DNA from: Thauera sp.
GTDB taxonomy: Bacteria; Pseudomonadota; Gammaproteobacteria; Burkholderiales; Rhodocyclaceae
Direction: 5' to 3'
NCBI GenBank assembly: GCA_017302295.1
Contig: JAFLDS010000006.1
Coordinates: 62,001 to 126,000, forward strand
DNA length: 64,000 nucleotides
Below, in pieces: positions 1 through 64,000 of this stretch. A program made the position numbers and the translations under genes. Below the pieces are notes generated by a model that was given only the letters and a program-made list of their open reading frames with translations, was not told the DNA's origin and made no database searches. Every line of letters starts with the position of its first letter. Positions within the stretch are counted from its first letter, which is position 1.

Positions 1-1656
1 CGGCGGCGCAAGAACAACCCGCTGCTCGTCGGCGAGGCCGGCGTAGGCAAGACGGCGATCGCCGAAGGGCTCGCGCACCGCATCGTCGAGGGCCGCGTTC
101 CGGAGATCCTCGAGAACGCCCAGGTGTTTGCGCTCGACATGGGCGCCCTGCTTGCCGGCACCAAGTATCGCGGCGACTTCGAACAGCGCCTGAAGGCCGT
201 GCTCAAGCAGTTGTTGGAAAATCCGAATGCGATCCTGTTCATCGACGAGATCCATACGTTGATCGGTGCCGGCGCCGCTTCGGGCGGAACGCTGGATGCG
301 TCCAACCTGCTCAAGCCGGCGCTGTCCTCCGGTCAGCTCAAGTGCATCGGCGCCACCACCTACAACGAGTTCCGCCAGATCTTCGAGAAGGACCACGCGC
401 TGTCGCGGCGCTTCCAGAAGGTCGACGTGGTCGAGCCCTCGGTTGCCGAGACGGTCGAGATCCTCAAGGGGCTCAAGAGCCGCTTCGAGGAGCATCACGG
501 CGTGAAGTATTCCACCTCCGCGCTGTCAAGCGCGGCCGAGCTATCAGCGCGCTACATCAATGATCGCCACCTGCCGGACAAGGCCATCGACGTCATCGAC
601 GAGGCCGGTGCCGCACAGCGCATCCTGCCGAAATCCAGGCAGAAGAAGACCATCGGCAAGAACGAGATCGAGGAGATCGTCGCCAAGATCGCCCGCATCC
701 CGCCGCGCAGCGTGTCCAACGACGACAAGGCGGCCCTGAGGACGCTTGAGCGCGACCTCAAGAACGTCGTCTTCGGCCAGGATGCCGCGATCGATGCGCT
801 CGCGCAGGCGATCAAGATGTCGCGCTCGGGCCTCGGCAATCCGCAGAAGCCGATCGGCTCCTTCCTGTTCTCCGGTCCGACCGGCGTCGGCAAAACGGAA
901 GTAGCGCGCCAGCTCGCCTACGTGCTCGGCATCGAACTGGTGCGTTTCGACATGTCGGAGTACATGGAGCGCCACGCCGTCAGCCGACTGATCGGCGCGC
1001 CTCCGGGATATGTCGGCTTCGACCAGGGCGGCCTGCTGACAGAGCAGATCACCAAAAAGCCGCACTGCGTGCTGCTGCTCGACGAGATCGAGAAGGCACA
1101 TCCGGACATCTACAACATCCTGCTGCAGGTGATGGACCACGGCACGCTGACCGACAACAACGGCCGGCAGGCAGACTTCCGCAACGTGATCATCATCATG
1201 ACCACCAACGCGGGCGCCGAGACCATGCAGAAGTCGGTGATCGGCTTCTCGGCCAAGCGCGAGGTGGGCGACGAGATGGAAGACATCAAGCGCATGTTCT
1301 CGCCCGAGTTCCGCAACCGCCTCGATGCGATGATCTCCTTCAAGGCGCTGGACAACGAGATCATCCTGCGGGTGGTCGACAAGTTCCTCATGCAGCTCGA
1401 GGCCCAACTGCACGAGAAGAAGGTCGAGGCGCACTTCAGCGACGAGCTGAAGGCCTGGCTCGCCGAGAAGGGATTCGATCCGCTGATGGGTGCGCGTCCG
1501 ATGGCCCGTCTCATCCAGGATACGATCCGCTCCGCGCTCGCCGACGAACTGCTGTTCGGTCGCCTGGCGAACGGCGGCAAGGTCACGATCGACCTCGATG
1601 ATGACGACAAGGTGAAGCTGGTATTCGAGCACACCGAGGACGCGACCACCGTCTAA
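1..1656 (+). CDS. clpA: ATP-dependent Clp protease ATP-binding subunit ClpA (5' truncated by window)
   Basis: This is the C-terminal 551 residues of a Hsp100/ClpA unfoldase, which feeds substrates to ClpP in the cytoplasm. The frame is open from base 1, so roughly the first 200 residues (ClpS-binding N domain) lie outside the window. Walker A of the first AAA+ domain (GEAGVGKT) is at codons 11-18 and Walker B (ILFIDEIH) near codon 80. The second module has GPTGVGKT with its Lys at codon 298 and [11 protein letters not shown] near codon 360. An IGF tripeptide (SVIGFS) before the [11 protein letters not shown] segment matches the ClpP-docking loop, which separates ClpA from ClpB. A strong terminator follows the stop codon directly. 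Confidence 0.96.
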
Positions 1657-1678
1657 CCGCCCTGCAAGCACACGCACG

Positions 1679-1709
1679 GCGCCTCCCCACGCGGGAGGCG
1701 CTTTTTTTT
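1679..1709 (+). terminator. Rho-independent terminator of clpA
   Basis: A perfect 9-bp stem GCGCCTCCC/GGGAGGCGC with a 5-nt loop is followed directly by eight T residues, 23 bp after the clpA stop codon. Confidence 0.95.
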
Positions 1710-1833
1710 GCACTTCCGCTGCGCCGGGACTGAGCGCGCGGGTGCCGCCGACTTTCCTTGCACGGCACGCGCTCGGCTATCATGCGCGCGCAGCGGCAGT
1801 CCCGCCCGCCTCATCCTCTGCAAGGAGTCTCGC

Positions 1834-2313
1834 ATGCCCATCCTGACCACCGATCTCTGCGACGCCAACGAAGACAAGGTCAGCGTCGTCAGCCCGATGT
1901 TCCGCAGCTTCGGCGGACGTTCCGCGTTCGGCGGACCAATCACCACGCTGAAGCTGTTCGAGGACAACGCCCTAGTACGTAAGACACTGGAAACCGCAGG
2001 CGACGGTCGTGTCCTGGTCATCGACGGCGGCGGTTCGATGCGTTGCGCACTCGTGGGCGACCAACTGGCGGAACTGGGGGTCAGGAATGGCTGGGCCGGC
2101 ATCGTCGTGTATGGCTGCATCCGCGACTCGAGAGCCATTGCGGGCATGGACCTCGGCGTCTTCGCCCTCGGCACCCATCCGCGCAAGACAGTGAAACGCA
2201 ACACCGGCGAGGCCGACCTGCCCGTCACGTTTGGCGGAGTCACCTTCGTGCCCGGACATTTCCTTTACGCCGACGAGGATGGCGTCATCGTCTCGGCGAC
2301 GGCCCTGATCTGA
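1834..2313 (+). CDS. rraA: RraA-family protein (RNase E activity regulator / HMG aldolase fold)
   Basis: This 159-residue protein is close to the length of E. coli RraA (161 residues). It has the family core [17 protein letters not shown] followed by [11 protein letters not shown]. RraA proteins form ring-shaped trimers. In enterobacteria they inhibit RNase E, while other members are metal-dependent 4-hydroxy-4-methyl-2-oxoglutarate aldolases, so the exact role is uncertain. The ATG at 1834 was chosen because AAGGAG lies 6 bp upstream and the product then aligns with the usual N-terminus. The open frame extends further upstream into the clpA terminator, which cannot be coding. Confidence 0.9.
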
Positions 2314-2480
2314 CTCCATTTCCGGCCGCTACGAACACGCTGCGCAAGCCCTGGTCTGCGGCGGATTCGACGCAGCGCAGCAGAAAAGGCGTCACCTCCC
2401 ATTTCACGACGCTGATTATCTTTTCGTATCGTGAAAACGGAGATACAAATCATTGTTTATAAAACACTAATTATTTTCTT

Positions 2481-2498
2481 ATGTCTTATATAAGACAT
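2481..2498. promoter_or_regulatory. Perfect 18-bp palindrome upstream of aceA (candidate operator)
   Basis: ATGTCTTATATAAGACAT is identical to its reverse complement. It lies immediately upstream of the predicted -35 box of aceA, in the AT-rich part of the 332-bp gap after rraA. Its size and symmetry suit a dimeric repressor or activator. No regulator gene is adjacent, so the protein that binds it is unknown. Confidence 0.7.
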
Positions 2499-2499
2499 A

Positions 2500-2528
2500 T
2501 TGCTGCTACGCACGATGCAGCCTATACT
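2500..2528 (+). promoter_or_regulatory. Predicted sigma-70 promoter of aceA
   Basis: TTGCTG (2500-2505) and TATACT (2523-2528) are separated by 17 bp, about 118 bp before the aceA start codon. The palindrome at 2481-2498 abuts the -35 box. The rest of the 2314-2645 gap shows no gene. Confidence 0.7.
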
Positions 2529-2645
2529 TTGCAGCAACCGAGACACCTCTCTCCCTCGAAGATGTTCCGGCTTGGACCTCCGGCGCGATACCCCAAGACT
2601 GCGCCCCGAGGTTGAATCAACACTCGAAAGACACAAGGAAGCATC

Positions 2646-3959
2646 ATGACGCTGACCCGCGAACAGCAAATCGCCGCTCTGGAAAAAGACTGGGCCGAAA
2701 ACCCCCGTTGGAAAGGCATCAAGCGCGGTTACTCCGCCGCTGACGTCGTTCGCCTGCGCGGCAGCCTGCAGCCCGAGTACACGCTGGCCCAGCGCGGCGC
2801 AAAGCTGCTTTGGGAGCGTGTGAACGGCGGCGCAAAGAAAGGTTATGTGAACGCCTTCGGCGCGATCACCGCCGGTCAGGCGATGCAGCAGGCCAAGGCC
2901 GGCCTGGAAGCCGTGTACCTTTCCGGCTGGCAGGTGGCTGCCGACGGCAACACCTCCGAAACCATGTACCCGGACCAGTCGCTGTACGCCTACGACTCGG
3001 TGCCGACCATGGTTCGCCGCATCAACAACACCTTCAAGCGTGCCGACGAGATCCAGTGGTCGCGTGGCATCAACCCGGGCGACAAGGAATTCATCGACTA
3101 CTTCCTGCCGATCGTCGCTGACGCTGAAGCCGGTTTCGGTGGCGTGCTGAACGCCTTCGAACTGATGAAGAACATGATCGCTGCGGGCGCCGCCGGTGTG
3201 CACTTTGAAGACCAGCTCGCTGCGGTCAAGAAGTGCGGCCACATGGGTGGCAAGGTGCTGGTGCCGACGCAGGAAGCCTGCGAAAAGCTGATCTCGGCCC
3301 GTTTTGCCGCCGACGTCATGGGCGTGCCGACCATCATCCTGGCCCGTACCGACGCCGAAGCCGCGAACCTGATCACCTCCGATCACGACGCCAACGACAA
3401 GCCCTTCCTCACCGGTGAGCGCACCCAGGAAGGTTTCTACCGCGTCAAGAACGGTCTGGAACAGTCCATCAGCCGCGGCGTCGCCTATGCGCCCTACGCC
3501 GACCTGGTGTGGTGCGAGACCGGCACGCCCGACCTTGGCTTCGCCCGCGAGTTCGCGCAGGCCGTGCATGCCGCCTGCCCGGGCAAGCTGCTTTCGTACA
3601 ACTGCTCGCCGTCCTTCAACTGGAAGAAGAACCTGGACGATGCCACCATCGCCAAGTTCCAGGACGAGCTGTCGGCGCTGGGCTACAAGTACCAGTTCAT
3701 CACGCTGGCCGGCATCCACATCAACTGGTTCAACACCTTCAAGTTCGCCCACGCCTACGCCCGCGGCGAAGGCATGAAGCACTACACCGAAATGGTGCAG
3801 GAGCCGGAGTTCGCCGCGCGCGAACAGGGCTACACCTTCGTGTCGCACCAGCAGGAAGTCGGCGCAGGCTACTTCGACGACGTCACCACCGTGATCCAGG
3901 GCGGCTCGTCCTCGGTGAAGGCCCTCACCGGCTCGACCGAAGAAGAGCAGTTCCACTAA
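2646..3959 (+). CDS. aceA: Isocitrate lyase
   Basis: The 437-residue isocitrate lyase splits isocitrate into glyoxylate and succinate, the first step of the glyoxylate shunt, allowing growth on acetate and fatty acids. The signature KKCGHMGGKVLVPT is present with the catalytic cysteine at residue 197. SGWQVAAD near residue 93, the VADAEAGFGG metal/substrate segment near residue 158 and NCSPSFNW in the C-terminal half also match. Length equals the E. coli-type enzyme. AAGGA lies about 6 bp before the ATG. The gene is monocistronic, with its own promoter, candidate operator and terminator. Malate synthase is not adjacent. Confidence 0.97.
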   Translation: MTLTREQQIAALEKDWAENPRWKGIKRGYSAADVVRLRGSLQPEYTLAQRGAKLLWERVNGGAKKGYVNAFGAITAGQAMQQAKAGLEAVYLSGWQVAADGNTSETMYPDQSLYAYDSVPTMVRRINNTFKRADEIQWSRGINPGDKEFIDYFLPIVADAEAGFGGVLNAFELMKNMIAAGAAGVHFEDQLAAVKKCGHMGGKVLVPTQEACEKLISARFAADVMGVPTIILARTDAEAANLITSDHDANDKPFLTGERTQEGFYRVKNGLEQSISRGVAYAPYADLVWCETGTPDLGFAREFAQAVHAACPGKLLSYNCSPSFNWKKNLDDATIAKFQDELSALGYKYQFITLAGIHINWFNTFKFAHAYARGEGMKHYTEMVQEPEFAAREQGYTFVSHQQEVGAGYFDDVTTVIQGGSSSVKALTGSTEEEQFH

Positions 3960-3968
3960 GAAACTTCA

Positions 3969-3998
3969 CAGACCGAGCCGGCAACCCGGCTCGGTCTG
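3969..3998 (+). terminator. 13-bp perfect hairpin after aceA
   Basis: A 13-bp stem with the 4-nt loop CAAC starts 10 bp after the aceA stop codon. It has no T tract of its own and precedes a second, canonical terminator. It may stabilise the mRNA end or help pausing. Confidence 0.6.
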
Positions 3999-4008
3999 CG
4001 GAAATCGA

Positions 4009-4046
4009 CGAGGCCGCCCGGGTTCCCCGCGCGGCCTCGTTTTTTT
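4009..4046 (+). terminator. Rho-independent terminator of aceA
   Basis: The 9-bp stem CGAGGCCGC/GCGGCCTCG is followed by seven T residues. It separates aceA from the convergent Spy-like gene. Confidence 0.92.
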
Positions 4047-4061
4047 GCAGCCGACGGACGA

Positions 4062-4619
4062 TTACAGGCCTTGCCGCATCCCCGCGCCTGCGCCATCCCG
4101 CATCGGGCCACCCCTGCCCGGCCCCATGCCGCGCTCGCCCTTGCCACCGCGCGGCCCCATCTGGAAGTCGGCATCGAAGACCTTCTTCTGCGCATCGCTC
4201 AAGCTGGGGTAAAGGGTTTCGACCGCACGCCGCGTATCGGCCAGTTCGGCCTGGTGGAAGCGGCTCATCTCTTCCATGCGCTGCAGGCGCTCGACCGCGG
4301 TCGTCGGCCAGCCCGCCTGGCGATGCGCCGCCATGCGCTCGCCGACGTCCTTCGCCTTCACCAGCATCGCGCCCTTGAACTGCGTCCATGCGGCCTGTTG
4401 CTCCGGTTTGAGCGCCAGCGCCAGCTCGAGACGCGCGAGGCGGGTCTGTGCACGTTGCGCGATGCGCTCGGCCATCTGCGCCGGCTCCATGCGCTGCATG
4501 CCCATCGGGCCAGGGCCATCGCCGCCGCACGGGCCGCCTCGCGCTATCGCGACGGAGGCGCCCAGCGCAGTGGTGGCGACGAGGGCGGCGGCAATCGAGT
4601 TCCTGATCCAGGTTTTCAT
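4062..4619 (-). CDS. Spy/CpxP-like periplasmic protein
   Basis: This 185-residue exported protein starts with an N-terminal signal peptide (MKTWIRNSIAAALVATTALG, cleavage probably after SVAIA). A helical, Met/Gln/Arg-rich region follows, with an LKPEQQAAW segment like the LTxxQ motif of the Spy/CpxP family, then a Gly/Arg-rich tail. Spy and CpxP are periplasmic chaperone or stress-sensor proteins. The start at 4619 was preferred over an upstream in-frame ATG at 4670 because GAAAGGAG lies just before it and the signal peptide then sits at the N-terminus. It is divergent from the two-component pair at 4808-6915, a layout typical of envelope-stress circuits, so that pair may control it (inference). 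Confidence 0.8.
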   Translation of the reverse strand: MKTWIRNSIAAALVATTALGASVAIARGGPCGGDGPGPMGMQRMEPAQMAERIAQRAQTRLARLELALALKPEQQAAWTQFKGAMLVKAKDVGERMAAHRQAGWPTTAVERLQRMEEMSRFHQAELADTRRAVETLYPSLSDAQKKVFDADFQMGPRGGKGERGMGPGRGGPMRDGAGAGMRQGL

Positions 4620-4807
4620 GGTGTTTCTCCTTTCGGGGTCGGTGCCCGTCGAAGCGGGCGACGGGGCCATTTGAACACCGGGATGTAAGCCGGATTTGTC
4701 CGCGCACGGCGGTTTTGCACCGTCATGTCTCTAGCGCCGTGCCGGATACGCTGGGATACAAAGCACGGGGATACCGGGCTTAAGATGCGCCCCATGGAGA
4801 CGCCACG

Positions 4808-5578
4808 ATGAGCACCCAGACCGACCACATCCTGATCGTCGATGACGACCGCGACATCCGCAGCCTGCTCGCCGACTACCTCGAGAAGCAGGGCCTGCGC
4901 TGCACCACCGCAGCCGACGGGCGCGACATGAGGGCAAAGCTCGAGGCGCACCGGGTCGACCTCATTGTGCTCGACATCATGATGCCCGGCGAGGACGGCC
5001 TGACGCTGTGCCGCAACCTGCGCGCGAGCGGCGGCCCGCATGCCAACACACCCATCCTGATGCTGACCGCGCGCGGCGAGGACATGGACCGCATCATCGG
5101 CCTCGAGATGGGCGCCGACGACTACCTGCCCAAGCCCTTCGTGCCGCGCGAACTCTACGCCCGCATCCGCGCCATCCTGCGCCGCGCACGCGCCCTGCCG
5201 CCCAACCTCGACGCCGCGCCGCCGGCCAACACCCGCGAGCTGCGCTTCGCGCATTGGCGGCTGGACACGGTGAATCGGCACCTGATCGATGGCGAGGGCA
5301 CGGTGGTCGCGCTGTCGGGCGCCGAGTACCGCATGCTCGGCGTGTTCCTCGCCCATCCGCAGAAGGTGCTTTCGCGCGACCAGCTGATGGAGCTCACCCA
5401 GGGGCGCGAGGCGGAGGTGTTCGACCGCTCGATCGACCTGCTGGTCAGCCGCCTGCGCCAGCGCCTGGGCGATAACGCGCGCGAGCCGGCCATCATCAAG
5501 ACGGTACGCAACGAGGGCTACGTACTGGCCGCCGAGGTCATGCCGGTCGCGGAGCCCAGCGGGGCCGGCCAGCCATGA
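4808..5578 (+). CDS. OmpR-family response regulator
   Basis: This 256-residue protein has a receiver domain (residues 7-120) and a C-terminal winged helix (about 145-245). The acidic pair is DD at 12-13 and the phospho-acceptor is Asp56 in VLDIMMP. The conserved LPKPF supplies the receiver lysine. The C-terminal half has the OmpR/PhoB pattern RSIDLLVSRLRQRL and the wing KTVRNEGYVL. GGAG sits about 8 bp before the ATG. Its stop codon overlaps the start of the sensor kinase gene (ATGA), so the two are translationally coupled. The divergent Spy-like gene is the most obvious candidate target. Confidence 0.93.
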   Translation: MSTQTDHILIVDDDRDIRSLLADYLEKQGLRCTTAADGRDMRAKLEAHRVDLIVLDIMMPGEDGLTLCRNLRASGGPHANTPILMLTARGEDMDRIIGLEMGADDYLPKPFVPRELYARIRAILRRARALPPNLDAAPPANTRELRFAHWRLDTVNRHLIDGEGTVVALSGAEYRMLGVFLAHPQKVLSRDQLMELTQGREAEVFDRSIDLLVSRLRQRLGDNAREPAIIKTVRNEGYVLAAEVMPVAEPSGAGQP

Positions 5579-6915
5579 GACTGCCCTGGCCGCGCAGCCT
5601 GTTCGCCCGCCTGATGCTGATCTGGATCGTCGGCTTGACGGCGGTGCTCGCGGTCAGCTTCATGCTGTTCGTGGGTGAACGCGAGCGCGTCGGCCGTGCT
5701 GCGCTGTTCGAGGGGATCGCGCAGGAGATCGCGGCGACCGCTGATGTGCTCGACCGCCTGTCGCCGGCCGAGCGGGAACGCTGGATCGACGAACTCGGCC
5801 GCCGCCGGCTGCGTTTCGCGCTGCGCCCGCCCGGCGAACCTGCCGAGTTCCGCCCCCTGCCCGAGCATCCGCTGCTGAACGCCTTGCGCGAAGCCATGCC
5901 GGATCGCATGCCGACCCTGCATGCCGTCGACCGGGCGGCGATGCCGCACCCGATGCTGATGGCCTCGATCCGGCTCGCCGACGGCATGCCACTGCTCGTC
6001 CGCCTGCCGGGGCTGGGGCCCAGGCTCGCGCGCGGGCCGCACCTTCCCCCACCCGATCGGCTGCTTGCCGCCCTGTTGGCGCTGATCGGCGGCGTCAGCC
6101 TGCTGGCCTGGATCGCGGTGAGACTCGCCACCCGGCCGCTGTCGCGCATGGCCGAGGCAGCGCGGGCGCTGGGCGAGAACCCGGAGCGCGCGCCGATCGA
6201 CACCACCGGCCCCGCCGAGGTGGCCCAGGCCGCAGCCGCCTTCAATCAGATGCAGCAACGCATCCGCGAACACGTCGCCGATCGCACCCGCATCCTTGCC
6301 GCGATCTCGCACGACCTTCAAACGCCGATCACCCGCCTGCGCCTGCGCGCCGAGATGGTCGACGACGAGGCGCTGCGCGGCAGGATCCAGTCCGATCTGG
6401 ACGCGATGCAGGCGCTGGTGAAGGAAGGCCTCGCCTATGCCCGCAGCCTGGACGAGCGCCAGCCGGCGCAACCGATCGACGTCGACGGTCTGCTGTCGGC
6501 GCTCCACGCCGATGCACAAGACATGGGCTGGGAGGTCAGCGTGGAGGGCAAGGCGCATCGCCGCAGCCTCGGTCAGCCGACCGCCCTGCGGCGCGCGCTG
6601 TGGAACCTGATCGAGAACGGCGTGAAATTCGGCGGGCGGGTGGAGGTTCGCCTGACCGAATCGATCGAGGGATTCGAGATCCGGATCCGCGATCACGGCC
6701 CGGGCGTGTCCGAAGCCGAACTCGACAAGGTCTTCGAGCCCTTCTTCCGCACCGAATCGTCGCGCAGCCGTGAAACCGGCGGCACCGGCCTCGGCCTGGC
6801 GATCGCCCGCAATCTGCTGCGCGCACAGCGCGGTGATGTAGCGCTGCGCAATCATCCGGGCGGAGGCCTGGAAGCGATCGTCACCTTGCCCGCCATGGCC
6901 GGGGGCCCGAGCTGA
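5575..6915 (+). CDS. Sensor histidine kinase (EnvZ/CpxA type)
   Basis: This 446-residue inner-membrane kinase is the partner of the preceding regulator. A first transmembrane helix at about residues 13-33 is followed by a roughly 125-residue periplasmic sensor region, a second helix (about 161-180), a HAMP linker, and the dimerisation/phosphoacceptor motif AAISHDLQTPITRLRLR with His246. The ATPase has the N box LIENGVKF, G1 DHGPGVSE, F box VFEPFFR and G2 GGTGLGLAIAR. The stimulus is unknown. The periplasmic region is proline- and arginine-rich without a recognisable ligand domain. Confidence 0.93.
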   Translation: MRLPWPRSLFARLMLIWIVGLTAVLAVSFMLFVGERERVGRAALFEGIAQEIAATADVLDRLSPAERERWIDELGRRRLRFALRPPGEPAEFRPLPEHPLLNALREAMPDRMPTLHAVDRAAMPHPMLMASIRLADGMPLLVRLPGLGPRLARGPHLPPPDRLLAALLALIGGVSLLAWIAVRLATRPLSRMAEAARALGENPERAPIDTTGPAEVAQAAAAFNQMQQRIREHVADRTRILAAISHDLQTPITRLRLRAEMVDDEALRGRIQSDLDAMQALVKEGLAYARSLDERQPAQPIDVDGLLSALHADAQDMGWEVSVEGKAHRRSLGQPTALRRALWNLIENGVKFGGRVEVRLTESIEGFEIRIRDHGPGVSEAELDKVFEPFFRTESSRSRETGGTGLGLAIARNLLRAQRGDVALRNHPGGGLEAIVTLPAMAGGPS

Positions 6916-6926
6916 CGCGAAGCATG

Positions 6927-8558
6927 CTATCGCGATCCTCCCGGGTCGCCGTAGCGTGCAGCAAGTGCTTCGAAGCGCGCACACTCGGCCGCGCACCAGT
7001 CGGCCCCGAAGCCGAGTTCCTGCGCGAGGAGCTCGGCCACCGCCGGCGCCGCCTGCGCAGCCAGCGCCGCATCAAGGAACAAGGCGCGATGACGCCGGGC
7101 AAGTACATCCTCGACACCACGGGCAAATTCCTCACGCGCCGCGAAACGAACCTCCGCCTCGGTCAGGGAAAGCCCGTCCACCAGACGACGCCCCGCGCCC
7201 GGCAGGCGCTCGACCGACTCGCGGTCAGTGCCGTAGACATCGCCAGCAGAACCTGCTGAACCCGCCGAACCCGCCTGCGACGGCGGCGCACCGTGCAGGC
7301 GCAATGTCGAGGTGGGCGACGCCGGTTGCCCGAGCTTGGCGACCGACAGCGCGGTATCGACGGCATCCTCGGCCATCGCGCGGTAAGTCGTCCATTTGCC
7401 GCCGGTCACGCTGACGAGCCCCTGTGGCGACACCTCGACCACATGCTCGCGTGACAGCGTGCGCGTGGCAGACGCATCGCCGGCACCGATCAGCGGACGT
7501 AGGCCGACGAAGGCACTGCGCACATCGGCACGCGTCGGCGCACGCACGAGATAGCGCGCGGCGGTGGCGAGGATGAAGTCGGCCTCGCCCGGCAGCGGCT
7601 CCGGCTCGAGCGGCGCATCGTCGCACGGCGTGTCGGTGGTGCCCAGCACCACCCTACCCTGCCACGGGATCACGAACAACACCCGCCCGTCGTCGGTGCG
7701 CGGCACCAGCAGCGCGTCGGTGCCGGGCAGGAACTCGCGGCCGACAACCAGATGCAGGCCCTGGCTCGGACGCAGCAGGCGCGTTGCCTGCGGGTCGGCC
7801 AACCGTCGGACGCGATCGGCCCACACCCCGGTCGCATTGATCAACACGCGCGCGCCGACCTTGTGCATGTCGCCGGTCTCGACGTCGCGAACCCGAAGCC
7901 CGCGCACCCGCCCGTCCTCGACGATGAAGTCGCTCGCCGCGCAATAGTTGATCGCCAGCACCCCCAGATCGGACGCGGTGCGCGCCAGGGCCAGGGCCAG
8001 GCGGGCGTCATCGAACTGCGCGTCGTGATAGGCGATGCCACCGCGCAACCCGGCGGTATTCACGGTTGGCAGGGCGCTGACGGTGCGCGCCGCATTCAAC
8101 AGCCGGCTGCCGCCAAGCGCCGCGCCGCCGGCCAGCAGGTCGTAGATCTTCAGCCCGGCGCCGAGCAGCGGCTGGTCGAACCAGCGGTAGGCGGGCACGA
8201 CGAAGCGCAAGGGGTGAACTAGGTGCGGCGCATTCGCGAGCAGGCGGGCGCGCTCGACGAGTGCCTCGCGCACCAGGGCCAGGCGGCACTGGGCGAGGTA
8301 GCGCACGCCGCCATGGATGAGCTTGGTCGCGCGCGAACTGGTGCCCTTGGCGAAGTCCTGCGCCTCCACCAGCAAGACGGAAAAGCCGCGCGCGGCCGCA
8401 TCCACCGCGCAGCCCAGGCCGGTAGCGCCGCCGCCGATGACGACGACGTCCCAGGTCTTCGCCTCGCGCAGACGGGCGAGCAGCACCGGGCGCGACAACG
8501 CCTTCTCACCTGCGCGCTCAATCTCGTGCGCGTTCCTGCGCGGCTCGAGAAGCGTCAT
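6927..8558 (-). CDS. glpD: Aerobic glycerol-3-phosphate dehydrogenase
   Basis: This 543-residue FAD enzyme oxidises glycerol 3-phosphate to dihydroxyacetone phosphate and passes electrons to quinone at the inner membrane. The FAD-binding motif [21 protein letters not shown] is near residue 22, [17 protein letters not shown] follows, and [14 protein letters not shown] and [10 protein letters not shown] are typical later motifs. The ATG at 8558 overlaps the glpK stop (ATGA), so glpK-glpD form an operon. A small low-complexity GSA repeat ([10 protein letters not shown], coded near 7245-7275) sits in a linker before the C-terminal domain, where family members vary. Confidence 0.95.
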
Positions 8559-10051
8559 TGCGCTGCCCAGCCCCGGGTGCGTTGCACCGCCTCGCGCCAC
8601 CGCCCGAGTACCTCGTCGCGCCGCGCGGCAGCCAGGGCGGGCACGAACACCCTGTCCTGCTGCCACTGGGCTGCGAGTTCATCGGTGCCGCTCCACAAGC
8701 CCACGCCGAGTCCGGCGAAGAAGGCGGCGCCCTGCGCGGTCGTCTCCAGCAGTCGCGGGCGCACCACCGTTACGCCGAGCAGGTCGGCCTGGATCTGCAA
8801 CAGCAGGTCGTTCGCCGCCGCGCCGCCGTCGACGCGCAGTTCGCGCAGGGGCTCTGCGCCATCGCGCTGCATCGCGTCGACCAGGTCAACCGTCTGCAGC
8901 GCGATCGCATCGAGTGCCGCCCGCGCGATGTGGCCCGCGCCACTGCCACGGGTCAGGCCCAGCAGGGCGCCGCGCGCATGCGCATCCCAATGCGGCGCGC
9001 CCAGTCCGGTGAACGCGGGCACCAGCACCACGCCGCCACTGTCGGGCACGCTCGCCGCCAACGCCTCGATGTCCGACGCGCGCTCGACCAGACCGAGGGC
9101 GTCGCGCAACCACTGCACAATCGCGCCCCCCATGAACACGCTGCCCTCCAGCGCATACTGCGCCCCACCGGGCCCGGCCCAGCCCACCGTGCTCAGCAGG
9201 CGATTTTGCGACGCGACCGGTGCGGCGCCGGTATTCATCAGCAGGAAGCAGCCGGTACCATAGGTGTTCTTCGCCATCCCCACCGTGAAACAGGCCTGGC
9301 CGAAGGTGGCCGCCTGCTGGTCACCCCCGATGCCGGCGATCGGCACCGCGGCGCCGAGCACCGACGCCTCGCTCTCGCCGCACGCGCCGATGCTGGGAAC
9401 GATGCGCGGCAGCAGCGCGCGCGGAATGCGGAAGCGTTCGAGCAGCCCCTCGTCCCAGTCGAGCGCATGCAGGTTGAACAGCAGCGTACGCGAGGCGTTG
9501 CCGGGATCGGTGACATGCAGGCGGCCTCCGCTCAGATGCCAGACGAGCCAGCTGTCGATGGTGCCGAACGCCAGCTCGCCGGCGTCGGCCCGCCGCCGTG
9601 CGTCGGGGAGATGGTCGAGCAGCCAGCCGAGCTTGGTGGCAGAGAAGTAGGGATCGAGCTCCAGGCCGGTGCGCTCGCGCACCTCGTCGGCCCAGCCCAG
9701 TGCGCGCAGACGGTCGCACTCTGCCGCGGTGCGCCGGTCCTGCCAGACGATGGCCGGCGCAAGCGCCCGTCCGGTGGCGCGCTCCCACAACACGACGGTC
9801 TCGCGCTGGTTGGCGATGCCCACCGCCGCCAGTTCGTTCGCGCCGACGCCGGCATCGGCAAGTGCCGCGCGCGCGCAATCGAACTGCGTGCGAAGGATTT
9901 CGTCGGCATCGTGTTCCACCCAGCCCGGTTGCGGGAAATGCTGCGCGAACTCGCGCTGCGCCCGGCCACACACTGCGCCGTCAACATCGAAGACGAAGGC
10001 GCGCGAACTCGTCGTACCCTGATCCAGCGCAAGTACATGAGCTTTGGCCAT
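8555..10051 (-). CDS. glpK: Glycerol kinase
   Basis: This 498-residue FGGY-family kinase phosphorylates glycerol to glycerol 3-phosphate in the cytoplasm. It opens with the phosphate-1 motif [11 protein letters not shown] and contains [27 protein letters not shown] and the FGGY signature region around [10 protein letters not shown]. It is close to the E. coli length (502). The start at 10051 was chosen over a longer in-frame extension because it gives the canonical N-terminus and has a GGAGGAGGG site upstream. It is first in an operon with glpD. No glycerol facilitator gene is adjacent. Confidence 0.96.
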
Positions 10052-10110
10052 TTCCCGTTCCCTCCTCCGCCGCCTGCCTGCGTGAAGCCTAACCGCTTTC
10101 CGATGACGAA

Positions 10111-10138
10111 CGCGAGCGCGAGCGCGAGCGCGAGCGCG
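10111..10138. repeat. Short tandem hexamer repeat (CGCGAG)n
   Basis: Between four and five tandem copies of the hexamer CGCGAG lie in the glpK upstream region, between the divergent glpK and DMT transporter genes. It looks like slippage-prone simple sequence. It is not in a gene, but its length could affect promoter spacing. Confidence 0.8.
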
Positions 10139-10238
10139 GGCAGCTTCGGCCCCTTCCGATGCGATGCAAGCCCGCGCGCATCCTGTCGGGATGTGTTTCA
10201 ATCCGCCGTTCTGCTCACTGCACTGCAACATTCCGCCC

Positions 10239-11108
10239 ATGCCCGCCCTCTGGATGATCGTCGCCAGCCTGCTGTTCGCCTGCATGGGCGTTTGCGTCAA
10301 GCTGGGCGCGACGCGATTCTCCACCGGCGAGCTGGTGTTCTACCGCGGCGCGGTCAGTGTGCTGATGATGCTGGTCGCCGCCCGCCTGCAGGGTGTCACG
10401 CTCAGCACCCCGCACTGGCGCATGCAGCTGTCGCGCAGCGCCTCGGGCTCGATCGCGCTGATGAGCTACTTCTTTGCGATCGGCGCGCTGCCGCTCGCAA
10501 CCGCTGCCACGCTCAGCTACACCTCGCCGATCTTCGTCGCGCTGCTGCTCGCACTCGTCTTCGGCGAGCGCCTGCGCTGGCCGGTGATGGCTTCGGTGTT
10601 GCTGGGCTTCGCCGGCGTGGCCCTCCTGTTGCGCCCCACCCTGCTGCCCGGGCAATGGCTGGGCGCCGCGGTCGGTCTGGGGTCGGGGGCGATCGCCAGC
10701 CTCGCCTACATCAGCGTGCGCGAGCTCGGCCGTGTCGGCGAACCGGAGGTGCGCACCGTGTTCTGGTTCTCGCTGGTCACCACGCTGCTCGGCCTGACCT
10801 GGGCGGCCACGGGCGAAATCCATCGCCCCGACGGTGAAGGTCTGGCAATCCTGCTTGGTGTCGGCCTGTTCGGCGGGCTCGCTCAAGTGGCGATGACCCG
10901 TTCCTACCGCTACGGCCGCACGGTCGTGTCGGCCAGCCTCAGCTATTCGACGGTCATCTTCGCCAGCGTCTTCGGCATGCTGCTGTGGGACGAACACCTC
11001 GCGCTCGGCGGATGGCTCGCGATCGGCCTCATCATCGCCAGCGGCATCTCCGTGTCGCTCGCCTCGCGCCGGCCGTCCGAGGCTGCGCCACAGCCCGCGG
11101 ACGATTGA
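10239..11108 (+). CDS. DMT-superfamily (EamA) permease
   Basis: This 289-residue inner-membrane protein has about ten hydrophobic helices and two EamA repeats, the first covering roughly residues 1-130 and the second 140-280. Its sequence resembles metabolite exporters and S-adenosylmethionine-type permeases ([25 protein letters not shown] near the start). The substrate cannot be predicted. The ATG at 10239 begins directly at the first membrane helix and is preferred to the longer reading from 10164. It is divergent from glpK. A relation to glycerol is possible but not shown. Confidence 0.85.
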
Positions 11109-11166
11109 GCGGCAGGGGCGCGAGGACTATAGTGACTGGAAACATCGAAGCGCGACGGAGCCCGAC

Positions 11167-11529
11167 ATGATCACCACCGACCACAGCGACAACCTCGTAG
11201 CCGTGACCGTTTTCGGCGAGTTCACGCTGGCCGACTACAAGGAGTTCGAGGAACTGGTGAACTTCAAGGTCCAGTTCGAGGGTCAAGTCGACCTTTTCAT
11301 GGATCTGCGCGAAATGGCGGGCTTCACGCTCGACGTGGCGTGGGAGGAAATCAAGTTTTCCCGCCAGCACGCGCACGACTTCCGCCGTATCGCCATCGTG
11401 ACGGAAGATCAGTGGCTGACCTGGAGTGCCTGGGTCTCGCAACTGTTCGTCGATGCCGAAGTCCAGGTCTTCGGCGACGAAACCGAAGCGCGCGACTGGC
11501 TGGCCGAAACGGCCGAGGCCCCGAGGTGA
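11167..11529 (+). CDS. SpoIIAA-like (STAS-type fold) protein
   Basis: This 120-residue cytoplasmic protein has the alternating strand/helix pattern of SpoIIAA-like proteins (VTVFGEFTLADYKEFEELV, DLFMDLREMAGFTLDVAWEEIKF, RIAIVTEDQWLTWSAW). Such proteins are widespread in proteobacteria and of unclear function, perhaps lipid or protein binding. The stop overlaps the GTG start of the sulfurtransferase gene (GTGA), so the two are probably co-translated. Confidence 0.8.
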   Translation: MITTDHSDNLVAVTVFGEFTLADYKEFEELVNFKVQFEGQVDLFMDLREMAGFTLDVAWEEIKFSRQHAHDFRRIAIVTEDQWLTWSAWVSQLFVDAEVQVFGDETEARDWLAETAEAPR

Positions 11530-12380
11530 ATGCTTCGTTTTCGACCCTGATCGGCGCGCTCGATCTAGTGCAGTACATGCGCGACCCCGACTGGGTCGTG
11601 GTCGATTGCCGCTTCGATCTGACCAATCCGGATTTTGGCTACCAGGCCTGGCGCCGCAGCCATATCCGGGGGGCCTTCTTCCTCGACCTCGAGGCGGACC
11701 TGTCCGGCACGAGGACGGGGCGCAACGGCCGCCACCCCCTGCCGGACCCGGCGCAGCTCGCCGCCAGGCTGGGCGAGTGCGGCATCGACAACCATTGCCA
11801 GGTCGTCGCCTACGACGACGCTGGCGGCATGTTCGCCGCGCGCCTGTGGTGGCTGATGCGCTGGCTCGGACACCACCGCGTGGCGGTGCTCGACGGCGGC
11901 CTGCAGGCGTGGTGCCGCGCCGCCCAGGCTTTGGACGTCGACATGCCCGAGCCGGTCCCGCGCAGCTACACGTTCTCGCTGCAGCCCGGCCGGGTCGATG
12001 TCGAATACGTGCGCAGCCACCTGGGCAAACCCGACATGTTGCTGGTCGATGCCCGCAGCCCGGATCGGTTCCGCGGCGAAAACGAGATGCTCGACCCGGT
12101 CGCAGGCCACATTCCCGGCGCCATCAACCGCTTCTTCCGCGACAACCTCGGGCCCGATGGCTGCTTCAAGCAGGCCTCGGTACTGCGCGAGGAATTCGGC
12201 GCGCTGCTGTCCGGGCACACGCCGCGGCAGACCGTGCACCAATGCGGCTCGGGCGTGACCGCCTGCCACAACGTGCTGGCGATGGAGGCCGCGGGCTTTC
12301 CCGGCTCGCGGCTATATGGCGGGTCGTGGAGCGAATGGTGTGCCGATCCGGCACGGCCGGTGGCCACCGGCCCGGGTTGA
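11526..12380 (+). CDS. sseA: 3-mercaptopyruvate/thiosulfate sulfurtransferase
   Basis: This 284-residue protein has two rhodanese domains. The N-terminal domain lacks a cysteine loop, and the C-terminal domain carries the active-site loop CGSGVTAC with catalytic Cys240. CGSGVTA is the loop of the SseA (mercaptopyruvate) group, whereas rhodaneses usually have CRxGx[RT]. The GTG start at 11526 overlaps the preceding stop by 4 bp and places the start just before the first domain (LIGALDLVQYMRDPDWVVVDCRFD). The gene converges on murI with only 16 bp between stops. Confidence 0.9.
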   Translation: MNASFSTLIGALDLVQYMRDPDWVVVDCRFDLTNPDFGYQAWRRSHIRGAFFLDLEADLSGTRTGRNGRHPLPDPAQLAARLGECGIDNHCQVVAYDDAGGMFAARLWWLMRWLGHHRVAVLDGGLQAWCRAAQALDVDMPEPVPRSYTFSLQPGRVDVEYVRSHLGKPDMLLVDARSPDRFRGENEMLDPVAGHIPGAINRFFRDNLGPDGCFKQASVLREEFGALLSGHTPRQTVHQCGSGVTACHNVLAMEAAGFPGSRLYGGSWSEWCADPARPVATGPG

Positions 12381-12396
12381 GCCCCCCAGACGGCTT

Positions 12397-13218
12397 CTAC
12401 CAGTCGACCTTTTCGACCTGCCCCAGCGAGCGCCCGAGGAAGCGCTCGCCAATGGTCTGAAAGCGCAATGGCACGTCGCTGACCACGTAGCGGTAGCTCG
12501 CCGGCTCGCTGCCGCCTTGCGCCAAGCCCTCGTGATGCAGCCGCTGCGCGGCGAACTCCGCCGTGGTCACCGCCGAATCGATCAGCTTCACCGCCGGACC
12601 GGTCACATCGCGCAGCAGCGGCTTGAGCAGCGGGTAGTGGGTGCATCCCAGCACCAGGCTGTCGACCTCTTCGGCCAGCACCGGGCGCAGGTACTCCTGC
12701 GCAGTCAGACGGGTGACCTCGTGGTCCAGCCACCCCTCTTCCACCAGCGGCACGAACAGCGGGCAGGCCTGCGAATACACCCGCACCGAGGCGTCCAGCG
12801 CGTGCATGCGGCGAGCGTAGGCGTTGCTGTTGATCGTGGTCGGCGTGCCGATCACGCCGATGCGCCCGCCGGGCGACTCGGCAACCGCCGCGCGCGCGCC
12901 GGCCTCGATGACGTCGAGCACCGGGATATCGCGCGCCAGCCGGTGCACCACGTGGGCCGCCACCGCCGCCATCGTGTTGCAGGCGATGATCAGCATCTTG
13001 ACGTCGCGCTGCAGCAGGAAGCGGGTGATCTGCTCGGTGAACAGCTCGATCGTCGCCACCGACTTCACGCCGTAGGGCACACGCGCGGTGTCGCCGAAGT
13101 AGATGATGCTCTCGAGCGGCAGGCGCTCCATCAGCGCACGCACAACGGTCAGCCCGCCGACGCCTGAGTCGAACACGCCGATCGGGCGCGAGGCATCGAC
13201 CGCCGTCACGCCAGCCAC
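12397..13218 (-). CDS. murI: Glutamate racemase
   Basis: This 273-residue cofactor-independent racemase makes D-glutamate for peptidoglycan. The two catalytic cysteines lie in IIACNTMAAV and LVLGCTHYPLL. The N-terminal IGVFDSGVGGLTVVRAL and YFGDTARVPYG are the usual substrate-binding segments. The gene lies 31 bp downstream of tyrS on the same strand and may be co-transcribed with it. Confidence 0.95.
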   Translation of the reverse strand: MAGVTAVDASRPIGVFDSGVGGLTVVRALMERLPLESIIYFGDTARVPYGVKSVATIELFTEQITRFLLQRDVKMLIIACNTMAAVAAHVVHRLARDIPVLDVIEAGARAAVAESPGGRIGVIGTPTTINSNAYARRMHALDASVRVYSQACPLFVPLVEEGWLDHEVTRLTAQEYLRPVLAEEVDSLVLGCTHYPLLKPLLRDVTGPAVKLIDSAVTTAEFAAQRLHHEGLAQGGSEPASYRYVVSDVPLRFQTIGERFLGRSLGQVEKVDW

Positions 13219-13249
13219 CCCGCGCCGCCGGCGCCGGTCCTGATCGACA

Positions 13250-14449
13250 TCATTCGAGCACCACGGCGGCGAACTTGCGCTTGCCCACCTGCAGCACCAC
13301 GGTCTCGCCCGCAGCCAGCAGCAGACCCTTGTCGTCCACCCGCTCGCCGTTGAGCTTGACCGCGCCCTGCTCGATCATGCGCATCGCCTCGGAGGTCGAA
13401 CCGGTCAGCCCGGCCTGCTTCACCACCTGGAACACCGCCATGCCCTCGGCACCGACAGCGACGCGCACTTCAGGAAGGTCGTCGGGGATCGCGTTGCGCT
13501 GGAAGCGCGCTTCGAAGTCCGCCAGCGCCTCCTCCGCCGCCATCGCTCCATGGAAGCGGCCGACGAGTTCCATCGCCAGCATGACCTTGACGTCGCGCGG
13601 GTTGCGGCCGCCTTCGACGTCGGCGCGCAGCGCGGCGATCTCGGCCGTCGAGCGGAACGACAGCAGATCGTAGTAGCGCCACATCAGCGTGTCCGACACC
13701 GACATCGTCTTGCCGAAGATCTCCTTCGGCGCCTCGGCGATGCCGATGTAGTTGCCGAGCGACTTCGACATCTTGTTGACGCCGTCAAGGCCCTCGAGCA
13801 GCGGCACCATCACCACGCACTGCGGCGACTGGCCATAGTGTTTCTGCAGTTCGCGCCCCATCAGCAGGTTGAAGCGCTGATCGGTGCCGCCGAGCTCGAC
13901 GTCGGCCTTCATCGCCACCGAGTCGTAGCCCTGGCACAGCGGATACAGGAACTCGTGGATCGCGATCGACTGGTTGTTCGCGTAGCGCTTGGAGAAGTCG
14001 TCGCGCTCGAGCATGCGCGCCACCGTCTGCTGCGCGGCGAGGCGGATCATGCCGGCCGAGCCCAGGCCTTCCATCCACGCCGAGTTGAAGCAGATCTCGG
14101 TCTTTTCCGGATCGAGGATCTTGAACACCTGCTCCTGGTAGGTCTTCGCGTTGTCGGCGATCTGCTCGCGCGACAGCGGCGGGCGGGTGGCGTTCTTGCC
14201 GCTCGGGTCGCCGATCATGCCGGTGAAGTCGCCGATGAGGAACATCACGTGATGCCCCAGCTCCTGGAAGTGGCGCATCTTGTTGATCAGCACCGTATGG
14301 CCGAGGTGCAGGTCAGGCGCGGTGGGATCGAATCCCGCCTTGATCCGCAGCGGACGCCCGCTCTTGAGCTTCTCGACCAGTTCGGCCTCGATCAGCAATT
14401 CGTCGGTCCCGCGCTTGATCAGCTCGATCGCGGCCTGAACATCACTCAT
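13250..14449 (-). CDS. tyrS: Tyrosyl-tRNA synthetase
   Basis: This 399-residue class I aminoacyl-tRNA synthetase is of the longer TyrRS type found in many proteobacteria. The HIGH-like motif is HLGH (in [11 protein letters not shown]), KMSKS is present exactly, and an S4 RNA-binding domain occupies the last 60 residues ([14 protein letters not shown]). The ATG at 14449 ([11 protein letters not shown]) gives the normal N-terminus. The in-frame extension to 14548 runs into the divergent peptidase leader and is not expected to be coding. Confidence 0.96.
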
Positions 14450-14542
14450 TGAATCTCTCCAAAATCCCCACGACGGACGTAAAAAACATTTGCTACAATT
14501 GAAAAAGTTTTTTGCCCACTTCTGGAGGAGCGGACCGCGTCC

Positions 14543-15868
14543 ATGCAAACCAGAAAGACCCGAATTCTAGCCGAACTACCCGACCAACTCTTCACCCGCC
14601 CGCGCCGCTGGGTTGTCGCCGGTGTCGCGGGCCTGTCGATGATGGGTGTGGTTGCCGCCATTGCCGTCGCGCCACAGGGCCCGGCCCAGATCGCCACCCG
14701 ACCGGTGGTGGAGGTCCTGTCGCCCCCCGAGTCCGAAACGACTGCGCTCGGCGACCTGCCCTTCGTGCAGGAGGTGCGTCTGCAGTCGGGCGATACCGCC
14801 CAGACCCTGTTTCGCCGACTTCGAATCCAGGATGCCGAGGCACTCGCCTTCCTGACGCAGTCCGAATCAGGCAGACAGGCGCTGCGCCAGTTGCGCGCCG
14901 GGCGTTCGGTCACCGCAGTGATCCATGCCGACGGTCGCCTCGCATCGCTCACCCTTCCAGTGGGCGCAGACGGCGAGCGCACCGTCATCGAGCGTGCAGC
15001 CGACGGTGGGCTCAAACTGCGCGACGCCCAGGATGGCGCACTGGCAACCCTGGTCGAAATGCGCTCGGGCGTCATCCGCAGCTCGCTTTTCGCCGCCACG
15101 GATGCCGCAGAGTTGCCCGACGAGGTGGCCAACAAGCTCGTCGAGCTGTTCGGCACCGAGATCGACTTCCATACCGACCTGCGCAAGGGCGACCGCTTCA
15201 ACGTGATCTACGAAGCGATGTACGACCGCGGCACGCCGGTACGCACCGGCCGAGTCCTCGCCGCAGAGTTCGTCAATCAGGGAAAGAGCCACGTCGTCGT
15301 GTTGCATCAGCGCGCAGACAAGGAGCAGTACTACTCTGCCGACGGCCGCAGCCTCGGGCAGGCCTTCCTGCGCTCACCGCTCGAATTCTCGCGCGTCACC
15401 TCGAGTTTCGGCGGCCGCATCCACCCCATCCTGAACCGCCCGCGCGACCACAAGGGCGTCGACTTCGGCGCCCCGACCGGCACCCCGGTGAAGGCGACTT
15501 CCGATGGCGTGGTCGATTACGCCGGCACGCAGCGCGGCTATGGCAACCTGATCGTGCTGCAGCACCGCGGCAAGATCTCCACCGCCTACGCGCACCTCAA
15601 CGGCTTCGCGCGCAACCTGAAGCAGGGGCAGGCCGTCAGCCAGGGCGACGTGATCGGCTATGTCGGCACGACCGGCATGTCCACCGGCCCGCACCTGCAC
15701 TACGAGGTCCGCATCGACGGTGAGGCGCACGACCCGATGACGGTCGCACTGCCGGTCGCCGACACGCTCGAGGGCCGCGAACTGACGGCGTTCAAGCGCG
15801 ACACCGCACCCTTGCTGCATCGCTTCGCGTTGCTGAACCGCGACACCGAGGTCGCGAGCGCCCGCTGA
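14543..15868 (+). CDS. M23-family peptidoglycan endopeptidase
   Basis: This 441-residue envelope protein is anchored by one N-terminal membrane helix (about residues 23-45). An OapA/LysM-like region ([16 protein letters not shown] onward) precedes a C-terminal LytM/M23 domain of about 120 residues. Zinc ligands are visible as His and Asp in [13 protein letters not shown] and the HLH of GPHLHYEVR. All are intact, so it is probably an active DD-endopeptidase like MepM, cutting peptide cross-links during growth. The gene is divergent from tyrS across a 93-bp gap. It ends at a strong terminator that it would have shared with erpA before the element inserted. Confidence 0.92.
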
Positions 15869-15895
15869 CCGGCACGTCGTCCCGCGCATCAAAGC

Positions 15896-15925
15896 AATCG
15901 GGGCGCCCCTTGGGGCGCCCCGATT
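15896..15925. terminator. Strong bidirectional hairpin, ancestral erpA / M23 gene terminator
   Basis: A stem of up to 14 bp (AATCGGGGCGCCCC and its complement) with a very short loop lies between the M23 gene and the left copy of the erpA 3' end. Before the integrative element inserted, it would have stood just downstream of erpA. Confidence 0.8.
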
Positions 15926-15947
15926 TCATTCCACGCTGCCGTCGGAC

Positions 15948-16024
15948 TCAGACAGAGAAGGACGAACCACAGCCGCAGGTGCTGGTGGCGTTAGGATTGC
16001 GAATCACGAACTGCGAGCCTTCCA
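15948..16024 (-). pseudogene. attL: detached duplicate of the erpA 3' end
   Basis: These 77 bp are identical to 21604-21680 and cover the codons from about residue 92 of ErpA to the stop, including the Cys108-Gly-Cys110 cluster ligands. No start or upstream coding sequence is attached, so this is a gene remnant and the left attachment site. The strand exchange point lies somewhere in the 77 bp. Confidence 0.93.
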
Positions 16025-16080
16025 AAATAAAGCTTGTTGCTCAATACCTTAGCAGTCTTAACAAATCGTGAGTCCTCGAC

Positions 16081-16099
16081 TTGTGCAACCTTTGTGCAA
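16081..16099. promoter_or_regulatory. Left pair of TTGTGCAA arm-type integrase sites
   Basis: TTGTGCAA occurs at 16081-16088 and 16092-16099, one helical turn (11 bp) apart, between attL and the integrase start. The same octamer is found four times near the right end. The second copy runs into the integrase ribosome-binding site AAGGAG (16098-16103), so bound integrase could repress its own expression. Confidence 0.65.
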
Positions 16100-16112
16100 G
16101 GAGAAGACAAAA

Positions 16113-17132
16113 ATGGCATCCATCACACGACGCGGCGATAAGTGGCTTGTCCGCGTTACCCGAGGCTCGCAGCAGGCGAACAAGACCTTCCCCACGAAAC
16201 AAGAGGCACAGCTTTTTGCACAAGAAACAGAGGCGGCCTTCACCCGAGGGACTTACACACCTGAGGAGAAAGCCACGCTACGGGAACTCCTCGAACGCTA
16301 CAGGACGGACATCACCTCGACCAAGCGCGGACGCCTACGCGAGGAGTATCGAATCGACGGCATCCTCCGCCACAAAGAAGCAAAACCACTCCTCGATACA
16401 CCGATCAGCAAACTGTCCCCCGTCGCCGTCGGCAAGTGGAGAGACGCCCGCGGCAAAGAAGTAGCCCCCGCCACTGTCGTACGGGAATGGGCCATCCTCC
16501 AAAACGCCTTGAGCGTCGCCGGGCGTGAATGGGGCTACGTCGTCACGCGCAACCCGTTCGAGGCACTGCGAAAACCGACGATCAACAACGCGCGAGCGAG
16601 GCGCGTGTCCGATGCCGAACTCGACGCCATCCTCGCCGCCGTCCGGTCGCCGGAGTTCAAAGCAATCGTGAAGCTGGCAATCGAGACCGCTGCAAGAAGG
16701 TCCGAACTCCTCAGCCTTCGTTGGCAGGACATCAGCCTGGACAAGCGGGTAGCGACGCTGAGGCAAACGAAAAATGGCGAGGTCCGCGCCGTCCCCCTGT
16801 CGAGCAGAGCAATCGCAATCCTCAAGGCACAGCCGAGGCGAATCGACGGCGCAGTTTTCGGGATGAAGCCTCACAGCCTCACAACCGCTTTCGAGCGCGC
16901 CGTCCTCCGCGCGCGCCGGAGTTACGAGGAGACGACCAAGACCGAAAGCCGGGAGCCCGGATTCCTCGAAGACCTCCGCCTCCACGACCTCCGCCACGAA
17001 GCGTGCTCGCGCCTCGCCGAACTCGGGCTATCGACAACCGAACTCGCCAGCATCAGCGGCCACAGAACGCTGCAGCTCGTCGCCAGATACACGCACCACC
17101 GGCCCGAGCAGCTGGCCCGGAAGCTAGGCTAG
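16113..17132 (+). CDS. int: Tyrosine recombinase (element integrase)
   Basis: This 339-residue phage-type integrase has an Arm-type DNA-binding N-terminus (SITRRGDKWLVRVTRGSQ), a SAM-like core-binding region (about 60-155) and a catalytic domain. Catalytic residues can be read as Arg195 (ARRSELLSLRW), His291 and Arg294 (HDLRHEACSRL), His317 (SGHRTLQLVARY) and the nucleophile Tyr326. The ATG at 16113 has AAGGAG 9 bp upstream, and the longer reading from 16068 has no such site. It is transcribed away from attL and would drive insertion into and excision from erpA. It is followed by its own terminator. Confidence 0.95.
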   Translation: MASITRRGDKWLVRVTRGSQQANKTFPTKQEAQLFAQETEAAFTRGTYTPEEKATLRELLERYRTDITSTKRGRLREEYRIDGILRHKEAKPLLDTPISKLSPVAVGKWRDARGKEVAPATVVREWAILQNALSVAGREWGYVVTRNPFEALRKPTINNARARRVSDAELDAILAAVRSPEFKAIVKLAIETAARRSELLSLRWQDISLDKRVATLRQTKNGEVRAVPLSSRAIAILKAQPRRIDGAVFGMKPHSLTTAFERAVLRARRSYEETTKTESREPGFLEDLRLHDLRHEACSRLAELGLSTTELASISGHRTLQLVARYTHHRPEQLARKLG

Positions 17133-17150
17133 CCCCCGCCCCAGAAAGCG

Positions 17151-17177
17151 AAGAGCCCGGACGAACCGGGCTCTTTT
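17151..17177 (+). terminator. Terminator after the integrase gene
   Basis: A 10-bp stem around GAGCCCGG/CCGGGCTC with a 5-nt loop ends in TTTT followed by an A/T-rich stretch. It isolates integrase expression from the replication genes. Confidence 0.85.
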
Positions 17178-17208
17178 CAATTTATTCATAGCGCATTCGC
17201 ACGGGCGC

Positions 17209-17267
17209 TTGATTCGCTCGTGCGATTATGGTATAAGCTGTCCTTATGCATAGAATTTCTCTATGCA
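17209..17267 (+). promoter_or_regulatory. Promoter with inverted repeat for the element's replication operon
   Basis: TTGATT (17209-17214) and TATAAG (17232-17237) are spaced by 17 bp, a good sigma-70 promoter. Just beyond the expected transcription start lies TGCATAG-N7-CTATGCA (17247-17267), placed as an operator or leader hairpin. It would drive the two small genes and the primase-helicase. Confidence 0.7.
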
Positions 17268-17288
17268 CCCATTCAAGGACTTTATTTT

Positions 17289-17501
17289 ATGCAACTCCAC
17301 ATCGGCTATCACAACTTGTCCAACGCTCTCGACGGATGGCGCACCGCCCCCGAACTACGGGCACTAGACAGCCGGAATCGACTCGGGCTTTCACGTCACT
17401 GGCACGAAGGACAACGCGCCTTCCACGCCGCTGAGGTAGCACAACTTCGAGCCCGTATCGCCGCCAACGATCCCACACTTCCGAAGGAACGCCAACGATG
17501 A
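17289..17501 (+). CDS. Small basic protein of the element (unknown)
   Basis: This 70-residue protein is charged and mostly helical (WRTAPELRALDSRNRLGLSRHWHEGQRAFHAAEVAQLRARI), compatible with a small DNA-binding or regulatory protein, but I do not recognise its family. The ATG at 17289 has AAGGA about 9 bp upstream. An in-frame start at 17220 would overlap the promoter. It is the first gene after the promoter at 17209, and its stop overlaps the next start by 4 bp (ATGA). The position suits an early regulator or excisionase-like function (inference only). Confidence 0.65.
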   Translation: MQLHIGYHNLSNALDGWRTAPELRALDSRNRLGLSRHWHEGQRAFHAAEVAQLRARIAANDPTLPKERQR

Positions 17502-17755
17502 CAAGCAAAACACATTACAGCGCATTCCTTGCGCACCTCAAGGAACACGGCTCCGCCACTTCAGCCGAACTAGCGGACAAGTTCAACGCAATGCAGCCTC
17601 CAGGCACGATTAGAAACCTCCGGGCGAATGGTCACGACATCCGCACCGTTTGGACCCTGACTGCAGACGAGGATGGCGTCCTGCACCGCTGCGCCCGGTA
17701 CCACTACCACGGGCGCCGCTACGCCGAAGGCGAACAAACAAAGAAGCTGAACTAA
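17498..17755 (+). CDS. Small winged-helix-like protein of the element
   Basis: This 85-residue protein has an N-terminal helix-turn-helix pattern (HLKEHGSATSAELADKFNAMQPPGTIRNLRANGHDI) followed by a short beta region rich in His and Tyr. The shape resembles the small phage helix-turn-helix proteins whose core reads as a helix pair followed by LR..G..I.T. It is translationally coupled to the preceding gene and lies 66 bp before the primase gene. A role in controlling replication or transcription of the element is likely but unproven. Confidence 0.7.
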   Translation: MTSKTHYSAFLAHLKEHGSATSAELADKFNAMQPPGTIRNLRANGHDIRTVWTLTADEDGVLHRCARYHYHGRRYAEGEQTKKLN

Positions 17756-17770
17756 CAGCAGAGAAGCAAA

Positions 17771-17792
17771 AGCCCGGACGGCCATCCGGGCT
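17771..17792. terminator. Hairpin between small genes and primase
   Basis: The 8-bp stem AGCCCGGA/TCCGGGCT with a 6-nt loop lies 30 bp before the primase start. There is no T tract on the plus strand, so it may act as an attenuator. The same AGCCCGG/CCGGGCT stem recurs after the integrase (17151-17177) and after the primase (20571-20589). Confidence 0.4.
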
Positions 17793-17821
17793 CAACCAAC
17801 CTCACACAAGGATTCTACCCA

Positions 17822-20530
17822 ATGAGCCCCACCGAAGCAATCCAGCCCACTCGCCCCGAATGGGCGGAGCGAACTGACGCCCTCATCAGCGAAATGTTCG
17901 CGGAGTCAGTCTCATACGTCGAGCGAGCCGGACGCCTAACCGTCATCACCTCGACCCGACCAACGACGCAGGGAAAACGCCTCCGCAAGGGAAACGGCGG
18001 CTCGATCATCAAGGAACAACCGGACAACCTCCTCGAAGGCCACGCGCGCTTGCGGTTCTTCGAGACACCGGAGGATGTCGCCGACATTCTCGTCAGCCTG
18101 ACCGACGCCGACGCCCTCAGCCCACAGGTTCCGCGAACCGAGGCGCACCCCGTTCGCCTCAAGACGATCAAGGCGTCGCAGTCCGACGCCTGGGCACACA
18201 CCCGAAGCGCCGCCCACTTCCACGCCCACAACGGGCGGTCCGTCCTCGTCATCGACTTCGACCCAGCGGAAGGCGGCGACGTGGGCAAGGAAGCACTCTA
18301 CGCCGCCGTCCTCGATGCAGCCCCCGGCCTCAAGGACGCGGGTTGTGTGTGGTGGGCTTCCTCCTCGTCCTTCGTCTTCGACGGAGAGCGGCAGGTTACC
18401 GGGCTCAAGGGACAACGGTTGTACTTCCTGACCGAGGACGGCACCGATACGGAACGCGTCCTCAAGGCCATCAACAAGCGCGCTTGGCTCGCCGGACGCG
18501 GCCGGGTTGAAGTGTCGGCAGCCGGCAGCCTCCTCGTGCGCGGCCTCGCAGATGAAGCGATGGCAACCGCAGCGCGACTCGACTACATCGGCGGCAGCGT
18601 CTGCGAGCCTCCGCTATCCCAACGCCGCCCCCGCCCTGAGGTGCTCTGTTCAGGCGGGTTCGTCGATACCCGGGTCGCCGTCCCCGACCTCAGTCGGGAG
18701 GAGGAAGTCGAATATCAGCGCCTTCTCGCGGAGGCGAAGCGCGACCGCGCCCCCGAGGCGGAGCGCATCAGGGCGGAGCGCGCCGCCACGCGGGAGGGGG
18801 AGCAGGTACGCGCCCTGACCTCGTCCGGCATACCCGACCAGGAAGCGCAGCATCGGGCAAAAGCGACCACCGCCTCGCTGAACGTGGGCGAGTTGTGCGG
18901 CGACTTCACGATCATCCTCGCCCACGGCGAGCGCGTAACCGTCGCCGACCTCCTCGCCGACAAGGAGCGATTCGACGGCGAGGCGTGCCGCGATCCGGTC
19001 GAGCCGGAATACTGCGGCGGCAAGGTTGTCGCTCACATCAACCTGAGCGGACGCGAGCCGAACATCTACAGCCACGCCCACGGCGGCAAGCGGTACGCCC
19101 TCGTCGAGCATCCGTCCGAGGCGGCGCGCAAGTCCGCCGACATCGGACTAGAGCCCGGCGCCCTCACGTTCGAGGGGGAGCGCGGCAAGCGGCGCACGCT
19201 CGAAGCCTCGCACGCTGCAACGAAGATCGCGGCAGCCCTCCAACACCGTTACGGGTACAAGGCGGCCGATGATCTTTGGTACGAGTGGCAGGGTTCGCAC
19301 TGGGCGGCGGACGGCAGATCACAGCGCATCGCCCGCGCCGTGCATACTGCGCTCGAAGTGGGGTTCGCGCCTTGCGGCTTCTCCGCCTCGACCGCCGACG
19401 GCATCCTCCGCCTGTTGCAATCGGGCGGACGCCTCGACCTCGCGCTCGCAGACGGAGCGCACTTCCTACCATTCAGGAACGGCCTCCTCGACCTGAGGAC
19501 AAGGACGCTCGCGCCGCACAACCCCGCCGCCGGCCTCGACTGGTGCCTCGCCCACGACTTCGACCCCGAGGCGGATTGTCCGACCATCAAGACTTGGTTG
19601 AAGGGTGCGCTTCGAGGCGATGAGGCGTTGGTCGAGTTTGTCCGCGCCGCCGCCGCCGCTGTTCTCACGGGACGGTATGACCTGCAAAAATTCGTGTATC
19701 TCCGGGGACGAGCGGGAACGGGCAAAGGAACCTTTCTGCGCCTCCTCACTGCGATGATGGGCTCCGGTAACGTACATTCAACCAGCCTCGCAGCCCTGGA
19801 AAAGGACCAGTTCGAGACCGCAGCAATCCAAGGCAAGCGGCTCGTCATCATCGCCGACGCATCAAGGCACGGCGGCAGCGTCGAAACCCTCCTAAACCTC
19901 ACAGGCGGCGACCCGGTTCGCCTCCGCAGGATGCACAAAGAGGCGTCCTCGTTCGTGTTCAAAGGGGTTGTCGTCGTCGCATCGAACGACGAACTCGTAA
20001 CGAACAACCCTTCGAGCGCACTGCAGCGGCGTCGCCTGAATGTTCCTTTCGAGCGGGTAGCGACCGAGGCGGAAAAAATGGAATGGGCTCGACGAGGTGG
20101 CGAGGAGGTGGTTCTACATTCGGAACTTCCCGGCCTCGTGAATTGGCTACTCGCCCTCGACGCCGATGAAGTGGCGAGCGCGCTACGCAATCCCCCGGCT
20201 GCCGTGCGGGAGGCGAACGACACGGCGGAAGAGGCGAACAACCACCTCGCCCGATGGATGAAGGCGCGTTGTGCCCCTGCCCCTGCCCACGTCACGGCCT
20301 GGGGGAAAGCGACCGACCCCTCAGCAGACAGTCTCTACTCATCCTTCATTCACTTCTGCCAGGGGGAGCGCGTTAATCCGTTCGCCCTCAACCGGTTCAA
20401 GGATTTGGTCCGGGAGACGGCCGGCACCCTGGGATGGGAGGTGAGCGTCGGCCCGCTGGACCGAGAGCGCAGCGGCCGCTATGGCGTGCGCGGCCTCAGG
20501 CTGTTGGAGGTGGGCGAGCGGGAAGACTAA
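17822..20530 (+). CDS. Primase-helicase (P4 alpha / D5-like) of the element
   Basis: This 902-residue replication protein appears to have an N-terminal primase-like half with an acidic pair in VLVIDFDPAEGG (Asp145 and Asp147), and a C-terminal superfamily 3 helicase. The helicase shows Walker A GRAGTGKGTF (Lys635), a Walker B-like VIIADASRHGG near residue 680, and a sensor region VVVASNDELVTNN. A D5-type C-terminal domain (SSFIHFCQGERVNPFALNRFKDLV) follows. Such proteins initiate at, unwind and prime an iteron-type origin of satellites and plasmids. A roughly 340-bp iteron array begins 77 bp downstream, a natural origin for it. It is the only large gene besides the integrase. Confidence 0.88.
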   Translation: MSPTEAIQPTRPEWAERTDALISEMFAESVSYVERAGRLTVITSTRPTTQGKRLRKGNGGSIIKEQPDNLLEGHARLRFFETPEDVADILVSLTDADALSPQVPRTEAHPVRLKTIKASQSDAWAHTRSAAHFHAHNGRSVLVIDFDPAEGGDVGKEALYAAVLDAAPGLKDAGCVWWASSSSFVFDGERQVTGLKGQRLYFLTEDGTDTERVLKAINKRAWLAGRGRVEVSAAGSLLVRGLADEAMATAARLDYIGGSVCEPPLSQRRPRPEVLCSGGFVDTRVAVPDLSREEEVEYQRLLAEAKRDRAPEAERIRAERAATREGEQVRALTSSGIPDQEAQHRAKATTASLNVGELCGDFTIILAHGERVTVADLLADKERFDGEACRDPVEPEYCGGKVVAHINLSGREPNIYSHAHGGKRYALVEHPSEAARKSADIGLEPGALTFEGERGKRRTLEASHAATKIAAALQHRYGYKAADDLWYEWQGSHWAADGRSQRIARAVHTALEVGFAPCGFSASTADGILRLLQSGGRLDLALADGAHFLPFRNGLLDLRTRTLAPHNPAAGLDWCLAHDFDPEADCPTIKTWLKGALRGDEALVEFVRAAAAAVLTGRYDLQKFVYLRGRAGTGKGTFLRLLTAMMGSGNVHSTSLAALEKDQFETAAIQGKRLVIIADASRHGGSVETLLNLTGGDPVRLRRMHKEASSFVFKGVVVVASNDELVTNNPSSALQRRRLNVPFERVATEAEKMEWARRGGEEVVLHSELPGLVNWLLALDADEVASALRNPPAAVREANDTAEEANNHLARWMKARCAPAPAHVTAWGKATDPSADSLYSSFIHFCQGERVNPFALNRFKDLVRETAGTLGWEVSVGPLDRERSGRYGVRGLRLLEVGERED

Positions 20531-20570
20531 CGCCGCGCCTCGCCGCGACGCCTCGACAGCCTCAACCTTC

Positions 20571-20589
20571 AGCCCGGCCCGTCCGGGCT
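20571..20589 (+). terminator. Possible terminator after primase-helicase
   Basis: The 7-bp stem AGCCCGG/CCGGGCT with a 5-nt loop is followed by GGGTTGTTTCT. It is weak because the T tract is short and offset. Confidence 0.4.
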
Positions 20590-20621
20590 GGGTTGTTTCT
20601 GCGAGGTGATGAAGTTTCGGA

Positions 20622-20665
20622 GAAGTTTCCCCGGGATGAAGAAGTTCCGGGGAAACTTCTTCATC
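20622..20665. repeat. Two overlapping, mutually exclusive perfect hairpins
   Basis: GAAGTTTCCCCGG at 20622-20634 pairs perfectly with 20647-20659 (13 bp). GATGAAGAAGTT at 20635-20646 pairs perfectly with 20654-20665 (12 bp). The two right arms overlap, so only one can form at a time. The second contains iteron-like sequence. Confidence 0.8.
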
Positions 20666-20700
20666 GCCTCAAACCCAGCAACGGCGCGGGTTCCAGCCGA
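20666..20700 (+). repeat. 35-bp direct repeat, copy A
   Basis: It matches 20855-20889 with a single mismatch (G in place of A near its centre), is 189 bp from copy B, and is followed by the tandem iterons. Confidence 0.85.
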
Positions 20701-20854
20701 ACGATGAAGTTGATGAAGTTGATGAAGTGATAAGTTTGGAAAAAATCTGAGCGAGCGCGCACCGCTGCCCCCGCCCTTCCGAGGTTGTCTGTCGGAACGG
20801 GTGGATTGATTTTTTGGAGTAACTAGAAAAATACTTCATCAACTTCATCAAACA

Positions 20855-20889
20855 GCCTCAAACCCAGCAACGGCACGGGTTCCAGCCGA
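20855..20889 (+). repeat. 35-bp direct repeat, copy B
   Basis: This is the second copy of the repeat at 20666-20700. It follows the two inverted iterons at 20833-20849 and runs into the iteron at 20888. Confidence 0.85.
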
Positions 20890-20945
20890 TGAAGTCCTCT
20901 CCGCAAGACTTCATCACGACTTCATCACTTCATCACGACTTCATC

Positions 20946-21487
20946 GCCTCGACACCTCATCACCTCGACAGCGGCAGCAGAGCGCGCCGCCGACCAACGC
21001 CGCAGACGCCCCCACTTTTTCTAGGGCCACGACCACGCCTCCGCCCCCGCCCCCGATCAACACCCGGCACCACCGGCGAAACTTGTGTGCGCACGCACGA
21101 GGGGGGGGGCGAGGAATGTTGCTCCAACCTCAACAGCCAGGAGCGCCCCTGCCCCTTCGTTTTAGCGGGATTGGACTTTGGGACTATTTTTCCTCTTGTG
21201 AAATTACATCTCATTCCGCGAAATCCGGCACTACACCCGCGCTTTTTCCTGACGGACGAGAATACATACAACTTTTCTCGTTTATAAACACCACTTATCC
21301 ATTAATAATCAAGCTACTAGACAACTCCGCACGCCGTTTTCTAGTAGATAAAAACGCTTGCGTTTCACATCAGCAACTTGAGCGAGACGGCACGGGAGCT
21401 AAACGTCCTGAAGCCTTGGGAGGTTGTGGAAGGCGAGGCGGAAGCACCGGAGACAGGCGCAACACCTTGAATGACATCCGCACAACT
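20946..21487. other. Non-coding right part of the element
   Basis: No convincing gene is present. The first 150 bp are pyrimidine-rich and end in a run of nine G (21101-21109). From about 21165 the composition becomes markedly AT-rich. Inverted repeats are CTACTAGA/TCTAGTAG (21314-21321 with 21340-21347) and AAACGC-TT-GCGTTT (21352-21365). Open frames across this stretch have no protein-like character and overlap the repeats. Confidence 0.6.
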
Positions 21488-21529
21488 TTGTGCAACGGTT
21501 GTGCAAGTTGTGCAAGAATCCTTGCACAA
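21488..21529. promoter_or_regulatory. Right cluster of TTGTGCAA arm-type integrase sites
   Basis: There are three direct copies of TTGTGCAA (21488-21495, 21499-21506, 21508-21515) and one inverted copy (21522-21529). The octamer matches the pair near the left end. All lie within 120 bp of the right attachment site, as arm sites of tyrosine integrases do. Confidence 0.7.
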
Positions 21530-21541
21530 GTCGGGACCACG

Positions 21542-21580
21542 AAAGAAAAACGGGCTAGCTAGTTTCATAGCTAACCCGTT
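21542..21580 (-). terminator. Element-supplied terminator for restored erpA
   Basis: On the minus strand, AACGGGTTAGCT and AGCTAGCCCGTT pair (11 of 12 bp) around an 8-nt loop and are followed by a T-rich run, 24 bp after the erpA stop. It lies inside the element and takes the place of the native hairpin now stranded at 15896-15925. Confidence 0.75.
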
Positions 21581-21603
21581 GTTTTCTAACCTTTTCTATC
21601 AGA

Positions 21604-21680
21604 TCAGACAGAGAAGGACGAACCACAGCCGCAGGTGCTGGTGGCGTTAGGATTGCGAATCACGAACTGCGAGCCTTCCA
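21604..21680 (-). repeat. attR: 77-bp direct repeat within erpA
   Basis: Every base matches 15948-16024. To the right of 21680 the sequence is continuous erpA, while to the left of 21604 it is element sequence. Confidence 0.93.
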
Positions 21681-21954
21681 GGCCTTCGGAGTAATCGATC
21701 TCGGCACCAAGCAGGTACTGGTAGCTCATCGGGTCGATGAGCAGAGTCACACCATTCTTCTCGTAAGCCGTATCGTCCTCATTCACTTCCTCGTCGAAAG
21801 TGAAGCCGTACTGGAAGCCGGAGCAGCCACCGCCGGACACGAACACACGAAGTTTCAGACCGGGATTGCCTTCCTCTTCGATCAACTCGCGAACCTTGTT
21901 CGCGGCGCTATCGGTAAAGACGAGAATTTCGGGGGTTTCAGCAACAGCGTTCAT
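21604..21954 (-). CDS. erpA: Iron-sulfur cluster insertion protein ErpA (3' end restored by the element)
   Basis: This is a 116-residue A-type Fe-S carrier that delivers clusters to apoproteins. The three cluster ligands are Cys44 (GGGCSG), Cys108 and Cys110 (STCGCGSSF). Length and sequence are normal, so the protein should be functional. The last 77 bp (about residue 92 to stop) also occur at 15948-16024. They form the right attachment site, and the present C-terminus may partly derive from the element. The gene follows argC by 92 bp on the same strand. Confidence 0.96.
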
Positions 21955-22046
21955 ATTTTCTCCTCTGCAGGGGGTATGGGACGGATGATGCGCCATCCGT
22001 CCCTTTATCGTCAAAATCTGATTGTGCAGCGCGTTACAAGTTCCCT

Positions 22047-23075
22047 TCAGGGGCTGACAGGAACAATATCGAGTCCGGTCGACTCGTCGAAGCCGAACAT
22101 GATGTTGAGGTTCTGCACCGCCTGGCCCGCCGCACCTTTCACCAGGTTGTCGATCACCGACAGCACGACGACGGTGTCGCCACCCTGCGGCCGATGCACC
22201 GCGATGCGGCACATGTTGGAAGCGCGCACCGAGCGCGTCTCCGGGTGGCTGCCGGCCGGCATCACATCGACGAAAGGCTCGCCGGCAAAGCGCTGCTCGT
22301 ACAACGCCTGCAGGTCGACGTCCTTCGTCAGGCGCCCATACAGCGTGGCGTGGATGCCACGGATCAACGGTGTCAGGTGCGGCACGAAGGTCAGCCCCAC
22401 CGGCTGCCCGGCGAAGCGCGTCAGCCCCTGACGGATCTCCGGCAGGTGACGGTGGCCCGGCACGCCATAGGCCTTGAAGCTGTCGGCCGCCTCCGGGAAC
22501 AAGGTATGCACCTCCGCCTTGCGGCCCGCCCCCGACACGCCGGACTTGGCGTCGGCGATCAAGTTGCCGAGCTCGACCACGCCAGCCTCGACCAGGGGCA
22601 GGAAGCCGAGCTGCACCGCGGTCGGGTAGCAGCCGGGGTTGGCGAGCACACGCGCCTTGCGGATCTTGTCGCGACTGGTCTCGGGCAGTCCATACACCGC
22701 CTCGGCAACGAGTTCGGGCGCGGCGTGCTTCATGCCGTACCACTTCTCCCATTCGGCGACGTCGGTGATACGGAAATCGGCGGCCAGGTCGATCACGCGC
22801 ACACCGGCGGCAACCAGCTCGGCCGCCTGCTGCATGGCGATGCCGTTCGGGGTGGCGAAGAACACCGCGTCACACTGGTCGAGCGCAGCATCCTGCGGCG
22901 TGACGAATTTCAGATTCACACGGCCCCGCAGGCTCGGGAACATCTCCGACACCGCCATGCCCGCCTCACCGCGCGAAGTGATGGCGACGAGCTCGACCTG
23001 CGGGTGACGCGACAACAGCCGCAGCAACTCCACGCCGGTGTATCCCGTACCGCCTACAACGCCCACCTTGATCAT
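22047..23075 (-). CDS. argC: N-acetyl-gamma-glutamyl-phosphate reductase
   Basis: This 342-residue NADPH-dependent reductase performs the third step of arginine biosynthesis. The Rossmann motif [18 protein letters not shown] is at the N-terminus and the catalytic cysteine is Cys149 in NPGCYPT. The later SGAGRKAE and GHRHLPEI motifs also match. It is upstream of erpA on the same strand and probably co-transcribed with it. Confidence 0.96.
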
Positions 23076-23149
23076 TTCGGTTCCTCGCCAGATGTGAAAC
23101 AGCCGCGATTATCGCATCACGAAGGTTTCAGGGAACCGCTTGTCGACAT

Positions 23150-25192
23150 TCAGTGCATGCGCCCGAGCTTGCGGTACAGCGTATTGCGGCTGACCCCCAG
23201 CCGTCGCGCCGCCGCCGAGATGTTGCCGCCCACTTCGCGCATCACGCTGGCGATCGCCTCGAGCTTGATCTCGTCCAGGCTGCGCGCTTCGCCACCGGCT
23301 GGGTGGGGCGATTCGGCGGCGGCCACCGGCGCCGCCTGCTCGCCCCGCGCACGCGGCGGCACGTGCTCGAACGGAGCATTGCCGAACAGGTCCTCGGGCA
23401 GATGCACCGGCAGCAGGCAGGTTTCGTCGTCGTCCATCAGCGCTACGGCGAGGCGCAGTACGTTGTGCAGCTGCCGGATGTTGCCCGGCCACGCGAAGCT
23501 CTCGAAGAAACCCATCACCTCGACGCTGATCGACACGCCCGAGCGCCCCACCTCGGCCAGTTCATCCTCCAGGATGGCGTTCACCAGGGCGCCGATGTCG
23601 CTGCGCTCGCGCAGCGGCGGCAGCGTTACGGTCAGGCCGTTGATACGGTAGTAAAGGTCCTCCCGAAAATCGCCCGCAGCCACTGCCTCGCGCAGGGCGC
23701 GATGTGTGGCGCACACGAGCGAGATATCCACCGGGATCGACTTGGTCGAGCCGACCGGCGACACGCATCGCTCCTGCAGCACGCGCAGCAGCCTCGTCTG
23801 CATGGAGAGAGGCATGTCGCCGATCTCGTCGAGAAAAAGCGTGCCGCCATGTGCGAGTTGCACCTTGCCCACCGAACCCTCGCGCCGCGCGCCGGTGAAG
23901 GCGCCGCCGACGTAGCCGAAAAGCTCGGATTCGATCAAGTTCTCGGGAATCGCAGCGCAGTTGACCGCGACGAAGGGCCCACCCGAGCGCGGACCGCTAT
24001 TGTGGAAGGCCCGGGCGAAGAGCTCCTTGCCCACCCCGGACTCGCCCTGAATGAGCAGGGGGATGCCCTTGCCTTCGATCCGCGCCGCGCGATCCAGCGC
24101 ACGTTTTAGCCGTTCGTCGCCGATCGCCAGGCTGGTCAGCGAGACTTCGCCGCGGCGACTGCCGGGTCCCGCCGCGGCCGTCTTCGCCCGCCCATCGGCG
24201 TCTGTGCCCGCCGTTGCCGCTGCGCGAGACTGCACATGCGGATTGCCCACCATCAGCGGACGCAGCGAGCGGATCTGCACGTAGAGTTCGCCACCGTGTC
24301 GCAAATCCAGCTTGAGCAAGGCGTTCGGCGCCGCCGATGCCCGATCCAGGATGGCGCCGAAACCGATCCTGAACAGGCCGCCGAAGTTCGAAAACGTCCC
24401 GCTCTGCGCCGCGCGCGCCAGCCATTCACGGCCAATGCCGTTTGCGCCCAGGATCGTGCCATCGACGCCGAGGGCAAGCATGCCCTCCTGCAGGCTGCCC
24501 AGATACTCGGGCCGCGAGTGGAAGGCGACGAGGATGTCGTTCGGGAATTCCGCCTCGAACAACCGCTTCTCCAGCAACTGGACGGAGAGTCGCACCAGGC
24601 CCAGGGTGTGCCGCTGCGGCGTGCGGCAATCGCCCGATATGTCGAGCACGCCGGCCAATTCGCCATGCGCACCGAAAATCGGCGCCGCGCTGCAGGTCAG
24701 AAAGCTGTGGCAGTCGAGATAGTGTTCGGAGCCCAGCACCTCGATGGAGACGCGGTCGGTGATCGTCGTGCCGATACCGTTGGTTCCGCGCTGCGCCTCG
24801 CTCCAGCACGCGCCGGGCTGCAGCGCGACGCGCCCCGCCTTGCTGACGAAGGACGGATCGCCCAGGCTGTGGATGACCATGCCATCGACGTCAGCGAGCA
24901 TGACCATGCTGCCCGATGCACGGATCTGCTCGAAAACGTGCTCCATCACGCCGCCAGCCTGCGCCAGCAGCGCCGCGTTGCGCTCACGCGATTCCACCAG
25001 TTGCAGGCGTCCGGCGGTCTCGACCGGCCGATTGTCCGCATGGTCGAGCCCGCTGTCCCGGCAGCGCTGCCATGAACGCAGGATCAGCGGCGACACGTCC
25101 TGCTCGGGGACGATCCCGTCGTTGAAGAACTTCTCGCGCGCGATCGCGATATTGCCCTCGCGCGAGCTCTTCGGCTGGATGGAACCCAACAT
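23150..25192 (-). CDS. AcoR-like sigma-54-dependent activator
   Basis: This 680-residue regulator has a GAF-type sensor (about residues 75-190), a PAS-like segment (about 225-330), and an AAA+ domain with Walker A GESGVGKELFARAFH (about 382-396). It also has the sigma-54 contact loop GAFTGA (about 430) and a Fis-type helix-turn-helix at the C-terminus (NISAAARRLGVSRNTLYRKL). The architecture is that of AcoR, which responds to small alcohols or ketones. It stands at the left edge of the methylotrophy island. A perfect -24/-12 promoter precedes xoxF at 50.5 kb, which makes this protein a good candidate xoxF activator (inference). Confidence 0.92.
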   Translation of the reverse strand: MLGSIQPKSSREGNIAIAREKFFNDGIVPEQDVSPLILRSWQRCRDSGLDHADNRPVETAGRLQLVESRERNAALLAQAGGVMEHVFEQIRASGSMVMLADVDGMVIHSLGDPSFVSKAGRVALQPGACWSEAQRGTNGIGTTITDRVSIEVLGSEHYLDCHSFLTCSAAPIFGAHGELAGVLDISGDCRTPQRHTLGLVRLSVQLLEKRLFEAEFPNDILVAFHSRPEYLGSLQEGMLALGVDGTILGANGIGREWLARAAQSGTFSNFGGLFRIGFGAILDRASAAPNALLKLDLRHGGELYVQIRSLRPLMVGNPHVQSRAAATAGTDADGRAKTAAAGPGSRRGEVSLTSLAIGDERLKRALDRAARIEGKGIPLLIQGESGVGKELFARAFHNSGPRSGGPFVAVNCAAIPENLIESELFGYVGGAFTGARREGSVGKVQLAHGGTLFLDEIGDMPLSMQTRLLRVLQERCVSPVGSTKSIPVDISLVCATHRALREAVAAGDFREDLYYRINGLTVTLPPLRERSDIGALVNAILEDELAEVGRSGVSISVEVMGFFESFAWPGNIRQLHNVLRLAVALMDDDETCLLPVHLPEDLFGNAPFEHVPPRARGEQAAPVAAAESPHPAGGEARSLDEIKLEAIASVMREVGGNISAAARRLGVSRNTLYRKLGRMH

Positions 25193-25263
25193 CGCCTTCT
25201 CCTTCCCTCGACGCCTGAAGCGCGACGAAAATCCTGTGTCAGGACTTTCTTATAGTGATGCGC

Positions 25264-25275
25264 CAAAAAGTAGCA
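25264..25275 (+). promoter_or_regulatory. CAAAAAGTAGCA motif shared with the xoxF upstream region
   Basis: CAAAAAGTAGCA lies 72 bp before the start of the sigma-54 activator gene. The same 12-mer occurs at 50364-50375, 137 bp before the -24 box of the xoxF promoter, and both continue with a similar pyrimidine-rich stretch ending in CCA. It is a candidate activator binding site. Two occurrences alone are weak proof. Confidence 0.4.
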
Positions 25276-25347
25276 TCTGCACCACCATGAAGCAACCGCT
25301 TGAGGACCAATCTGCTCGAATGACTGACCCGAACGGATCGAAGTGGT

Positions 25348-26052
25348 TCAGGCTGGATGCCTGGTCGGCCATCCCTCTGGCCGCAGCTGCGCCAGGGTGG
25401 GCCAGCCCAGCACCTCGGCGCGCGCGCGCAGGCCCGCATCGGGCGACACCGCCACCGGGTGGCTGACGGCCGCAAGCAGCGGGAGATCGCTGGCTGAATC
25501 GGAGTAGAAGTGCGTGCGGGCAAAATCCCCCAGACACTCGCCGCGGCGCTCGAGCCACTGCCGGACCCGATCCAGCTTCGCCGCACCGTGGCACAGCGCC
25601 CCCTCGATCTCGCCACTGAAGCGGCCATCGGCGCTGCGGGCGGCCTCACTTGCAATCAGGTGCTCGACGCCGAAGGCATCGGCGAAGGGTCGTGCGATCG
25701 AGCGGGTCGTCGCGGTGACGATGCAACACAGGTGTCCGGCCCGCTGGTGCGACGCGACCACTTCCAGCGCCCCCGCAGGGAGTTGCCCCGCCAGGCTGAG
25801 GGCAAAACGCGCCTGCCACTGCGACGCTTCCTCCGCGCTGAGGCCCATCAGGCTGCGCAACACGAAGCGGTGCAGCGTCGCAGCGTCGCCCTGCCCCGCG
25901 ACATAGCGCATGCACAGCGCGAGATAGGCTTCGTCGAGGCCTGGCTCGAGCGCGCCCTCGGCGATCAGGAAGCGCACCCACTGCATCCCGCTGTCGAATG
26001 GGATCAGGGTGAAATCGAGATCGAACAGCGCCAGCTCGCGTTCAGCCGCCAT
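25348..26052 (-). CDS. HAD-family (SerB-like subfamily IB) phosphatase
   Basis: This 234-residue protein has the HAD motif I DLDFTL, with Asp11 as predicted nucleophile and Asp13 as acid/base. A serine/threonine motif (IVTATTRS) and motif III/IV (HFYSDSASDLPLL) are also present. The start at 26052 overlaps the pabBC 3' end by 11 bp, and the longer frame lies wholly within pabBC. In this place it may remove a phosphate in pterin, pABA or cofactor metabolism, but the substrate is unknown. Confidence 0.85.
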   Translation of the reverse strand: MAAERELALFDLDFTLIPFDSGMQWVRFLIAEGALEPGLDEAYLALCMRYVAGQGDAATLHRFVLRSLMGLSAEEASQWQARFALSLAGQLPAGALEVVASHQRAGHLCCIVTATTRSIARPFADAFGVEHLIASEAARSADGRFSGEIEGALCHGAAKLDRVRQWLERRGECLGDFARTHFYSDSASDLPLLAAVSHPVAVSPDAGLRARAEVLGWPTLAQLRPEGWPTRHPA

Positions 26053-27961
26053 GCGCGCTTCCCTCCCCCACGCCGTTCCCCACCCATCTCGCCTCGACCG
26101 CACCCCGCAAGGCATTGCAGACCACGATGCGCTCGGCGCGGGCAAGATCGGCCAGCGTCACCGGCGCCTCGCGCGCGCGCCACTGCGGGTCGTCCAGCAG
26201 CACGCCGCGCATGACGCCGGGCAGCACACCCGCCGACAGCGGCGGCGTCACCCACGCACCGTCGAGCAGCAGGAATAGGTTGCTGCGACCGCCCTCTGTG
26301 AGCTGCCCCGCGCGGTTGTGAAAGAGCATGTCGAATGCGCCCTCGCGCACCGCCTCGGCAATCGCCGCATCGTAGCGCTGCCGCAGCGTCGTCTTGTGAC
26401 GCAGGAAGGGGTCGGCCGCATCCACCGCGCCGGGCGCAAGCAGCAGGCGCACGCGGCCCTCGGGCAATGCCTCGAGCGGCGCGACGACGATCTCCGAGCG
26501 GCCGTCCTTGTGCAGCGCCAGCCGCATGCGATGGGCCGCCCCCGCAGGCAGCGCCGCGCACTGGCGGTCGATGCCGGCGCGGACGTCCTCGAGCGGCAAG
26601 ACGAAGCCGAGTTCGGCGGCGCTGCATGCCAGCCGTGCCAGATGGCGGTCGATGTGGCGCACGCCTTCGCCACGCGTGGCGTACATGGTCTCGAACAGGC
26701 TGAAACCGGGGTCGAGTCCGGTGAGGAAACGCGCCTTGAGCTTGCACTCCTCGTACTCGTCGTCGGCGCGGCTGTCGATGACGATGCCGGCGCCGATGCC
26801 CAGCCTTCCGCCGCGCAGTCCGCCGGCCGCAGGCGCGCCCAGCGTCAGCGTGCGGATTGCCACCGACAGGCAGAAGTTGCCGCAAGCAGCGCCAGCCCGC
26901 TCTGCGCCCGGCGCGTCGATCCAGCCGATGCTGCCGGTGTAGAGGCCACGCGGCGTGGTCTCGAGTTCGGTGATGAGCTGCATGGTGCGGAGCTTGGGCG
27001 CGCCGGTGATCGAACCGCAGGGAAAGAGCGCCCGCAGCAGCTCGGCGAAACCGACCCCGTCGGGCAACTCCGCTTCGATCGACGAGGTCATCTGGAACAC
27101 CGTCGGATAGGCCTCGACGGAGAACAGCGCCGGCACGCGCACGCTGCCGGTCCGAGCGATGCGGCCAAGGTCGTTGCGCAGCAGATCGACGATCATCAGG
27201 TTCTCGGCCCGATTCTTGGTGTCGCCGCCCAGCATGCGCGCGATTTCGCTGTCGCCCTCCGGCACGCTGGCGCGCGAGGCGGTACCTTTCATCGGTTTCG
27301 CTTCGAGCCTTCCGCCGCGGTTGCGCAGGAAGAGTTCGGGCGAGCACGACAGAATGTGCGTGGGCCCATCGTCGGCCGCGGGCGGCAGCGCGATGAAGGC
27401 GCCGAAGGCCACCGGCTGGCGCGCCCGCAGCCTGCGGTAGAGGCTGAGTGGCGAGCCGAAGGCACCGAAGTCGAGCCGGTACGTGTAATTGACCTGATAG
27501 GTCTCGCCCTCGCGGATAGCCGCATGGATGCGCGCGATGGCGTCGCGGAAGGCATCACCGTCAACGCTGGGTCGCAGCTCGAGCACGCCGGCAGGCGCCG
27601 GCCCGGCAGCGGTGGACGAGCCAGCGGGCACAAGCTCGGCCGCCTCGCGCGCGGCAAGCCAGGCATCCACATCGGCAGCGGACAGGCGCTGCAGCGATTC
27701 GAAGATCAGGAAGCGCAGCGCGCCCGCATCGGCAGGCTCCAGCGCATCATCACCGGCATGCAGCAGGCGCGCGCCCCATTCGTAATCGGCCAGGAGCACC
27801 GCGTGGCGGCCGGCGCGCATCTCGCGGTCAGCCTCGGACCACACTACGTCGAGGTGCGCCGGATCGTCGCAGCGGCACTCGCGCACGAAACCCGTGTACA
27901 GACGGCTGGTCGGCGCCGCCGCGGTGGCGGCGCAATCATCGAGCAGGGCGAAGCAGTCCAT
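26042..27961 (-). CDS. pabB: Fused aminodeoxychorismate synthase component I / aminodeoxychorismate lyase
   Basis: In this 639-residue fusion the chorismate-binding domain (about 60-370) has the signature PMKGTASR, SIEAELPDGVGFAELLRALFPCGSITGAPK and GIGAGIVIDS. It is followed by a class IV aminotransferase-fold lyase (about 385-630) with the PLP lysine in HKTTLRQRYD. Together the halves make p-aminobenzoate from chorismate, with a separate glutaminase. pABA is the direct acceptor for the beta-RFAP synthase encoded at 46.6 kb, so the fusion fits the H4MPT pathway as well as folate. It is 19 bp downstream of a fae-like gene and overlaps the HAD gene. Confidence 0.92.
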   Translation of the reverse strand: MDCFALLDDCAATAAAPTSRLYTGFVRECRCDDPAHLDVVWSEADREMRAGRHAVLLADYEWGARLLHAGDDALEPADAGALRFLIFESLQRLSAADVDAWLAAREAAELVPAGSSTAAGPAPAGVLELRPSVDGDAFRDAIARIHAAIREGETYQVNYTYRLDFGAFGSPLSLYRRLRARQPVAFGAFIALPPAADDGPTHILSCSPELFLRNRGGRLEAKPMKGTASRASVPEGDSEIARMLGGDTKNRAENLMIVDLLRNDLGRIARTGSVRVPALFSVEAYPTVFQMTSSIEAELPDGVGFAELLRALFPCGSITGAPKLRTMQLITELETTPRGLYTGSIGWIDAPGAERAGAACGNFCLSVAIRTLTLGAPAAGGLRGGRLGIGAGIVIDSRADDEYEECKLKARFLTGLDPGFSLFETMYATRGEGVRHIDRHLARLACSAAELGFVLPLEDVRAGIDRQCAALPAGAAHRMRLALHKDGRSEIVVAPLEALPEGRVRLLLAPGAVDAADPFLRHKTTLRQRYDAAIAEAVREGAFDMLFHNRAGQLTEGGRSNLFLLLDGAWVTPPLSAGVLPGVMRGVLLDDPQWRAREAPVTLADLARAERIVVCNALRGAVEARWVGNGVGEGSAHGG

Positions 27962-27980
27962 CGCGGTGAGTGACCGAAGC

Positions 27981-28511
27981 TCAGCTCCAGTCGTCGTAGT
28001 CGTGCTTGATCGCGTGCCGGTTGGCGATCAGCTCGTCGATCGTGGGCTCGTTGTTCAGCGCGCGCTTGATGGCGAGCTTGGTGGCCTCGTAGTTGGTGCG
28101 GTACATGTCCTTCTTGTCGAGGTTCGGGTCGGTCGCGCAGCGCGGGTCGATCCATACCAGGCTGATGATGCACAGGTCGTCGACGAGGTCTTTCGGGATG
28201 ATGCCTTCGATCACGCAGTCGAGCACCGCATCGGCGGTGGCCGATTGCACCACGCCGCCGAACAGCTCGATATTGGGCATGTCCTTGAGCGTGACCTTGG
28301 GCACGGTGATCGTCGCCGGACGCACCAGTTGGTTGCAGGCGCGGATCGCGAACATCGCGGTGTGGCCCTTGGTCTGCGCCATCATGTTGGCGAAGGCCTG
28401 GCCGACCGGGCCGTCGGTGCGGCCGATCAGGATCTCGGGCATCGCGTCGGTGAATTGACCTTCGGCGGCGAGCACCGTGGCTTCGCCGGCATGGAAAACG
28501 TACTTGCTCAT
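27981..28511 (-). CDS. Formaldehyde-activating enzyme paralogue lacking the catalytic His
   Basis: This 176-residue Fae-family protein aligns over its length with the canonical Fae at 42758-43267: AMPEILIG versus [21 protein letters not shown] versus [13 protein letters not shown], and NYEATKLAIKRALNNEPT at the C-terminus. The histidine used by Fae to catalyse formaldehyde condensation with H4MPT is replaced by methionine. Related divergent Fae homologues (Fae2/Fae3 type) occur in methylotrophs without a settled role. It may bind H4MPT or sense formaldehyde. It heads a short cluster with pabBC and the HAD gene. Confidence 0.85.
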   Translation of the reverse strand: MSKYVFHAGEATVLAAEGQFTDAMPEILIGRTDGPVGQAFANMMAQTKGHTAMFAIRACNQLVRPATITVPKVTLKDMPNIELFGGVVQSATADAVLDCVIEGIIPKDLVDDLCIISLVWIDPRCATDPNLDKKDMYRTNYEATKLAIKRALNNEPTIDELIANRHAIKHDYDDWS

Positions 28512-28614
28512 GAGGACTCCGGAAGAGACGCTTTGAAGAATCGGCCAGGCCGCATTCTAGGGCTTGGCCGAGGGAATGAGGCGACCGGACAGTTGTGTGT
28601 GGTGCGCGAAACCC

Positions 28615-28711
28615 GGTCTGGCGGCGGGGGATGTGCTCCGTCGGGCTGCGGAACTCGCCCTTCGGGCTCAGACAGTCCTCGCCCGCTCCGCACATCCCCC
28701 GCCGCCAGACC
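28615..28711. repeat. Long inverted repeat (22-bp perfect arms, 53-nt loop)
   Basis: Arms at 28615-28636 and 28690-28711 are perfect reverse complements, GC-rich and centred on GGCGGCGGGGGATGTGC. The loop holds smaller inverted segments. It occupies the 278-bp gap between fhcC and the fae-like gene and codes for nothing convincing. It looks like a REP/MITE-type intergenic repeat, or a very strong RNA hairpin separating the fhc operon from the fae-like cluster. Only one copy is seen here. Confidence 0.8.
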
Positions 28712-28789
28712 TGCTGCTTTGCGGAACCTACGGGCGAGAGAGCCGAGGCACATGCGGTCTTGCGAATTGGAACTGCCTACCCCGGCCGA

Positions 28790-29614
28790 TCAACCAGCAA
28801 TGAGCCACTCGCCCTTGCCGTCCGCCGCCAGGTCGCCGACGACGCGACGCGGCTCGCGCCCGGGCAGCCCCTCGAAGGCGGGATGCAGCTTGCTGAGGCT
28901 GCGTGACAACAGCGCCCACATCACGCGGATGTCGTGGTTCGTTTCGGCAAACGTTGCCGGCACGTCGGGTGCCGGCCCGGCAAACACCAGCGTGCCGCGC
29001 CGCATGCCGTAGCCGCAATGGGTGCCGACGCTGCCCGCGAGAACGATCGTTCCCGCCACCATGCGCGACGCGCAGAAATCGCCGGCATCGCCCAGCAGCA
29101 GCACGGTGCCGCGGCGCATGCGATCGCCGCAGCGGGCGCCGGCCTTTCCGCGCACGACCAGCGTGCCGCCGCGCATGCCGTCCATGCTGCCGGGCAGCGC
29201 ACCGGCGGCGAAGTCACCGACGTCGCCGCGCACTTCCAGCCGGCCGCCGGCCATCTCGCAGGCGGCCAGATGGCCGGCGCTGCCCTCGACGACGATATCG
29301 CCGCTACGCATCGCCGCGCCGAGGTAATCGCCGACGTCGCCGCTCACGCTCAAACGGCCGCCATCCATGCCCTGACCGATGCGATCGAAGCGGCGCAGGT
29401 CGCCCTCGATCCGGAGTTCGGGCGCCTCGGACGACAAGGCGTCGATATCGAACAGTTCGCCCAGCTCGACATGCGCATTGGCATGCCGCAGCTCCAGCCG
29501 CGCGACCTCAACGACATCAAGACCGGCCAGCACCGCGGGCTGGAGCGGACTCAGATCCACCCGGAAGTCGGGCTGCGCGCGCAGGCGCAGGCGGAACCCC
29601 TGAACTGCGCTCAT
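28790..29614 (-). CDS. fhcC: Formyltransferase/hydrolase complex subunit C
   Basis: This 274-residue subunit of the bacterial FhcABCD complex is related to formylmethanofuran dehydrogenase subunit C. It shows a right-handed beta-helix repeat pattern of short G..(x)..G units (GGRLEVRGDVGDFAAGALPG, GGTLVVRGKAGARCGDRM, RGTVLLLGDAGDFCASRM). It contributes to binding the polyglutamyl methanofuran arm in known complexes. The start overlaps the fhcD stop by 4 bp. It is last in fhcB-fhcA-fhcD-fhcC. Confidence 0.94.
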   Translation of the reverse strand: MSAVQGFRLRLRAQPDFRVDLSPLQPAVLAGLDVVEVARLELRHANAHVELGELFDIDALSSEAPELRIEGDLRRFDRIGQGMDGGRLSVSGDVGDYLGAAMRSGDIVVEGSAGHLAACEMAGGRLEVRGDVGDFAAGALPGSMDGMRGGTLVVRGKAGARCGDRMRRGTVLLLGDAGDFCASRMVAGTIVLAGSVGTHCGYGMRRGTLVFAGPAPDVPATFAETNHDIRVMWALLSRSLSKLHPAFEGLPGREPRRVVGDLAADGKGEWLIAG

Positions 29615-30579
29615 AAGCCTCCCTCCGCGCCCAGCAGCTTGTGCAGATGGAAATGGAAGGGGCCGAGCTTGCCGCCGTAGTTGCCGGCAGAGATGCGCGT
29701 CACGCCAGCCTCGCCGCCGCGAGCGACGAGGGCCTCGATGCCGGCGCGCATTGCCGCCGACACGTCGGCTTCGGTCAGACCGTCGATGACGATCTCCATC
29801 ACGCAGCGTGTGCCCACATCGAGTTCGGTCTTCTTCGCCAGCGGCATCAGCGCCGGGCAGAACGCATCGTTGGTGGAGGCCATCAGCGACGCGTACTTGC
29901 TGCCGACCTTGGAGCCGGAGCGCACCACCCCGCCGGGGAAAGGCATGATCACGCCCGGCACCGCTCGCATCGCCTCGACCGCCGCTTCGGCGCCGGCGAG
30001 CGCGGCGTCGGTGTCGCGCGCGAGCAGCAGCAGGTTGCCGCCGCCCACCGCCTTCACCACCGCGGTCGTCTCCTGGGCGACGAACTCGCCATCCATCACC
30101 GGCACCCGCCAGTAGCGCCTGCCGTCGATCAGCTTGGAGATCTGCCAGCCGTCGCCGAAGAAGCGCAGGTTCTTGCCCAGCGCGACGGCCTCACCCTCCT
30201 CCAGACCGGCGTAGATCGCGGTGGTCGGGCAGGTCAGCACGCACTGGCCGACGCGGCGCTCGAGCTGCTTGGCCAGTTCCTTGCCCGACATCGAGAACAG
30301 CAGCACCGAGATGCCCGGTCTGCCGTCGGGAGTTTCCTCCGCGCTCAGCATGCGCTCGATGCCCGCCTCGCAGCCGCAGGCGATCACCGAGGTGGCGAAG
30401 CCGGTCATCGCCACCGCGGCGTGGCGTGCCCAGGTGTCGTTGTGCGCGGTGATCAGCACCCTCGTGGCCTTCATCGGGAAGGCCTCGGCGAAGGTTGGAT
30501 CGATGGTGACGTCGTTGCGCACCACGGCTACCGCTTCCTGGGACGCACCGGATGTCGTTGTCTCTGCCTGTGCGCTCAT
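29611..30579 (-). CDS. fhcD: Formylmethanofuran:H4MPT formyltransferase
   Basis: This 322-residue formyltransferase subunit of the Fhc complex exchanges the formyl group between H4MPT and methanofuran. Family segments include VRNDVTIDPTFAEAFPMKATRVLITA near the start, IACGCEAGIE, RRYWRVPVMDGEF, GGNLLLLARD and a C-terminal GNYGGKLGPFHFHLH. The start (30579) and stop (29611) overlap both neighbours by ATGA, indicating tight translational coupling. Confidence 0.95.
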   Translation of the reverse strand: MSAQAETTTSGASQEAVAVVRNDVTIDPTFAEAFPMKATRVLITAHNDTWARHAAVAMTGFATSVIACGCEAGIERMLSAEETPDGRPGISVLLFSMSGKELAKQLERRVGQCVLTCPTTAIYAGLEEGEAVALGKNLRFFGDGWQISKLIDGRRYWRVPVMDGEFVAQETTAVVKAVGGGNLLLLARDTDAALAGAEAAVEAMRAVPGVIMPFPGGVVRSGSKVGSKYASLMASTNDAFCPALMPLAKKTELDVGTRCVMEIVIDGLTEADVSAAMRAGIEALVARGGEAGVTRISAGNYGGKLGPFHFHLHKLLGAEGGL

Positions 30580-32252
30580 TTGCCCCCCCGACGGCCATGC
30601 ACCTTGCACGCCAGCAACGCGCCGCCGTTGGCGCAGGAGCACAGCTCGTCCTTGCCGATCTTCGCGTTGCGGTAGCTCACGCTGAGGTGGCGTTGCGCAT
30701 ATTTTTCGATGGTCTTCTCGATGCCGGGATCGAACTCGGTCTCGAGGAAGTGGGTGCCGCCCACCGGCACCGCTTCGAGGCGGCCCTGGCGCGCGACCAG
30801 GCGGCCGTCCTTGAACACGTACTCGGGCGTGGCGAACATCGCCTGGCGGTCGGCGTCCTCGCGATACACCGCGATGTCGGCCGCGGCGCCGACGCCGAGC
30901 TGGCCGCGGTCGGCCAGCCCCAGCAGGCGCGCGGGTGCGGCGCGAGTCATGATCGCGATGTCGTACAAACTCAGCTCGCGGCCGATCTCGCGCAGGTCCA
31001 CCGAGGCCGCCACGTCCGGATGCAGGCGCGCCAACTGCTCGTCGCGGAAGGACTTGTCCATCAGCAGCCGGATCAGGTGCGGATAGCTGGTGAACGGCCC
31101 GCCGTTGGGATGGTCGGTGGTCAGCACCACCCTCCAGGGGTCGTCCATCAGCAGGAAGATCTCCAGCCCGATCGCCCACTGCAGCGCATTCACATAGCTC
31201 TGCTCGCGATAGCGGAACGGCACCACGCCGCAGCCGGCATCGCACTCGATGTCGCCGCCGACGTACTTGCGCGGGCTGCCGAGGTCGGCGTTGGCGAACT
31301 GGCGCATGGTGTCGCCGGAGGCGGTGACGGTCTGGCCGAAGATGATCTGGCCGACGTCGATGCTGACGTTGGGCGCGGCCTTCACCTTCTCGATCAACTG
31401 CCGCGTGGCCGACGAGAATTTCTTCGGCCCTTCCTTGCCGTAGCTGTGGAACTGGATGTGGGTCAGGTGGCCGGGCAGGCCATCGAGCGCGTCGATGGTC
31501 GCCAGCGTGGATTCGATGTTGCCCGCCACGCCGAGGTTGCTGGCGTGGATGTGCAGCGGATGCGGCACGCCCAGCTCGGTCAGCGCGCGCGCCAGCGTGT
31601 GCACCACGTCCCGCGGCGTGACCTGCCAATGCACGTGGTTTTCGTCGACGTCGAGCTTCCTCTGGTTGAACTTGAAGGCCGAGATGCCGCCCGGGTTCAC
31701 CACCTTGACGCCCATCGCCTTGCTCGCGTCGATGGACCAGCCGACGTAGTCGCGGATGCGCTCGAAGTCCTCGCCGCGCGCCAGCATCTCGAGGAACAGT
31801 TCCTCGTTGCCCAGCATCACGTAGGCGCCGTGGTCGAGGATGGGCGTGTCGCCCATCTCCATGTGCGCATGGCGCGCGTTGGCGGCCAGCATCGCCGGCT
31901 CGAACGCTGCCGTGTAGCCCATCTGCGCGTAGCGGTAACCGGTTTCCAGCGTGCCCGGCGTGCAGCAGCCGTTGGAGGCAAGCTCCAGCAGCGGGTCGCG
32001 CTGGCGGTTGGCGCGGTGATCCTCGGGCAGCATCATGCGCGCGAGGTTCACCTTGCCGCCGCCGATGTGGGTGTGCAGGTCGATGCCGCCCGCCATCACC
32101 ACGCAGCCCGAAACATCGTACTCGTGGTCGACTTCTTCCTGTGGATGCAGCGCGACGATGCGTCCGTCGCGCATGCCGATGTCGCGCACGTCGCCATCCA
32201 CGCCGTTGGCCGGGTCGTACACACGCCCGCCTTTCAGCCGGATCGTACTCAT
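30576..32252 (-). CDS. fhcA: Formyltransferase/hydrolase complex subunit A (formylmethanofuran hydrolase)
   Basis: This 558-residue amidohydrolase-fold subunit hydrolyses formylmethanofuran to formate and methanofuran. The metal motif His60-x-His62 (GGIDLHTHIGGGKVNL) is intact, as are later amidohydrolase segments (LHIHASNLGVAGN, GHLTHIQFHSYG, VVLTTDHPNGGPF). Length matches the subunit of known methylotrophs. The start at 32252 overlaps the fhcB stop by 4 bp. Confidence 0.95.
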   Translation of the reverse strand: MSTIRLKGGRVYDPANGVDGDVRDIGMRDGRIVALHPQEEVDHEYDVSGCVVMAGGIDLHTHIGGGKVNLARMMLPEDHRANRQRDPLLELASNGCCTPGTLETGYRYAQMGYTAAFEPAMLAANARHAHMEMGDTPILDHGAYVMLGNEELFLEMLARGEDFERIRDYVGWSIDASKAMGVKVVNPGGISAFKFNQRKLDVDENHVHWQVTPRDVVHTLARALTELGVPHPLHIHASNLGVAGNIESTLATIDALDGLPGHLTHIQFHSYGKEGPKKFSSATRQLIEKVKAAPNVSIDVGQIIFGQTVTASGDTMRQFANADLGSPRKYVGGDIECDAGCGVVPFRYREQSYVNALQWAIGLEIFLLMDDPWRVVLTTDHPNGGPFTSYPHLIRLLMDKSFRDEQLARLHPDVAASVDLREIGRELSLYDIAIMTRAAPARLLGLADRGQLGVGAAADIAVYREDADRQAMFATPEYVFKDGRLVARQGRLEAVPVGGTHFLETEFDPGIEKTIEKYAQRHLSVSYRNAKIGKDELCSCANGGALLACKVHGRRGGK

Positions 32253-33538
32253 GGCTGGCCCTCCGTCGCCAGGCGGCGCAGGGCCAGCCGCGCCTCCAGC
32301 GCCTTCGCGATGTCCGCCACTGTCGGCAGGCCATCGTCGCGCAGTATGCGCAGCGGCAGCGTCACCACCCCGTCGGCGCGGAACAGATGGCCGGCGCTGT
32401 TGATGCCCGGAGTCGCCACCGGGAAGAAAACCGTTCCCTCCCCCGCACAGGCTGACGCCAGTCGCGGATGGCCGAGCACGATGCGCGGCAGCGCAGTGGA
32501 AGGCGGCGGCAGCTTCGTCCCGAAGCTGGCCACCCACAGCAGCAGGTCGACGTCGTTGCCGGCAAGCAGGCGCGCGGTGGCGTACTGCAGCGGATCGTGG
32601 TCCAGCCCGAGCGGGCCGACCCGCGTGCGCAACGGCAGGCCCGACAGCCAGGTCGTGACCGCATTCGCCGTCTGCAGGCCGTCGGCGCCACCGAGGATGA
32701 AGGCGCCGGCGCGCGTGCTGCGGTTCAGTGACATCACGATGCGCAGCAGCGCCTCGGCGATCAGCGCGCCCTGTGCCGGCAGCCGGCCGGGCTCCCACAC
32801 CACCACGCAATAGCGCGCGGCGCGCAACGCCTGCGCCAGATCCGCCAGCGCGGTATCGGCCCCCGGCACGCGGCGGCCATCCACCAGCGCGGCGAGCATC
32901 GCCACTGCGTCGAACAGATCGCCCTCCGGCGCGATTTGCGCGACCTCGCCAGCCAGCCCGGCCGGCGCATCCACGCCGACGAACACGGTGCGACGCGCGA
33001 AGCCGGCATCGTCAACCGGCGCGCAGCGGCGGAAGAACTCGGGAAAGTTACCGACCGCGTCGGTGCCGATGCAGACGACGAGATCGGCCCGGTTGCGGAT
33101 CTCGGCCAGCGTCGAGAACACCTGCCCGCGGTCCTGCAGCGCGCGCAGCGCATGCATCAGCGCGTCGCCACGGGCGTGATCCAGGATCGCGCCGGTCGCA
33201 TTGGCCAGCCGGTAGAGCTGACGCATGCCGGCGACGTCGGTGGCGAGGCCGCCGAACAGCGGCATGCGGCAGGCCGCGAGACGGCCGACGGCCGCATCGA
33301 GCGCCATATCGGCCGTGACCGGCCGTCCATCCACCGATGGCATGGCCGACGCCGTCGCCGGGCCGAAGTCGGCGAGCCCCTGTACCGCTTTGGAACAGTC
33401 GCTGCCGACCAGCCGCAAACCGGACTGCTCCGTCTCGACACGAAAACCGTCGCACAGCAGGGAGCAGAACGGGCAGGTCCAGTTCGGCGTGACATCGACG
33501 TGGCCGTCGGGGTCGCAGGCTTGGGTGGAAGCATTCAT
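32249..33538 (-). CDS. fhcB: Formyltransferase/hydrolase complex subunit B
   Basis: This 429-residue protein is related to the molybdopterin/tungsten formate dehydrogenase-like subunit of archaeal formylmethanofuran dehydrogenase. Bacterial members act structurally in a formate-releasing complex rather than as redox enzymes. Cysteines are kept at the N-terminus as Cys22-x2-Cys25-x3-Cys29 with Cys48 downstream, so an Fe-S site cannot be excluded from sequence. It is the first fhc gene, 48 bp after the HisA-like gene on the same strand. Confidence 0.93.
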   Translation of the reverse strand: MNASTQACDPDGHVDVTPNWTCPFCSLLCDGFRVETEQSGLRLVGSDCSKAVQGLADFGPATASAMPSVDGRPVTADMALDAAVGRLAACRMPLFGGLATDVAGMRQLYRLANATGAILDHARGDALMHALRALQDRGQVFSTLAEIRNRADLVVCIGTDAVGNFPEFFRRCAPVDDAGFARRTVFVGVDAPAGLAGEVAQIAPEGDLFDAVAMLAALVDGRRVPGADTALADLAQALRAARYCVVVWEPGRLPAQGALIAEALLRIVMSLNRSTRAGAFILGGADGLQTANAVTTWLSGLPLRTRVGPLGLDHDPLQYATARLLAGNDVDLLLWVASFGTKLPPPSTALPRIVLGHPRLASACAGEGTVFFPVATPGINSAGHLFRADGVVTLPLRILRDDGLPTVADIAKALEARLALRRLATEGQP

Positions 33539-33586
33539 GGCGCTCTCGGTTGCAATTCGTGTGCCAGCGTGATCGGCGTCAGCCGC

Positions 33587-34309
33587 TCACACCCCCGATT
33601 CGGCTGCCTTCCGCAAGCGGGGTCCGATGCGTCGATCATGCAGCGCCGACGCCGTCAGCCAGGCGACGGCGCCGGCCTCCTCGGCGATACGCAGGTCGTC
33701 CTCGTCGCGGATGCCACCGGCGCCGATCAGGATCACCCGCGGCGCGCGGCGCGCGCATTCGCGCACGGTGGCGACGTCCGGCCCCTCGAACGAGCCGACG
33801 CGGTCGAGCGTCATGAGGATGACCCGCTCCGGCCACAACGCCGGATCGTCCCAGCATCCCGCCCGGTCCATCAACTCGCCGCCACGCCGGTCCAGTGACA
33901 GGATGGCGCCGCCCGCATCCGCCAGCGCCAGCCGCGCGGCGTCCGCCGTCGCCAGCGCCTCGCTGGCGAAAACCGGCGTGACTCTTGCTCCCTGGTCTCC
34001 CAGCGCCGCCCGCACCCGGGCGCAGGCGGAAACATCGGCAAAGCCCGCATCGAGCCACAGGGACAGGCCCGGCAAGGCTGCAAGCAGGCGGGTCAGAACC
34101 GCAAGCTGCACCGCTCCGCCGGTGAGTGCGTCAAGGTCGGCCACGTACAGCGTGTCGGCGCCGGCGTAATCGCACAGCGCGCGCGCTACCGTGGGCGGAT
34201 CGCTGCTTTCGCACAGCGCAGATACCACCGGCCGGTACGCACTGCGCTGGCCACGCACCGCGCGCACCACCTGGCCGTTCATCAGATCCACTACCGGTAT
34301 GATTTGCAT
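33587..34309 (-). CDS. HisA-like (beta/alpha)8 protein of the C1 cluster
   Basis: This 240-residue TIM barrel resembles HisA/HisF (IIPVVDLMNGQVVRAVRGQRSAYRPV at the start, ADTLYVADLDAL, VILIGAGGIRDEDDL near the end). HisA relatives regularly accompany fhc genes in methylotrophs and in methanogens. They are probably involved in methanofuran or H4MPT synthesis rather than histidine, but the reaction is not established. The ATG at 34309 starts the canonical barrel, with an alternative ATG at 34315. The start codons of this gene and the divergent ATP-grasp gene overlap. Confidence 0.85.
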   Translation of the reverse strand: MQIIPVVDLMNGQVVRAVRGQRSAYRPVVSALCESSDPPTVARALCDYAGADTLYVADLDALTGGAVQLAVLTRLLAALPGLSLWLDAGFADVSACARVRAALGDQGARVTPVFASEALATADAARLALADAGGAILSLDRRGGELMDRAGCWDDPALWPERVILMTLDRVGSFEGPDVATVRECARRAPRVILIGAGGIRDEDDLRIAEEAGAVAWLTASALHDRRIGPRLRKAAESGV

Positions 34310-35393
34310 GACCATGAATATGCCTGCACCCGAACGTGTCCTCGTCTTCGAATTCATCAGCGCCCACGGCTTGGGCGCTGATGAATCGGCCGGTCAGCTT
34401 AGCACCGCGGCGAACCCGACCTCGACCGGCGAAGGCGAATCGCTGCTGCAGCAAGGCATGGCGATGCGCGACGCGATCGTCGCCGACCTGATCGCCGCGG
34501 GCGGCTACGAGATCGGCGTCACGACAAGCGATGCCGCACCCTTCGCGGCTTCAGACCCAACCGCCCCTTGCACCACGCTGACCGTCCTCGCAGGAGAATC
34601 GCCCGCGGCCTTCCTCACGCGGCTTGCGCCCCTCTTCGACCACGTCTGGGTGGTGGCGCCGGAGACGGACGGCATCCTCGCCCACCTCTGTCGCGTCGTC
34701 GGGCCGCGACGCTGGGTCGGCTGCAGCGAGGACGCCATCGTGATCTGCAGCAGCAAGCGCGCCACCCGCGACGCATTGGCCGCGCACGGCATCGCCGTCC
34801 CCGCCGCATGGCAAGCCGGTGAGGCCGCACCGCAAACAGACGGCGCCTGGATCGTGAAGCCCGACGCTGGCGCCGGCACCCAGGACACGCGCAGGCACGC
34901 ACGCTTCGCCGACGCACGCGCAGATTTCGACGCCCGGCGGCGGGCGGGCCGCAGCGCGACGCTGGAACGATGGGTAGAGGGCGAGCCGTTGAGCCTGTCG
35001 CTGCTGTGCCGCAGCGACCGCACCGAACTGCTGAGCATCAACCGCCAGCGCATCGAGCTCGCAGTCGATGGCACCCTCAGCTACCACGGCGTCGACACCG
35101 ACATCGAGCCGACCGGCAGCCACCGCGGTGGGCAATTGGCCGAACTCGCACGCAGGATCCGCGCCGCCATGCCGGGCCTGGCCGGCTTCGTCGGCGTCGA
35201 TCTGGCATGGACGCCCGAAGGCCGGCCGGTCGTCATCGAGATCAACCCGCGCCCGACCTGCGCCTACGTCGGCCTGTCGCGCCGCCTCGGCCGCAACCTC
35301 GCCGCCGACATCCTCGCAGGCCGCGAGCCCCGGCCGGCATCGAGCCCGATCGTTCGTGCTTCAGAAGAAGCCGTAACGGAACAGACCGCATGA
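34308..35393 (+). CDS. ATP-grasp protein of the C1 cofactor cluster
   Basis: This 361-residue ATP-grasp protein is recognisable from WIVKPDAGAGTQDTR, the acid-rich EPLSLSLLCRSD and the metal-binding VVIEINPRPTCAYVGL at the C-terminus. Such enzymes join a carboxylate to an amine, which suits adding glutamate or an amine during methanofuran synthesis. In-frame ATGs occur at 34308, 34314 and 34320, none with a strong ribosome-binding site. The N-terminal RVLVFEFISAHG belongs to the family, so the start must be in this group. It heads a plus-strand operon with the next two genes. Confidence 0.85.
   Translation: MTMNMPAPERVLVFEFISAHGLGADESAGQLSTAANPTSTGEGESLLQQGMAMRDAIVADLIAAGGYEIGVTTSDAAPFAASDPTAPCTTLTVLAGESPAAFLTRLAPLFDHVWVVAPETDGILAHLCRVVGPRRWVGCSEDAIVICSSKRATRDALAAHGIAVPAAWQAGEAAPQTDGAWIVKPDAGAGTQDTRRHARFADARADFDARRRAGRSATLERWVEGEPLSLSLLCRSDRTELLSINRQRIELAVDGTLSYHGVDTDIEPTGSHRGGQLAELARRIRAAMPGLAGFVGVDLAWTPEGRPVVIEINPRPTCAYVGLSRRLGRNLAADILAGREPRPASSPIVRASEEAVTEQTA
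34352..34386. repeat. Perfect 15-bp inverted repeat within the ATP-grasp gene start
   Basis: ATTCATCAGCGCCCA pairs perfectly with TGGGCGCTGATGAAT across a 5-nt loop. It lies about 45 bp inside the plus-strand gene and upstream of the divergent HisA-like gene, where the promoter or leader of the fhc operon must lie. It could be an operator or an RNA hairpin. Confidence 0.75.
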
Positions 35394-36529
35394 CGCCATC
35401 CTCCTCTGCGCCGGTGATCGGCTGGGACATCGGCGGCGCGCACGTGAAGGCGAGCCTGCTCGTCGCCGGCCGCATCGCCGACATCGTGCAGTGGCCCACG
35501 CCCATGTGGCAGGGCCTCGAGCATCTCGACCAAGCGGTGGCCGCCACCCGCGCGCGCTGGCCGCAAGTCGGCACCGCACACCACGCCGTGACGATGACGG
35601 CGGAAATGGCCGACCTGTTTCCGCACCGGGAAGCCGGCGTGCTCACGATCGCCCGCCGGATGGGCGAACAGCTCGGCAGCGGCGTCCGCTTCTTCGCCGG
35701 CGAGACCGGCTGGGCGGCGCTCGATGCCATCGCGCAGCACTGGGAGGCAATCGCCTCGGCGAACTGGCTCGCCACCGCCCGCATGGTCGCGCTCCACTAT
35801 CCCGACGCCCTGCTGGTCGACATCGGCAGCACCACCACCGACCTGATCCCCATCGTCGCCGGCCAGCCCTCCCCGGTCGGCCGCAGCGATGCCGCGCGTC
35901 TGGCGAGCGGCGAACTCGTCTATCTCGGCGTCGTGCGCACCCCGCTGTGCGCGCTGGCGCGGCGCATCCCGTTCGACGGCGCCTACATCAACGTCATGAA
36001 CGAGTTCTTCGCCACCACCGCCGACGTGTTCCGCCTCACCGGCGAGCTGGACGCCGAGCACGACCAGTACCCGCCCGCCGACAGCGCCAGCAAGGACACC
36101 GCCGCCACCTGCCAGCGCCTGGCGCGGATGATCGGCCGCGATGCGCGCGACGCGAGCGAAGCCGAGTGGAGCTCCTTCGCGCACGAGTGGCGCCGGGCGA
36201 TGACGGGGGAAATCGCGCGCAACCTGAGCCGGGTCGAGCGCAGCGTCGCCGCGGCGCGAGTCTCACCACAGCGGGCAGCGTCGGACCAGCGCGCGGACTC
36301 GATTTCCGGCGGTCCTGCAGCCGGCCGCACAGACGCCGGGACTGCACCCGCACCGATCGTCGGCGCCGGCTGCGGCCTGTTCCTGGCACGTTCCCTCGCC
36401 GACCGCCTCGGCCGCTCCTTCGTGCCCTTCGACGCACTGATCGACGCCAATCCCGCATGCCGCAAGTGGGTCGCCACCTGCGCACCGAGCGTGGCAGTCG
36501 CGGTGCTGCTGGAGCGCGAAGCGCGATGA
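35390..36529 (+). CDS. H4MPT-linked C1 transfer pathway protein (hydantoinase/oxoprolinase-like ASKHA)
   Basis: This 379-residue protein has actin-like ATPase motifs: phosphate-1 IGWDIGGAHVKASLL at residues 9-23 and phosphate-2 ALLVDIGSTTTDLIPI. It also has an FFATTADVFRLTGEL segment common in the hydantoinase-like family linked to H4MPT clusters. The reaction is not established. Its start overlaps the ATP-grasp stop by 4 bp and its stop overlaps the kinase start. A roughly 30-residue low-complexity insert near residue 290-320 is unusual. Confidence 0.88.
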   Translation: MTPSSSAPVIGWDIGGAHVKASLLVAGRIADIVQWPTPMWQGLEHLDQAVAATRARWPQVGTAHHAVTMTAEMADLFPHREAGVLTIARRMGEQLGSGVRFFAGETGWAALDAIAQHWEAIASANWLATARMVALHYPDALLVDIGSTTTDLIPIVAGQPSPVGRSDAARLASGELVYLGVVRTPLCALARRIPFDGAYINVMNEFFATTADVFRLTGELDAEHDQYPPADSASKDTAATCQRLARMIGRDARDASEAEWSSFAHEWRRAMTGEIARNLSRVERSVAAARVSPQRAASDQRADSISGGPAAGRTDAGTAPAPIVGAGCGLFLARSLADRLGRSFVPFDALIDANPACRKWVATCAPSVAVAVLLEREAR

Positions 36530-37122
36530 TCCACGTCGTCAAGCTTGGCGGCAGCCTTGCCCGCGACCCGCTGCTGCCGCACTGGGTGAAGCTGTTCGCA
36601 GAGCACGGCGGCGGCCACGTCGTCATCGTGCCGGGTGGCGGCCCCTTCGCCGACGCCGCGCGCGACGCGCAGGCCGCCTGGCCGCTGAACGACGTCACCG
36701 CCCACAACATGGCCATCCTCGGCATGGCGCAGTTCGGCTACCTGTTGCAGGGCCTGTGCCCCACCCTCGTGACCGCGCGCAATGTCGCGGAGGTCGAGGT
36801 CGTGCTTGAGAACGGCAAGGTCGCCGTGTGGCTCCCGTTCGACCTGCTGCGCGAAGCGCCGGACGAGCTGACGAGTTGGGACGTCACCTCGGACAGCCTC
36901 GCGTTGTGGCTCGCCGCCCGCCTCGGCGCGGCTCACGTGGCACTGGTCAAATCTTGCGCGATTCCGGCCAATCAAGAATGGGACGCAATGACGGAAGCCG
37001 GAATCGTCGACCCGCGTTTCACCTCTTGGTTGAATACCTTCAGTTGCAGGGTGACACTTCTGGAGCGCCAAGACGTCTCCCTGTTCAAAGGAGAGATTCT
37101 CAGCAGATCGGACAGTTGCTGA
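36526..37122 (+). CDS. Amino acid kinase-fold protein (MfnE-like)
   Basis: This 198-residue protein has the amino-acid-kinase fold: VVKLGGSLARDP at the start, VIVPGGGPFADAAR (phosphate loop) and a SWDVTSDSLALWLAARLGA segment. In methanogens a small kinase of this fold (MfnE) diphosphorylates the aminomethylfuran precursor of methanofuran. Its coupling here to an ATP-grasp gene and the nearby mfnB-like gene supports the same role. It is the last gene of the plus-strand operon. The following 200 bp (37123-37319) show no gene. Confidence 0.8.
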   Translation: MIHVVKLGGSLARDPLLPHWVKLFAEHGGGHVVIVPGGGPFADAARDAQAAWPLNDVTAHNMAILGMAQFGYLLQGLCPTLVTARNVAEVEVVLENGKVAVWLPFDLLREAPDELTSWDVTSDSLALWLAARLGAAHVALVKSCAIPANQEWDAMTEAGIVDPRFTSWLNTFSCRVTLLERQDVSLFKGEILSRSDSC

Positions 37123-37319
37123 GCGCAGTCACAGGTATCCGGAAGAAACGCTCGGGAATCGAGACCAGTGCCCGAAAGGGCTGACGCTTGAAATGATCAG
37201 CCACACGCAGGGCACTGGCCTGTTCGTCGATTACCGCGTTGTTCGCCTGTGAACAGACTTTTGGCGCTCAAGATCAGAACGATGCAATGTCGTGCGAACA
37301 GCAAGGTCTCCAAACCGGC

Positions 37320-37982
37320 CTATTGCGAAACTCTGAACCCTTCAACCGGGTCGAGCCAAGGAGTACCCGAGATCTCCGGCTGGGCTTCAAGCAGCGCAAC
37401 CTGAGCGCTTGTTGCGCTCCGGATCGAGCGCACTATGTCCAGGAAGGTCTTTTCAGTCCATTGCTCCGGAGTTCCAACCACCGCATTCGCCATATCCCGG
37501 CTGACTTGGAAGATTCCTCCCTCTTGCTTCACGAACACCGCGTAAAGGTTGAGGTGATATCCCTCCTTGTACTGAAAAAGGCATGCCGTCAATCTCAGGT
37601 TGTTGCTGCCTTGGATGTTCCGCTCAGCGGTCGCAGTCCAACTTGCACCATCACAGATCGCCATTCGCATACCAACACTACCACCGCGCGCAGCCAGCGC
37701 AGCAAAGGCAGTTCCTTCAAACGGATTGACGAGCTTGAATCGTCCCGGCACAGCCGGAAGCTCACCGGAACTAGGAATCGGCGTGGCCTCCTGGGCGCTA
37801 TTGACGTTGCGTCCCAGCCCATCGCTTGCAGCTTTTGCAACGGCTTGACGTGAGGCGCCGGTTTTTAGATCGAATATGCGGTAGTACTCGACGGTTTTCT
37901 GTTTTTGAACAAGGTAGTTGTTGGCCGTTCCGCATCCCGATAGTCCGATCAGCGCAGCAACACCGATGCAAAATGACTTCAC
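37320..37982 (-). CDS. Putative lipoprotein of unknown function
   Basis: From a GTG start at 37982, with GGGGAGG about 6 bp upstream, this gives a 220-residue protein whose first residues are a lipoprotein signal with lipobox LSGC at Cys17. No family is recognised in the rest, which has mixed alpha/beta character (TASWTATAERNIQGSNNLRLTACLF-like strands). The gene is less GC-rich than its neighbours and has no link to C1 metabolism. Together with the antitoxin-like fragment it interrupts the cofactor cluster, suggesting a separate arrival. Confidence 0.7.
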   Translation of the reverse strand: MKSFCIGVAALIGLSGCGTANNYLVQKQKTVEYYRIFDLKTGASRQAVAKAASDGLGRNVNSAQEATPIPSSGELPAVPGRFKLVNPFEGTAFAALAARGGSVGMRMAICDGASWTATAERNIQGSNNLRLTACLFQYKEGYHLNLYAVFVKQEGGIFQVSRDMANAVVGTPEQWTEKTFLDIVRSIRSATSAQVALLEAQPEISGTPWLDPVEGFRVSQ

Positions 37983-38200
37983 AACTGCCTCCCCGAAATA
38001 ATCTGTAGGTTTTTCGGCTTTCCGATTCGCAACGGAACTCTCAAGCAACACGCCGCCGCCACGAAAATGGATCACGAGGACTTGCAACGGACGTTTCGAT
38101 GCCATCGAAATATGTAAGTTACAAATTTATCATCATTTAATGACAATGCACATGGCGTGTTCGCTCTTTTTTTCTCCTTGGTAACCCATTAATAAATGCA

Positions 38201-38410
38201 TTGGCAAATTCTCCGCTGTCGCGCCTGGTGGATGCCATCGAGATGGGACACGAGCGCGAGATCGTCATCGTGCGTAGTGGTCGCCCTGCCGCCCGGCTCA
38301 TGCCGATCGACGCCTTGCCGGCAACGCGAAGAACTGGTGTTGCGAAGGGCAAGATCGAGGAGCCAGACGACATCAATGCCGGCAATGAAGACTTGGCTCG
38401 GCTGCTATAA
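38201..38410 (+). pseudogene. Phd/YefM-type antitoxin remnant (orphan)
   Basis: From a TTG at 38201 the 69 residues SPLSRLVDAIEMGHEREIVIVRSG and RPAARLMPIDAL match the core of Phd/YefM antitoxins. The usual N-terminal DNA-binding strand is incomplete and no good start or ribosome-binding site is visible. No toxin gene follows, only 80 bp before the mfnB-like stop codon. It is probably a degenerate or orphan antitoxin. Confidence 0.55.
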
Positions 38411-38491
38411 GGCACTCTTGCAGCCGATGCGCTTGACGACGCATGACCCTCTTATGTCGCTCTATAGCGATACGATCATGAAGATCAAAAT

Positions 38492-39205
38492 CTAAGCAGT
38501 TGCCGGCACCGTCGCCTCGTCGCGGTCTCGCAGAAGCGCTCCGCGCAAGGCCCGCACCTTTTCACCGACCAGCACCCCCGTCCGCGCGCCATCACACACC
38601 GCGCTGCGGAAGCCGGCGAAGTCCGGTTGCAGCGCGCGCAGTTTCGGCAAGTCCGCCTCGCGCAAGGCGCCGGCCAGACCGAGCAGCTTGCCGGCGATGC
38701 GCGCCTGCCGAACGACTTCGGCGACGTCCTTCACCGCCATGAAATCGAACAGGCTGCCGGCCGTCTTGCCTTGGGTATCCAGCATCAGCGCGGGAAACGG
38801 CTGGGCAAGGGCTGTTGCGAGCAGGTTCGCGGCCACGCCCGCATCGGCGAGCAGCACCGGCACGATCTGCCATTTGCTTGCACCGAGCCGCCGCAGCAGA
38901 TCGCACGCCCTGGCATCGCCCTGCCCCGGAACGCCGACCTTCACCAGATCGACGCCGCACCGCCCGACCGCGTCCACCTGACGCAGGATCGCGTGGGCAT
39001 CGTCGACAGGCAGGTCGCCGATCGTCGCGCTGATCGTCGCCCGCCGATGATGCCGGCGCAGCAAGGCGACGATGTTGCGGATCTGCGAGGGCGCCAGTCC
39101 GCCCAGCGCGCCGGCGCGCGGCTCCTTGAGGTCGATGAAGTCGGCGCCCGCTTCGGCCGCGCGCAGCGCTTCGGCGCCATCGCGCACACTGACGAGCATG
39201 CGCAT
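38492..39205 (-). CDS. mfnB: (5-formylfuran-3-yl)methyl phosphate synthase-like protein
   Basis: This 237-residue TIM-barrel protein of the MfnB family makes the furan precursor of methanofuran from two glyceraldehyde 3-phosphate molecules in methanogens. The N-terminal MLVSVRDGAEA, the lysine in DLKEPRAGALGG and LVKVGVPGQGD carry likely Schiff-base/active lysines. The ATG at 39205 overlaps the preceding stop codon, and a GTG at 39208 is an alternative. Its presence with fhc genes supports de novo methanofuran synthesis in this bacterium. Confidence 0.87.
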   Translation of the reverse strand: MRMLVSVRDGAEALRAAEAGADFIDLKEPRAGALGGLAPSQIRNIVALLRRHHRRATISATIGDLPVDDAHAILRQVDAVGRCGVDLVKVGVPGQGDARACDLLRRLGASKWQIVPVLLADAGVAANLLATALAQPFPALMLDTQGKTAGSLFDFMAVKDVAEVVRQARIAGKLLGLAGALREADLPKLRALQPDFAGFRSAVCDGARTGVLVGEKVRALRGALLRDRDEATVPATA

Positions 39206-39786
39206 CACGCCGCCTCCACGGGCGACAGGCCGCCAAGGTGGCGCTTTACCGCTTCGGTGAGCCAGCGCCAGGCTTCCAACTCGGCAGGACCGGCGGTCTT
39301 GTCGATGGCGATCTGCAGGTAGGCCATCTCGCCCTCGACCTTGTCACGCGGCAGCATGCCGAGCCGGCTGACCAGCACCGCGCCCTCGATCACCGCCGCC
39401 TGGGCGCGGTTGAAGCCGCGAAAGGCGCCGTGCGCCACCTCGCGCCGGCGTGCCATGTGCAGCACCGGGCGCTGCGCGTCGTCCTCGACGCGCAGCAGTT
39501 CGAGCTCGACATGCGCCAGCGTGTCGGCCAGCCTGCGCACCGCGAAACCCTCGAGCGCCATGGTGGCGAAGTCGCGGCGGCCGGTCACGCAGCCAGCGAA
39601 CACGCGCACGTCGGTCGTCAGGTTCAGCACCGCGCTGCGCGTGGCGACGACGTTGGCCAGCGTGGTCGAAGGCTTGAAGGGCATCAGCACCACCTCGTCA
39701 CCCTCGTAGCGCACGCCCATCGGCGCCAGGTGCTCCACGCCTGCCGCGGAAACCGTCGTCACCAGGGTTTCAAAGATCATCGGCAT
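39205..39786 (-). CDS. DUF447-family protein
   Basis: This 193-residue flavin-reductase-like split-barrel protein (FETLVTTVSAAGVEHLAPMGVRYEG at the start, LNLTTDVRVFAGCVTGRRDF). DUF447 proteins are conserved in methanogens and H4MPT-using bacteria, and their function is unknown. AGGAA precedes the ATG at 39786 by about 10 bp, with a second ATG at 39780. The gene overlaps the DHPS-like gene by 17 bp and the mfnB-like gene by 1 bp, in one operon. Confidence 0.85.
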   Translation of the reverse strand: MPMIFETLVTTVSAAGVEHLAPMGVRYEGDEVVLMPFKPSTTLANVVATRSAVLNLTTDVRVFAGCVTGRRDFATMALEGFAVRRLADTLAHVELELLRVEDDAQRPVLHMARRREVAHGAFRGFNRAQAAVIEGAVLVSRLGMLPRDKVEGEMAYLQIAIDKTAGPAELEAWRWLTEAVKRHLGGLSPVEAA

Positions 39787-41245
39787 CGCTGCGGCTTTCC
39801 TGTGTCGGGGTCGACGGGGCGGCCTGGGCCGAGCCCGTCCCGCCCTTCTCGTTTGCCTTCGTGCCCGGGCGCTTCTTCGTCGGCCCGGGTGCGCACTGGT
39901 GCAGCAAATCCTGGGCCTGAGGGTCGGCGGCACAGCCCCAGTCCAGCGGCTGGTCTTGCGTGTAGCGCTTGCCCAGCGTCCACGCGATCTCGGCGCGGGC
40001 GAGCTCGACGCCCATGTAGAAGGCGTGGCCGGCATCGTCGTCCAGCCCGAGTTGCGGCCACAGCGCGAAGGGATCGGTGCCGCGGCGGATGCCGTCGCGG
40101 TTGTAGACGTGGAGTCCGGACTCGGACACCTGCACGCGGAAGTTGGGGTCGCGCACCGCCGCGGCGGTGTCGGCGATCTCGGCCTCGCTGTCCGGGAACG
40201 GCCGCTTGGCGTGCACCGTCATCAGCGCGTCGGTGTAGCCCTTGGGCAGCGACTGGTGCTCGCGCGCGGCGTACATCACCCGCCGCGCCACGTCGGCCTC
40301 CTTCACCGCGCGGCGCGCGTGGCCGCTGACCTGGGTGGTGAGAACCGCGCCAGCGCGCAGCTCGGCGGCAATGCCGAACAACACCGCGTTGATACCGCTG
40401 GTGTCGGCTTCGGTCAGTTCGGTGAGGTTGCCCACGCCCATCATGATGTCGATGTCCGGGTAGCGTTCGCGCAGCCGCTGGTAGCGGCACAGCGAAGCAA
40501 GCAGGCCGAACGGAATCGGGTCGAGGATGGAATCGGCGAGAAAGGGCTTGCCGCGCGCGCGCATGGCGTCGATCGCCGCGTACAGCGAGGCTTCGTCCTG
40601 CGGTTCGCGCGGGATCAGCACCGGCACCGCGGCCGTTTCGTCCGCCACCCACAGCTTGTCGATCGTGAGGCTGAGCAGGTAGTCGGCGCCGGCGCGGCCG
40701 CCGCGCAGCAGTTCCTGCGCGTCGAGCGAATCGACGCTGACGCGAAAGCCCTCCGCCTTCAGCGCCCGCACTGCGTCTTCGAGGTGGTCGAAGGGCGTCG
40801 CCGGCAGGCAGCCGAGGTCGATGGCGTCGGCACCGTCCTTCGCGAGCAATCGAGCGCGTGACACGATGTCCAGCACCGAGAGCCGGGGCGCATCGACGAT
40901 CTCGGCGAAAATGAGGATGTCGTGGTGCGACAGGTCGATATGCTGCGCTGCGCGGTTGAAGTGGCGCGGGATGTCCTTCAGCTCTTCCGGGCCGCGTTCC
41001 ACCGGCAGGCCGAAGTGCTGGGTCAGCGCGTCGAGGTCGCCGCGGCAGCGCCCGGGCACCATGATGCGGTCGGCCTGCACCGGTTTCTCCACGCGGCGGC
41101 GGATCATGTCGGCGGTCATCAGGCCGGCGACCTGCAGGCCGATCTCGCGCACTTCCCAACTGAAGGACGGCGGCTGCATGCCGGCCAGCACTTTCTCCAG
41201 GTTGTGCTGCGCCAGGCGGCCGGTCAGGAAGATGATATGTTCCAT
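39770..41245 (-). CDS. Dihydropteroate synthase-related protein (DUF6513)
   Basis: This 491-residue protein has a central TIM-barrel related to dihydropteroate synthase (DGADAIDLGCLPATPFDHL, GFRVSVDSLDAQELLRGG, GKPFLADSILDPIPFG, IMMGVGNLTELTEADTSG). Proteins of this type accompany H4MPT genes in methylotrophs and in archaea and are thought to take part in the pterin-arabinofuranosyl step. The C-terminal 60 residues are low-complexity (Lys/Gly/Pro/Ser). The start overlaps the flavoprotein 3' end by 22 bp. Confidence 0.88.
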   Translation of the reverse strand: MEHIIFLTGRLAQHNLEKVLAGMQPPSFSWEVREIGLQVAGLMTADMIRRRVEKPVQADRIMVPGRCRGDLDALTQHFGLPVERGPEELKDIPRHFNRAAQHIDLSHHDILIFAEIVDAPRLSVLDIVSRARLLAKDGADAIDLGCLPATPFDHLEDAVRALKAEGFRVSVDSLDAQELLRGGRAGADYLLSLTIDKLWVADETAAVPVLIPREPQDEASLYAAIDAMRARGKPFLADSILDPIPFGLLASLCRYQRLRERYPDIDIMMGVGNLTELTEADTSGINAVLFGIAAELRAGAVLTTQVSGHARRAVKEADVARRVMYAAREHQSLPKGYTDALMTVHAKRPFPDSEAEIADTAAAVRDPNFRVQVSESGLHVYNRDGIRRGTDPFALWPQLGLDDDAGHAFYMGVELARAEIAWTLGKRYTQDQPLDWGCAADPQAQDLLHQCAPGPTKKRPGTKANEKGGTGSAQAAPSTPTQESRSDADDL

Positions 41246-41847
41246 GTCAGCCCGAGTTCGTCCAGCCTGGCCTGCAACATGCGCTCGAGCGCCGCCGGGT
41301 CTTCGACCACGCGGCAGTGGTCGATCGCGCGCAGTCGCTCGACATTTTCAAGCTCGATGTTGCGCGGCTTGAGCTCCACCCACTCGCGCGGGCTCTTCGT
41401 CACCACCACCGGCTGCGTGTCGCACGCGAGCACGATGCCGGGGATCTCCAGCTTGCCGGCCTGGGCGAAGATGTTGGTGGGTAGCGTGTCGGAGATGCCG
41501 AGCGCGCACTTGGCCACCGTATTGCTGGTGGCCGGCGCGACCACCACCGTGTGGTAGATGTCGTCATACAGCATGCCGACCGGCACCGAGCTCGCCGTCT
41601 TGTCGCGGAACACGCGGCAGCGCGCCTTCAGCGCGTCGATGCGGTAGTCATACAGCGGCAAGACTTCCTCTGCGGCGGACGACAGGAACAGGTCGAGGTC
41701 CGGCAAGCGGAACGCCAGCTGCATGCACTCCCTGAGGTAATGACCGGAGCCGGTGACGGCCCAGGCGAAACGGCTGCGGCGGCGGTAATCTCCGGCGGTG
41801 CCGCCGGTCGGGTGCAATTCGTCTGAATCGGGATTCTGTCGCGGCAT
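41224..41847 (-). CDS. DmrB/AfpA-like flavoprotein (probable dihydromethanopterin reductase)
   Basis: This 207-residue flavoprotein of the HFCD/DmrB group has FAWAVTGSGHYLRECM as the flavin phosphate loop, VVVAPATSNTVAKCALG and NIFAQAGKLEIPGIVLACDTQP. DmrB-type proteins reduce dihydromethanopterin to the tetrahydro form. The ATG at 41847, with AGGAA upstream, is preferred over a TTG at 41871. It is the first gene of a minus-strand operon flavoprotein / DHPS-like / DUF447 / mfnB-like, divergent from folB. Confidence 0.87.
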   Translation of the reverse strand: MPRQNPDSDELHPTGGTAGDYRRRSRFAWAVTGSGHYLRECMQLAFRLPDLDLFLSSAAEEVLPLYDYRIDALKARCRVFRDKTASSVPVGMLYDDIYHTVVVAPATSNTVAKCALGISDTLPTNIFAQAGKLEIPGIVLACDTQPVVVTKSPREWVELKPRNIELENVERLRAIDHCRVVEDPAALERMLQARLDELGLTWNISSS

Positions 41848-42112
41848 CGATGGGTTCCTGCGGCGTTTCAATGCTAACTTGCGCGCCTTGGCGAGGCGCT
41901 GGTTCGATTGATTAGACAGGATTCGGCATCGGCGCGGAACCCCGCAGAGGTCGAGCCGGCACCGGTTTCAAGCTGGCGTGTCGAGCAGCGAGCGCTTTCG
42001 AACGCAACAAACATGCCGACACCGGCATGCCGGCAGGAAGCTTGGCCCGTTTTTCGCTTTTGCACCGGAGGCCTCCGCGCCAGTGATCGCCCCCATCCAT
42101 CAGGAGTCTGCA

Positions 42113-42634
42113 GTGACCTATGCCCCAACCAGCCGGCTGATGCCGCAATTCCTCCCGGTGGATTCGGCCCCCGCAGCACGCGACGGCGACGCACCGCTGG
42201 ACGTGATCTTCATCAACGGCTTCGTCGGCGAGACCGTGATCGGCATCCACGAAGATGAACTGCACCGGACCCAGCCCCTGCGCATCGATCTTGCCGCGGG
42301 CCTGCCCCGCGCGCTGGCCTGCGATACCGACCGCATCGGCGACACCATCGACTATGGCGAAGTGCGCAGCGCGCTGCGGGACATGTTGCAGGACCACGCC
42401 TATCAGTTGCTCGAGGCCTTTGCCGAAGGCGTCGCCAACCTGCTGCTGGGCCGCTTCGGCGCGCACTGGGTGCGGGTCGGCATCACCAAGCCGCGCAAGT
42501 TCGATGACGTGGACGGCGTGGGCGTGCTGATCGAGCGCCGCCGCGCGCATCGAGCGCCCGCCGAACCGCGTCGCGACGCGGAAGTCCTGAGTCTGCTGGC
42601 GTCCGGCATGGTGCCAGGCAACCGGTTGCGCTGA
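42113..42634 (+). CDS. folB: Dihydroneopterin aldolase-like protein
   Basis: This 173-residue FolB-family protein has the core DVIFINGFVGETVIGIHEDELHRTQPLRIDL and DTIDYGEVRSALRDMLQDHAYQLLEAFAEGVANLLL. It converts dihydroneopterin to 6-hydroxymethyl-dihydropterin, the shared pterin precursor. It is longer than E. coli FolB (about 120 residues) because of a 28-residue N-terminal and a 30-residue C-terminal extension. The GTG at 42113 has AGGAG 6 bp upstream. A second, folate-specific FolB may exist elsewhere. Confidence 0.85.
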   Translation: MTYAPTSRLMPQFLPVDSAPAARDGDAPLDVIFINGFVGETVIGIHEDELHRTQPLRIDLAAGLPRALACDTDRIGDTIDYGEVRSALRDMLQDHAYQLLEAFAEGVANLLLGRFGAHWVRVGITKPRKFDDVDGVGVLIERRRAHRAPAEPRRDAEVLSLLASGMVPGNRLR

Positions 42635-42686
42635 GCGCCTTTCGCTCACCCTCTTTCGCTTGCGCCATCTGTGCGCGGCGGGGGCG

Positions 42687-42719
42687 AAAAAAATGCCGAA
42701 GCATCGCTTCGGCATTTTT
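42687..42719. terminator. Bidirectional terminator between folB and fae
   Basis: A perfect GC-centred stem (TGCCGAAGC/GCTTCGGCA) with a 3-nt loop has A and T tracts on both sides, so it can end transcription of both convergent genes. Confidence 0.92.
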
Positions 42720-42757
42720 CTTTTCCTCCGCGCTGCGACGCAACGCAGGGCAATCGA

Positions 42758-43267
42758 TCAGTTCGGCGCGAACGGGTGCGCCGACGAGCCCTTCTTGGCC
42801 AGCATCTCGGCGGCGGACGGCTCGCCATTCACCGCGCGCTTGATCGCCTCGCGCGTGGCGCGGTAGTTGTAATCCTGGATCTTGGCATCGTCCTCGGCCA
42901 TCCAGTGGATGAAGACACCAACGCAGATGAAAACGTTGTCGGCTTCGGCCGCGGGGATGGTGCCGTCCTCGACGCTGTCGGCCACCGCCATCGCCACCGC
43001 GCGCTGGGCCGGGCCGAACATCTGCACTGCCTGTTTGGCGCCCTTGATGGTGACCTTGTTGAACATCACCGTAGCCGGCTTGCACAGCAGGTTGGGTGCA
43101 ACCACCGCCATCAGCGAGGTGAAGCCGTCCTTGTTGTTGGTCAGCGTGTTCGCGAACGCGGTTTCCGCCGCGCTGCCGCGGGGCCCAAGGATCAGGTCGA
43201 TGTGTGCCACTTCATTGCCGTCGCCGACAAGGGACTCACCCACCATCATCCGATCGATCTTCGCCAT
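42758..43267 (-). CDS. fae: Formaldehyde-activating enzyme
   Basis: This 169-residue enzyme condenses formaldehyde with H4MPT to methylene-H4MPT in the cytoplasm. It follows the canonical Fae pattern [21 protein letters not shown] with the catalytic histidine at residue 22, [25 protein letters not shown] and [28 protein letters not shown] lies close upstream of the ATG. It has its own 305-bp upstream region and a strong terminator, as expected for a highly expressed gene. Confidence 0.97.
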
Positions 43268-43572
43268 TCGTCTTCTCCTCGTTGAAATGTTCGGCCCCCC
43301 AAGGCCGGGAAGTCCGATACCCGGATGCCCACGGCCGCTCCGGTACCGAGGTGAGAGATACAGGAATCGTGCCAGCTCTCATGCAGAGCCCGAATCGCGC
43401 TTTGCCGCATCGCGCGGGAACCAATCGAGCCTGCCCGCCCTCCATGCCCACAGAAGCAGCCTTCTCGATCGCCACGCCCCTGTATCGAAACGACACACCG
43501 GGCTCAACATCTGTGACGTTTCGGGACAGGGTGCATGCGTATCGCGCTGCACGGGTGCGATCCCCCGCTCAG
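43268..43572. other. Upstream region of fae (305 bp, no gene)
   Basis: It separates fae from the RimK-like gene on the same strand and has no protein-like frame. At 43359-43374 the minus strand reads TGGCACGATTCCTGTA, a full -24 box but a mismatched -12 box (GT where GC is expected). Confidence 0.5.
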
Positions 43573-44532
43573 TCAGCTGACGCTGGCGTGCGCGGGTGCG
43601 CACAGATCCAGACCAAGCCGCCGCGACAGCAGGTCGTCGACAAGCAACTGGGCGATATCGAACCCGGTCACACGCTGCAGACCGCGCCAGGCGGCCACGC
43701 CATTGACCTCGATCACCTGCGCGCCGCACGCAGCGCCGGCGTCGGGCACCAGGTCCACCCCCGCGTAGTCCATGTCCAGCGCACGCGCCGCGCGCTCGGA
43801 CAGCTCGGCGATGCCGCGTTCGAGCGGACAGGCCACGCACTTCGCGCCCTGCGCCACGTTGTGCACCCAGTGCTCGCTGACCCGCTTCATCGCCGCGACC
43901 GCGCGCCCGCCGACCACGAGCACCCGCCAGTCGAAGCCCGGCGTCTGCGCCTGCGGCACGAAACGCTGAAGGTAAGCCAGGCCGCCATAGCCCTTCAGAT
44001 CGGGCAGGGGCACCGACTCGCCCTCCACCATGCCGACCCGCATCAGGCCCTTGCCTTGCGAACCGAACATCGGTTTCAACACCAGGCTGCGCCCGGCCGA
44101 GGCCTCGCGCATCAGGATGCGCCGCGCCTGTGCCTCGGATTCGAGCGCCCAGGCAGGCGGCGACGCGACGCCTTCCTTCTGCAGCAGGAAGCTGGTCATC
44201 GACTTGTCCACGCTGCGCTCGATCGCGCGCGCATCGTTGTATACGGGCACGCCGAGCTCGCGCAGGGCGTGGAGGATGCCCAGCCGCTTGGTGACCTGCT
44301 CCAGGCTGCCGCCGGCGATGCCGCGCACGATCGCCGCGAGCGGCAGCTCGCGGCCGAAACCCGGAATCACCAGACCGTGGCCGGACACGCCGGTTTCGAA
44401 GCGGCATTGTTCGAGATCGACGCAGCGCCCTTCGAAGCCGCGACGGCCGAACGCGCGCTGCAGCCGGCGCGTGTGCCAGCCGGTTTCGTCAGTGAAGATG
44501 GCGATGCGCTGGCGCGACGCGGCATCGCTCAT
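43573..44532 (-). CDS. RimK-like ATP-grasp ligase (MptN-type)
   Basis: This 319-residue ATP-grasp ligase has VYNDARAIERSVDKSMTSFLLQKEG, the ATP-lysine segment LVLKPMFGSQGKGLMR, and the metal-binding IEVNGVAAWRGLQRVT. It resembles enzymes that add glutamate to tetrahydrosarcinapterin or to F420. In bacteria it may attach glutamates to methanofuran or H4MPT. The gene follows mch by 13 bp and is probably in the mtdB-mch operon. Confidence 0.87.
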   Translation of the reverse strand: MSDAASRQRIAIFTDETGWHTRRLQRAFGRRGFEGRCVDLEQCRFETGVSGHGLVIPGFGRELPLAAIVRGIAGGSLEQVTKRLGILHALRELGVPVYNDARAIERSVDKSMTSFLLQKEGVASPPAWALESEAQARRILMREASAGRSLVLKPMFGSQGKGLMRVGMVEGESVPLPDLKGYGGLAYLQRFVPQAQTPGFDWRVLVVGGRAVAAMKRVSEHWVHNVAQGAKCVACPLERGIAELSERAARALDMDYAGVDLVPDAGAACGAQVIEVNGVAAWRGLQRVTGFDIAQLLVDDLLSRRLGLDLCAPAHASVS

Positions 44533-44545
44533 CGCCCGTTGCGCC

Positions 44546-45553
44546 TCATGCCGGCTCCTCCAGCCACAGGCTGCGCAGCAGCGGCATGTTCAGGCTGCCG
44601 GCAGTCCAGGTGCGACCGCTGTCGAGATTGCTGACCCACACTTCGGCGGGCGCGAACAGCGCCGGGTCGATCTTGTAGAAGTCGTATTCGTAGTCGCGGA
44701 AGATGTCCGCGAACGAGCGGCCGTAGTCGCGCGAATTGAGCGACGGCAGGCGCAGCGCCAGGTCGTGCCCCGCCTCGTCGCTGCCGCGCACCGACAGATG
44801 AACCCGGCCGCCATAGAGGATCGCGTCGTTGGTGCGCCCCATCGCGATGCCGCCGTCCGGGCTGGGCGCCGGCAGCGGCGCCGAGGCGCTGCCATCGACG
44901 ATGTTGGCCAGATCGAAGCCCAGTTCGTGCGCCTTGTGCATCGCCACCTCGAGCACGCGCGCCACCACCTGTGTGGTGCCAGCGAGGCTTGTGGTGGGCG
45001 TCAGCACCAGCACCAGGCCGTCGGCGGCCAGAGCGCAGTCGCGCAGCACCTTGTCGATCACCACGCGCGGCGGCCTTCGATCGACCTCGAGCACCAACAC
45101 GCCGGATTCGGCGCGGTCGCGGTAAGCAAGCTCGCCGAACAGATCCTCGCGCCCGGCCAGCGCGCGCGCCGGCCCCGATCCGAGCGAAAAGAACTTCTTG
45201 CCGCCCGCCTCCTCCTTGCTCGCGGCAAGGCTCCAGCCTGCGTACTGGCTGGCGAGGCAGGCCAGCACCGGCTGCGGGCTCGACACTTCCAGCCAGCTCG
45301 GCCAGCCGTCGGCGACGCGGGTCGACAGGCGCACCGTGCCGAGCCCGCCCATGCAGATCTCACCGATCGCGAGCCCCGCCTCCACGCTGCCCGGCGCGTC
45401 GATGCCGGCATCGACGAGGATCACCCCATCGTCCAGCCGTTCGACGCGGATGCCGAGCGGTGCCGCGCGTTGCAGCAGCGCCGCCACGCGCGGCGCCACC
45501 AGCCGATTGACACTCAGCCCGCCCCACGGGGTGGAGATCCGTCCTTCATCCAT
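44546..45553 (-). CDS. mch: Methenyl-H4MPT cyclohydrolase
   Basis: This 335-residue enzyme converts methenyl-H4MPT to formyl-H4MPT. Family segments are QPVLACLASQYAGW, KKFFSLGSGPARALA, RTNDAILYGGRVHLSVRG, YDFYKIDPALFAPAEVWVSN and SLNMPLLRSL. The length is right for the family. It lies 33 bp after mtdB on the same strand. Confidence 0.96.
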   Translation of the reverse strand: MDEGRISTPWGGLSVNRLVAPRVAALLQRAAPLGIRVERLDDGVILVDAGIDAPGSVEAGLAIGEICMGGLGTVRLSTRVADGWPSWLEVSSPQPVLACLASQYAGWSLAASKEEAGGKKFFSLGSGPARALAGREDLFGELAYRDRAESGVLVLEVDRRPPRVVIDKVLRDCALAADGLVLVLTPTTSLAGTTQVVARVLEVAMHKAHELGFDLANIVDGSASAPLPAPSPDGGIAMGRTNDAILYGGRVHLSVRGSDEAGHDLALRLPSLNSRDYGRSFADIFRDYEYDFYKIDPALFAPAEVWVSNLDSGRTWTAGSLNMPLLRSLWLEEPA

Positions 45554-45586
45554 CTTTCCGCTCCATCAAGGGTTCAGCCCCGCCGC

Positions 45587-46492
45587 TCAGGCTTTCTCCG
45601 CCGCGATCTCGCGCGCCTTGGCAAAGGCCTCGCGAAAACCGAGGTACAGCGGCTTGTCGGCGTTGCGCATCGCCACCAGCAGACGGTGCTCGGTCTGGTA
45701 TTTCACGTTGCCGATCGCCAGCGCGCCGATGCCGACCGCGCGCCCCTCGGGCAGCACCTTGCCATCGTCCATCACGCCGACGCCGGCGATGCCTTCCGGC
45801 GGCACCGCATTGACGTCCGCCGCAACCAGCAGGCGCGCGGCGGCGGCCCGGTCCTGCGCGCCCACGACCTGCACACCGGCCACCGCCGTCGCCAGCACGA
45901 CATCCGCTTCGGCCAAGGCCGCGCGCCGCGCGTCCGGCGTGGTCAGTCCGGCACCGTGCAGGCTGCAGCCGAAGCGCTCGCCGGTCTCCTTCGCCGCCTG
46001 CTGCGCGGCGGCCGCATCACGATGGCTCGCAAGCGTGACCTCGGCGCCCAGCCCGCGCGCCAGCACGCCCGCAATTCGCCCCACCGTGCCGGTGCCGCCG
46101 ACGATCAGCACGCGCTTGCCGGCAAGGTCGGTGCCGTGAGCGCGCTGCAACTGCCGCTCGACGCAGGCGACCAGCGCCGCTGCGGTGGTGTATGAGCCGC
46201 TCGGATCGGCGATCACCGACACTTCGAAAGGCGGCACCATCGCCTTGCGCGCCGTCTCCAGCATGTCGGCCGCGAGCAGCACGTCGCGACCGCCGATGAA
46301 GATGCCGGTCGCCTTCACGCCCTTCGGCCCGCGCGAGAAGATCGCGTCCTGTGTCAGTCCGGTGATCTCGCCCGCGGTGACGCCGCAATAGGGCACGACC
46401 ACCTGGTAGCCGGCATCGACCGCCATGTTGATGTCGAAGGGGCTCATCTGCTTGCCGGGGGTGAACATGTGCAGGATGTAGCTGCGATCCAT
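45587..46492 (-). CDS. mtdB: NAD(P)-dependent methylene-H4MPT dehydrogenase
   Basis: This 301-residue enzyme oxidises methylene-H4MPT to methenyl-H4MPT. It starts with MDRSYILHMFTPGKQMSPFDINMA, typical of MtdB, and has the nucleotide-binding motif VLIVGGTGTVGRIAG near residue 130. GAGAGGA lies just upstream of the ATG at 46492. A longer reading from 46546 covers a palindromic leader and is not expected to be translated. It probably heads mtdB-mch-ATP-grasp. Confidence 0.94.
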   Translation of the reverse strand: MDRSYILHMFTPGKQMSPFDINMAVDAGYQVVVPYCGVTAGEITGLTQDAIFSRGPKGVKATGIFIGGRDVLLAADMLETARKAMVPPFEVSVIADPSGSYTTAAALVACVERQLQRAHGTDLAGKRVLIVGGTGTVGRIAGVLARGLGAEVTLASHRDAAAAQQAAKETGERFGCSLHGAGLTTPDARRAALAEADVVLATAVAGVQVVGAQDRAAAARLLVAADVNAVPPEGIAGVGVMDDGKVLPEGRAVGIGALAIGNVKYQTEHRLLVAMRNADKPLYLGFREAFAKAREIAAEKA

Positions 46493-46525
46493 GGTTGCGT
46501 CCTCTCGAATCGAAAGACCTTCGGT

Positions 46526-46549
46526 CACGTGCCGGGGCTGCGGCACGTG
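46526..46549. promoter_or_regulatory. Palindrome CACGTGCC-N8-GGCACGTG before mtdB
   Basis: A perfect 8+8 bp inverted repeat around an 8-nt GC-rich spacer lies 34 bp before the mtdB start, in the 118-bp gap after the beta-RFAP synthase gene. It could be an operator, or a terminator/attenuator hairpin for mtdB-mch. Confidence 0.6.
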
Positions 46550-46610
46550 TGTGCTTCAAGCATGCGGAGCGACCATTCGTGTGACCGGCGCAATGGCCGC
46601 GGACAAAACC

Positions 46611-47684
46611 TCAGTCGGGGCCGGCCGCGGCATCATCCGATGCCGGCCCGACCCTTGCGCCGTGGTTGCGACCGCGCACGACGAGAATGCGCAACGCGGG
46701 ATCGACCGCGCCTGCGGCCCGCGCGCCGGCGATCGCGCGTTCGGCCTCCTGCGCCGATGACATGATCGCGAATCCGGTGGGGCCCCACGAGCTCTGTCCG
46801 GTACCGGCGCAATGGTGCTGCTCGATCCACTCGATGGCGCGGCGCACGGCGCTGCTGGTGTACATCGACCCTCCCTGCGCGGGCGCGAAGTGCCCGCCCA
46901 CGAGACGCTGGATCGCGCTCACGCCGTCTGCGAAAGGCGCGAAATCGTGCTCCAGCGCGCCAGGCAAGACCCGCATCAGCACCTGGTGGCAGACGTCGGC
47001 GGCGCGCTCCCGCGGGAACGGCGGCAAGGTATCGATCGCCTGCCGTTCGGCCACGCCGCTCAGGCCATCCATACGCTCGTCGAGGATCAGCACGACTCGC
47101 CATTCGGCGGGAAACTCGATGCGGCTCAACAGCGGCGCAATCGCACCGCCCGTCCCCGGCCCTCCGTCGAGCAGCAGCCCGCCGCGATCGAAGCCGGCAA
47201 TGCCTACGCCCGAGCGCTCGCCACGGCCGAGCAGCGCCGCCAACGCGGCACTGCCGATGTCGATGCGGTGGAAGCGCGCAAAAGCGTGTCCGATCGCAAG
47301 CGCGAGCTGGGTGCCAGAGCCGAAACCGGAATGGGCCGGCGGTGCGCTCAACAGGGTCACGCGCACCGGTGTATCGCGCCCGGTGCGCCGCTGCAGGGTG
47401 TCCAAATGCCGCTGCAGCCGCGCGGCCTCGCCGGCGTCGACATCACTGGCGAGCACGATGTCGTTGCGATCGGCCGCGGCAATCTCGAGGCGCGTTCCGA
47501 TGCCGTCGATCACCAGGCCGAGGCTGGCGAAACGCCTGCCCATGCTGGCACTCGGGTCCAGGAAGCCCAGATGCAGGCGCGCCGGCGCATCGACGACGAA
47601 CGCATCCGGCCTGGGCGCGCGGCGTACGTGGCGGATCATTTCACGCGCTTCGGGAACGAAGCCAAGGGCGGCGGACAACGACAT
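46611..47684 (-). CDS. mptG: Beta-ribofuranosylaminobenzene 5'-phosphate synthase
   Basis: This 357-residue GHMP-kinase-fold enzyme joins p-aminobenzoate and PRPP in the first committed step of H4MPT synthesis. It has the N-terminal ARLHLGFLDPS, the GHMP phosphate loop SAPPAHSGFGSGTQLALAIG, ERSGVGIAGFDRGGLLLDGG, and GTGQSSWGPTGFAIM at the C-terminus. The ATG at 47684 has AGGAGG 11 bp upstream. A start at 47639 is also possible. pABA is supplied by pabBC at 26.0 kb. Confidence 0.92.
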   Translation of the reverse strand: MSLSAALGFVPEAREMIRHVRRAPRPDAFVVDAPARLHLGFLDPSASMGRRFASLGLVIDGIGTRLEIAAADRNDIVLASDVDAGEAARLQRHLDTLQRRTGRDTPVRVTLLSAPPAHSGFGSGTQLALAIGHAFARFHRIDIGSAALAALLGRGERSGVGIAGFDRGGLLLDGGPGTGGAIAPLLSRIEFPAEWRVVLILDERMDGLSGVAERQAIDTLPPFPRERAADVCHQVLMRVLPGALEHDFAPFADGVSAIQRLVGGHFAPAQGGSMYTSSAVRRAIEWIEQHHCAGTGQSSWGPTGFAIMSSAQEAERAIAGARAAGAVDPALRILVVRGRNHGARVGPASDDAAAGPD

Positions 47685-47786
47685 CGGGCGACAAGCCTCC
47701 TGCGATCGAAGGAAACTGAGAAGTGCACAACTTCAGCAATTTCCACGCCACTGCAAAGGCGCCCGTCAGTCTGCTGTGCCCCGCGA

Positions 47787-48728
47787 TCATGACGATCGAA
47801 CCGTGCATGCGATAAGCGCCGGCTCCAGCAGGGCCGCGACGAAGAGCGCGCACACGGTCAGATCGGCACTGGTGCCAGGATTCAGGCGGCGCTGCTTCAG
47901 CGATTCGTCCCACTGCACGAACGCCAGCGACGCGCCGGCAGCTTGATCGACATCCAGCCGTGCGAGCCAGGGCGCGGCCTCGCCGCTCACCGCCCGGGCC
48001 TGCTCGATGCCGTGCTTGCGCACGATGTGCGAATCGGGAAAACCAGCGAGAAAGCGCAGGAACAGCGCCTGCACCATGGCGTCGAGTCGCGATCTCGGTT
48101 GCGCGAACTCGCACAGGAAGGGACGCACCCCCAGCGCCAGCACGTCATGGAAGCCCCTTGCGTACTGGCGCGCGATCCGGTCGCGATTCGCCGCGAGCGC
48201 CATGGCCGAGCGCAGATCGATCGTCGGCTCGTCGGCCACGTCCTGCTCGCCGGCCGAGCCGAGTCCGCCCGGGCTGGCCAGCGCGATCGCGCGGTAAGCG
48301 GCGCGGGCGTCATCCACCTGCAGCGCCTCCAGCACCTCGCGCAGGGCGGCGACAAGCGCATCGACCTCCGCGCGAACAGCCCGCTCGGCGGCAAGCGCGA
48401 CCGGCGCGCACAGCAACAGGATGCCGAGATTGGTGTTGCAGCCAACCGCCGCACGGGTGGCGATCACCGCCTGCTCGACCCGATCGCCCACCGCCCGGCC
48501 GCGTTGCAGCAAAGGGGGCGCAGCGGCGTCGGCGCTGGCCAGGAACTGCGCCGCCACCATGTCGTGACCAGACGACGACAGGCTCACGTTGCCCGGCTTG
48601 CGCACCTGCACGTCGAGGGCGCAGGCCCAGCGGAACGCCTGCTCGGCATGGGGAAAGCGGGTGTCGGCGTGCGAGGCAAGCACGGCTGCCGGCGCCGTCG
48701 CGGCGGATCGCCCTTCGGCGACGCTCAT
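47787..48728 (-). CDS. Triphosphoribosyl-dephospho-CoA synthase-like (CitG family) protein
   Basis: This 313-residue CitG-like protein has RKPGNVSLSSSGHDMVAAQFLASA, AVGCNTNLGILLLCAPV and NPGTSADLTVCALFVAALLE. CitG/MdcB makes the prosthetic group precursor of citrate or malonate decarboxylases, but homologues are regular members of H4MPT clusters. There they probably form a glycosidic bond in cofactor synthesis (inference). The start overlaps the preceding stop by 4 bp. Confidence 0.87.
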   Translation of the reverse strand: MSVAEGRSAATAPAAVLASHADTRFPHAEQAFRWACALDVQVRKPGNVSLSSSGHDMVAAQFLASADAAAPPLLQRGRAVGDRVEQAVIATRAAVGCNTNLGILLLCAPVALAAERAVRAEVDALVAALREVLEALQVDDARAAYRAIALASPGGLGSAGEQDVADEPTIDLRSAMALAANRDRIARQYARGFHDVLALGVRPFLCEFAQPRSRLDAMVQALFLRFLAGFPDSHIVRKHGIEQARAVSGEAAPWLARLDVDQAAGASLAFVQWDESLKQRRLNPGTSADLTVCALFVAALLEPALIACTVRSS

Positions 48729-50320
48729 CGGTACTTGATATAGCTGAACCGCGGATCTTCCGGCGTGCCCTCGAGCGCCCCGCCTTCCGTGCCCGGCTGC
48801 CACATCACCACCTCCTCGATCTTCTTCGCGAGCTCGAAATCCTTGTCGGTCACGCCCTTGGCCGCATGGTTCATCAACTTGACGATCACGAACGCGTACG
48901 ACGCGGCGATGTCCGGGTGGTGAAAGGCCGCCTCGGCCAGGTGCCCCACGGTGTTGATCACCATCAAAGTGCCCTTCCAGCCGCTCGTCCGGTACTTGCG
49001 CCGGATCCATCCGTTCTCGTAATACCATTCGGGAAGCTCGGCTTCGAGCCGTGCCTTGATCTCGGCCTCGGCATAGGGTTCGTCCCGTTCCTTCTTGCGC
49101 CACTGTGTCATTTCAACCTCCTCCGTGGATGCGGGCCCGCGTGCGTCCGCGCGCGCCAAACTTGCACGCACCCCTTCAGCGCAGACAGGCGCACGGGCCT
49201 CGAGATTCCCCGCCACGGCATCGCGATGCGCGGCGAGCATGCACTCGACCTCCGCCTCGTCCCGCCCCTGCGTGACCACGCTGCACACCGGGTCGCCGAA
49301 TGCATGCGGCGTGCCGGCCGCCGGGATATCGCGACACCAACCCTGCGCCGTCATCCACTGCGCAAGCTCCGCCTCGACCACGCCCCCGCGCCGGGCGTAA
49401 ACCACCTCACTGCCGCGGATCTCGTCCAGCTTCGCGACGCGGAAATCGGCCAGGGATGCGCCGCGACACACCGCGACATGGGCCTGCATCAGCCCGCCGG
49501 GGATCGCGGCGTCGAAAAGGGCGAGCGTTGCCGTCGGCCGCGGATTGAGTTCGATGAGGACGGGCACCTCGCCCGAGAGGATGAAGTCGATCCCGTTCAG
49601 GCCGCAAAGCCCGAGCCCTGGCACGATCCGGTCGAGCATGTTCTCGAGCCGGCGGCGCGCGCCGGGCGATACCGCCACCGGTCCGATACCGCCGCGGTAT
49701 ACGTAGGGATGACCGCACAGCGGACGCACGATCTGCCTTGCCACACCGATGATGCGCCATTCGTGGCGATCGGCGAGGAAAAGCACCGACATCGCAGGCC
49801 CGTCCACCCGCCGCTGATAATAGCCACCTTCGCTTGCAGCGTCGGCGCGCCCCGCGGGCCGCACATGCCAGCCACCACAGGCGCGGGCGTTCTTCACCAG
49901 CCAGCCGTCCAGGCTGGCCGGGCGTTCGATGGAGACCTCGGCGTGCGCCACCTCATGCGCGACGAGCCAGGGATAGAACCACCCTGGCGTACGTACGCGC
50001 TGCACGAGCCCGGCCGCATTTCCCAGCAGCGGCAGCAAGGCCGCGCCGCGCGCGAGCAGGTCCGTCCTCGCCTCGAAGCCGCTGCCGGCCACCCAGCCGG
50101 CGACATCGCCCCGCCTGGCGGACTTCAAGATGGCATCGAGAAACAGCTTGTCATCGAAGGCAAGCCGATTCGGATCGCCGATCGCGTGCCAGGCGAGCGC
50201 AGCCGCCCTCGTATCCTCGTCGCCGAAGAGGTCGAGCGCAATCGCGCCGCGTCCCCCGCCGCGAAGCGACTCGACCATCATCCGCGCGGACAGTCCTGCA
50301 ACCACGACGCTCTGCTTCAT
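48725..50320 (-). CDS. ATP-grasp protein fused to pterin-4a-carbinolamine dehydratase-like domain
   Basis: This is a single 531-residue frame. Residues 1-400 form an ATP-grasp protein (SVVVAGLSARMMVESLRGGG at the start, GGWHVRPAGRADAASEGG, VLIELNPRPTATLALFD). Residues 404-531 form a pterin-carbinolamine-dehydratase-like domain (ELPEWYYENGWIRRKYRTSGW, TVGHLAEAAFHHPDIAASYAFVIVKL). At the junction an ATG at 49111 has GGAGGAGG about 5 bp upstream, so the C-terminal domain may also be made alone (128 residues). In the relatives I know of, these are separate genes. The ATP-grasp half probably acts in H4MPT or methanofuran synthesis, the other half on the pterin. Confidence 0.85.
   Translation of the reverse strand: MKQSVVVAGLSARMMVESLRGGGRGAIALDLFGDEDTRAAALAWHAIGDPNRLAFDDKLFLDAILKSARRGDVAGWVAGSGFEARTDLLARGAALLPLLGNAAGLVQRVRTPGWFYPWLVAHEVAHAEVSIERPASLDGWLVKNARACGGWHVRPAGRADAASEGGYYQRRVDGPAMSVLFLADRHEWRIIGVARQIVRPLCGHPYVYRGGIGPVAVSPGARRRLENMLDRIVPGLGLCGLNGIDFILSGEVPVLIELNPRPTATLALFDAAIPGGLMQAHVAVCRGASLADFRVAKLDEIRGSEVVYARRGGVVEAELAQWMTAQGWCRDIPAAGTPHAFGDPVCSVVTQGRDEAEVECMLAAHRDAVAGNLEARAPVCAEGVRASLARADARGPASTEEVEMTQWRKKERDEPYAEAEIKARLEAELPEWYYENGWIRRKYRTSGWKGTLMVINTVGHLAEAAFHHPDIAASYAFVIVKLMNHAAKGVTDKDFELAKKIEEVVMWQPGTEGGALEGTPEDPRFSYIKYR
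49111..49126 (-). promoter_or_regulatory. Internal ribosome-binding site and start inside the fusion gene
   Basis: On the minus strand GGAGGAGGTTGAA precedes an ATG at 49111 that begins the dehydratase domain. It is stronger than most start sites in this island. Confidence 0.7.
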
Positions 50321-50363
50321 CGGGATCTCCGTCGGCGCAACAGCATCACGCCTGCGCTTGTCT

Positions 50364-50375
50364 CAAAAAGTAGCA
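50364..50375 (+). promoter_or_regulatory. CAAAAAGTAGCA motif upstream of xoxF
   Basis: This 12-mer is identical to the one at 25264-25275 before the sigma-54 activator gene. Its distance from the -24 box (137 bp) is normal for an upstream activator site. Confidence 0.4.
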
Positions 50376-50500
50376 CTCGTCCCATATTGCAGCAGCACAC
50401 GCTGGCCCGATCGAAGCATTCCGCCGATCACTTGCATTCGGGAGATTTTTCCCGGGGATGAGCAGCGCCGGTCGCGCGACCAGGACCATGCGCAGGATTC

Positions 50501-50517
50501 TGGCACAAGCCTTGCAT
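50501..50517 (+). promoter_or_regulatory. Sigma-54 (-24/-12) promoter of xoxF
   Basis: TGGCACAAGCCTTGCAT has the invariant GG and GC separated by exactly 10 bp and matches the consensus TGGCAC-N5-TTGCA fully. It lies 109 bp before the xoxF start in a 305-bp gap (50321-50625) that has no gene. An enhancer-binding protein would be needed to fire it. Confidence 0.88.
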
Positions 50518-50625
50518 CGTTATCGACGCTGTTGTCTAGAACCCGTGCTCCGCTTGCCGCGGCGGGGCCTCCGGCCTGTCCATGTGGCGATGTCGCATGT
50601 CCTTGCACAAAGAGAGGAGCTAAAA

Positions 50626-52449
50626 ATGAAACGTTCCGGAACGCCCGCCCTGCTCGCGCCGACCACACTCGCTGTCTCGCTTGCCCTCGCCCTGCCCGGC
50701 GCCGCCCTGGCCAACGCCGACCTCGAGTCGAAAATTGCCAATTCCAAGAACTGGGCGATGCAGGCCGGCGACATGTTCAACCAGCGCTACAGCAAGCTGA
50801 AGCAGATCAACGTCGGCAACGTCGGCAAGATGCAGGTGGCGTGGACTTTCTCCACCGGTGTGCTGCGCGGCCATGAAGGCTCGCCGCTGGTCATCGACGG
50901 CATGATGTACCTGCACTCTCCCTTCCCGAACAAGGTCTTCGCCATCGATCTCGACACGCAGAAGATCGTCTGGCGCTACGAGCCGAAGCAGGACCCGGCG
51001 GTGATCGCGCAGATGTGCTGCGACACCGTGTATCGCGGCCTCGCCTACGCCGAAGGCAAGATCTTCCTGCAGCAGGCCGACTCGACGCTGGTCGCCCTCG
51101 ACGCCAAGAGCGGCAAGATGCTGTGGAGCGCAGTAAACGGCGATCCGAAGCTGGGCGCGGTGAACACCAATGCGCCGCACGTGTTCGGCGACAAGGTCAT
51201 CACCGGCATCTCGGGTGGCGAATGGGGCGTGCGCGGTTTCCTCGCCGCCTACGACATCAACACCGGCAAGCAGGTCTGGAAGGCCTACAGCACCGGTCCG
51301 GACAACGAGATGCTGATCGATCCGGACAAGACCATGACCTGGACCGACGGCAAGATGGCGCCAGTGGGCAAGGACTCGTCGCTGAAAACCTGGAAGGGCG
51401 ATCAGTGGAAGATCGGTGGCGGCACCACCTGGGGCTGGTACAGCTACGACAAGGCCACCAACACCGTCTATTACGGCACCGGCAACCCGTCGACCTGGAA
51501 CCCGTCGCAGCGCCCGGGCGACAACAAGTGGTCGATGACCATCTTCGCGCGTGACCTCAACACCGGCATGGCGAAGTGGGCCTATCAGATGACGCCGCAC
51601 GACGAATGGGACTTCGACGGCATCAACGAGATGATCCTGGCCGACATCGACGTGAAGGGCAAGCCGACCAAGGCCCTGGTGCACTTCGACCGCAACGGCT
51701 TCGGCTACACGCTCGATCGCGTAACCGGCGAGTTGCTGGTGGCAGAGAAATACGACCCGAAGGTGAATTGGGCGACGCACGTCGACATGAAGACCGGCCG
51801 CCCGCAAGTGGTCACCAAGTACTCGACGGCAGCGGCCGGTCCGGACGTCAACGTGAAGGGGATCTGCCCGGCGGCACTGGGCTCGAAAGACCAGCAGCCG
51901 GCCTCGTTCGACCCCAACACCAAGCTGTTCTACGTCCCGACCAACCACGTCTGCATGGACTACGAGCCGTTCGAGGTCAATTACGTCGCCGGCCAGCCCT
52001 ACGTCGGAGCAACGCTGTCGATGTTCCCGACGCCGGACAGCCATGGCGGCATGGGCAACTTCATCACCTGGGACGCGGGCAAGGGCAAGATCGTGCAGTC
52101 CAAGCCGGAGAAATTCTCGGTATGGAGCGGCTCGCTCAACACCGCGGGCGGCCTCTCCTGCTACGGCACGCTGGAAGGCTACCTGAAGTGCGTCGATGCC
52201 AAGAACATCAACAAGGAGCTGTACAAGTTCAAGACGCCCTCCGGGATCATCGGCAACGTGTTCACCTATGAGCACAAGGGCAAGCAATACATCGGCGTGT
52301 TCTCGGGCATCGGCGGCTGGGCCGGCATCGGCATGGCGGCGGGCCTCGAGAAGGCGAACGAGGGCCTGGGCGCGGTGGGCGGCTATCGGGAGCTGGCCGA
52401 CTACACCCAGCTCGGCGGTTCGCTGACCGTGTTCGCCCTGCCGAACTGA
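50626..52449 (+). CDS. xoxF: Lanthanide-type PQQ methanol dehydrogenase
   Basis: This 607-residue periplasmic quinoprotein has a signal peptide ending at ALA (about residue 29) and an eight-bladed propeller. The vicinal cysteine pair Cys131-Cys132 (AQMCCDTVY) sits over PQQ. WDFDG at residues 328-332 supplies the catalytic Asp329 and the extra Asp331 that marks lanthanide-binding XoxF enzymes, where the calcium MxaF has alanine. It would oxidise methanol or other short alcohols. GAGAGGAG precedes the ATG. It is followed by a hairpin and by xoxG and xoxJ. Confidence 0.96.
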
Positions 52450-52471
52450 GGCAAGCGCCCGAAGCAGGCCA

Positions 52472-52495
52472 GCCGGCCGGGGCCACCCGGCCGGC
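52472..52495. terminator. Hairpin between xoxF and xoxG
   Basis: A perfect 10-bp stem GCCGGCCGGG/CCCGGCCGGC with a 4-nt loop and no T tract starts 22 bp after the xoxF stop. It may stabilise the xoxF message or partly reduce read-through into xoxG-xoxJ. Confidence 0.65.
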
Positions 52496-52556
52496 GAGGG
52501 ATGATGCCGGGCACCACCGGCACGACACACCGGCAGGACCCGAGGAGGAGTGACCG

Positions 52557-52949
52557 ATGAGGTATGCGATGTTGATGTGCGCAGCGCTTTTCGGAGTCGG
52601 CGGAGCGACCCATGCAGCCGATGCGCCGAAGCCGCTGTACACGGTGGTGGACGGCAACAAGGTCGACCCGAACACGCTGAAGGGCTTCCGCACCTGGCGT
52701 GCCGCCGCCTGCGACCGTTGCCATGGCGCAAACCAGGAGGGCATGGTCGGTCCGTCCCTGATCGAGAGCCTGAAGGTGCTGACCAAGGAACAGTTCATCC
52801 AGACCGTGCGCGATGGCCGGCTGGAAAAGGGCATGCAGAGTTTCGGCAACAACCCCAACGTGATGGACAACATCGATCACCTCTACGCCTACCTCAAGGG
52901 CCGCTCGGATGGCGCCATTACCCAGGCGAAAGTGCAGGCAATCGAATGA
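52557..52949 (+). CDS. xoxG: Cytochrome c electron acceptor of XoxF
   Basis: This 130-residue periplasmic cytochrome has a signal peptide ending at THA (residue 20) and one haem site Cys52-Asp-Arg-Cys55-His56. The likely axial ligand is the methionine in LEKGMQSFGNN (about residue 93). It accepts electrons from XoxF. The ribosome-binding site GAGGAG lies about 8 bp before the ATG. Its stop overlaps the xoxJ start (ATGA). It is shorter than several described XoxG proteins. Confidence 0.92.
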   Translation: MRYAMLMCAALFGVGGATHAADAPKPLYTVVDGNKVDPNTLKGFRTWRAAACDRCHGANQEGMVGPSLIESLKVLTKEQFIQTVRDGRLEKGMQSFGNNPNVMDNIDHLYAYLKGRSDGAITQAKVQAIE

Positions 52950-53887
52950 GCGTCAAGGATGCGTCCATGAGTCATCGGCATGCGCAGTCGATTGTTTCCC
53001 GTCGCGTCAGCTCACCCAGGCGATGGCCTCTGGCGCTCGCCATCGCGGCCGCTTGCGGCGTCACGGCGCCGCTCATGGCGCAGCCGTCCGGCCCGGAGGT
53101 GACCCCCGAGCGCAAGGCCCTGCGTGTTTGCCAGGACCCGAACAACCTGCCCTTCGCCAACGACAAGGGCCAGGGTTTCGAGAACCGGATCGCCGAGTTG
53201 TTCGGCAAGTCGCTCGGTCTGCCGGTGACCTACTACAACTACCCGCAGCGCTATATCTTCATCCGCAATACGCTGCGGCACAAACTGCCGGGCGAGGATT
53301 ATCCCTGTGACATCATCATGGGCCTGCCGGTGGGCTTCGGCCAGACGGCCGTCACCAAACCGTATTTCAGCTCGCCCTACGTCCTGGTTTTCCCTGCAGG
53401 CAAGGGGCTGGATGACGTCAGGAGCAGCGACGACTTCCTCGCCCTCGAGCCCGCAAAGCTCGCCAAGCTGAAGATCGGCGTCTTCGACCAGTCGCCGGCG
53501 TCGCGCTGGATGGCGCGGCATAACCTGGTCGACCAGGGGGTGCCGTACCACACGATCAACATGGAGATGGATTACTACCCGGGGCGCATCATCGACCAGG
53601 ATCTGGCCTCGGGGAAGATCGACGTCGCCATCGTCTGGGGACCGGTCGGCAGCTATTACGGCAAGGCCGTTGCCAAGCAAGCGATGCACGTGGTGCCGAT
53701 CAGGCCCGAGCCCGGCATCCCGCTGGACTTCGCGGTGGGCATGGGCGTGCGTTACGGCGAGCCGGAGTGGAAGAAGCAGGTCGAGCAATTCATCGACACG
53801 CACACCGCGGAGATCCGGGCGATCCTGACCGAGTACCAGGTGCCGATGAGCGAAACACCCGTGCCAGCCACAAGCCAGAAGAACTGA
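52946..53887 (+). CDS. xoxJ: XoxJ-like periplasmic binding protein
   Basis: This 313-residue exported protein with a type 2 periplasmic-binding fold has a signal ending at LMA and an ALRVCQDPNNLPFAND start of the mature domain. YFSSPYVLVFPAGKGLDDV, KIGVFDQSPASRWM and IDVAIVWGPVGSYYG follow. XoxJ/MxaJ proteins are needed for methanol dehydrogenase activity or activation. An alternative start is at 52967. It is the last gene of xoxFGJ and is followed by 88 bp without a terminator that I recognise. Confidence 0.93.
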   Translation: MSVKDASMSHRHAQSIVSRRVSSPRRWPLALAIAAACGVTAPLMAQPSGPEVTPERKALRVCQDPNNLPFANDKGQGFENRIAELFGKSLGLPVTYYNYPQRYIFIRNTLRHKLPGEDYPCDIIMGLPVGFGQTAVTKPYFSSPYVLVFPAGKGLDDVRSSDDFLALEPAKLAKLKIGVFDQSPASRWMARHNLVDQGVPYHTINMEMDYYPGRIIDQDLASGKIDVAIVWGPVGSYYGKAVAKQAMHVVPIRPEPGIPLDFAVGMGVRYGEPEWKKQVEQFIDTHTAEIRAILTEYQVPMSETPVPATSQKN

Positions 53888-53975
53888 CCCGCCGGAGCAG
53901 GCGGTCGCCACGAACGACTTCGCAAGCACCCCGGCTCCACAGACGCCCACGACCGCCCGACAGGTTGCAGATTCC

Positions 53976-54719
53976 ATGCCCAAGCGCACCCTCAGCTGCA
54001 TGCTGGCGAGCCTGCTCGCCGCGGCCCCAGCCTTCTCGGCACCCTCCGCCGCCGAGCCCGACTATTCGCCGGCCGAAAGACTGCTGTTCATGACGGAGCA
54101 CCTCGCATCCACCCAGGCGCCGACCACCCTGCGCTATTCCTTTCGCAAGACGGGCAGCCTGGAAAAGTCCTTCGACGACACGGTTAGCATACGGCTCGGC
54201 GCACGCGCCGACGGCAGCTGCTGCACCGCAGAAGGCGATTTCCTGTCGGGCGAACATCGGCTCGCGCTGCCTGCACTGGACGATGCGCGAGCCAACCCCG
54301 TCATCCTGTACTTCCTCGAGCATGATGTACGCGACATGCAGCGCCTCACCAAGGGCCAGCAGGCACACTTCCGCAAGCGCATCCGGATGGCGATCTACAA
54401 CGGCGCGGACGTGCGTCAGACCACCTTTCAGTACCGCGGCAAACCGGTGCCCGGCCAGGAGATCGCCATCTCGCCCTATCTGGAAGACCCCAGCCGCGCG
54501 CGCTTCGAGAAGATGGCGCGCAAGCAGTACGTGTTCATGATGTCCGACGCGGTGCCGGGCGGGGTGTTCGGCATCCGCAGCCAGGTCAGCGACGCCGAAG
54601 CGTCCACAGCACCGCTGATGGTGGAAGAGATGTACGTCGATGGCGCCACCGTGCCATCGGCTGTCCCCTCGGCCGCCCCTCCTGCCGCCGCTTCGTCCGC
54701 GGCCTCGGCGACACGTTGA
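53976..54719 (+). CDS. Exported protein of the quinoprotein cluster (unknown)
   Basis: This 247-residue protein has an N-terminal signal peptide (cleavage near AFSA). The body contains SFDDTVSIRLGARADGSCCTAEGDFLSGEHRLALP and an apparent CC pair, and ends in an Ala/Pro/Ser-rich tail of about 30 residues. I do not recognise a named family. Its position directly after xoxJ and before another small exported protein suggests a role in the periplasmic alcohol oxidation system. Confidence 0.75.
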   Translation: MPKRTLSCMLASLLAAAPAFSAPSAAEPDYSPAERLLFMTEHLASTQAPTTLRYSFRKTGSLEKSFDDTVSIRLGARADGSCCTAEGDFLSGEHRLALPALDDARANPVILYFLEHDVRDMQRLTKGQQAHFRKRIRMAIYNGADVRQTTFQYRGKPVPGQEIAISPYLEDPSRARFEKMARKQYVFMMSDAVPGGVFGIRSQVSDAEASTAPLMVEEMYVDGATVPSAVPSAAPPAAASSAASATR

Positions 54720-54735
54720 TCATCCGGGAAATGTC

Positions 54736-55101
54736 ATGACCTCGACCTTCCGTCAGCTCGCTCTCGCTGCGTGCCTGTTCTCCGCCCTGGCGGCGAAGGC
54801 ATCGGCCAACGACTTCCCGACCCAGGAGCGCGTGCTCTACGTCCAGGAGTGCATGCAGACGCACCCGGGAAACGCCTACGAAATGATCAGCAAATGCTCA
54901 TGCGCGCTGGACGCGCTGGCGCAGGAAATCAGCTACGACGACTACATGACGCTACACACCGCGACCCTTGCCCAGCGCATCGCGGGTGAGCGCGGCGCAT
55001 CCTTGCGCGACAACGCGATCGTAGGCAAGGAAGTGAAGCGACTGCGTGAATTGCAGGCGCGCGCCTACAAGCGCTGCTTCATCGAGACCTCGGCGAAGTA
55101 G
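54736..55101 (+). CDS. Small exported cysteine-containing protein (unknown)
   Basis: This 121-residue protein has a signal ending at ASA (about residue 24). The mature part has CMQTHPGNAYEMISKCSCALDALAQ and a C-terminal KRCF, so four cysteines are spaced as if for disulfides or a metal or haem-like site, but there is no CxxCH. The start at 54736 gives the signal peptide at the N-terminus. It lies 16 bp after the preceding gene and 31 bp before the metallo-hydrolase gene. Function unknown. Confidence 0.75.
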   Translation: MTSTFRQLALAACLFSALAAKASANDFPTQERVLYVQECMQTHPGNAYEMISKCSCALDALAQEISYDDYMTLHTATLAQRIAGERGASLRDNAIVGKEVKRLRELQARAYKRCFIETSAK

Positions 55102-55132
55102 GTCGAGATCCGGCTACGGAGCGCGCGAGCAA

Positions 55133-56107
55133 ATGAGACACAAGCAGTCGATCCTCCTCCCGGCGGTTCGGCTGCTTTGCGCGGCACTGGCCGGCGCAGC
55201 CCTGGCCACCCATGCCGCCGCTGCGGACGCAGGCCCCGCGGTCGCCCCCTTGCCCCTGGTGGAGCTTGCGCCGGGCGTGCATGTCCATTACGGCATTCAC
55301 CAGCCCTGGTCTGCCCACAATGCCGGCAACGTCGCCAACCTCGGGGTCGTCATCGGTTCGCGCTGCGCGGCGGTCATCGACACCGGCGGCAGTCCGTCCC
55401 TGGGCGAGCAGCTGCGCGCCGCGGTGGGCCGGCTCACCCGCCTGCCCGTCTGCTACGTCATCAACACCCACGTCCATCCCGACCACGTGCTCGGCAACAG
55501 CGCGTTCGCCGGCGGAACGACGCCGGCCCAGATCGTCGGCCATGCCCGGCTGGGGCCGTCGCTGGCGGCACGGGCGCCGTATTACCTCGAGGCCTTCCGG
55601 CGCGAATCGGGGACGGCACTCCCCCCTGAAACCGTGGTCTACCCGACGCGGACGGTCGAAGACACACTGGAGATCGACCTTGGCGAACGCAAGCTGCTGC
55701 TGCGGGCCTGGCCCACGGCGCACACCGACAACGACCTGACGGTCTACGATGAAAACACAGGAACGCTTTTCACCGGCGACCTGCTCTTCATCGACCACCT
55801 TCCGGTCATCGACGGGCAATTGCGCGGCTGGCTCAAGGTCATCGCCGCGCTCAAGCTGCTCGCGCCGAAGCTGGCCGTGCCGGGCCACGGCAGGGCCAGC
55901 GCCGATCTGCGGCAGGCTATCGCACCACAGGAGGCCTACCTGGGCGCGGTGCTGAATCAGACGCGCGCGGCCATCGCCGCCGGGCTACCGATCCAGCGTG
56001 CGCTGGAACAGTTTGACGACTCCGTCACCCGTGGCTGGCAGCTGGCGGACGCGTTTCATCGTCGCAACCTGACCGCGGCCTACGCGGAACTGGAGTGGGA
56101 GGAGTGA
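55133..56107 (+). CDS. Quinoprotein-associated metallo-beta-lactamase-fold hydrolase (metal site intact)
   Basis: This 324-residue exported protein has a signal ending at AAA and a metallo-beta-lactamase fold. The zinc motif His113-x-His115-x-Asp117-His118 (NTHVHPDHVLGN) is complete. Later ligands appear as HTDND, FTGDLLFIDHLP and VPGHGRA. It resembles SoxH-like proteins that accompany PQQ dehydrogenases and SoxYZ-like carriers. The substrate is unknown. Confidence 0.9.
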   Translation: MRHKQSILLPAVRLLCAALAGAALATHAAAADAGPAVAPLPLVELAPGVHVHYGIHQPWSAHNAGNVANLGVVIGSRCAAVIDTGGSPSLGEQLRAAVGRLTRLPVCYVINTHVHPDHVLGNSAFAGGTTPAQIVGHARLGPSLAARAPYYLEAFRRESGTALPPETVVYPTRTVEDTLEIDLGERKLLLRAWPTAHTDNDLTVYDENTGTLFTGDLLFIDHLPVIDGQLRGWLKVIAALKLLAPKLAVPGHGRASADLRQAIAPQEAYLGAVLNQTRAAIAAGLPIQRALEQFDDSVTRGWQLADAFHRRNLTAAYAELEWEE

Positions 56108-56129
56108 ACGCCCACAAGGAGAGACCCCC

Positions 56130-56975
56130 ATGAACATCCTCAGGCGCCGCCTGATCACGCTGATCGCCCTCGCACTGGTGCTGCCGTCGGGGGGCGGCGC
56201 GCTCGCGCAGTCCGCAGACAGCGACGATCCCGAGGCCAGCCCGATGTGGCAGCAGGTCCGCAACAGCCTGTTCCAGGGACGCACGATCACCTCGCCGGCC
56301 GACGACGTGCTCGTGCTCGACGCGCCGACACGCGCGGAGGATGCCGCCATCGTGCCGATCTCGATCCGCACCCGGCTCGCGCAATCGGACAGCCGCTACA
56401 TCCGCACGCTCTACCTGATGATCGACAACAACCCTTCGCCGCTGGGTGCGACCTTCCACTTCACGCCCAATAGCGGCCGCGCCGACATCGAGACGCGCGT
56501 GCGGGTGGATGCCTACACGCATGTGCGCGCGATCGCCGAGATGAGCGACGGCCAGCTCTACATGAGCACCCGCTTCGTCAAGGCCTCGGGCGGCTGTTCG
56601 GCCCCGCCGGGCAAGGACCCGCAGGCCGCGCTGTCAACGCTGGGCAGGATGCGGCTGCGCGTCGAGGGTGAAGTGATTGCAAATCGGCCCGCGCTCGCCC
56701 AGCTGATGATCAGCCATCCCAACCATTCGGGCCTGGCGATGGATCAGCTTACCCGGCACTACACACCGGCGCGCTATGTGCGCAAGATCCTCGTCACCTA
56801 TGCCGGAGCCCCGGTGCTGAGTGCCGACGTCGATTTTTCGATCAGCGAGAACCCGAACTTCCGCTTCTACTTCCAGCCCGGCGGCAAGGGCGAACTCAAG
56901 GCCGAAGTGGTGGATACCGAAGACCAGCGCTTCGAGAGCGCGCTCGCGGTGGCGCCGGTGAAGGCGGCAAACTGA
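56130..56975 (+). CDS. Quinoprotein dehydrogenase-associated SoxYZ-like carrier
   Basis: This 281-residue exported protein (signal ending at ALA, residue 26) has SoxY-like (about 35-165) and SoxZ-like (about 185-275) regions in one chain. Cys156 in SGGCSAPP corresponds to the carrier cysteine of SoxY. In sulfur oxidation SoxYZ carries the substrate on this residue. The fused version next to alcohol dehydrogenase genes probably carries an unknown intermediate and partners with the metallo-hydrolases. It follows the preceding gene by 22 bp. Confidence 0.9.
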   Translation: MNILRRRLITLIALALVLPSGGGALAQSADSDDPEASPMWQQVRNSLFQGRTITSPADDVLVLDAPTRAEDAAIVPISIRTRLAQSDSRYIRTLYLMIDNNPSPLGATFHFTPNSGRADIETRVRVDAYTHVRAIAEMSDGQLYMSTRFVKASGGCSAPPGKDPQAALSTLGRMRLRVEGEVIANRPALAQLMISHPNHSGLAMDQLTRHYTPARYVRKILVTYAGAPVLSADVDFSISENPNFRFYFQPGGKGELKAEVVDTEDQRFESALAVAPVKAAN

Positions 56976-57026
56976 GCCGCAGGCATCCGGTCCCCCATAC
57001 GGATGAAACGGCTCGCGCATCGTGCA

Positions 57027-57590
57027 TCAGGGACGCAAGCGGCTACCGGCCGCAACGTCCCTGCGTTCGACCAGGTCGCGTACCAGGAAGCGCATGCCGC
57101 GCCGCCACGACTCGTCGTTGTTGCCTCGGATGTCCACCGACTTCACCAGCACGACGCGGCCGCTAGCCACTTCGCTGACCTCGACGTTGATGTTGAGGAT
57201 CAGGTTGCTGACCTTCTGCACCCAGCCCGCCGCCACCATCGGAACACCGCTTGCAGCGCCGAGCTGGGCCTTGCAGTCGGGGCAATTGTAGAGGAATGCG
57301 TGCTGCGCCCTGAGCCGCGACACGGCCTCGTCCGCAGCGGCCGACTCCACCACACGGTACAAGCCATGCTCGCGCACGCCATCCACGAACTGTTGCCGCA
57401 CGGCGGCAAGGCGCCGCTCATGGTCTGCCGCAAGCCCGGGATCGGGGTGCTCCTCGATCAGGTCGAACGGCGGAACGACGATCAGGGGCCCCTCGGCCGC
57501 GGCGACTGGACCGGCCAGCAGCAGCGGGGTCGCCAGGAGAATGCGGATCAGGAGGCGCCGGTTGGTGGCGGGCGTTTCGGGTGTGTGCAT
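57027..57590 (-). CDS. DUF2380-type exported protein
   Basis: This 187-residue protein has a twin-arginine-like or lipoprotein-free signal (NRRLLIRILLATPLLLAGPVAAA). Its mature domain contains VVPPFDLIEEHPDPG, YNCPDCKAQLG and ASGVPMVAAGWVQKVSNLILNINVEV, typical of DUF2380 proteins found with quinoprotein systems. The CPDC motif could bind a metal or form a disulfide. It is divergent from the second metallo-beta-lactamase-fold gene, with start codons only 3 bp apart. Confidence 0.8.
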   Translation of the reverse strand: MHTPETPATNRRLLIRILLATPLLLAGPVAAAEGPLIVVPPFDLIEEHPDPGLAADHERRLAAVRQQFVDGVREHGLYRVVESAAADEAVSRLRAQHAFLYNCPDCKAQLGAASGVPMVAAGWVQKVSNLILNINVEVSEVASGRVVLVKSVDIRGNNDESWRRGMRFLVRDLVERRDVAAGSRLRP

Positions 57591-57593
57591 CGG

Positions 57594-58544
57594 ATGCGCT
57601 CCATGGTGAAGTGGATGGCCGTCGGGCTGGTCCGCAGCGCTGTCCTGCTGATCGGGCTGCAGGGTGTGGCCTCGGCGCAGCCGTTGCCTTCGGTGGATCT
57701 GGGCGGCGGCGTGTACGTTCTTCCCGGAAGCACGAACGAGGCCAGTCCGGCCAACCACGGCGAAGTGGGCAACGCCGGCTTCATCGTCGGCCCCCGCGGA
57801 ACGGTGGTCATCAACACCGGTGCGTCGTACCACCACGGCCGACGCATTCTGGAGACGGCCGAGACCGTGGGCGGCAAGCCGGTGGTGGTGGCGATCATCA
57901 CCCAGCCCCTGCAGGAGTTCATCATGGGCAGCGCCGCCTTTGCGGAGCGCGGCATCCCGCTGCTGGCACATGAAGCCGCGGCACGACTGATTGCCGATCG
58001 CTGCGAGACCTGCCTGCGCAACCTCACCCGCCTGCTCGGCGAGGACGCCATGCGCGGTACCCGGGTGGTCGTGCCCACCCGCACCCTGCCGGGGTCGACG
58101 GACATCGATGACGGCGGTCGAAGGTTGCGCTTGTTGCATCACGGCTGGGGTAGCACGCCCGGAGACCTCGCCATTTACGACCCGTCCACCGCCACCCTGT
58201 TCGCGGGCGCGCTGGTGTCGTCCGGGCGCATCCCGGAACTGCGCGACGCCGACGTGGACGGCTGGCTGAACGCCCTTCAGGCGCTGGCCAGGTTGCCGCT
58301 ACGTACCGTCGTGCCGGGCTACGGCCCACCGGCCGCGCGCGACGCCATCGCGCAGGTCGGGCACTACATCGAACTCACTGGCACCCGCGTGCGCGCCCTG
58401 CAGCAAGGCGGCGCAAGCCTGTATGAAGCCGTCAAGGCGGCGGATGTCACAGAATTCGCGACGTGGGATCTGTATGCCGTTCTTCACCCTCGCAATGCAC
58501 AAAAGCTGTATCTGCATTACGAGGCCGACGAGTTCGGACGCTGA
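57594..58544 (+). CDS. Metallo-beta-lactamase-fold protein without metal ligands (pseudoenzyme)
   Basis: This 316-residue exported protein (signal ending near SAQP) is homologous to the hydrolase at 55133-56107. The position of HxHxDH reads TQPLQEF (residues 103-109), the HTDND site reads STPGDL, the GD ligand is AGA, and VPGHG has become VPGYG, so all metal ligands are lost while the fold pattern is kept. It may be a regulatory or scaffolding partner. Starts at 57594 or 57603 are both possible. Confidence 0.82.
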   Translation: MRSMVKWMAVGLVRSAVLLIGLQGVASAQPLPSVDLGGGVYVLPGSTNEASPANHGEVGNAGFIVGPRGTVVINTGASYHHGRRILETAETVGGKPVVVAIITQPLQEFIMGSAAFAERGIPLLAHEAAARLIADRCETCLRNLTRLLGEDAMRGTRVVVPTRTLPGSTDIDDGGRRLRLLHHGWGSTPGDLAIYDPSTATLFAGALVSSGRIPELRDADVDGWLNALQALARLPLRTVVPGYGPPAARDAIAQVGHYIELTGTRVRALQQGGASLYEAVKAADVTEFATWDLYAVLHPRNAQKLYLHYEADEFGR

Positions 58545-58693
58545 GTCCAACACGATGCGACCCGACACGATGCGAACCGGCGCCCGCCTTCCATGCAGCG
58601 ATTCACGGCCCGTTCCGATCCGGCTCGCTACAATATTGCGCTTGGATCAATCCCATAAGCAGGCGCGGCACAAATGGCGCGTTTGAAATCCAC

Positions 58694-60238
58694 ATGACCA
58701 CACCCGACCCTCAGCCCGAGCAACGCTGCGCACCCTGTCCGTTTTGCGGGTCGCGAGGGACGCATGTGGTCCGCGACGATTCATCGCGTTGGGCGGTGTG
58801 CTGCAAGGCATGTGGGGCGACCGGCCCTCACGCGGCCGATTCAACAACGGCGATGACCACCTGGGCGCAGGCATGCCAGGGTGAGTTGCTGCTGCGCACC
58901 GTCATCGACGAGTCGCCCGACGTCATCCTGCTGAAGGACTGGGATGGTCGCTTTCTGCTGGGGAACATGGCGCTGGCCCAGCTTTACGGCACCACGCCCG
59001 AGCAGTTGGTGGGCAAGGACGACGGGGTTTTCAACCCAAACAGGGAGCAGGTCGAGTTCTACCTGGAGAACGTCCGCAGCGTCATGCGCAGCGGCGAAAC
59101 ACAGCTCGTGCAGGAAAGCTCGACGAACTCGGCCACCGGTGAGACCCGCTATTTTCATTCGATCAAGAAGCCGCTGAAGGGACCCGACGGCAAGCCGCGG
59201 ATCCTCGTCATCGCGCATGACGTCACGGATCTCAAGCGCGCACACCAGGTGATCGAAGAGCGGGAGCGCAGCTACGCCTATGCCATGGCCGCGGCCGGCG
59301 AAGGAATCTGGGACTGGGACCTGCGTCGCAACACGGTCACGCACAACGCGAAGTGGTGCGAACTTCTCGGCTTTCCACCGGATGAGCTGCAGCACCCCAT
59401 AGAGGTCTTCGGCGCCAGGCTGCACGAAGACGATCGCGCAACCGTGCTCGCCCAGATCGACGCGGCGCTCGCTGGCGCGGGCGAGTATCACCACGAGCAT
59501 CGCATGCGTCGCCTCGACGGCAGCGTGATCTGGGTACACGATCGCGGACGCGTGGTCGAACGGGACGAGCAGGGCCAGCCAACGCGCATGGCCGGCTGCG
59601 TGACCGACATCTCGGCACGCAAGCGTGACGAGCAGGCTCTCGTGCACATGACCGAAGCTCTCTCGGCGATGAACGAGCGTCTCGAGCAGATGGTGACCGA
59701 ACGCACGACCGAGCTGGCGCGCGCAAATGAGGAGCTCCGCCTTCTGGCGCGCCGCGATGCGCTCACCGGCTTGCCCAATCGACGGGCCGGCAACGAGCGG
59801 CTCCTCGCCGAGTTCACCCGCATGAAACGTGTTCGCGAGCCCTATGCGGTGCTGATGATGGACATCGACCACTTCAAGCGGATCAATGACACCCACGGCC
59901 ACGCAGCCGGTGACGAAGTGCTGCGGCATGCGGCGCGGGTGCTGACCGGGGCCATCCGGGAGTCCGATTTCGTCGCCCGCTTTGGTGGCGAGGAGTTCCT
60001 TGCCGTGCTGCCTAACACCGACCTGGCTGGCGCGCTGACGGTCGGCGAAAAGATCCGCCACGCCATCGAATCGGCCCTGACGCCGCTCGTCGGCAGCCTG
60101 TCGATCAGCCTTGGCCTCGGCCTGGCGCAGCCCGACGATGACGATCTGGAGATCGCCGTCCGCACGGCCGACCGTTGCCTCTATGAAGCGAAGCGAACCG
60201 GCAGGAATCGGCTCGTGGTCGCGTCTGCTCGCCCGTGA
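58694..60238 (+). CDS. Zinc-ribbon, double-PAS diguanylate cyclase
   Basis: This 514-residue soluble protein starts with a Lar-like zinc ribbon (Cys15-x2-Cys18 and Cys37-x2-Cys40 in CPFCGSRG and CCKACGATG). Two PAS domains (about 70-185 and 195-315), a short coiled coil and a GGDEF domain (about 345-510) follow. The active site is RFGGEEF (about 431-437) and is intact, so it should make c-di-GMP. No EAL domain is present. The ATG at 58694 begins exactly before the zinc ribbon. The signal sensed is unknown. Confidence 0.88.
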   Translation: MTTPDPQPEQRCAPCPFCGSRGTHVVRDDSSRWAVCCKACGATGPHAADSTTAMTTWAQACQGELLLRTVIDESPDVILLKDWDGRFLLGNMALAQLYGTTPEQLVGKDDGVFNPNREQVEFYLENVRSVMRSGETQLVQESSTNSATGETRYFHSIKKPLKGPDGKPRILVIAHDVTDLKRAHQVIEERERSYAYAMAAAGEGIWDWDLRRNTVTHNAKWCELLGFPPDELQHPIEVFGARLHEDDRATVLAQIDAALAGAGEYHHEHRMRRLDGSVIWVHDRGRVVERDEQGQPTRMAGCVTDISARKRDEQALVHMTEALSAMNERLEQMVTERTTELARANEELRLLARRDALTGLPNRRAGNERLLAEFTRMKRVREPYAVLMMDIDHFKRINDTHGHAAGDEVLRHAARVLTGAIRESDFVARFGGEEFLAVLPNTDLAGALTVGEKIRHAIESALTPLVGSLSISLGLGLAQPDDDDLEIAVRTADRCLYEAKRTGRNRLVVASARP

Positions 60239-60281
60239 ATCCTCAGGCGGCAGTCCAGTGCCGCCGCCCGCGGTCCAGCGC

Positions 60282-60833
60282 CTACCTGCCCTTCTCCATC
60301 TCTGCCTTCAGCGCAGCAAGCCCGGACTCGTAGATGCCGGTGACGGCCTTGATCGCAGCATCGTCGTTGAGATTGGGCGGCGGATCGTTGTTCGGGAAGC
60401 CGCGGTAGAAGCCGCCGCGCCACTCGACCTTGCTGGTGCCGGGGCCGGTCGCGGTGACGGTGATCGTCGCCGCGTAGTTGGTGACCGGCAGCACCGCCAC
60501 ATCGACGTTGGTGATCTTGTACATGTAGCTCATGTTTTCGGCGCTGTACTTGTTGAGCGCCTCCTCGATCGTCGCCCTGCCGTCGCCACCTTTCAGCGTC
60601 AGCAGCCGGATCGCCTGCTGCGGCGTGTTGTCGCCCGAGCCCTTGCTGCTGGCGATCGCCGGATGCCAGGACATGTCCTGGAAGTTGCCGACACGCGCCC
60701 ATACCTTGTCGGCCGGCGCCTGGATGGCGATGCTGTGTTCGACCTTGAGCCGGGCCGGTCCGTGTGCGCCCACGCCGCCCGCGACGACGCTGCAAAGAGC
60801 CAATAGCGCGAAATGTCTCGTGGTGATGATCAT
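60282..60833 (-). CDS. Exported SRPBCC-fold protein of the quinoprotein cluster
   Basis: This 183-residue protein has a signal peptide (MIITTRHFALLALCSVVAGG) and a START/SRPBCC-like fold (HSIAIQAPADKVWARVGNFQDMSWHPAI, followed by VTATGPGTSKVEWRGGFYRGFP). Similar proteins occur with PQQ alcohol dehydrogenases and may bind a hydrophobic ligand in the periplasm. GGGAGAAGC lies just before the ATG at 60833. It is the last gene of the minus-strand series that begins with the YVTN propeller. Confidence 0.85.
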   Translation of the reverse strand: MIITTRHFALLALCSVVAGGVGAHGPARLKVEHSIAIQAPADKVWARVGNFQDMSWHPAIASSKGSGDNTPQQAIRLLTLKGGDGRATIEEALNKYSAENMSYMYKITNVDVAVLPVTNYAATITVTATGPGTSKVEWRGGFYRGFPNNDPPPNLNDDAAIKAVTGIYESGLAALKAEMEKGR

Positions 60834-60871
60834 TGCTTCTCCCTTGCCGAACAATTCGTGAGTGATCGCAT

Positions 60872-61681
60872 TCAGCCCGGTTTGCCGGTTCGCTTCAGCA
60901 TGCCGCGCTGGGGGTCGTACCCCCAGGTGGCGAGCAAGAAAAATGCCACCAGACACCCGCCGACGACCGCCAGAGACAGCGGCGCAACCTGGCCATACAA
61001 GGCGAACCGGATCGCCTCGACTGCATGCGTGAAGGGGTTCCAGCGCGCGATGAGATGGATCACCGCTGCGCCGGACTCCTCCAGCTTCCACAAGGGATAC
61101 AGCGCCGGCGACAGGAAGAACATCGGGAAGATGACGAAATTCATCGTGCCGGCAAAATTCTCGAGTTGCCTGATCTGCACCGACAGCAGCAGGCCCAGCG
61201 CGCCCAGCATCATGCCGCTCAGCACCAGCACCGGCAGCGCCTGCAGCCAGCCGATCCACGGCACCGTGACACCGAACAGCGCGGCGATGATCAGGAACAC
61301 ATAGGCCTGCAGCACCGACAGCAAGGTGCCCGCCAGCAGCTTGGCGAGCAGCAGATACCAGCGCGGCAGCGGCGCGGTCAGCAGCAGGCGCATCACCCCC
61401 ATCTCGCGGTCATACACCATCGCCAGCGAGGACTGCATTCCGTTGAACAGCAGCACCATGCCGAGCAGGCCCGGCACGATATAGACCTGGTACGGGATGT
61501 AGGTGTCGTAGGGCGGGATGATGGACACGCCGAACACGTTCTGGAAACCCGCGGCGAACACCACCAGCCAAAGCAGCGGGCGGACCAGCGCCGAGGCGAA
61601 GCGACCGCCCTGACGGACGAACTTCGCCATCTCGCGGCTGGCGACGGCCTGGAGGGCGAGCAGGGCGTGAGCGAGTCTCAT
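60872..61681 (-). CDS. ABC-2 type transporter permease
   Basis: This 269-residue inner-membrane protein has six predicted helices and the ABC-2 layout (FGVSIIPPYDTYIPYQVYIVPGLLGMVLLFNGMQSS, then REMGVMRLLLTAPLPRWYLLLAKLLAG). It probably moves a molecule linked to PQQ-dependent oxidation. No ATP-binding partner is encoded between it and the neighbouring genes. The partner may lie past the window end. Confidence 0.9.
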   Translation of the reverse strand: MRLAHALLALQAVASREMAKFVRQGGRFASALVRPLLWLVVFAAGFQNVFGVSIIPPYDTYIPYQVYIVPGLLGMVLLFNGMQSSLAMVYDREMGVMRLLLTAPLPRWYLLLAKLLAGTLLSVLQAYVFLIIAALFGVTVPWIGWLQALPVLVLSGMMLGALGLLLSVQIRQLENFAGTMNFVIFPMFFLSPALYPLWKLEESGAAVIHLIARWNPFTHAVEAIRFALYGQVAPLSLAVVGGCLVAFFLLATWGYDPQRGMLKRTGKPG

Positions 61682-61703
61682 CGAGGTCGTTTAATCCGGT
61701 CAG

Positions 61704-62981
61704 TCAGAACTTGCAGCGGCTGTCGCGCTTGTCGAAGCCCAGCGTGTCCATGTTGTTGGTCTGGTGCAGGAAGCCCTGGATGGGCGCGCGCTCGATCACC
61801 GCGTTGTGGGTGGCGAGCAGCATCGGCTGGCGCAGCTGGCCGTCCCAGGGCCGGAAGCCGAGGCGGTTGCCCTTGAAGCCATCGATGGTGATCTCGTCAC
61901 CGCCGATGTACTTCGCCAGCGTGCGGAAGTCGCCGTTGCTGGTGCGCACCACCGCCTCCACCACCGCCTTCACCGCGATCCACGCTGCCCAGTCGGGGCT
62001 CGCCATGCGGCGCGCAGCCTGCTTCTCGAGCCGGCTGCTGAGCTGCGGGGCGCCGTGGCGCTCCCACGACCAGTGCCAGGCTTCCGCTACCAGCCCTTCG
62101 CTGCCCACCACCGGCCGCGGGCGCACGGTGCGGTAAGGCACGCTGCGCGCGAACTCGCCGTCGGTGTCGGCAACGAACACCGCGTCGTAGTCCGGACCGG
62201 CGGTGAGCAGACCGACATTGCCCTGATCGCGCTGGCGCGGATCGTTGCTGAGCAGGAAGGAGCGCTTCTCCACGATCTTGAGGCCGAAGCGCCGCGCCGA
62301 GTTCTCGAACGCGGCGGACTCGAGCCTGTCGTCGGCACGCGGCCCCTCGAGCAGCAGCACCGTCCGCCACTTGCGCGACACGAGATACTGGGCCATCGCG
62401 TCGGCCTGCATGGCGTGGTTGGGAAGGGTGTGCAGCAGGTTGGGCTGGCACTGCTCCTGGCGCAGCGCATCGTCCGCGGCCGATACGTTGAACAGCAGCA
62501 GCTCACGCCCGCGCAGCGCCTGGGCGACCTCCGCGACCACCGCGCCCGGCGCATCGATAAGGAAGAAGCGGACGCCGGCAGTGTTGAGCTTGCCGACCTG
62601 CTCGACCAGACCTTTCGCGTCGTCGGCCTGCACGCGCTCGAGCGCGAATTCGGCGCCGACCGCCTGGCCGACGAAGCGCGACTCGCGCAGCGCCACCTCC
62701 GCGCCCGCCAGCGGCCGTCCGAGGGGACGCGCCATGGGGCGGAAGTAGAGCTTCTCCTCGTCGTAGCGGACGTCGTTGTTCAGCTCGAGGAAACCGAACT
62801 TCACCGGCGCAGCGTGCGTCGGCGCAACGAGCAGCAGGCTCGCCGCCGCGACGCCCAAGGCGCAACGCAGCCAGCGTTTCGCCTTCCAGTGCTGCGCGGC
62901 GCGCGCGTGCGCATGGGCAAACATGGCTTGAATGTGCATCGGCCAGGCTCCAGTCTTTTCCGGCTCCACTGATAAGGTCAT
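61704..62981 (-). CDS. Periplasmic substrate-binding protein linked to PQQ catabolism
   Basis: This 425-residue ABC substrate-binding protein of the type 1 fold (similar to branched-chain amino acid binding proteins) has its signal after residue 40 (ALGVAAASLLLVAPTHA). The mature part begins VKFGFLELNNDVRYDEEKLYF, and QGNVGLLTAGPDYDAVFVADTDGEF and RPVVGSEGLVAEAWHWSWERHGAPQL match the PQQ-associated group. The start may also be 62939, which shortens the pre-signal tail. It lies 7 bp after the propeller gene and 22 bp before the permease. Confidence 0.88.
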   Translation of the reverse strand: MTLSVEPEKTGAWPMHIQAMFAHAHARAAQHWKAKRWLRCALGVAAASLLLVAPTHAAPVKFGFLELNNDVRYDEEKLYFRPMARPLGRPLAGAEVALRESRFVGQAVGAEFALERVQADDAKGLVEQVGKLNTAGVRFFLIDAPGAVVAEVAQALRGRELLLFNVSAADDALRQEQCQPNLLHTLPNHAMQADAMAQYLVSRKWRTVLLLEGPRADDRLESAAFENSARRFGLKIVEKRSFLLSNDPRQRDQGNVGLLTAGPDYDAVFVADTDGEFARSVPYRTVRPRPVVGSEGLVAEAWHWSWERHGAPQLSSRLEKQAARRMASPDWAAWIAVKAVVEAVVRTSNGDFRTLAKYIGGDEITIDGFKGNRLGFRPWDGQLRQPMLLATHNAVIERAPIQGFLHQTNNMDTLGFDKRDSRCKF

Positions 62982-62988
62982 GGTTGCC

Positions 62989-63972
62989 TCAGTCGTCGGC
63001 CACCACGCCGTAGGGTACGCGCCCCACCGGTACCGACTTCAGCACCTTGAGCGACTTCGTGTCGACGATGGACAGGTCGTCCGACAGGCCATTCACCACG
63101 TACAGCAGGCCCTCGTCGCGGCTCAGCTGCACGCCCCAGGCGCGGCTGCCGACGAGCACGTAGCCCTTCACCGCGCGCGTCGCCACATCGACCACCGCGA
63201 CGTGGTTGGCGCGCCCCAGCGTAACGTAGGCGGTCTTGCCGTCGCGCGTCATGGCGATGCCGACCGGCGTCACATCGTCCCTGCGAAAGCCCTTGGGCTC
63301 GAATGCCACCGAGCCCTTCACCTTGTTCGAGGGGCCATCGATGATCGTGATCGATGCGCCCAGCTCGTTGGTGACCCACACCTCGGCGCCATTGGGCGTG
63401 ATCGCGAAGCGCCGCGGCCGGTTACCGACGACCACGTTGGCCAGGATCTTGTTGGTCGCGGTGTCGATGACATGCACCATGTTCGCCACTTCTGACGTGA
63501 TGTAGGCGCGGCTGCCGTCGGGGCTCACCATCACCCCCTCGGGCTCCTCGCCCACCTCGATCTTCGCCACCGTCCTGCCGGTGGCGAAATCGACCACCGA
63601 CACCTGCGCGTCCTCCTCGTTGGTCACGTAGATGTGCTTGCCGCCCTTGTCGAAGGCAAAGGCCTCCGGATCGTCACCCACCGGAATCGTGCGCGTGACC
63701 GCCAGCCTGGCGATGTCGATCACCTCCAGCCGATGCTTTTTGCTGGCAATCACATACACCTGCGAGCCATCCGCGCTGAGCTTCATGTCGCGCGGCCGCT
63801 CGCCCGTCGGGATGGTCTTCACCACCGCGTAGGTTTTGCCGTCGAGCACCGTCACCGCATTGTCGTTTTCGCTGCTGACGAAGAGATAGCCCGTCCCCTT
63901 CGCAAGTGCCGTCCCCGGCGTGAGCGCGATCAATGCCATTCCCAGCGTCGTCGCAAGCATCGTCTTCTTCAT
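62989..63972 (-). CDS. YVTN-type beta-propeller protein linked to PQQ catabolism
   Basis: This 327-residue exported protein has a signal ending at ALA and about seven YVTN repeats (for example YLFVSSENDNAVTVLDGKTYAVVKTIPTGE, HIYVTNEEDAQVSVVD, AYVTLGRANHVAVVD). It has no PQQ ligand residues that I recognise. Such proteins are regular partners of the ABC genes next to alcohol quinoproteins. It heads the minus-strand operon, and its promoter region starts at the window end. Confidence 0.88.
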   Translation of the reverse strand: MKKTMLATTLGMALIALTPGTALAKGTGYLFVSSENDNAVTVLDGKTYAVVKTIPTGERPRDMKLSADGSQVYVIASKKHRLEVIDIARLAVTRTIPVGDDPEAFAFDKGGKHIYVTNEEDAQVSVVDFATGRTVAKIEVGEEPEGVMVSPDGSRAYITSEVANMVHVIDTATNKILANVVVGNRPRRFAITPNGAEVWVTNELGASITIIDGPSNKVKGSVAFEPKGFRRDDVTPVGIAMTRDGKTAYVTLGRANHVAVVDVATRAVKGYVLVGSRAWGVQLSRDEGLLYVVNGLSDDLSIVDTKSLKVLKSVPVGRVPYGVVADD

Positions 63973-64000
63973 CGGCTTCGTCTCCTCTTGGCGCCGTGCA

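Follow-up and report, generated by a model that had tools for sequence, protein, structure and literature searches.

The window, that is, the whole stretch of 64,000 nucleotides that was analyzed, contains a 77-nt direct repeat whose two copies, located by a repeat search at 15948–16024 and 21604–21680, are 100% identical and enclose 5,579 bp. Between 14.5 and 23.5 kb, the repeat families next in length to this pair measured 35–40 nt. The proximal copy (21604–21680, minus strand) comprises 2 nt, 24 sense codons and the TGA stop, and it completes an intact erpA gene encoding 116 aa (21604–21954, minus strand; ErpA equivalog NF010147, E 4.5e-59). The distal copy (15948–16024, minus strand) is displaced and lies beside the native terminator. 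The identity between the copies stops at the first base past the erpA TGA. ErpA belongs to the A-type Fe-S carriers, and E. coli cannot do without it.

The first gene between the copies encodes a tyrosine integrase of 339 aa (16113–17132, plus strand; PF00589, E 1.3e-25) and begins 88 bp inward from the distal copy. Residues R195, K220, H291, R294, H317 and Y326 of the integrase were invariant in an alignment across five relatives. A terminator-like hairpin past this gene (17150–17176, plus strand; fold and hairpin scan) is followed by an ORF of 70 aa (17289–17501, plus strand) that had no family match in Pfam, PHROGs or NCBIfam, a winged helix-turn-helix protein of 85 aa (17498–17755, plus strand; HTH_39, E 9.3e-13), and a P4-type primase/SF3 helicase of 902 aa (17822–20530, plus strand; D5_N and DUF5906, with TIGR01613 above cut-off). 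Among solved structures, the DNA primase 7ola comes closest to the helicase part (E 8.6e-11); we take 7ola to be the primase of a staphylococcal satellite. Another terminator-like hairpin was found by hairpin scan past the primase gene (20568–20592, plus strand), with a fold z of only -1.8. The integrase and primase reading frames are open. Among the ORFs scanned (Pfam, PHROGs, NCBIfam), no excisionase, relaxase, packaging, capsid or helper-interaction genes were recognized, and the two Rfam matches both fell below the gathering score. An earlier sequence-only reading had described the erpA 3' end as present in two identical 77-bp copies around an integrase, a primase-helicase and two small genes; this description was borne out, with domain matches for the integrase, the HTH_39 protein and the primase.

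Empty sites and insertion at erpA

Comparison with an empty-site sequence, in which the flanks were joined through one 77-bp copy, gave an unbroken alignment in 21 of 27 same-genus loci. In three others (G011, G018 and G025) the matches to erpA and the M23 gene were 135–166 bp apart, so that the site is empty in at least 24 of the 27 loci (21 continuous plus 3 adjacent). The remaining loci were more varied. Approximately 80 bp separates the two genes in G028, whose locus additionally shows an assembly gap accompanied by a repeat of an erpA/argC piece, and a contig break falls at the locus in G022. In G014 the genes are ~2.4 kb apart, and the interval contains an ORF that by eye resembles a TonB-dependent receptor; neither a second erpA match nor an integrase match was present in that interval. 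The earlier expectation that close relatives would have empty sites was thus supported, and the arrangement it had set against itself, a 5.7 kb interval in relatives without the duplication, was not seen among these 27 loci.

As identical repeats flank the element and relatives show the empty site, we conclude that the insertion was precise and site-specific and left erpA intact. The locus has the direct repeats, one of them finishing the target gene, that characterize a tyrosine-recombinase element at the 3' end of a protein gene, as well as an integrase with catalytic residues adjoining one repeat. Overall, these data strongly support the central claim of the sequence-only reading, that this is a small integrative element that inserted site-specifically at the erpA 3' end and kept the gene whole by means of the 77-bp copy it carried. 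That the repeat was produced by homologous recombination or misassembly, and not by a site-specific event, is highly improbable: the genome is a draft of 53 contigs, but one repeat copy fits the empty sites of relatives exactly at its place, and the integrase start lies 88 bp inward from the distal copy, an arrangement found also in a guaA element described below.

In the integration that we propose, the tyrosine integrase would act on an attP holding the final 77 bp of erpA and on the identical chromosomal sequence, recombining the two at a predicted crossover position. Insertion would shift the native erpA end and its terminator to the far side and leave the 5' part of erpA fused with the end of the element, and the host would therefore keep a full-length erpA. 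The element would also provide a terminator of its own past the rebuilt stop. Excision, replication and transfer would be further steps; the excised circle, with one att copy, would have a predicted size of 5,656 bp.

It had been claimed that the element must carry the erpA codons exactly. This stands for the protein end, which is needed, but not for the DNA, in which each of the 27 genus relatives differs at 2–16 of the 77 positions, chiefly in the third base of codons. Because the erpA attB is coding DNA whose third positions vary between species, synonymous drift may limit the host range of the element, unlike at tRNA genes.

Searches for related elements and integrases

We looked for other insertions at erpA in samples of 27 genus, 398 order and 397 phylum genomes (own genome excluded; the order and phylum samples overlap) and in 5,374 E. 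coli genomes. The last 38 aa of ErpA, used as query, matched 395 of the 399 order genomes (own included), and positions were checked in the 45 other genomes with at least three matches. Among the matches listed for these 45, neighbors on the same contig were either near-complete matches ~340–440 bp apart, that is, tandem paralogues, or far apart, and short ErpA-end matches occurred only in G432, at contig ends, and G158. At 1e-7, 375 of the 398 phylum genomes (own included) matched; the 51 others with two matches had near-complete ones, and no same-contig pair was closer than ~68 kb. In E. coli the erpA 3' end was present in 5,374 of 5,426 genomes, each time at exactly one place. Viral contigs with the ErpA C-terminal pattern numbered at least 120; the best match reached the N-terminal part in 114 and was partial in 6, and a model built from these integrases detected no integrase-like frame in any of them.

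Within the position checks made, no second erpA-targeted element was found in the genus, order, phylum or E. coli genomes, and none of 29 integrase relatives, for which at most 1.5 kb of flanking sequence was included, lay beside erpA. The prediction that other genomes would have erpA followed by a duplicated 3' end and this integrase therefore found no second instance in these samples, and the proposal of a site-specific family exploiting erpA, meaning more than one element at erpA with related integrases, was not supported by the searches made. The erpA element is known from a single instance, and in the available parts of the literature searched on erpA with integrases, prophages or att sites, no report of integration at erpA was found.

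Relatives of the integrase occurred in 73 of 300 order genomes at 1e-30 and in 8 of 297 family genomes at 1e-60, the own genome being counted in each; apart from that genome, no order or family relative exceeded 49% identity. There were none in the genome-contig collection, two in viral contigs (35% identity), and 2,527 records in plasmids, the best 20 of the 2,527 having 33–40% identity. The integrase relatives that were located lay at guaA or tRNA ends. The primase had no relative in 249 other order genomes at 1e-60 or in viral contigs, and its matches in phages and plasmids were below 60% identity and never covered more than 80% of its length.

The related integrases include those of elements at guaA 3' ends in G641 of the same family (L201) and in G012 of the same genus (L202/L230), with 46% and 44% identity, respectively. 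As in the erpA element, their integrase adjoins the displaced gene-end copy and the target gene is rebuilt, and there is a match to the winged-helix protein. The repeats of the G641 element measure 106 bp, and it likewise has a Prim-Pol gene. It differs in its length of ~9.9 kb and its other cargo; the guaA-element primase is of another type, and the erpA-element primase had no match there at 1e-5. The shared layout, with int beside the distal repeat, was also noted in favor of integration.

According to the available parts of the sources, GIsul2 and other guaA-targeted islands likewise combine a tyrosine integrase with insertion at the 3' end of a housekeeping gene that stays intact; GIsul2 differs from the erpA element in its target, in its replication and transfer-related genes, and in that its excision and integration were demonstrated by experiment (PMC9376610, PMC5704250). 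The IMEs at the 3' ends of rplL, rpmE, rpmG, rpsI, trmE and yicC, as the consulted part of a review describes them, share the small size class, the single tyrosine integrase and a gene end inside the direct repeat (PMC5704250). Unlike these, the erpA element has no relaxase recognized by Pfam, PHROGs or NCBIfam, and the same part of the review notes that some IMEs lack one. Insertion at a protein gene had been thought less common than at a tRNA. This view finds no support in an island survey, which in the part available gives 43.4% of islands in protein-coding sequences against 33.8% in tRNA/tmRNA genes (PMC12424338), or in the review, in which housekeeping-gene 3' ends are usual IME sites (PMC5704250); its main text, so far as available, does not name erpA. 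The mechanism of rebuilding a protein-gene end is thus known, and what is new, judged by the sources searched, is erpA as a target, which joins the protein-gene ends known to serve for attachment. The element's integrase is compact and has its relatives at guaA or tRNA ends. Switching of targets among integrases of a single group can now be studied, and the enzyme itself is a potential tool for use at erpA.

Origin-like array, end repeats and terminators

After the primase gene lies an array of 11 copies of GATGAAGT in both orientations (20608–20945), compared to a maximum of 3 copies in 1000 shuffles and of 4 in 1,490 real segments. The array is probably the replication origin of the excised circle, which would replicate from it with its own primase-helicase; the spacer between the inner iteron arms, at only 50% AT, counts against an origin. 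P4/SaPI-type phage satellites have a P4-family primase-helicase, an iteron array and helper-interaction/packaging genes. Judged from its sequence, the erpA element resembles them in its primase-helicase and iteron-like array, and differs in that no packaging or helper-interaction gene was recognized among the ORFs scanned. A satellite that integrates in the same way and spreads by packaging in a helper phage would account for the integrase, the small regulator, the primase-helicase with its array and the similarity to 7ola, but we consider it rather unlikely, as no capsid gene was recognized either among those ORFs and no phage or plasmid protein matches the primase across 80% of its length. 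Less likely again is a stranded element that has lost its mobility and is retained since it is harmless. The single instance and the lack of a recognized excisionase or transfer gene among the ORFs scanned agree with stranding; the open integrase and primase frames, the catalytic residues and the identical repeats do not.

The integrative element also has an octamer, TTGTGCAA, common to both of its ends, with a pair spaced by 11 bp at the left end (16081–16099, plus strand) and three plus-strand copies and one minus-strand copy at the right end (21488–21529). These six copies compare with a maximum of 3 in 2000 shuffles and of 4 in 1,955 real segment pairs. The octamers at the two ends are probably arm sites to which the integrase binds; further copies within the integrase gene (one) and outside the element (one) count against this role. 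In the guaA element L201, a scan for arm-like repeats found no octamer in more than one copy per end, and the arm-site reading is therefore unsupported there. The paired end motif had 9 matches in the genome-contig collection, none proteobacterial by title, where a rough estimate gives ~7 by chance.

The native hairpin terminator region (15891–15930; inverted repeat, fold z -4.8) corresponds to a hairpin that follows erpA in five close relatives, and it is now stranded next to the distal copy. Past the rebuilt erpA stop, by 23 nt, lies a terminator borne by the element (21549–21580, minus strand) with a 13-pair stem and a T-rich tail (z -5.4). Like the end repeats and the origin-like array, this replacement terminator is an addition to the earlier reading. 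It suggests that such elements furnish a whole gene end, beyond codons alone. We tentatively hypothesize, with some doubt, that elements at protein-gene ends in general carry such a full cassette of codons, stop and terminator, with the terminator a few to ~30 nt past the stop. They would thereby replace both the 3' untranslated region of a host gene and the point where its transcription ends, and could tune its expression. The layout is present in all three elements examined, the erpA element and two guaA elements. Both of the latter have a hairpin terminator past the rebuilt guaA stop as well, and these two hairpins are nearly identical though their hosts belong to two genera.

Structure of the element and its occurrence at erpA

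The DNA between erpA and the M23 gene represents a real, compact integrative element, and its mode of action is one that is already known. A repeat search of the window revealed two identical direct repeats of 77 bp, at 15948–16024 and 21604–21680, with 5,579 bp between them. The second copy is the 3′ end of erpA (21604–21954, minus strand), an intact 116-aa ORF with an ErpA equivalog assignment, and the duplicated gene end described in the sequence-only reading was thus confirmed. Read on the erpA strand, the repeat comprises two bases, 24 sense codons and a TGA stop, and the copies diverge from the first base past that stop. No tRNA genes were found anywhere in the 64-kb window.

A tyrosine integrase gene (16113–17132; Phage_integrase match, 1.3e-25) starts 88 bp inward of the distal repeat. 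Its residues R195, K220, H291, R294, H317 and Y326, which we take to be the tyrosine integrase catalytic set, were invariant with five relatives. Downstream are a 70-aa ORF with no family match, a gene for an 85-aa HTH_39 protein and then a 902-aa primase-helicase (D5_N, DUF5906 and a P4-family primase model above cut-off), with similarity in its helicase part to a DNA primase of solved structure, 7ola (E 8.6e-11). No gene was recognised in the last 1.1 kb of the element, where two ORFs were scanned. The GC content of the final 443 bp was 46.7%, versus 61.5% for the whole element and 67.2% for the window outside it.

The sequence-only reading proposed looking for empty sites in close relatives, and these were observed. 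A query in which both flanks were fused via one repeat copy was aligned to 27 erpA loci of the same genus, and in 21 of these a single alignment began at the M23 gene (or no more than 35 bp into the query) and continued across the erpA end to the argC side. In three more (G011, G018, G025), the M23 and erpA matches were separated by 135–166 bp. In G028, ~80 bp lie between the two genes, with an assembly gap adjoining; in G014 an unrelated gene separates them, and in G022 they are on separate contigs. G009 had no erpA match. The G014 gene, a 726-aa ORF (L185:2472-4652), reads like a TonB-dependent receptor. Other than the window's own and a gap-associated repeat in G028, no second copy of the erpA end was found in the genus genomes.

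The 77-bp repeat differed from the five closest relatives at 2, 2, 2, 3 and 5 positions, and the remainder of erpA at 14, 15, 15, 18 and 18 of 274. Based on these counts, the repeat looks like an allele of the window's own lineage, and the identity of its copies would fit an att site whose latest use was in this lineage or a closely related one. Among all 27 genus relatives, 2–16 of the 77 positions differ, mostly third codon positions, and the last ErpA residue is also altered in some. The protein would not demand identical copies, contrary to the earlier claim that the element must carry these codons exactly.

Putative functional sites

The erpA stop of each of the five closest relatives has a GC-rich hairpin behind it, and the window's equivalent of this hairpin (15891–15930) now lies next to the distal copy. 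An element-borne hairpin (21580–21549) lies 23 nt past the rebuilt stop and has 13 pairs and a T-rich tail, with a fold z of −5.4 (−4.2 on the opposite strand). The terminator pattern by itself is weak, because a scan of the region gave 12 sites versus 6.9 expected; it is the stem length, place and fold score that suggest that this hairpin is the new erpA terminator.

Across the 64 kb, 8 copies of the repeat TTGTGCAA were counted, versus a mean of 1.1 and a maximum of 4 in 100 shuffles. Two copies are inside the left end (16081, 16092) and four inside the right end (21488, 21499, 21508, 21522), with an 11-bp spaced pair at both; the others are at 16216, within the integrase gene, and 50603, outside the element. 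The best octamer common to the two 150-bp end zones had 6 copies; 2000 shuffles gave no more than 3, and 1,955 real segment pairs no more than 4. The outcome of a looser 7-mer test based on Markov shuffles was less clear-cut (≥6 reached in 12 of 1000). These repeats resemble arm-type integrase sites and may function as such.

Another repeat, GATGAAGT, has 11 of its 17 copies in the window within 20608–20945. The copies there point both ways, and inverted arms of 19 nt, perfectly matched, lie at 20710–20728 and 20833–20851. Against these 11, no octamer count exceeded 3 in any of 1000 shuffles or 4 in any of 1,490 real segments. Lying beside a P4-type primase-helicase, the array is a plausible candidate origin, but the stretch between its inner arms is only 50% AT, which counts against that reading. 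A 35-nt direct repeat (97%; 20666–20700 and 20855–20889) flanks the inner part of the array.

Integrase relatives and the guaA elements

The integrase had matches at E ≤ 1e-30 in 73 of 300 genomes of the order (own counted), none except its own with >49% identity. Among 29 loci of these relatives, taken with flanks of up to 1.5 kb, 7 had a tRNA gene and none an ErpA match. Searches of overlapping samples of 398 order and 397 phylum genomes, and of 5,374 E. coli genomes, found no second erpA-targeted element among the matches compared by position, and the proposal of a site-specific family using erpA was not upheld.

In G641, of the same family, an element lies between 106-bp guaA 3′-end repeats 9.9 kb apart (locus L201). 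Its integrase adjoins the distal guaA copy, and it has a match to the window's HTH protein and a Prim-Pol gene; the scan applied to the window's element ends found no comparable repeats there. In G012, of the same genus, the integrase adjoins a guaA-end remnant, and the complete guaA end is on another contig. Behind the stop of the complete guaA, both genomes have a hairpin with a T run, nearly identical between the two. It is within the element in G641 and presumably also in G012. This point is weakened by G013, in which a similar hairpin follows guaA with no integrase match in 19.9 kb. No such hairpin was seen by eye close behind guaA in the window's own genome, G001 or G006. Just past guaA in the own genome is an integrase-like frame (G000:C1, L238:1421-2716; E 9.5e-14); a search of 39.8 kb turned up no guaA-end repeat of 16 bp.

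In a tree of 38 integrases, whose bootstrap was not fully settled, the two guaA integrases paired with 100/100 support and the erpA integrase formed a lone long branch. The nine tRNA-labelled integrases (labelled with ARAGORN in seven cases and from repeats judged by eye in two) require 6 changes.

erpA as an integration target

Insertion at a protein gene had been considered less common than at a tRNA; this does not agree with one survey (PMC12424338), in which island sites are 43.4% protein-coding, 33.8% tRNA/tmRNA genes and 22.8% intergenic. The 3′-end targets listed in PMC5704250 include guaA, rplL, rpmE, rpmG, rpsI, trmE and yicC, and a repeat containing the gene end is stated to leave the target intact; the words "erpA" and "terminator" are absent from its main text. 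Excision and integration at guaA are reported for GIsul2 in PMC9376610. Provisionally, erpA is a new target within the searches made, and the element is probably mobile.

The 77 bp had no match in phages and four in a plasmid collection (75–77%), two of them with an erpA annotation and the other two, which have no annotation, in Neisseria records of 2.1 Mb. Three E. coli genomes have their sole erpA place on a record that is classified as a plasmid. ErpA-like genes were observed in many viral contigs (L066, L082, L083, L085 and others), several with a second related gene immediately next to the first. In G432, erpA is divided between two contig ends (L187:3-200, L188:2-322), each with part of the 3′ half.
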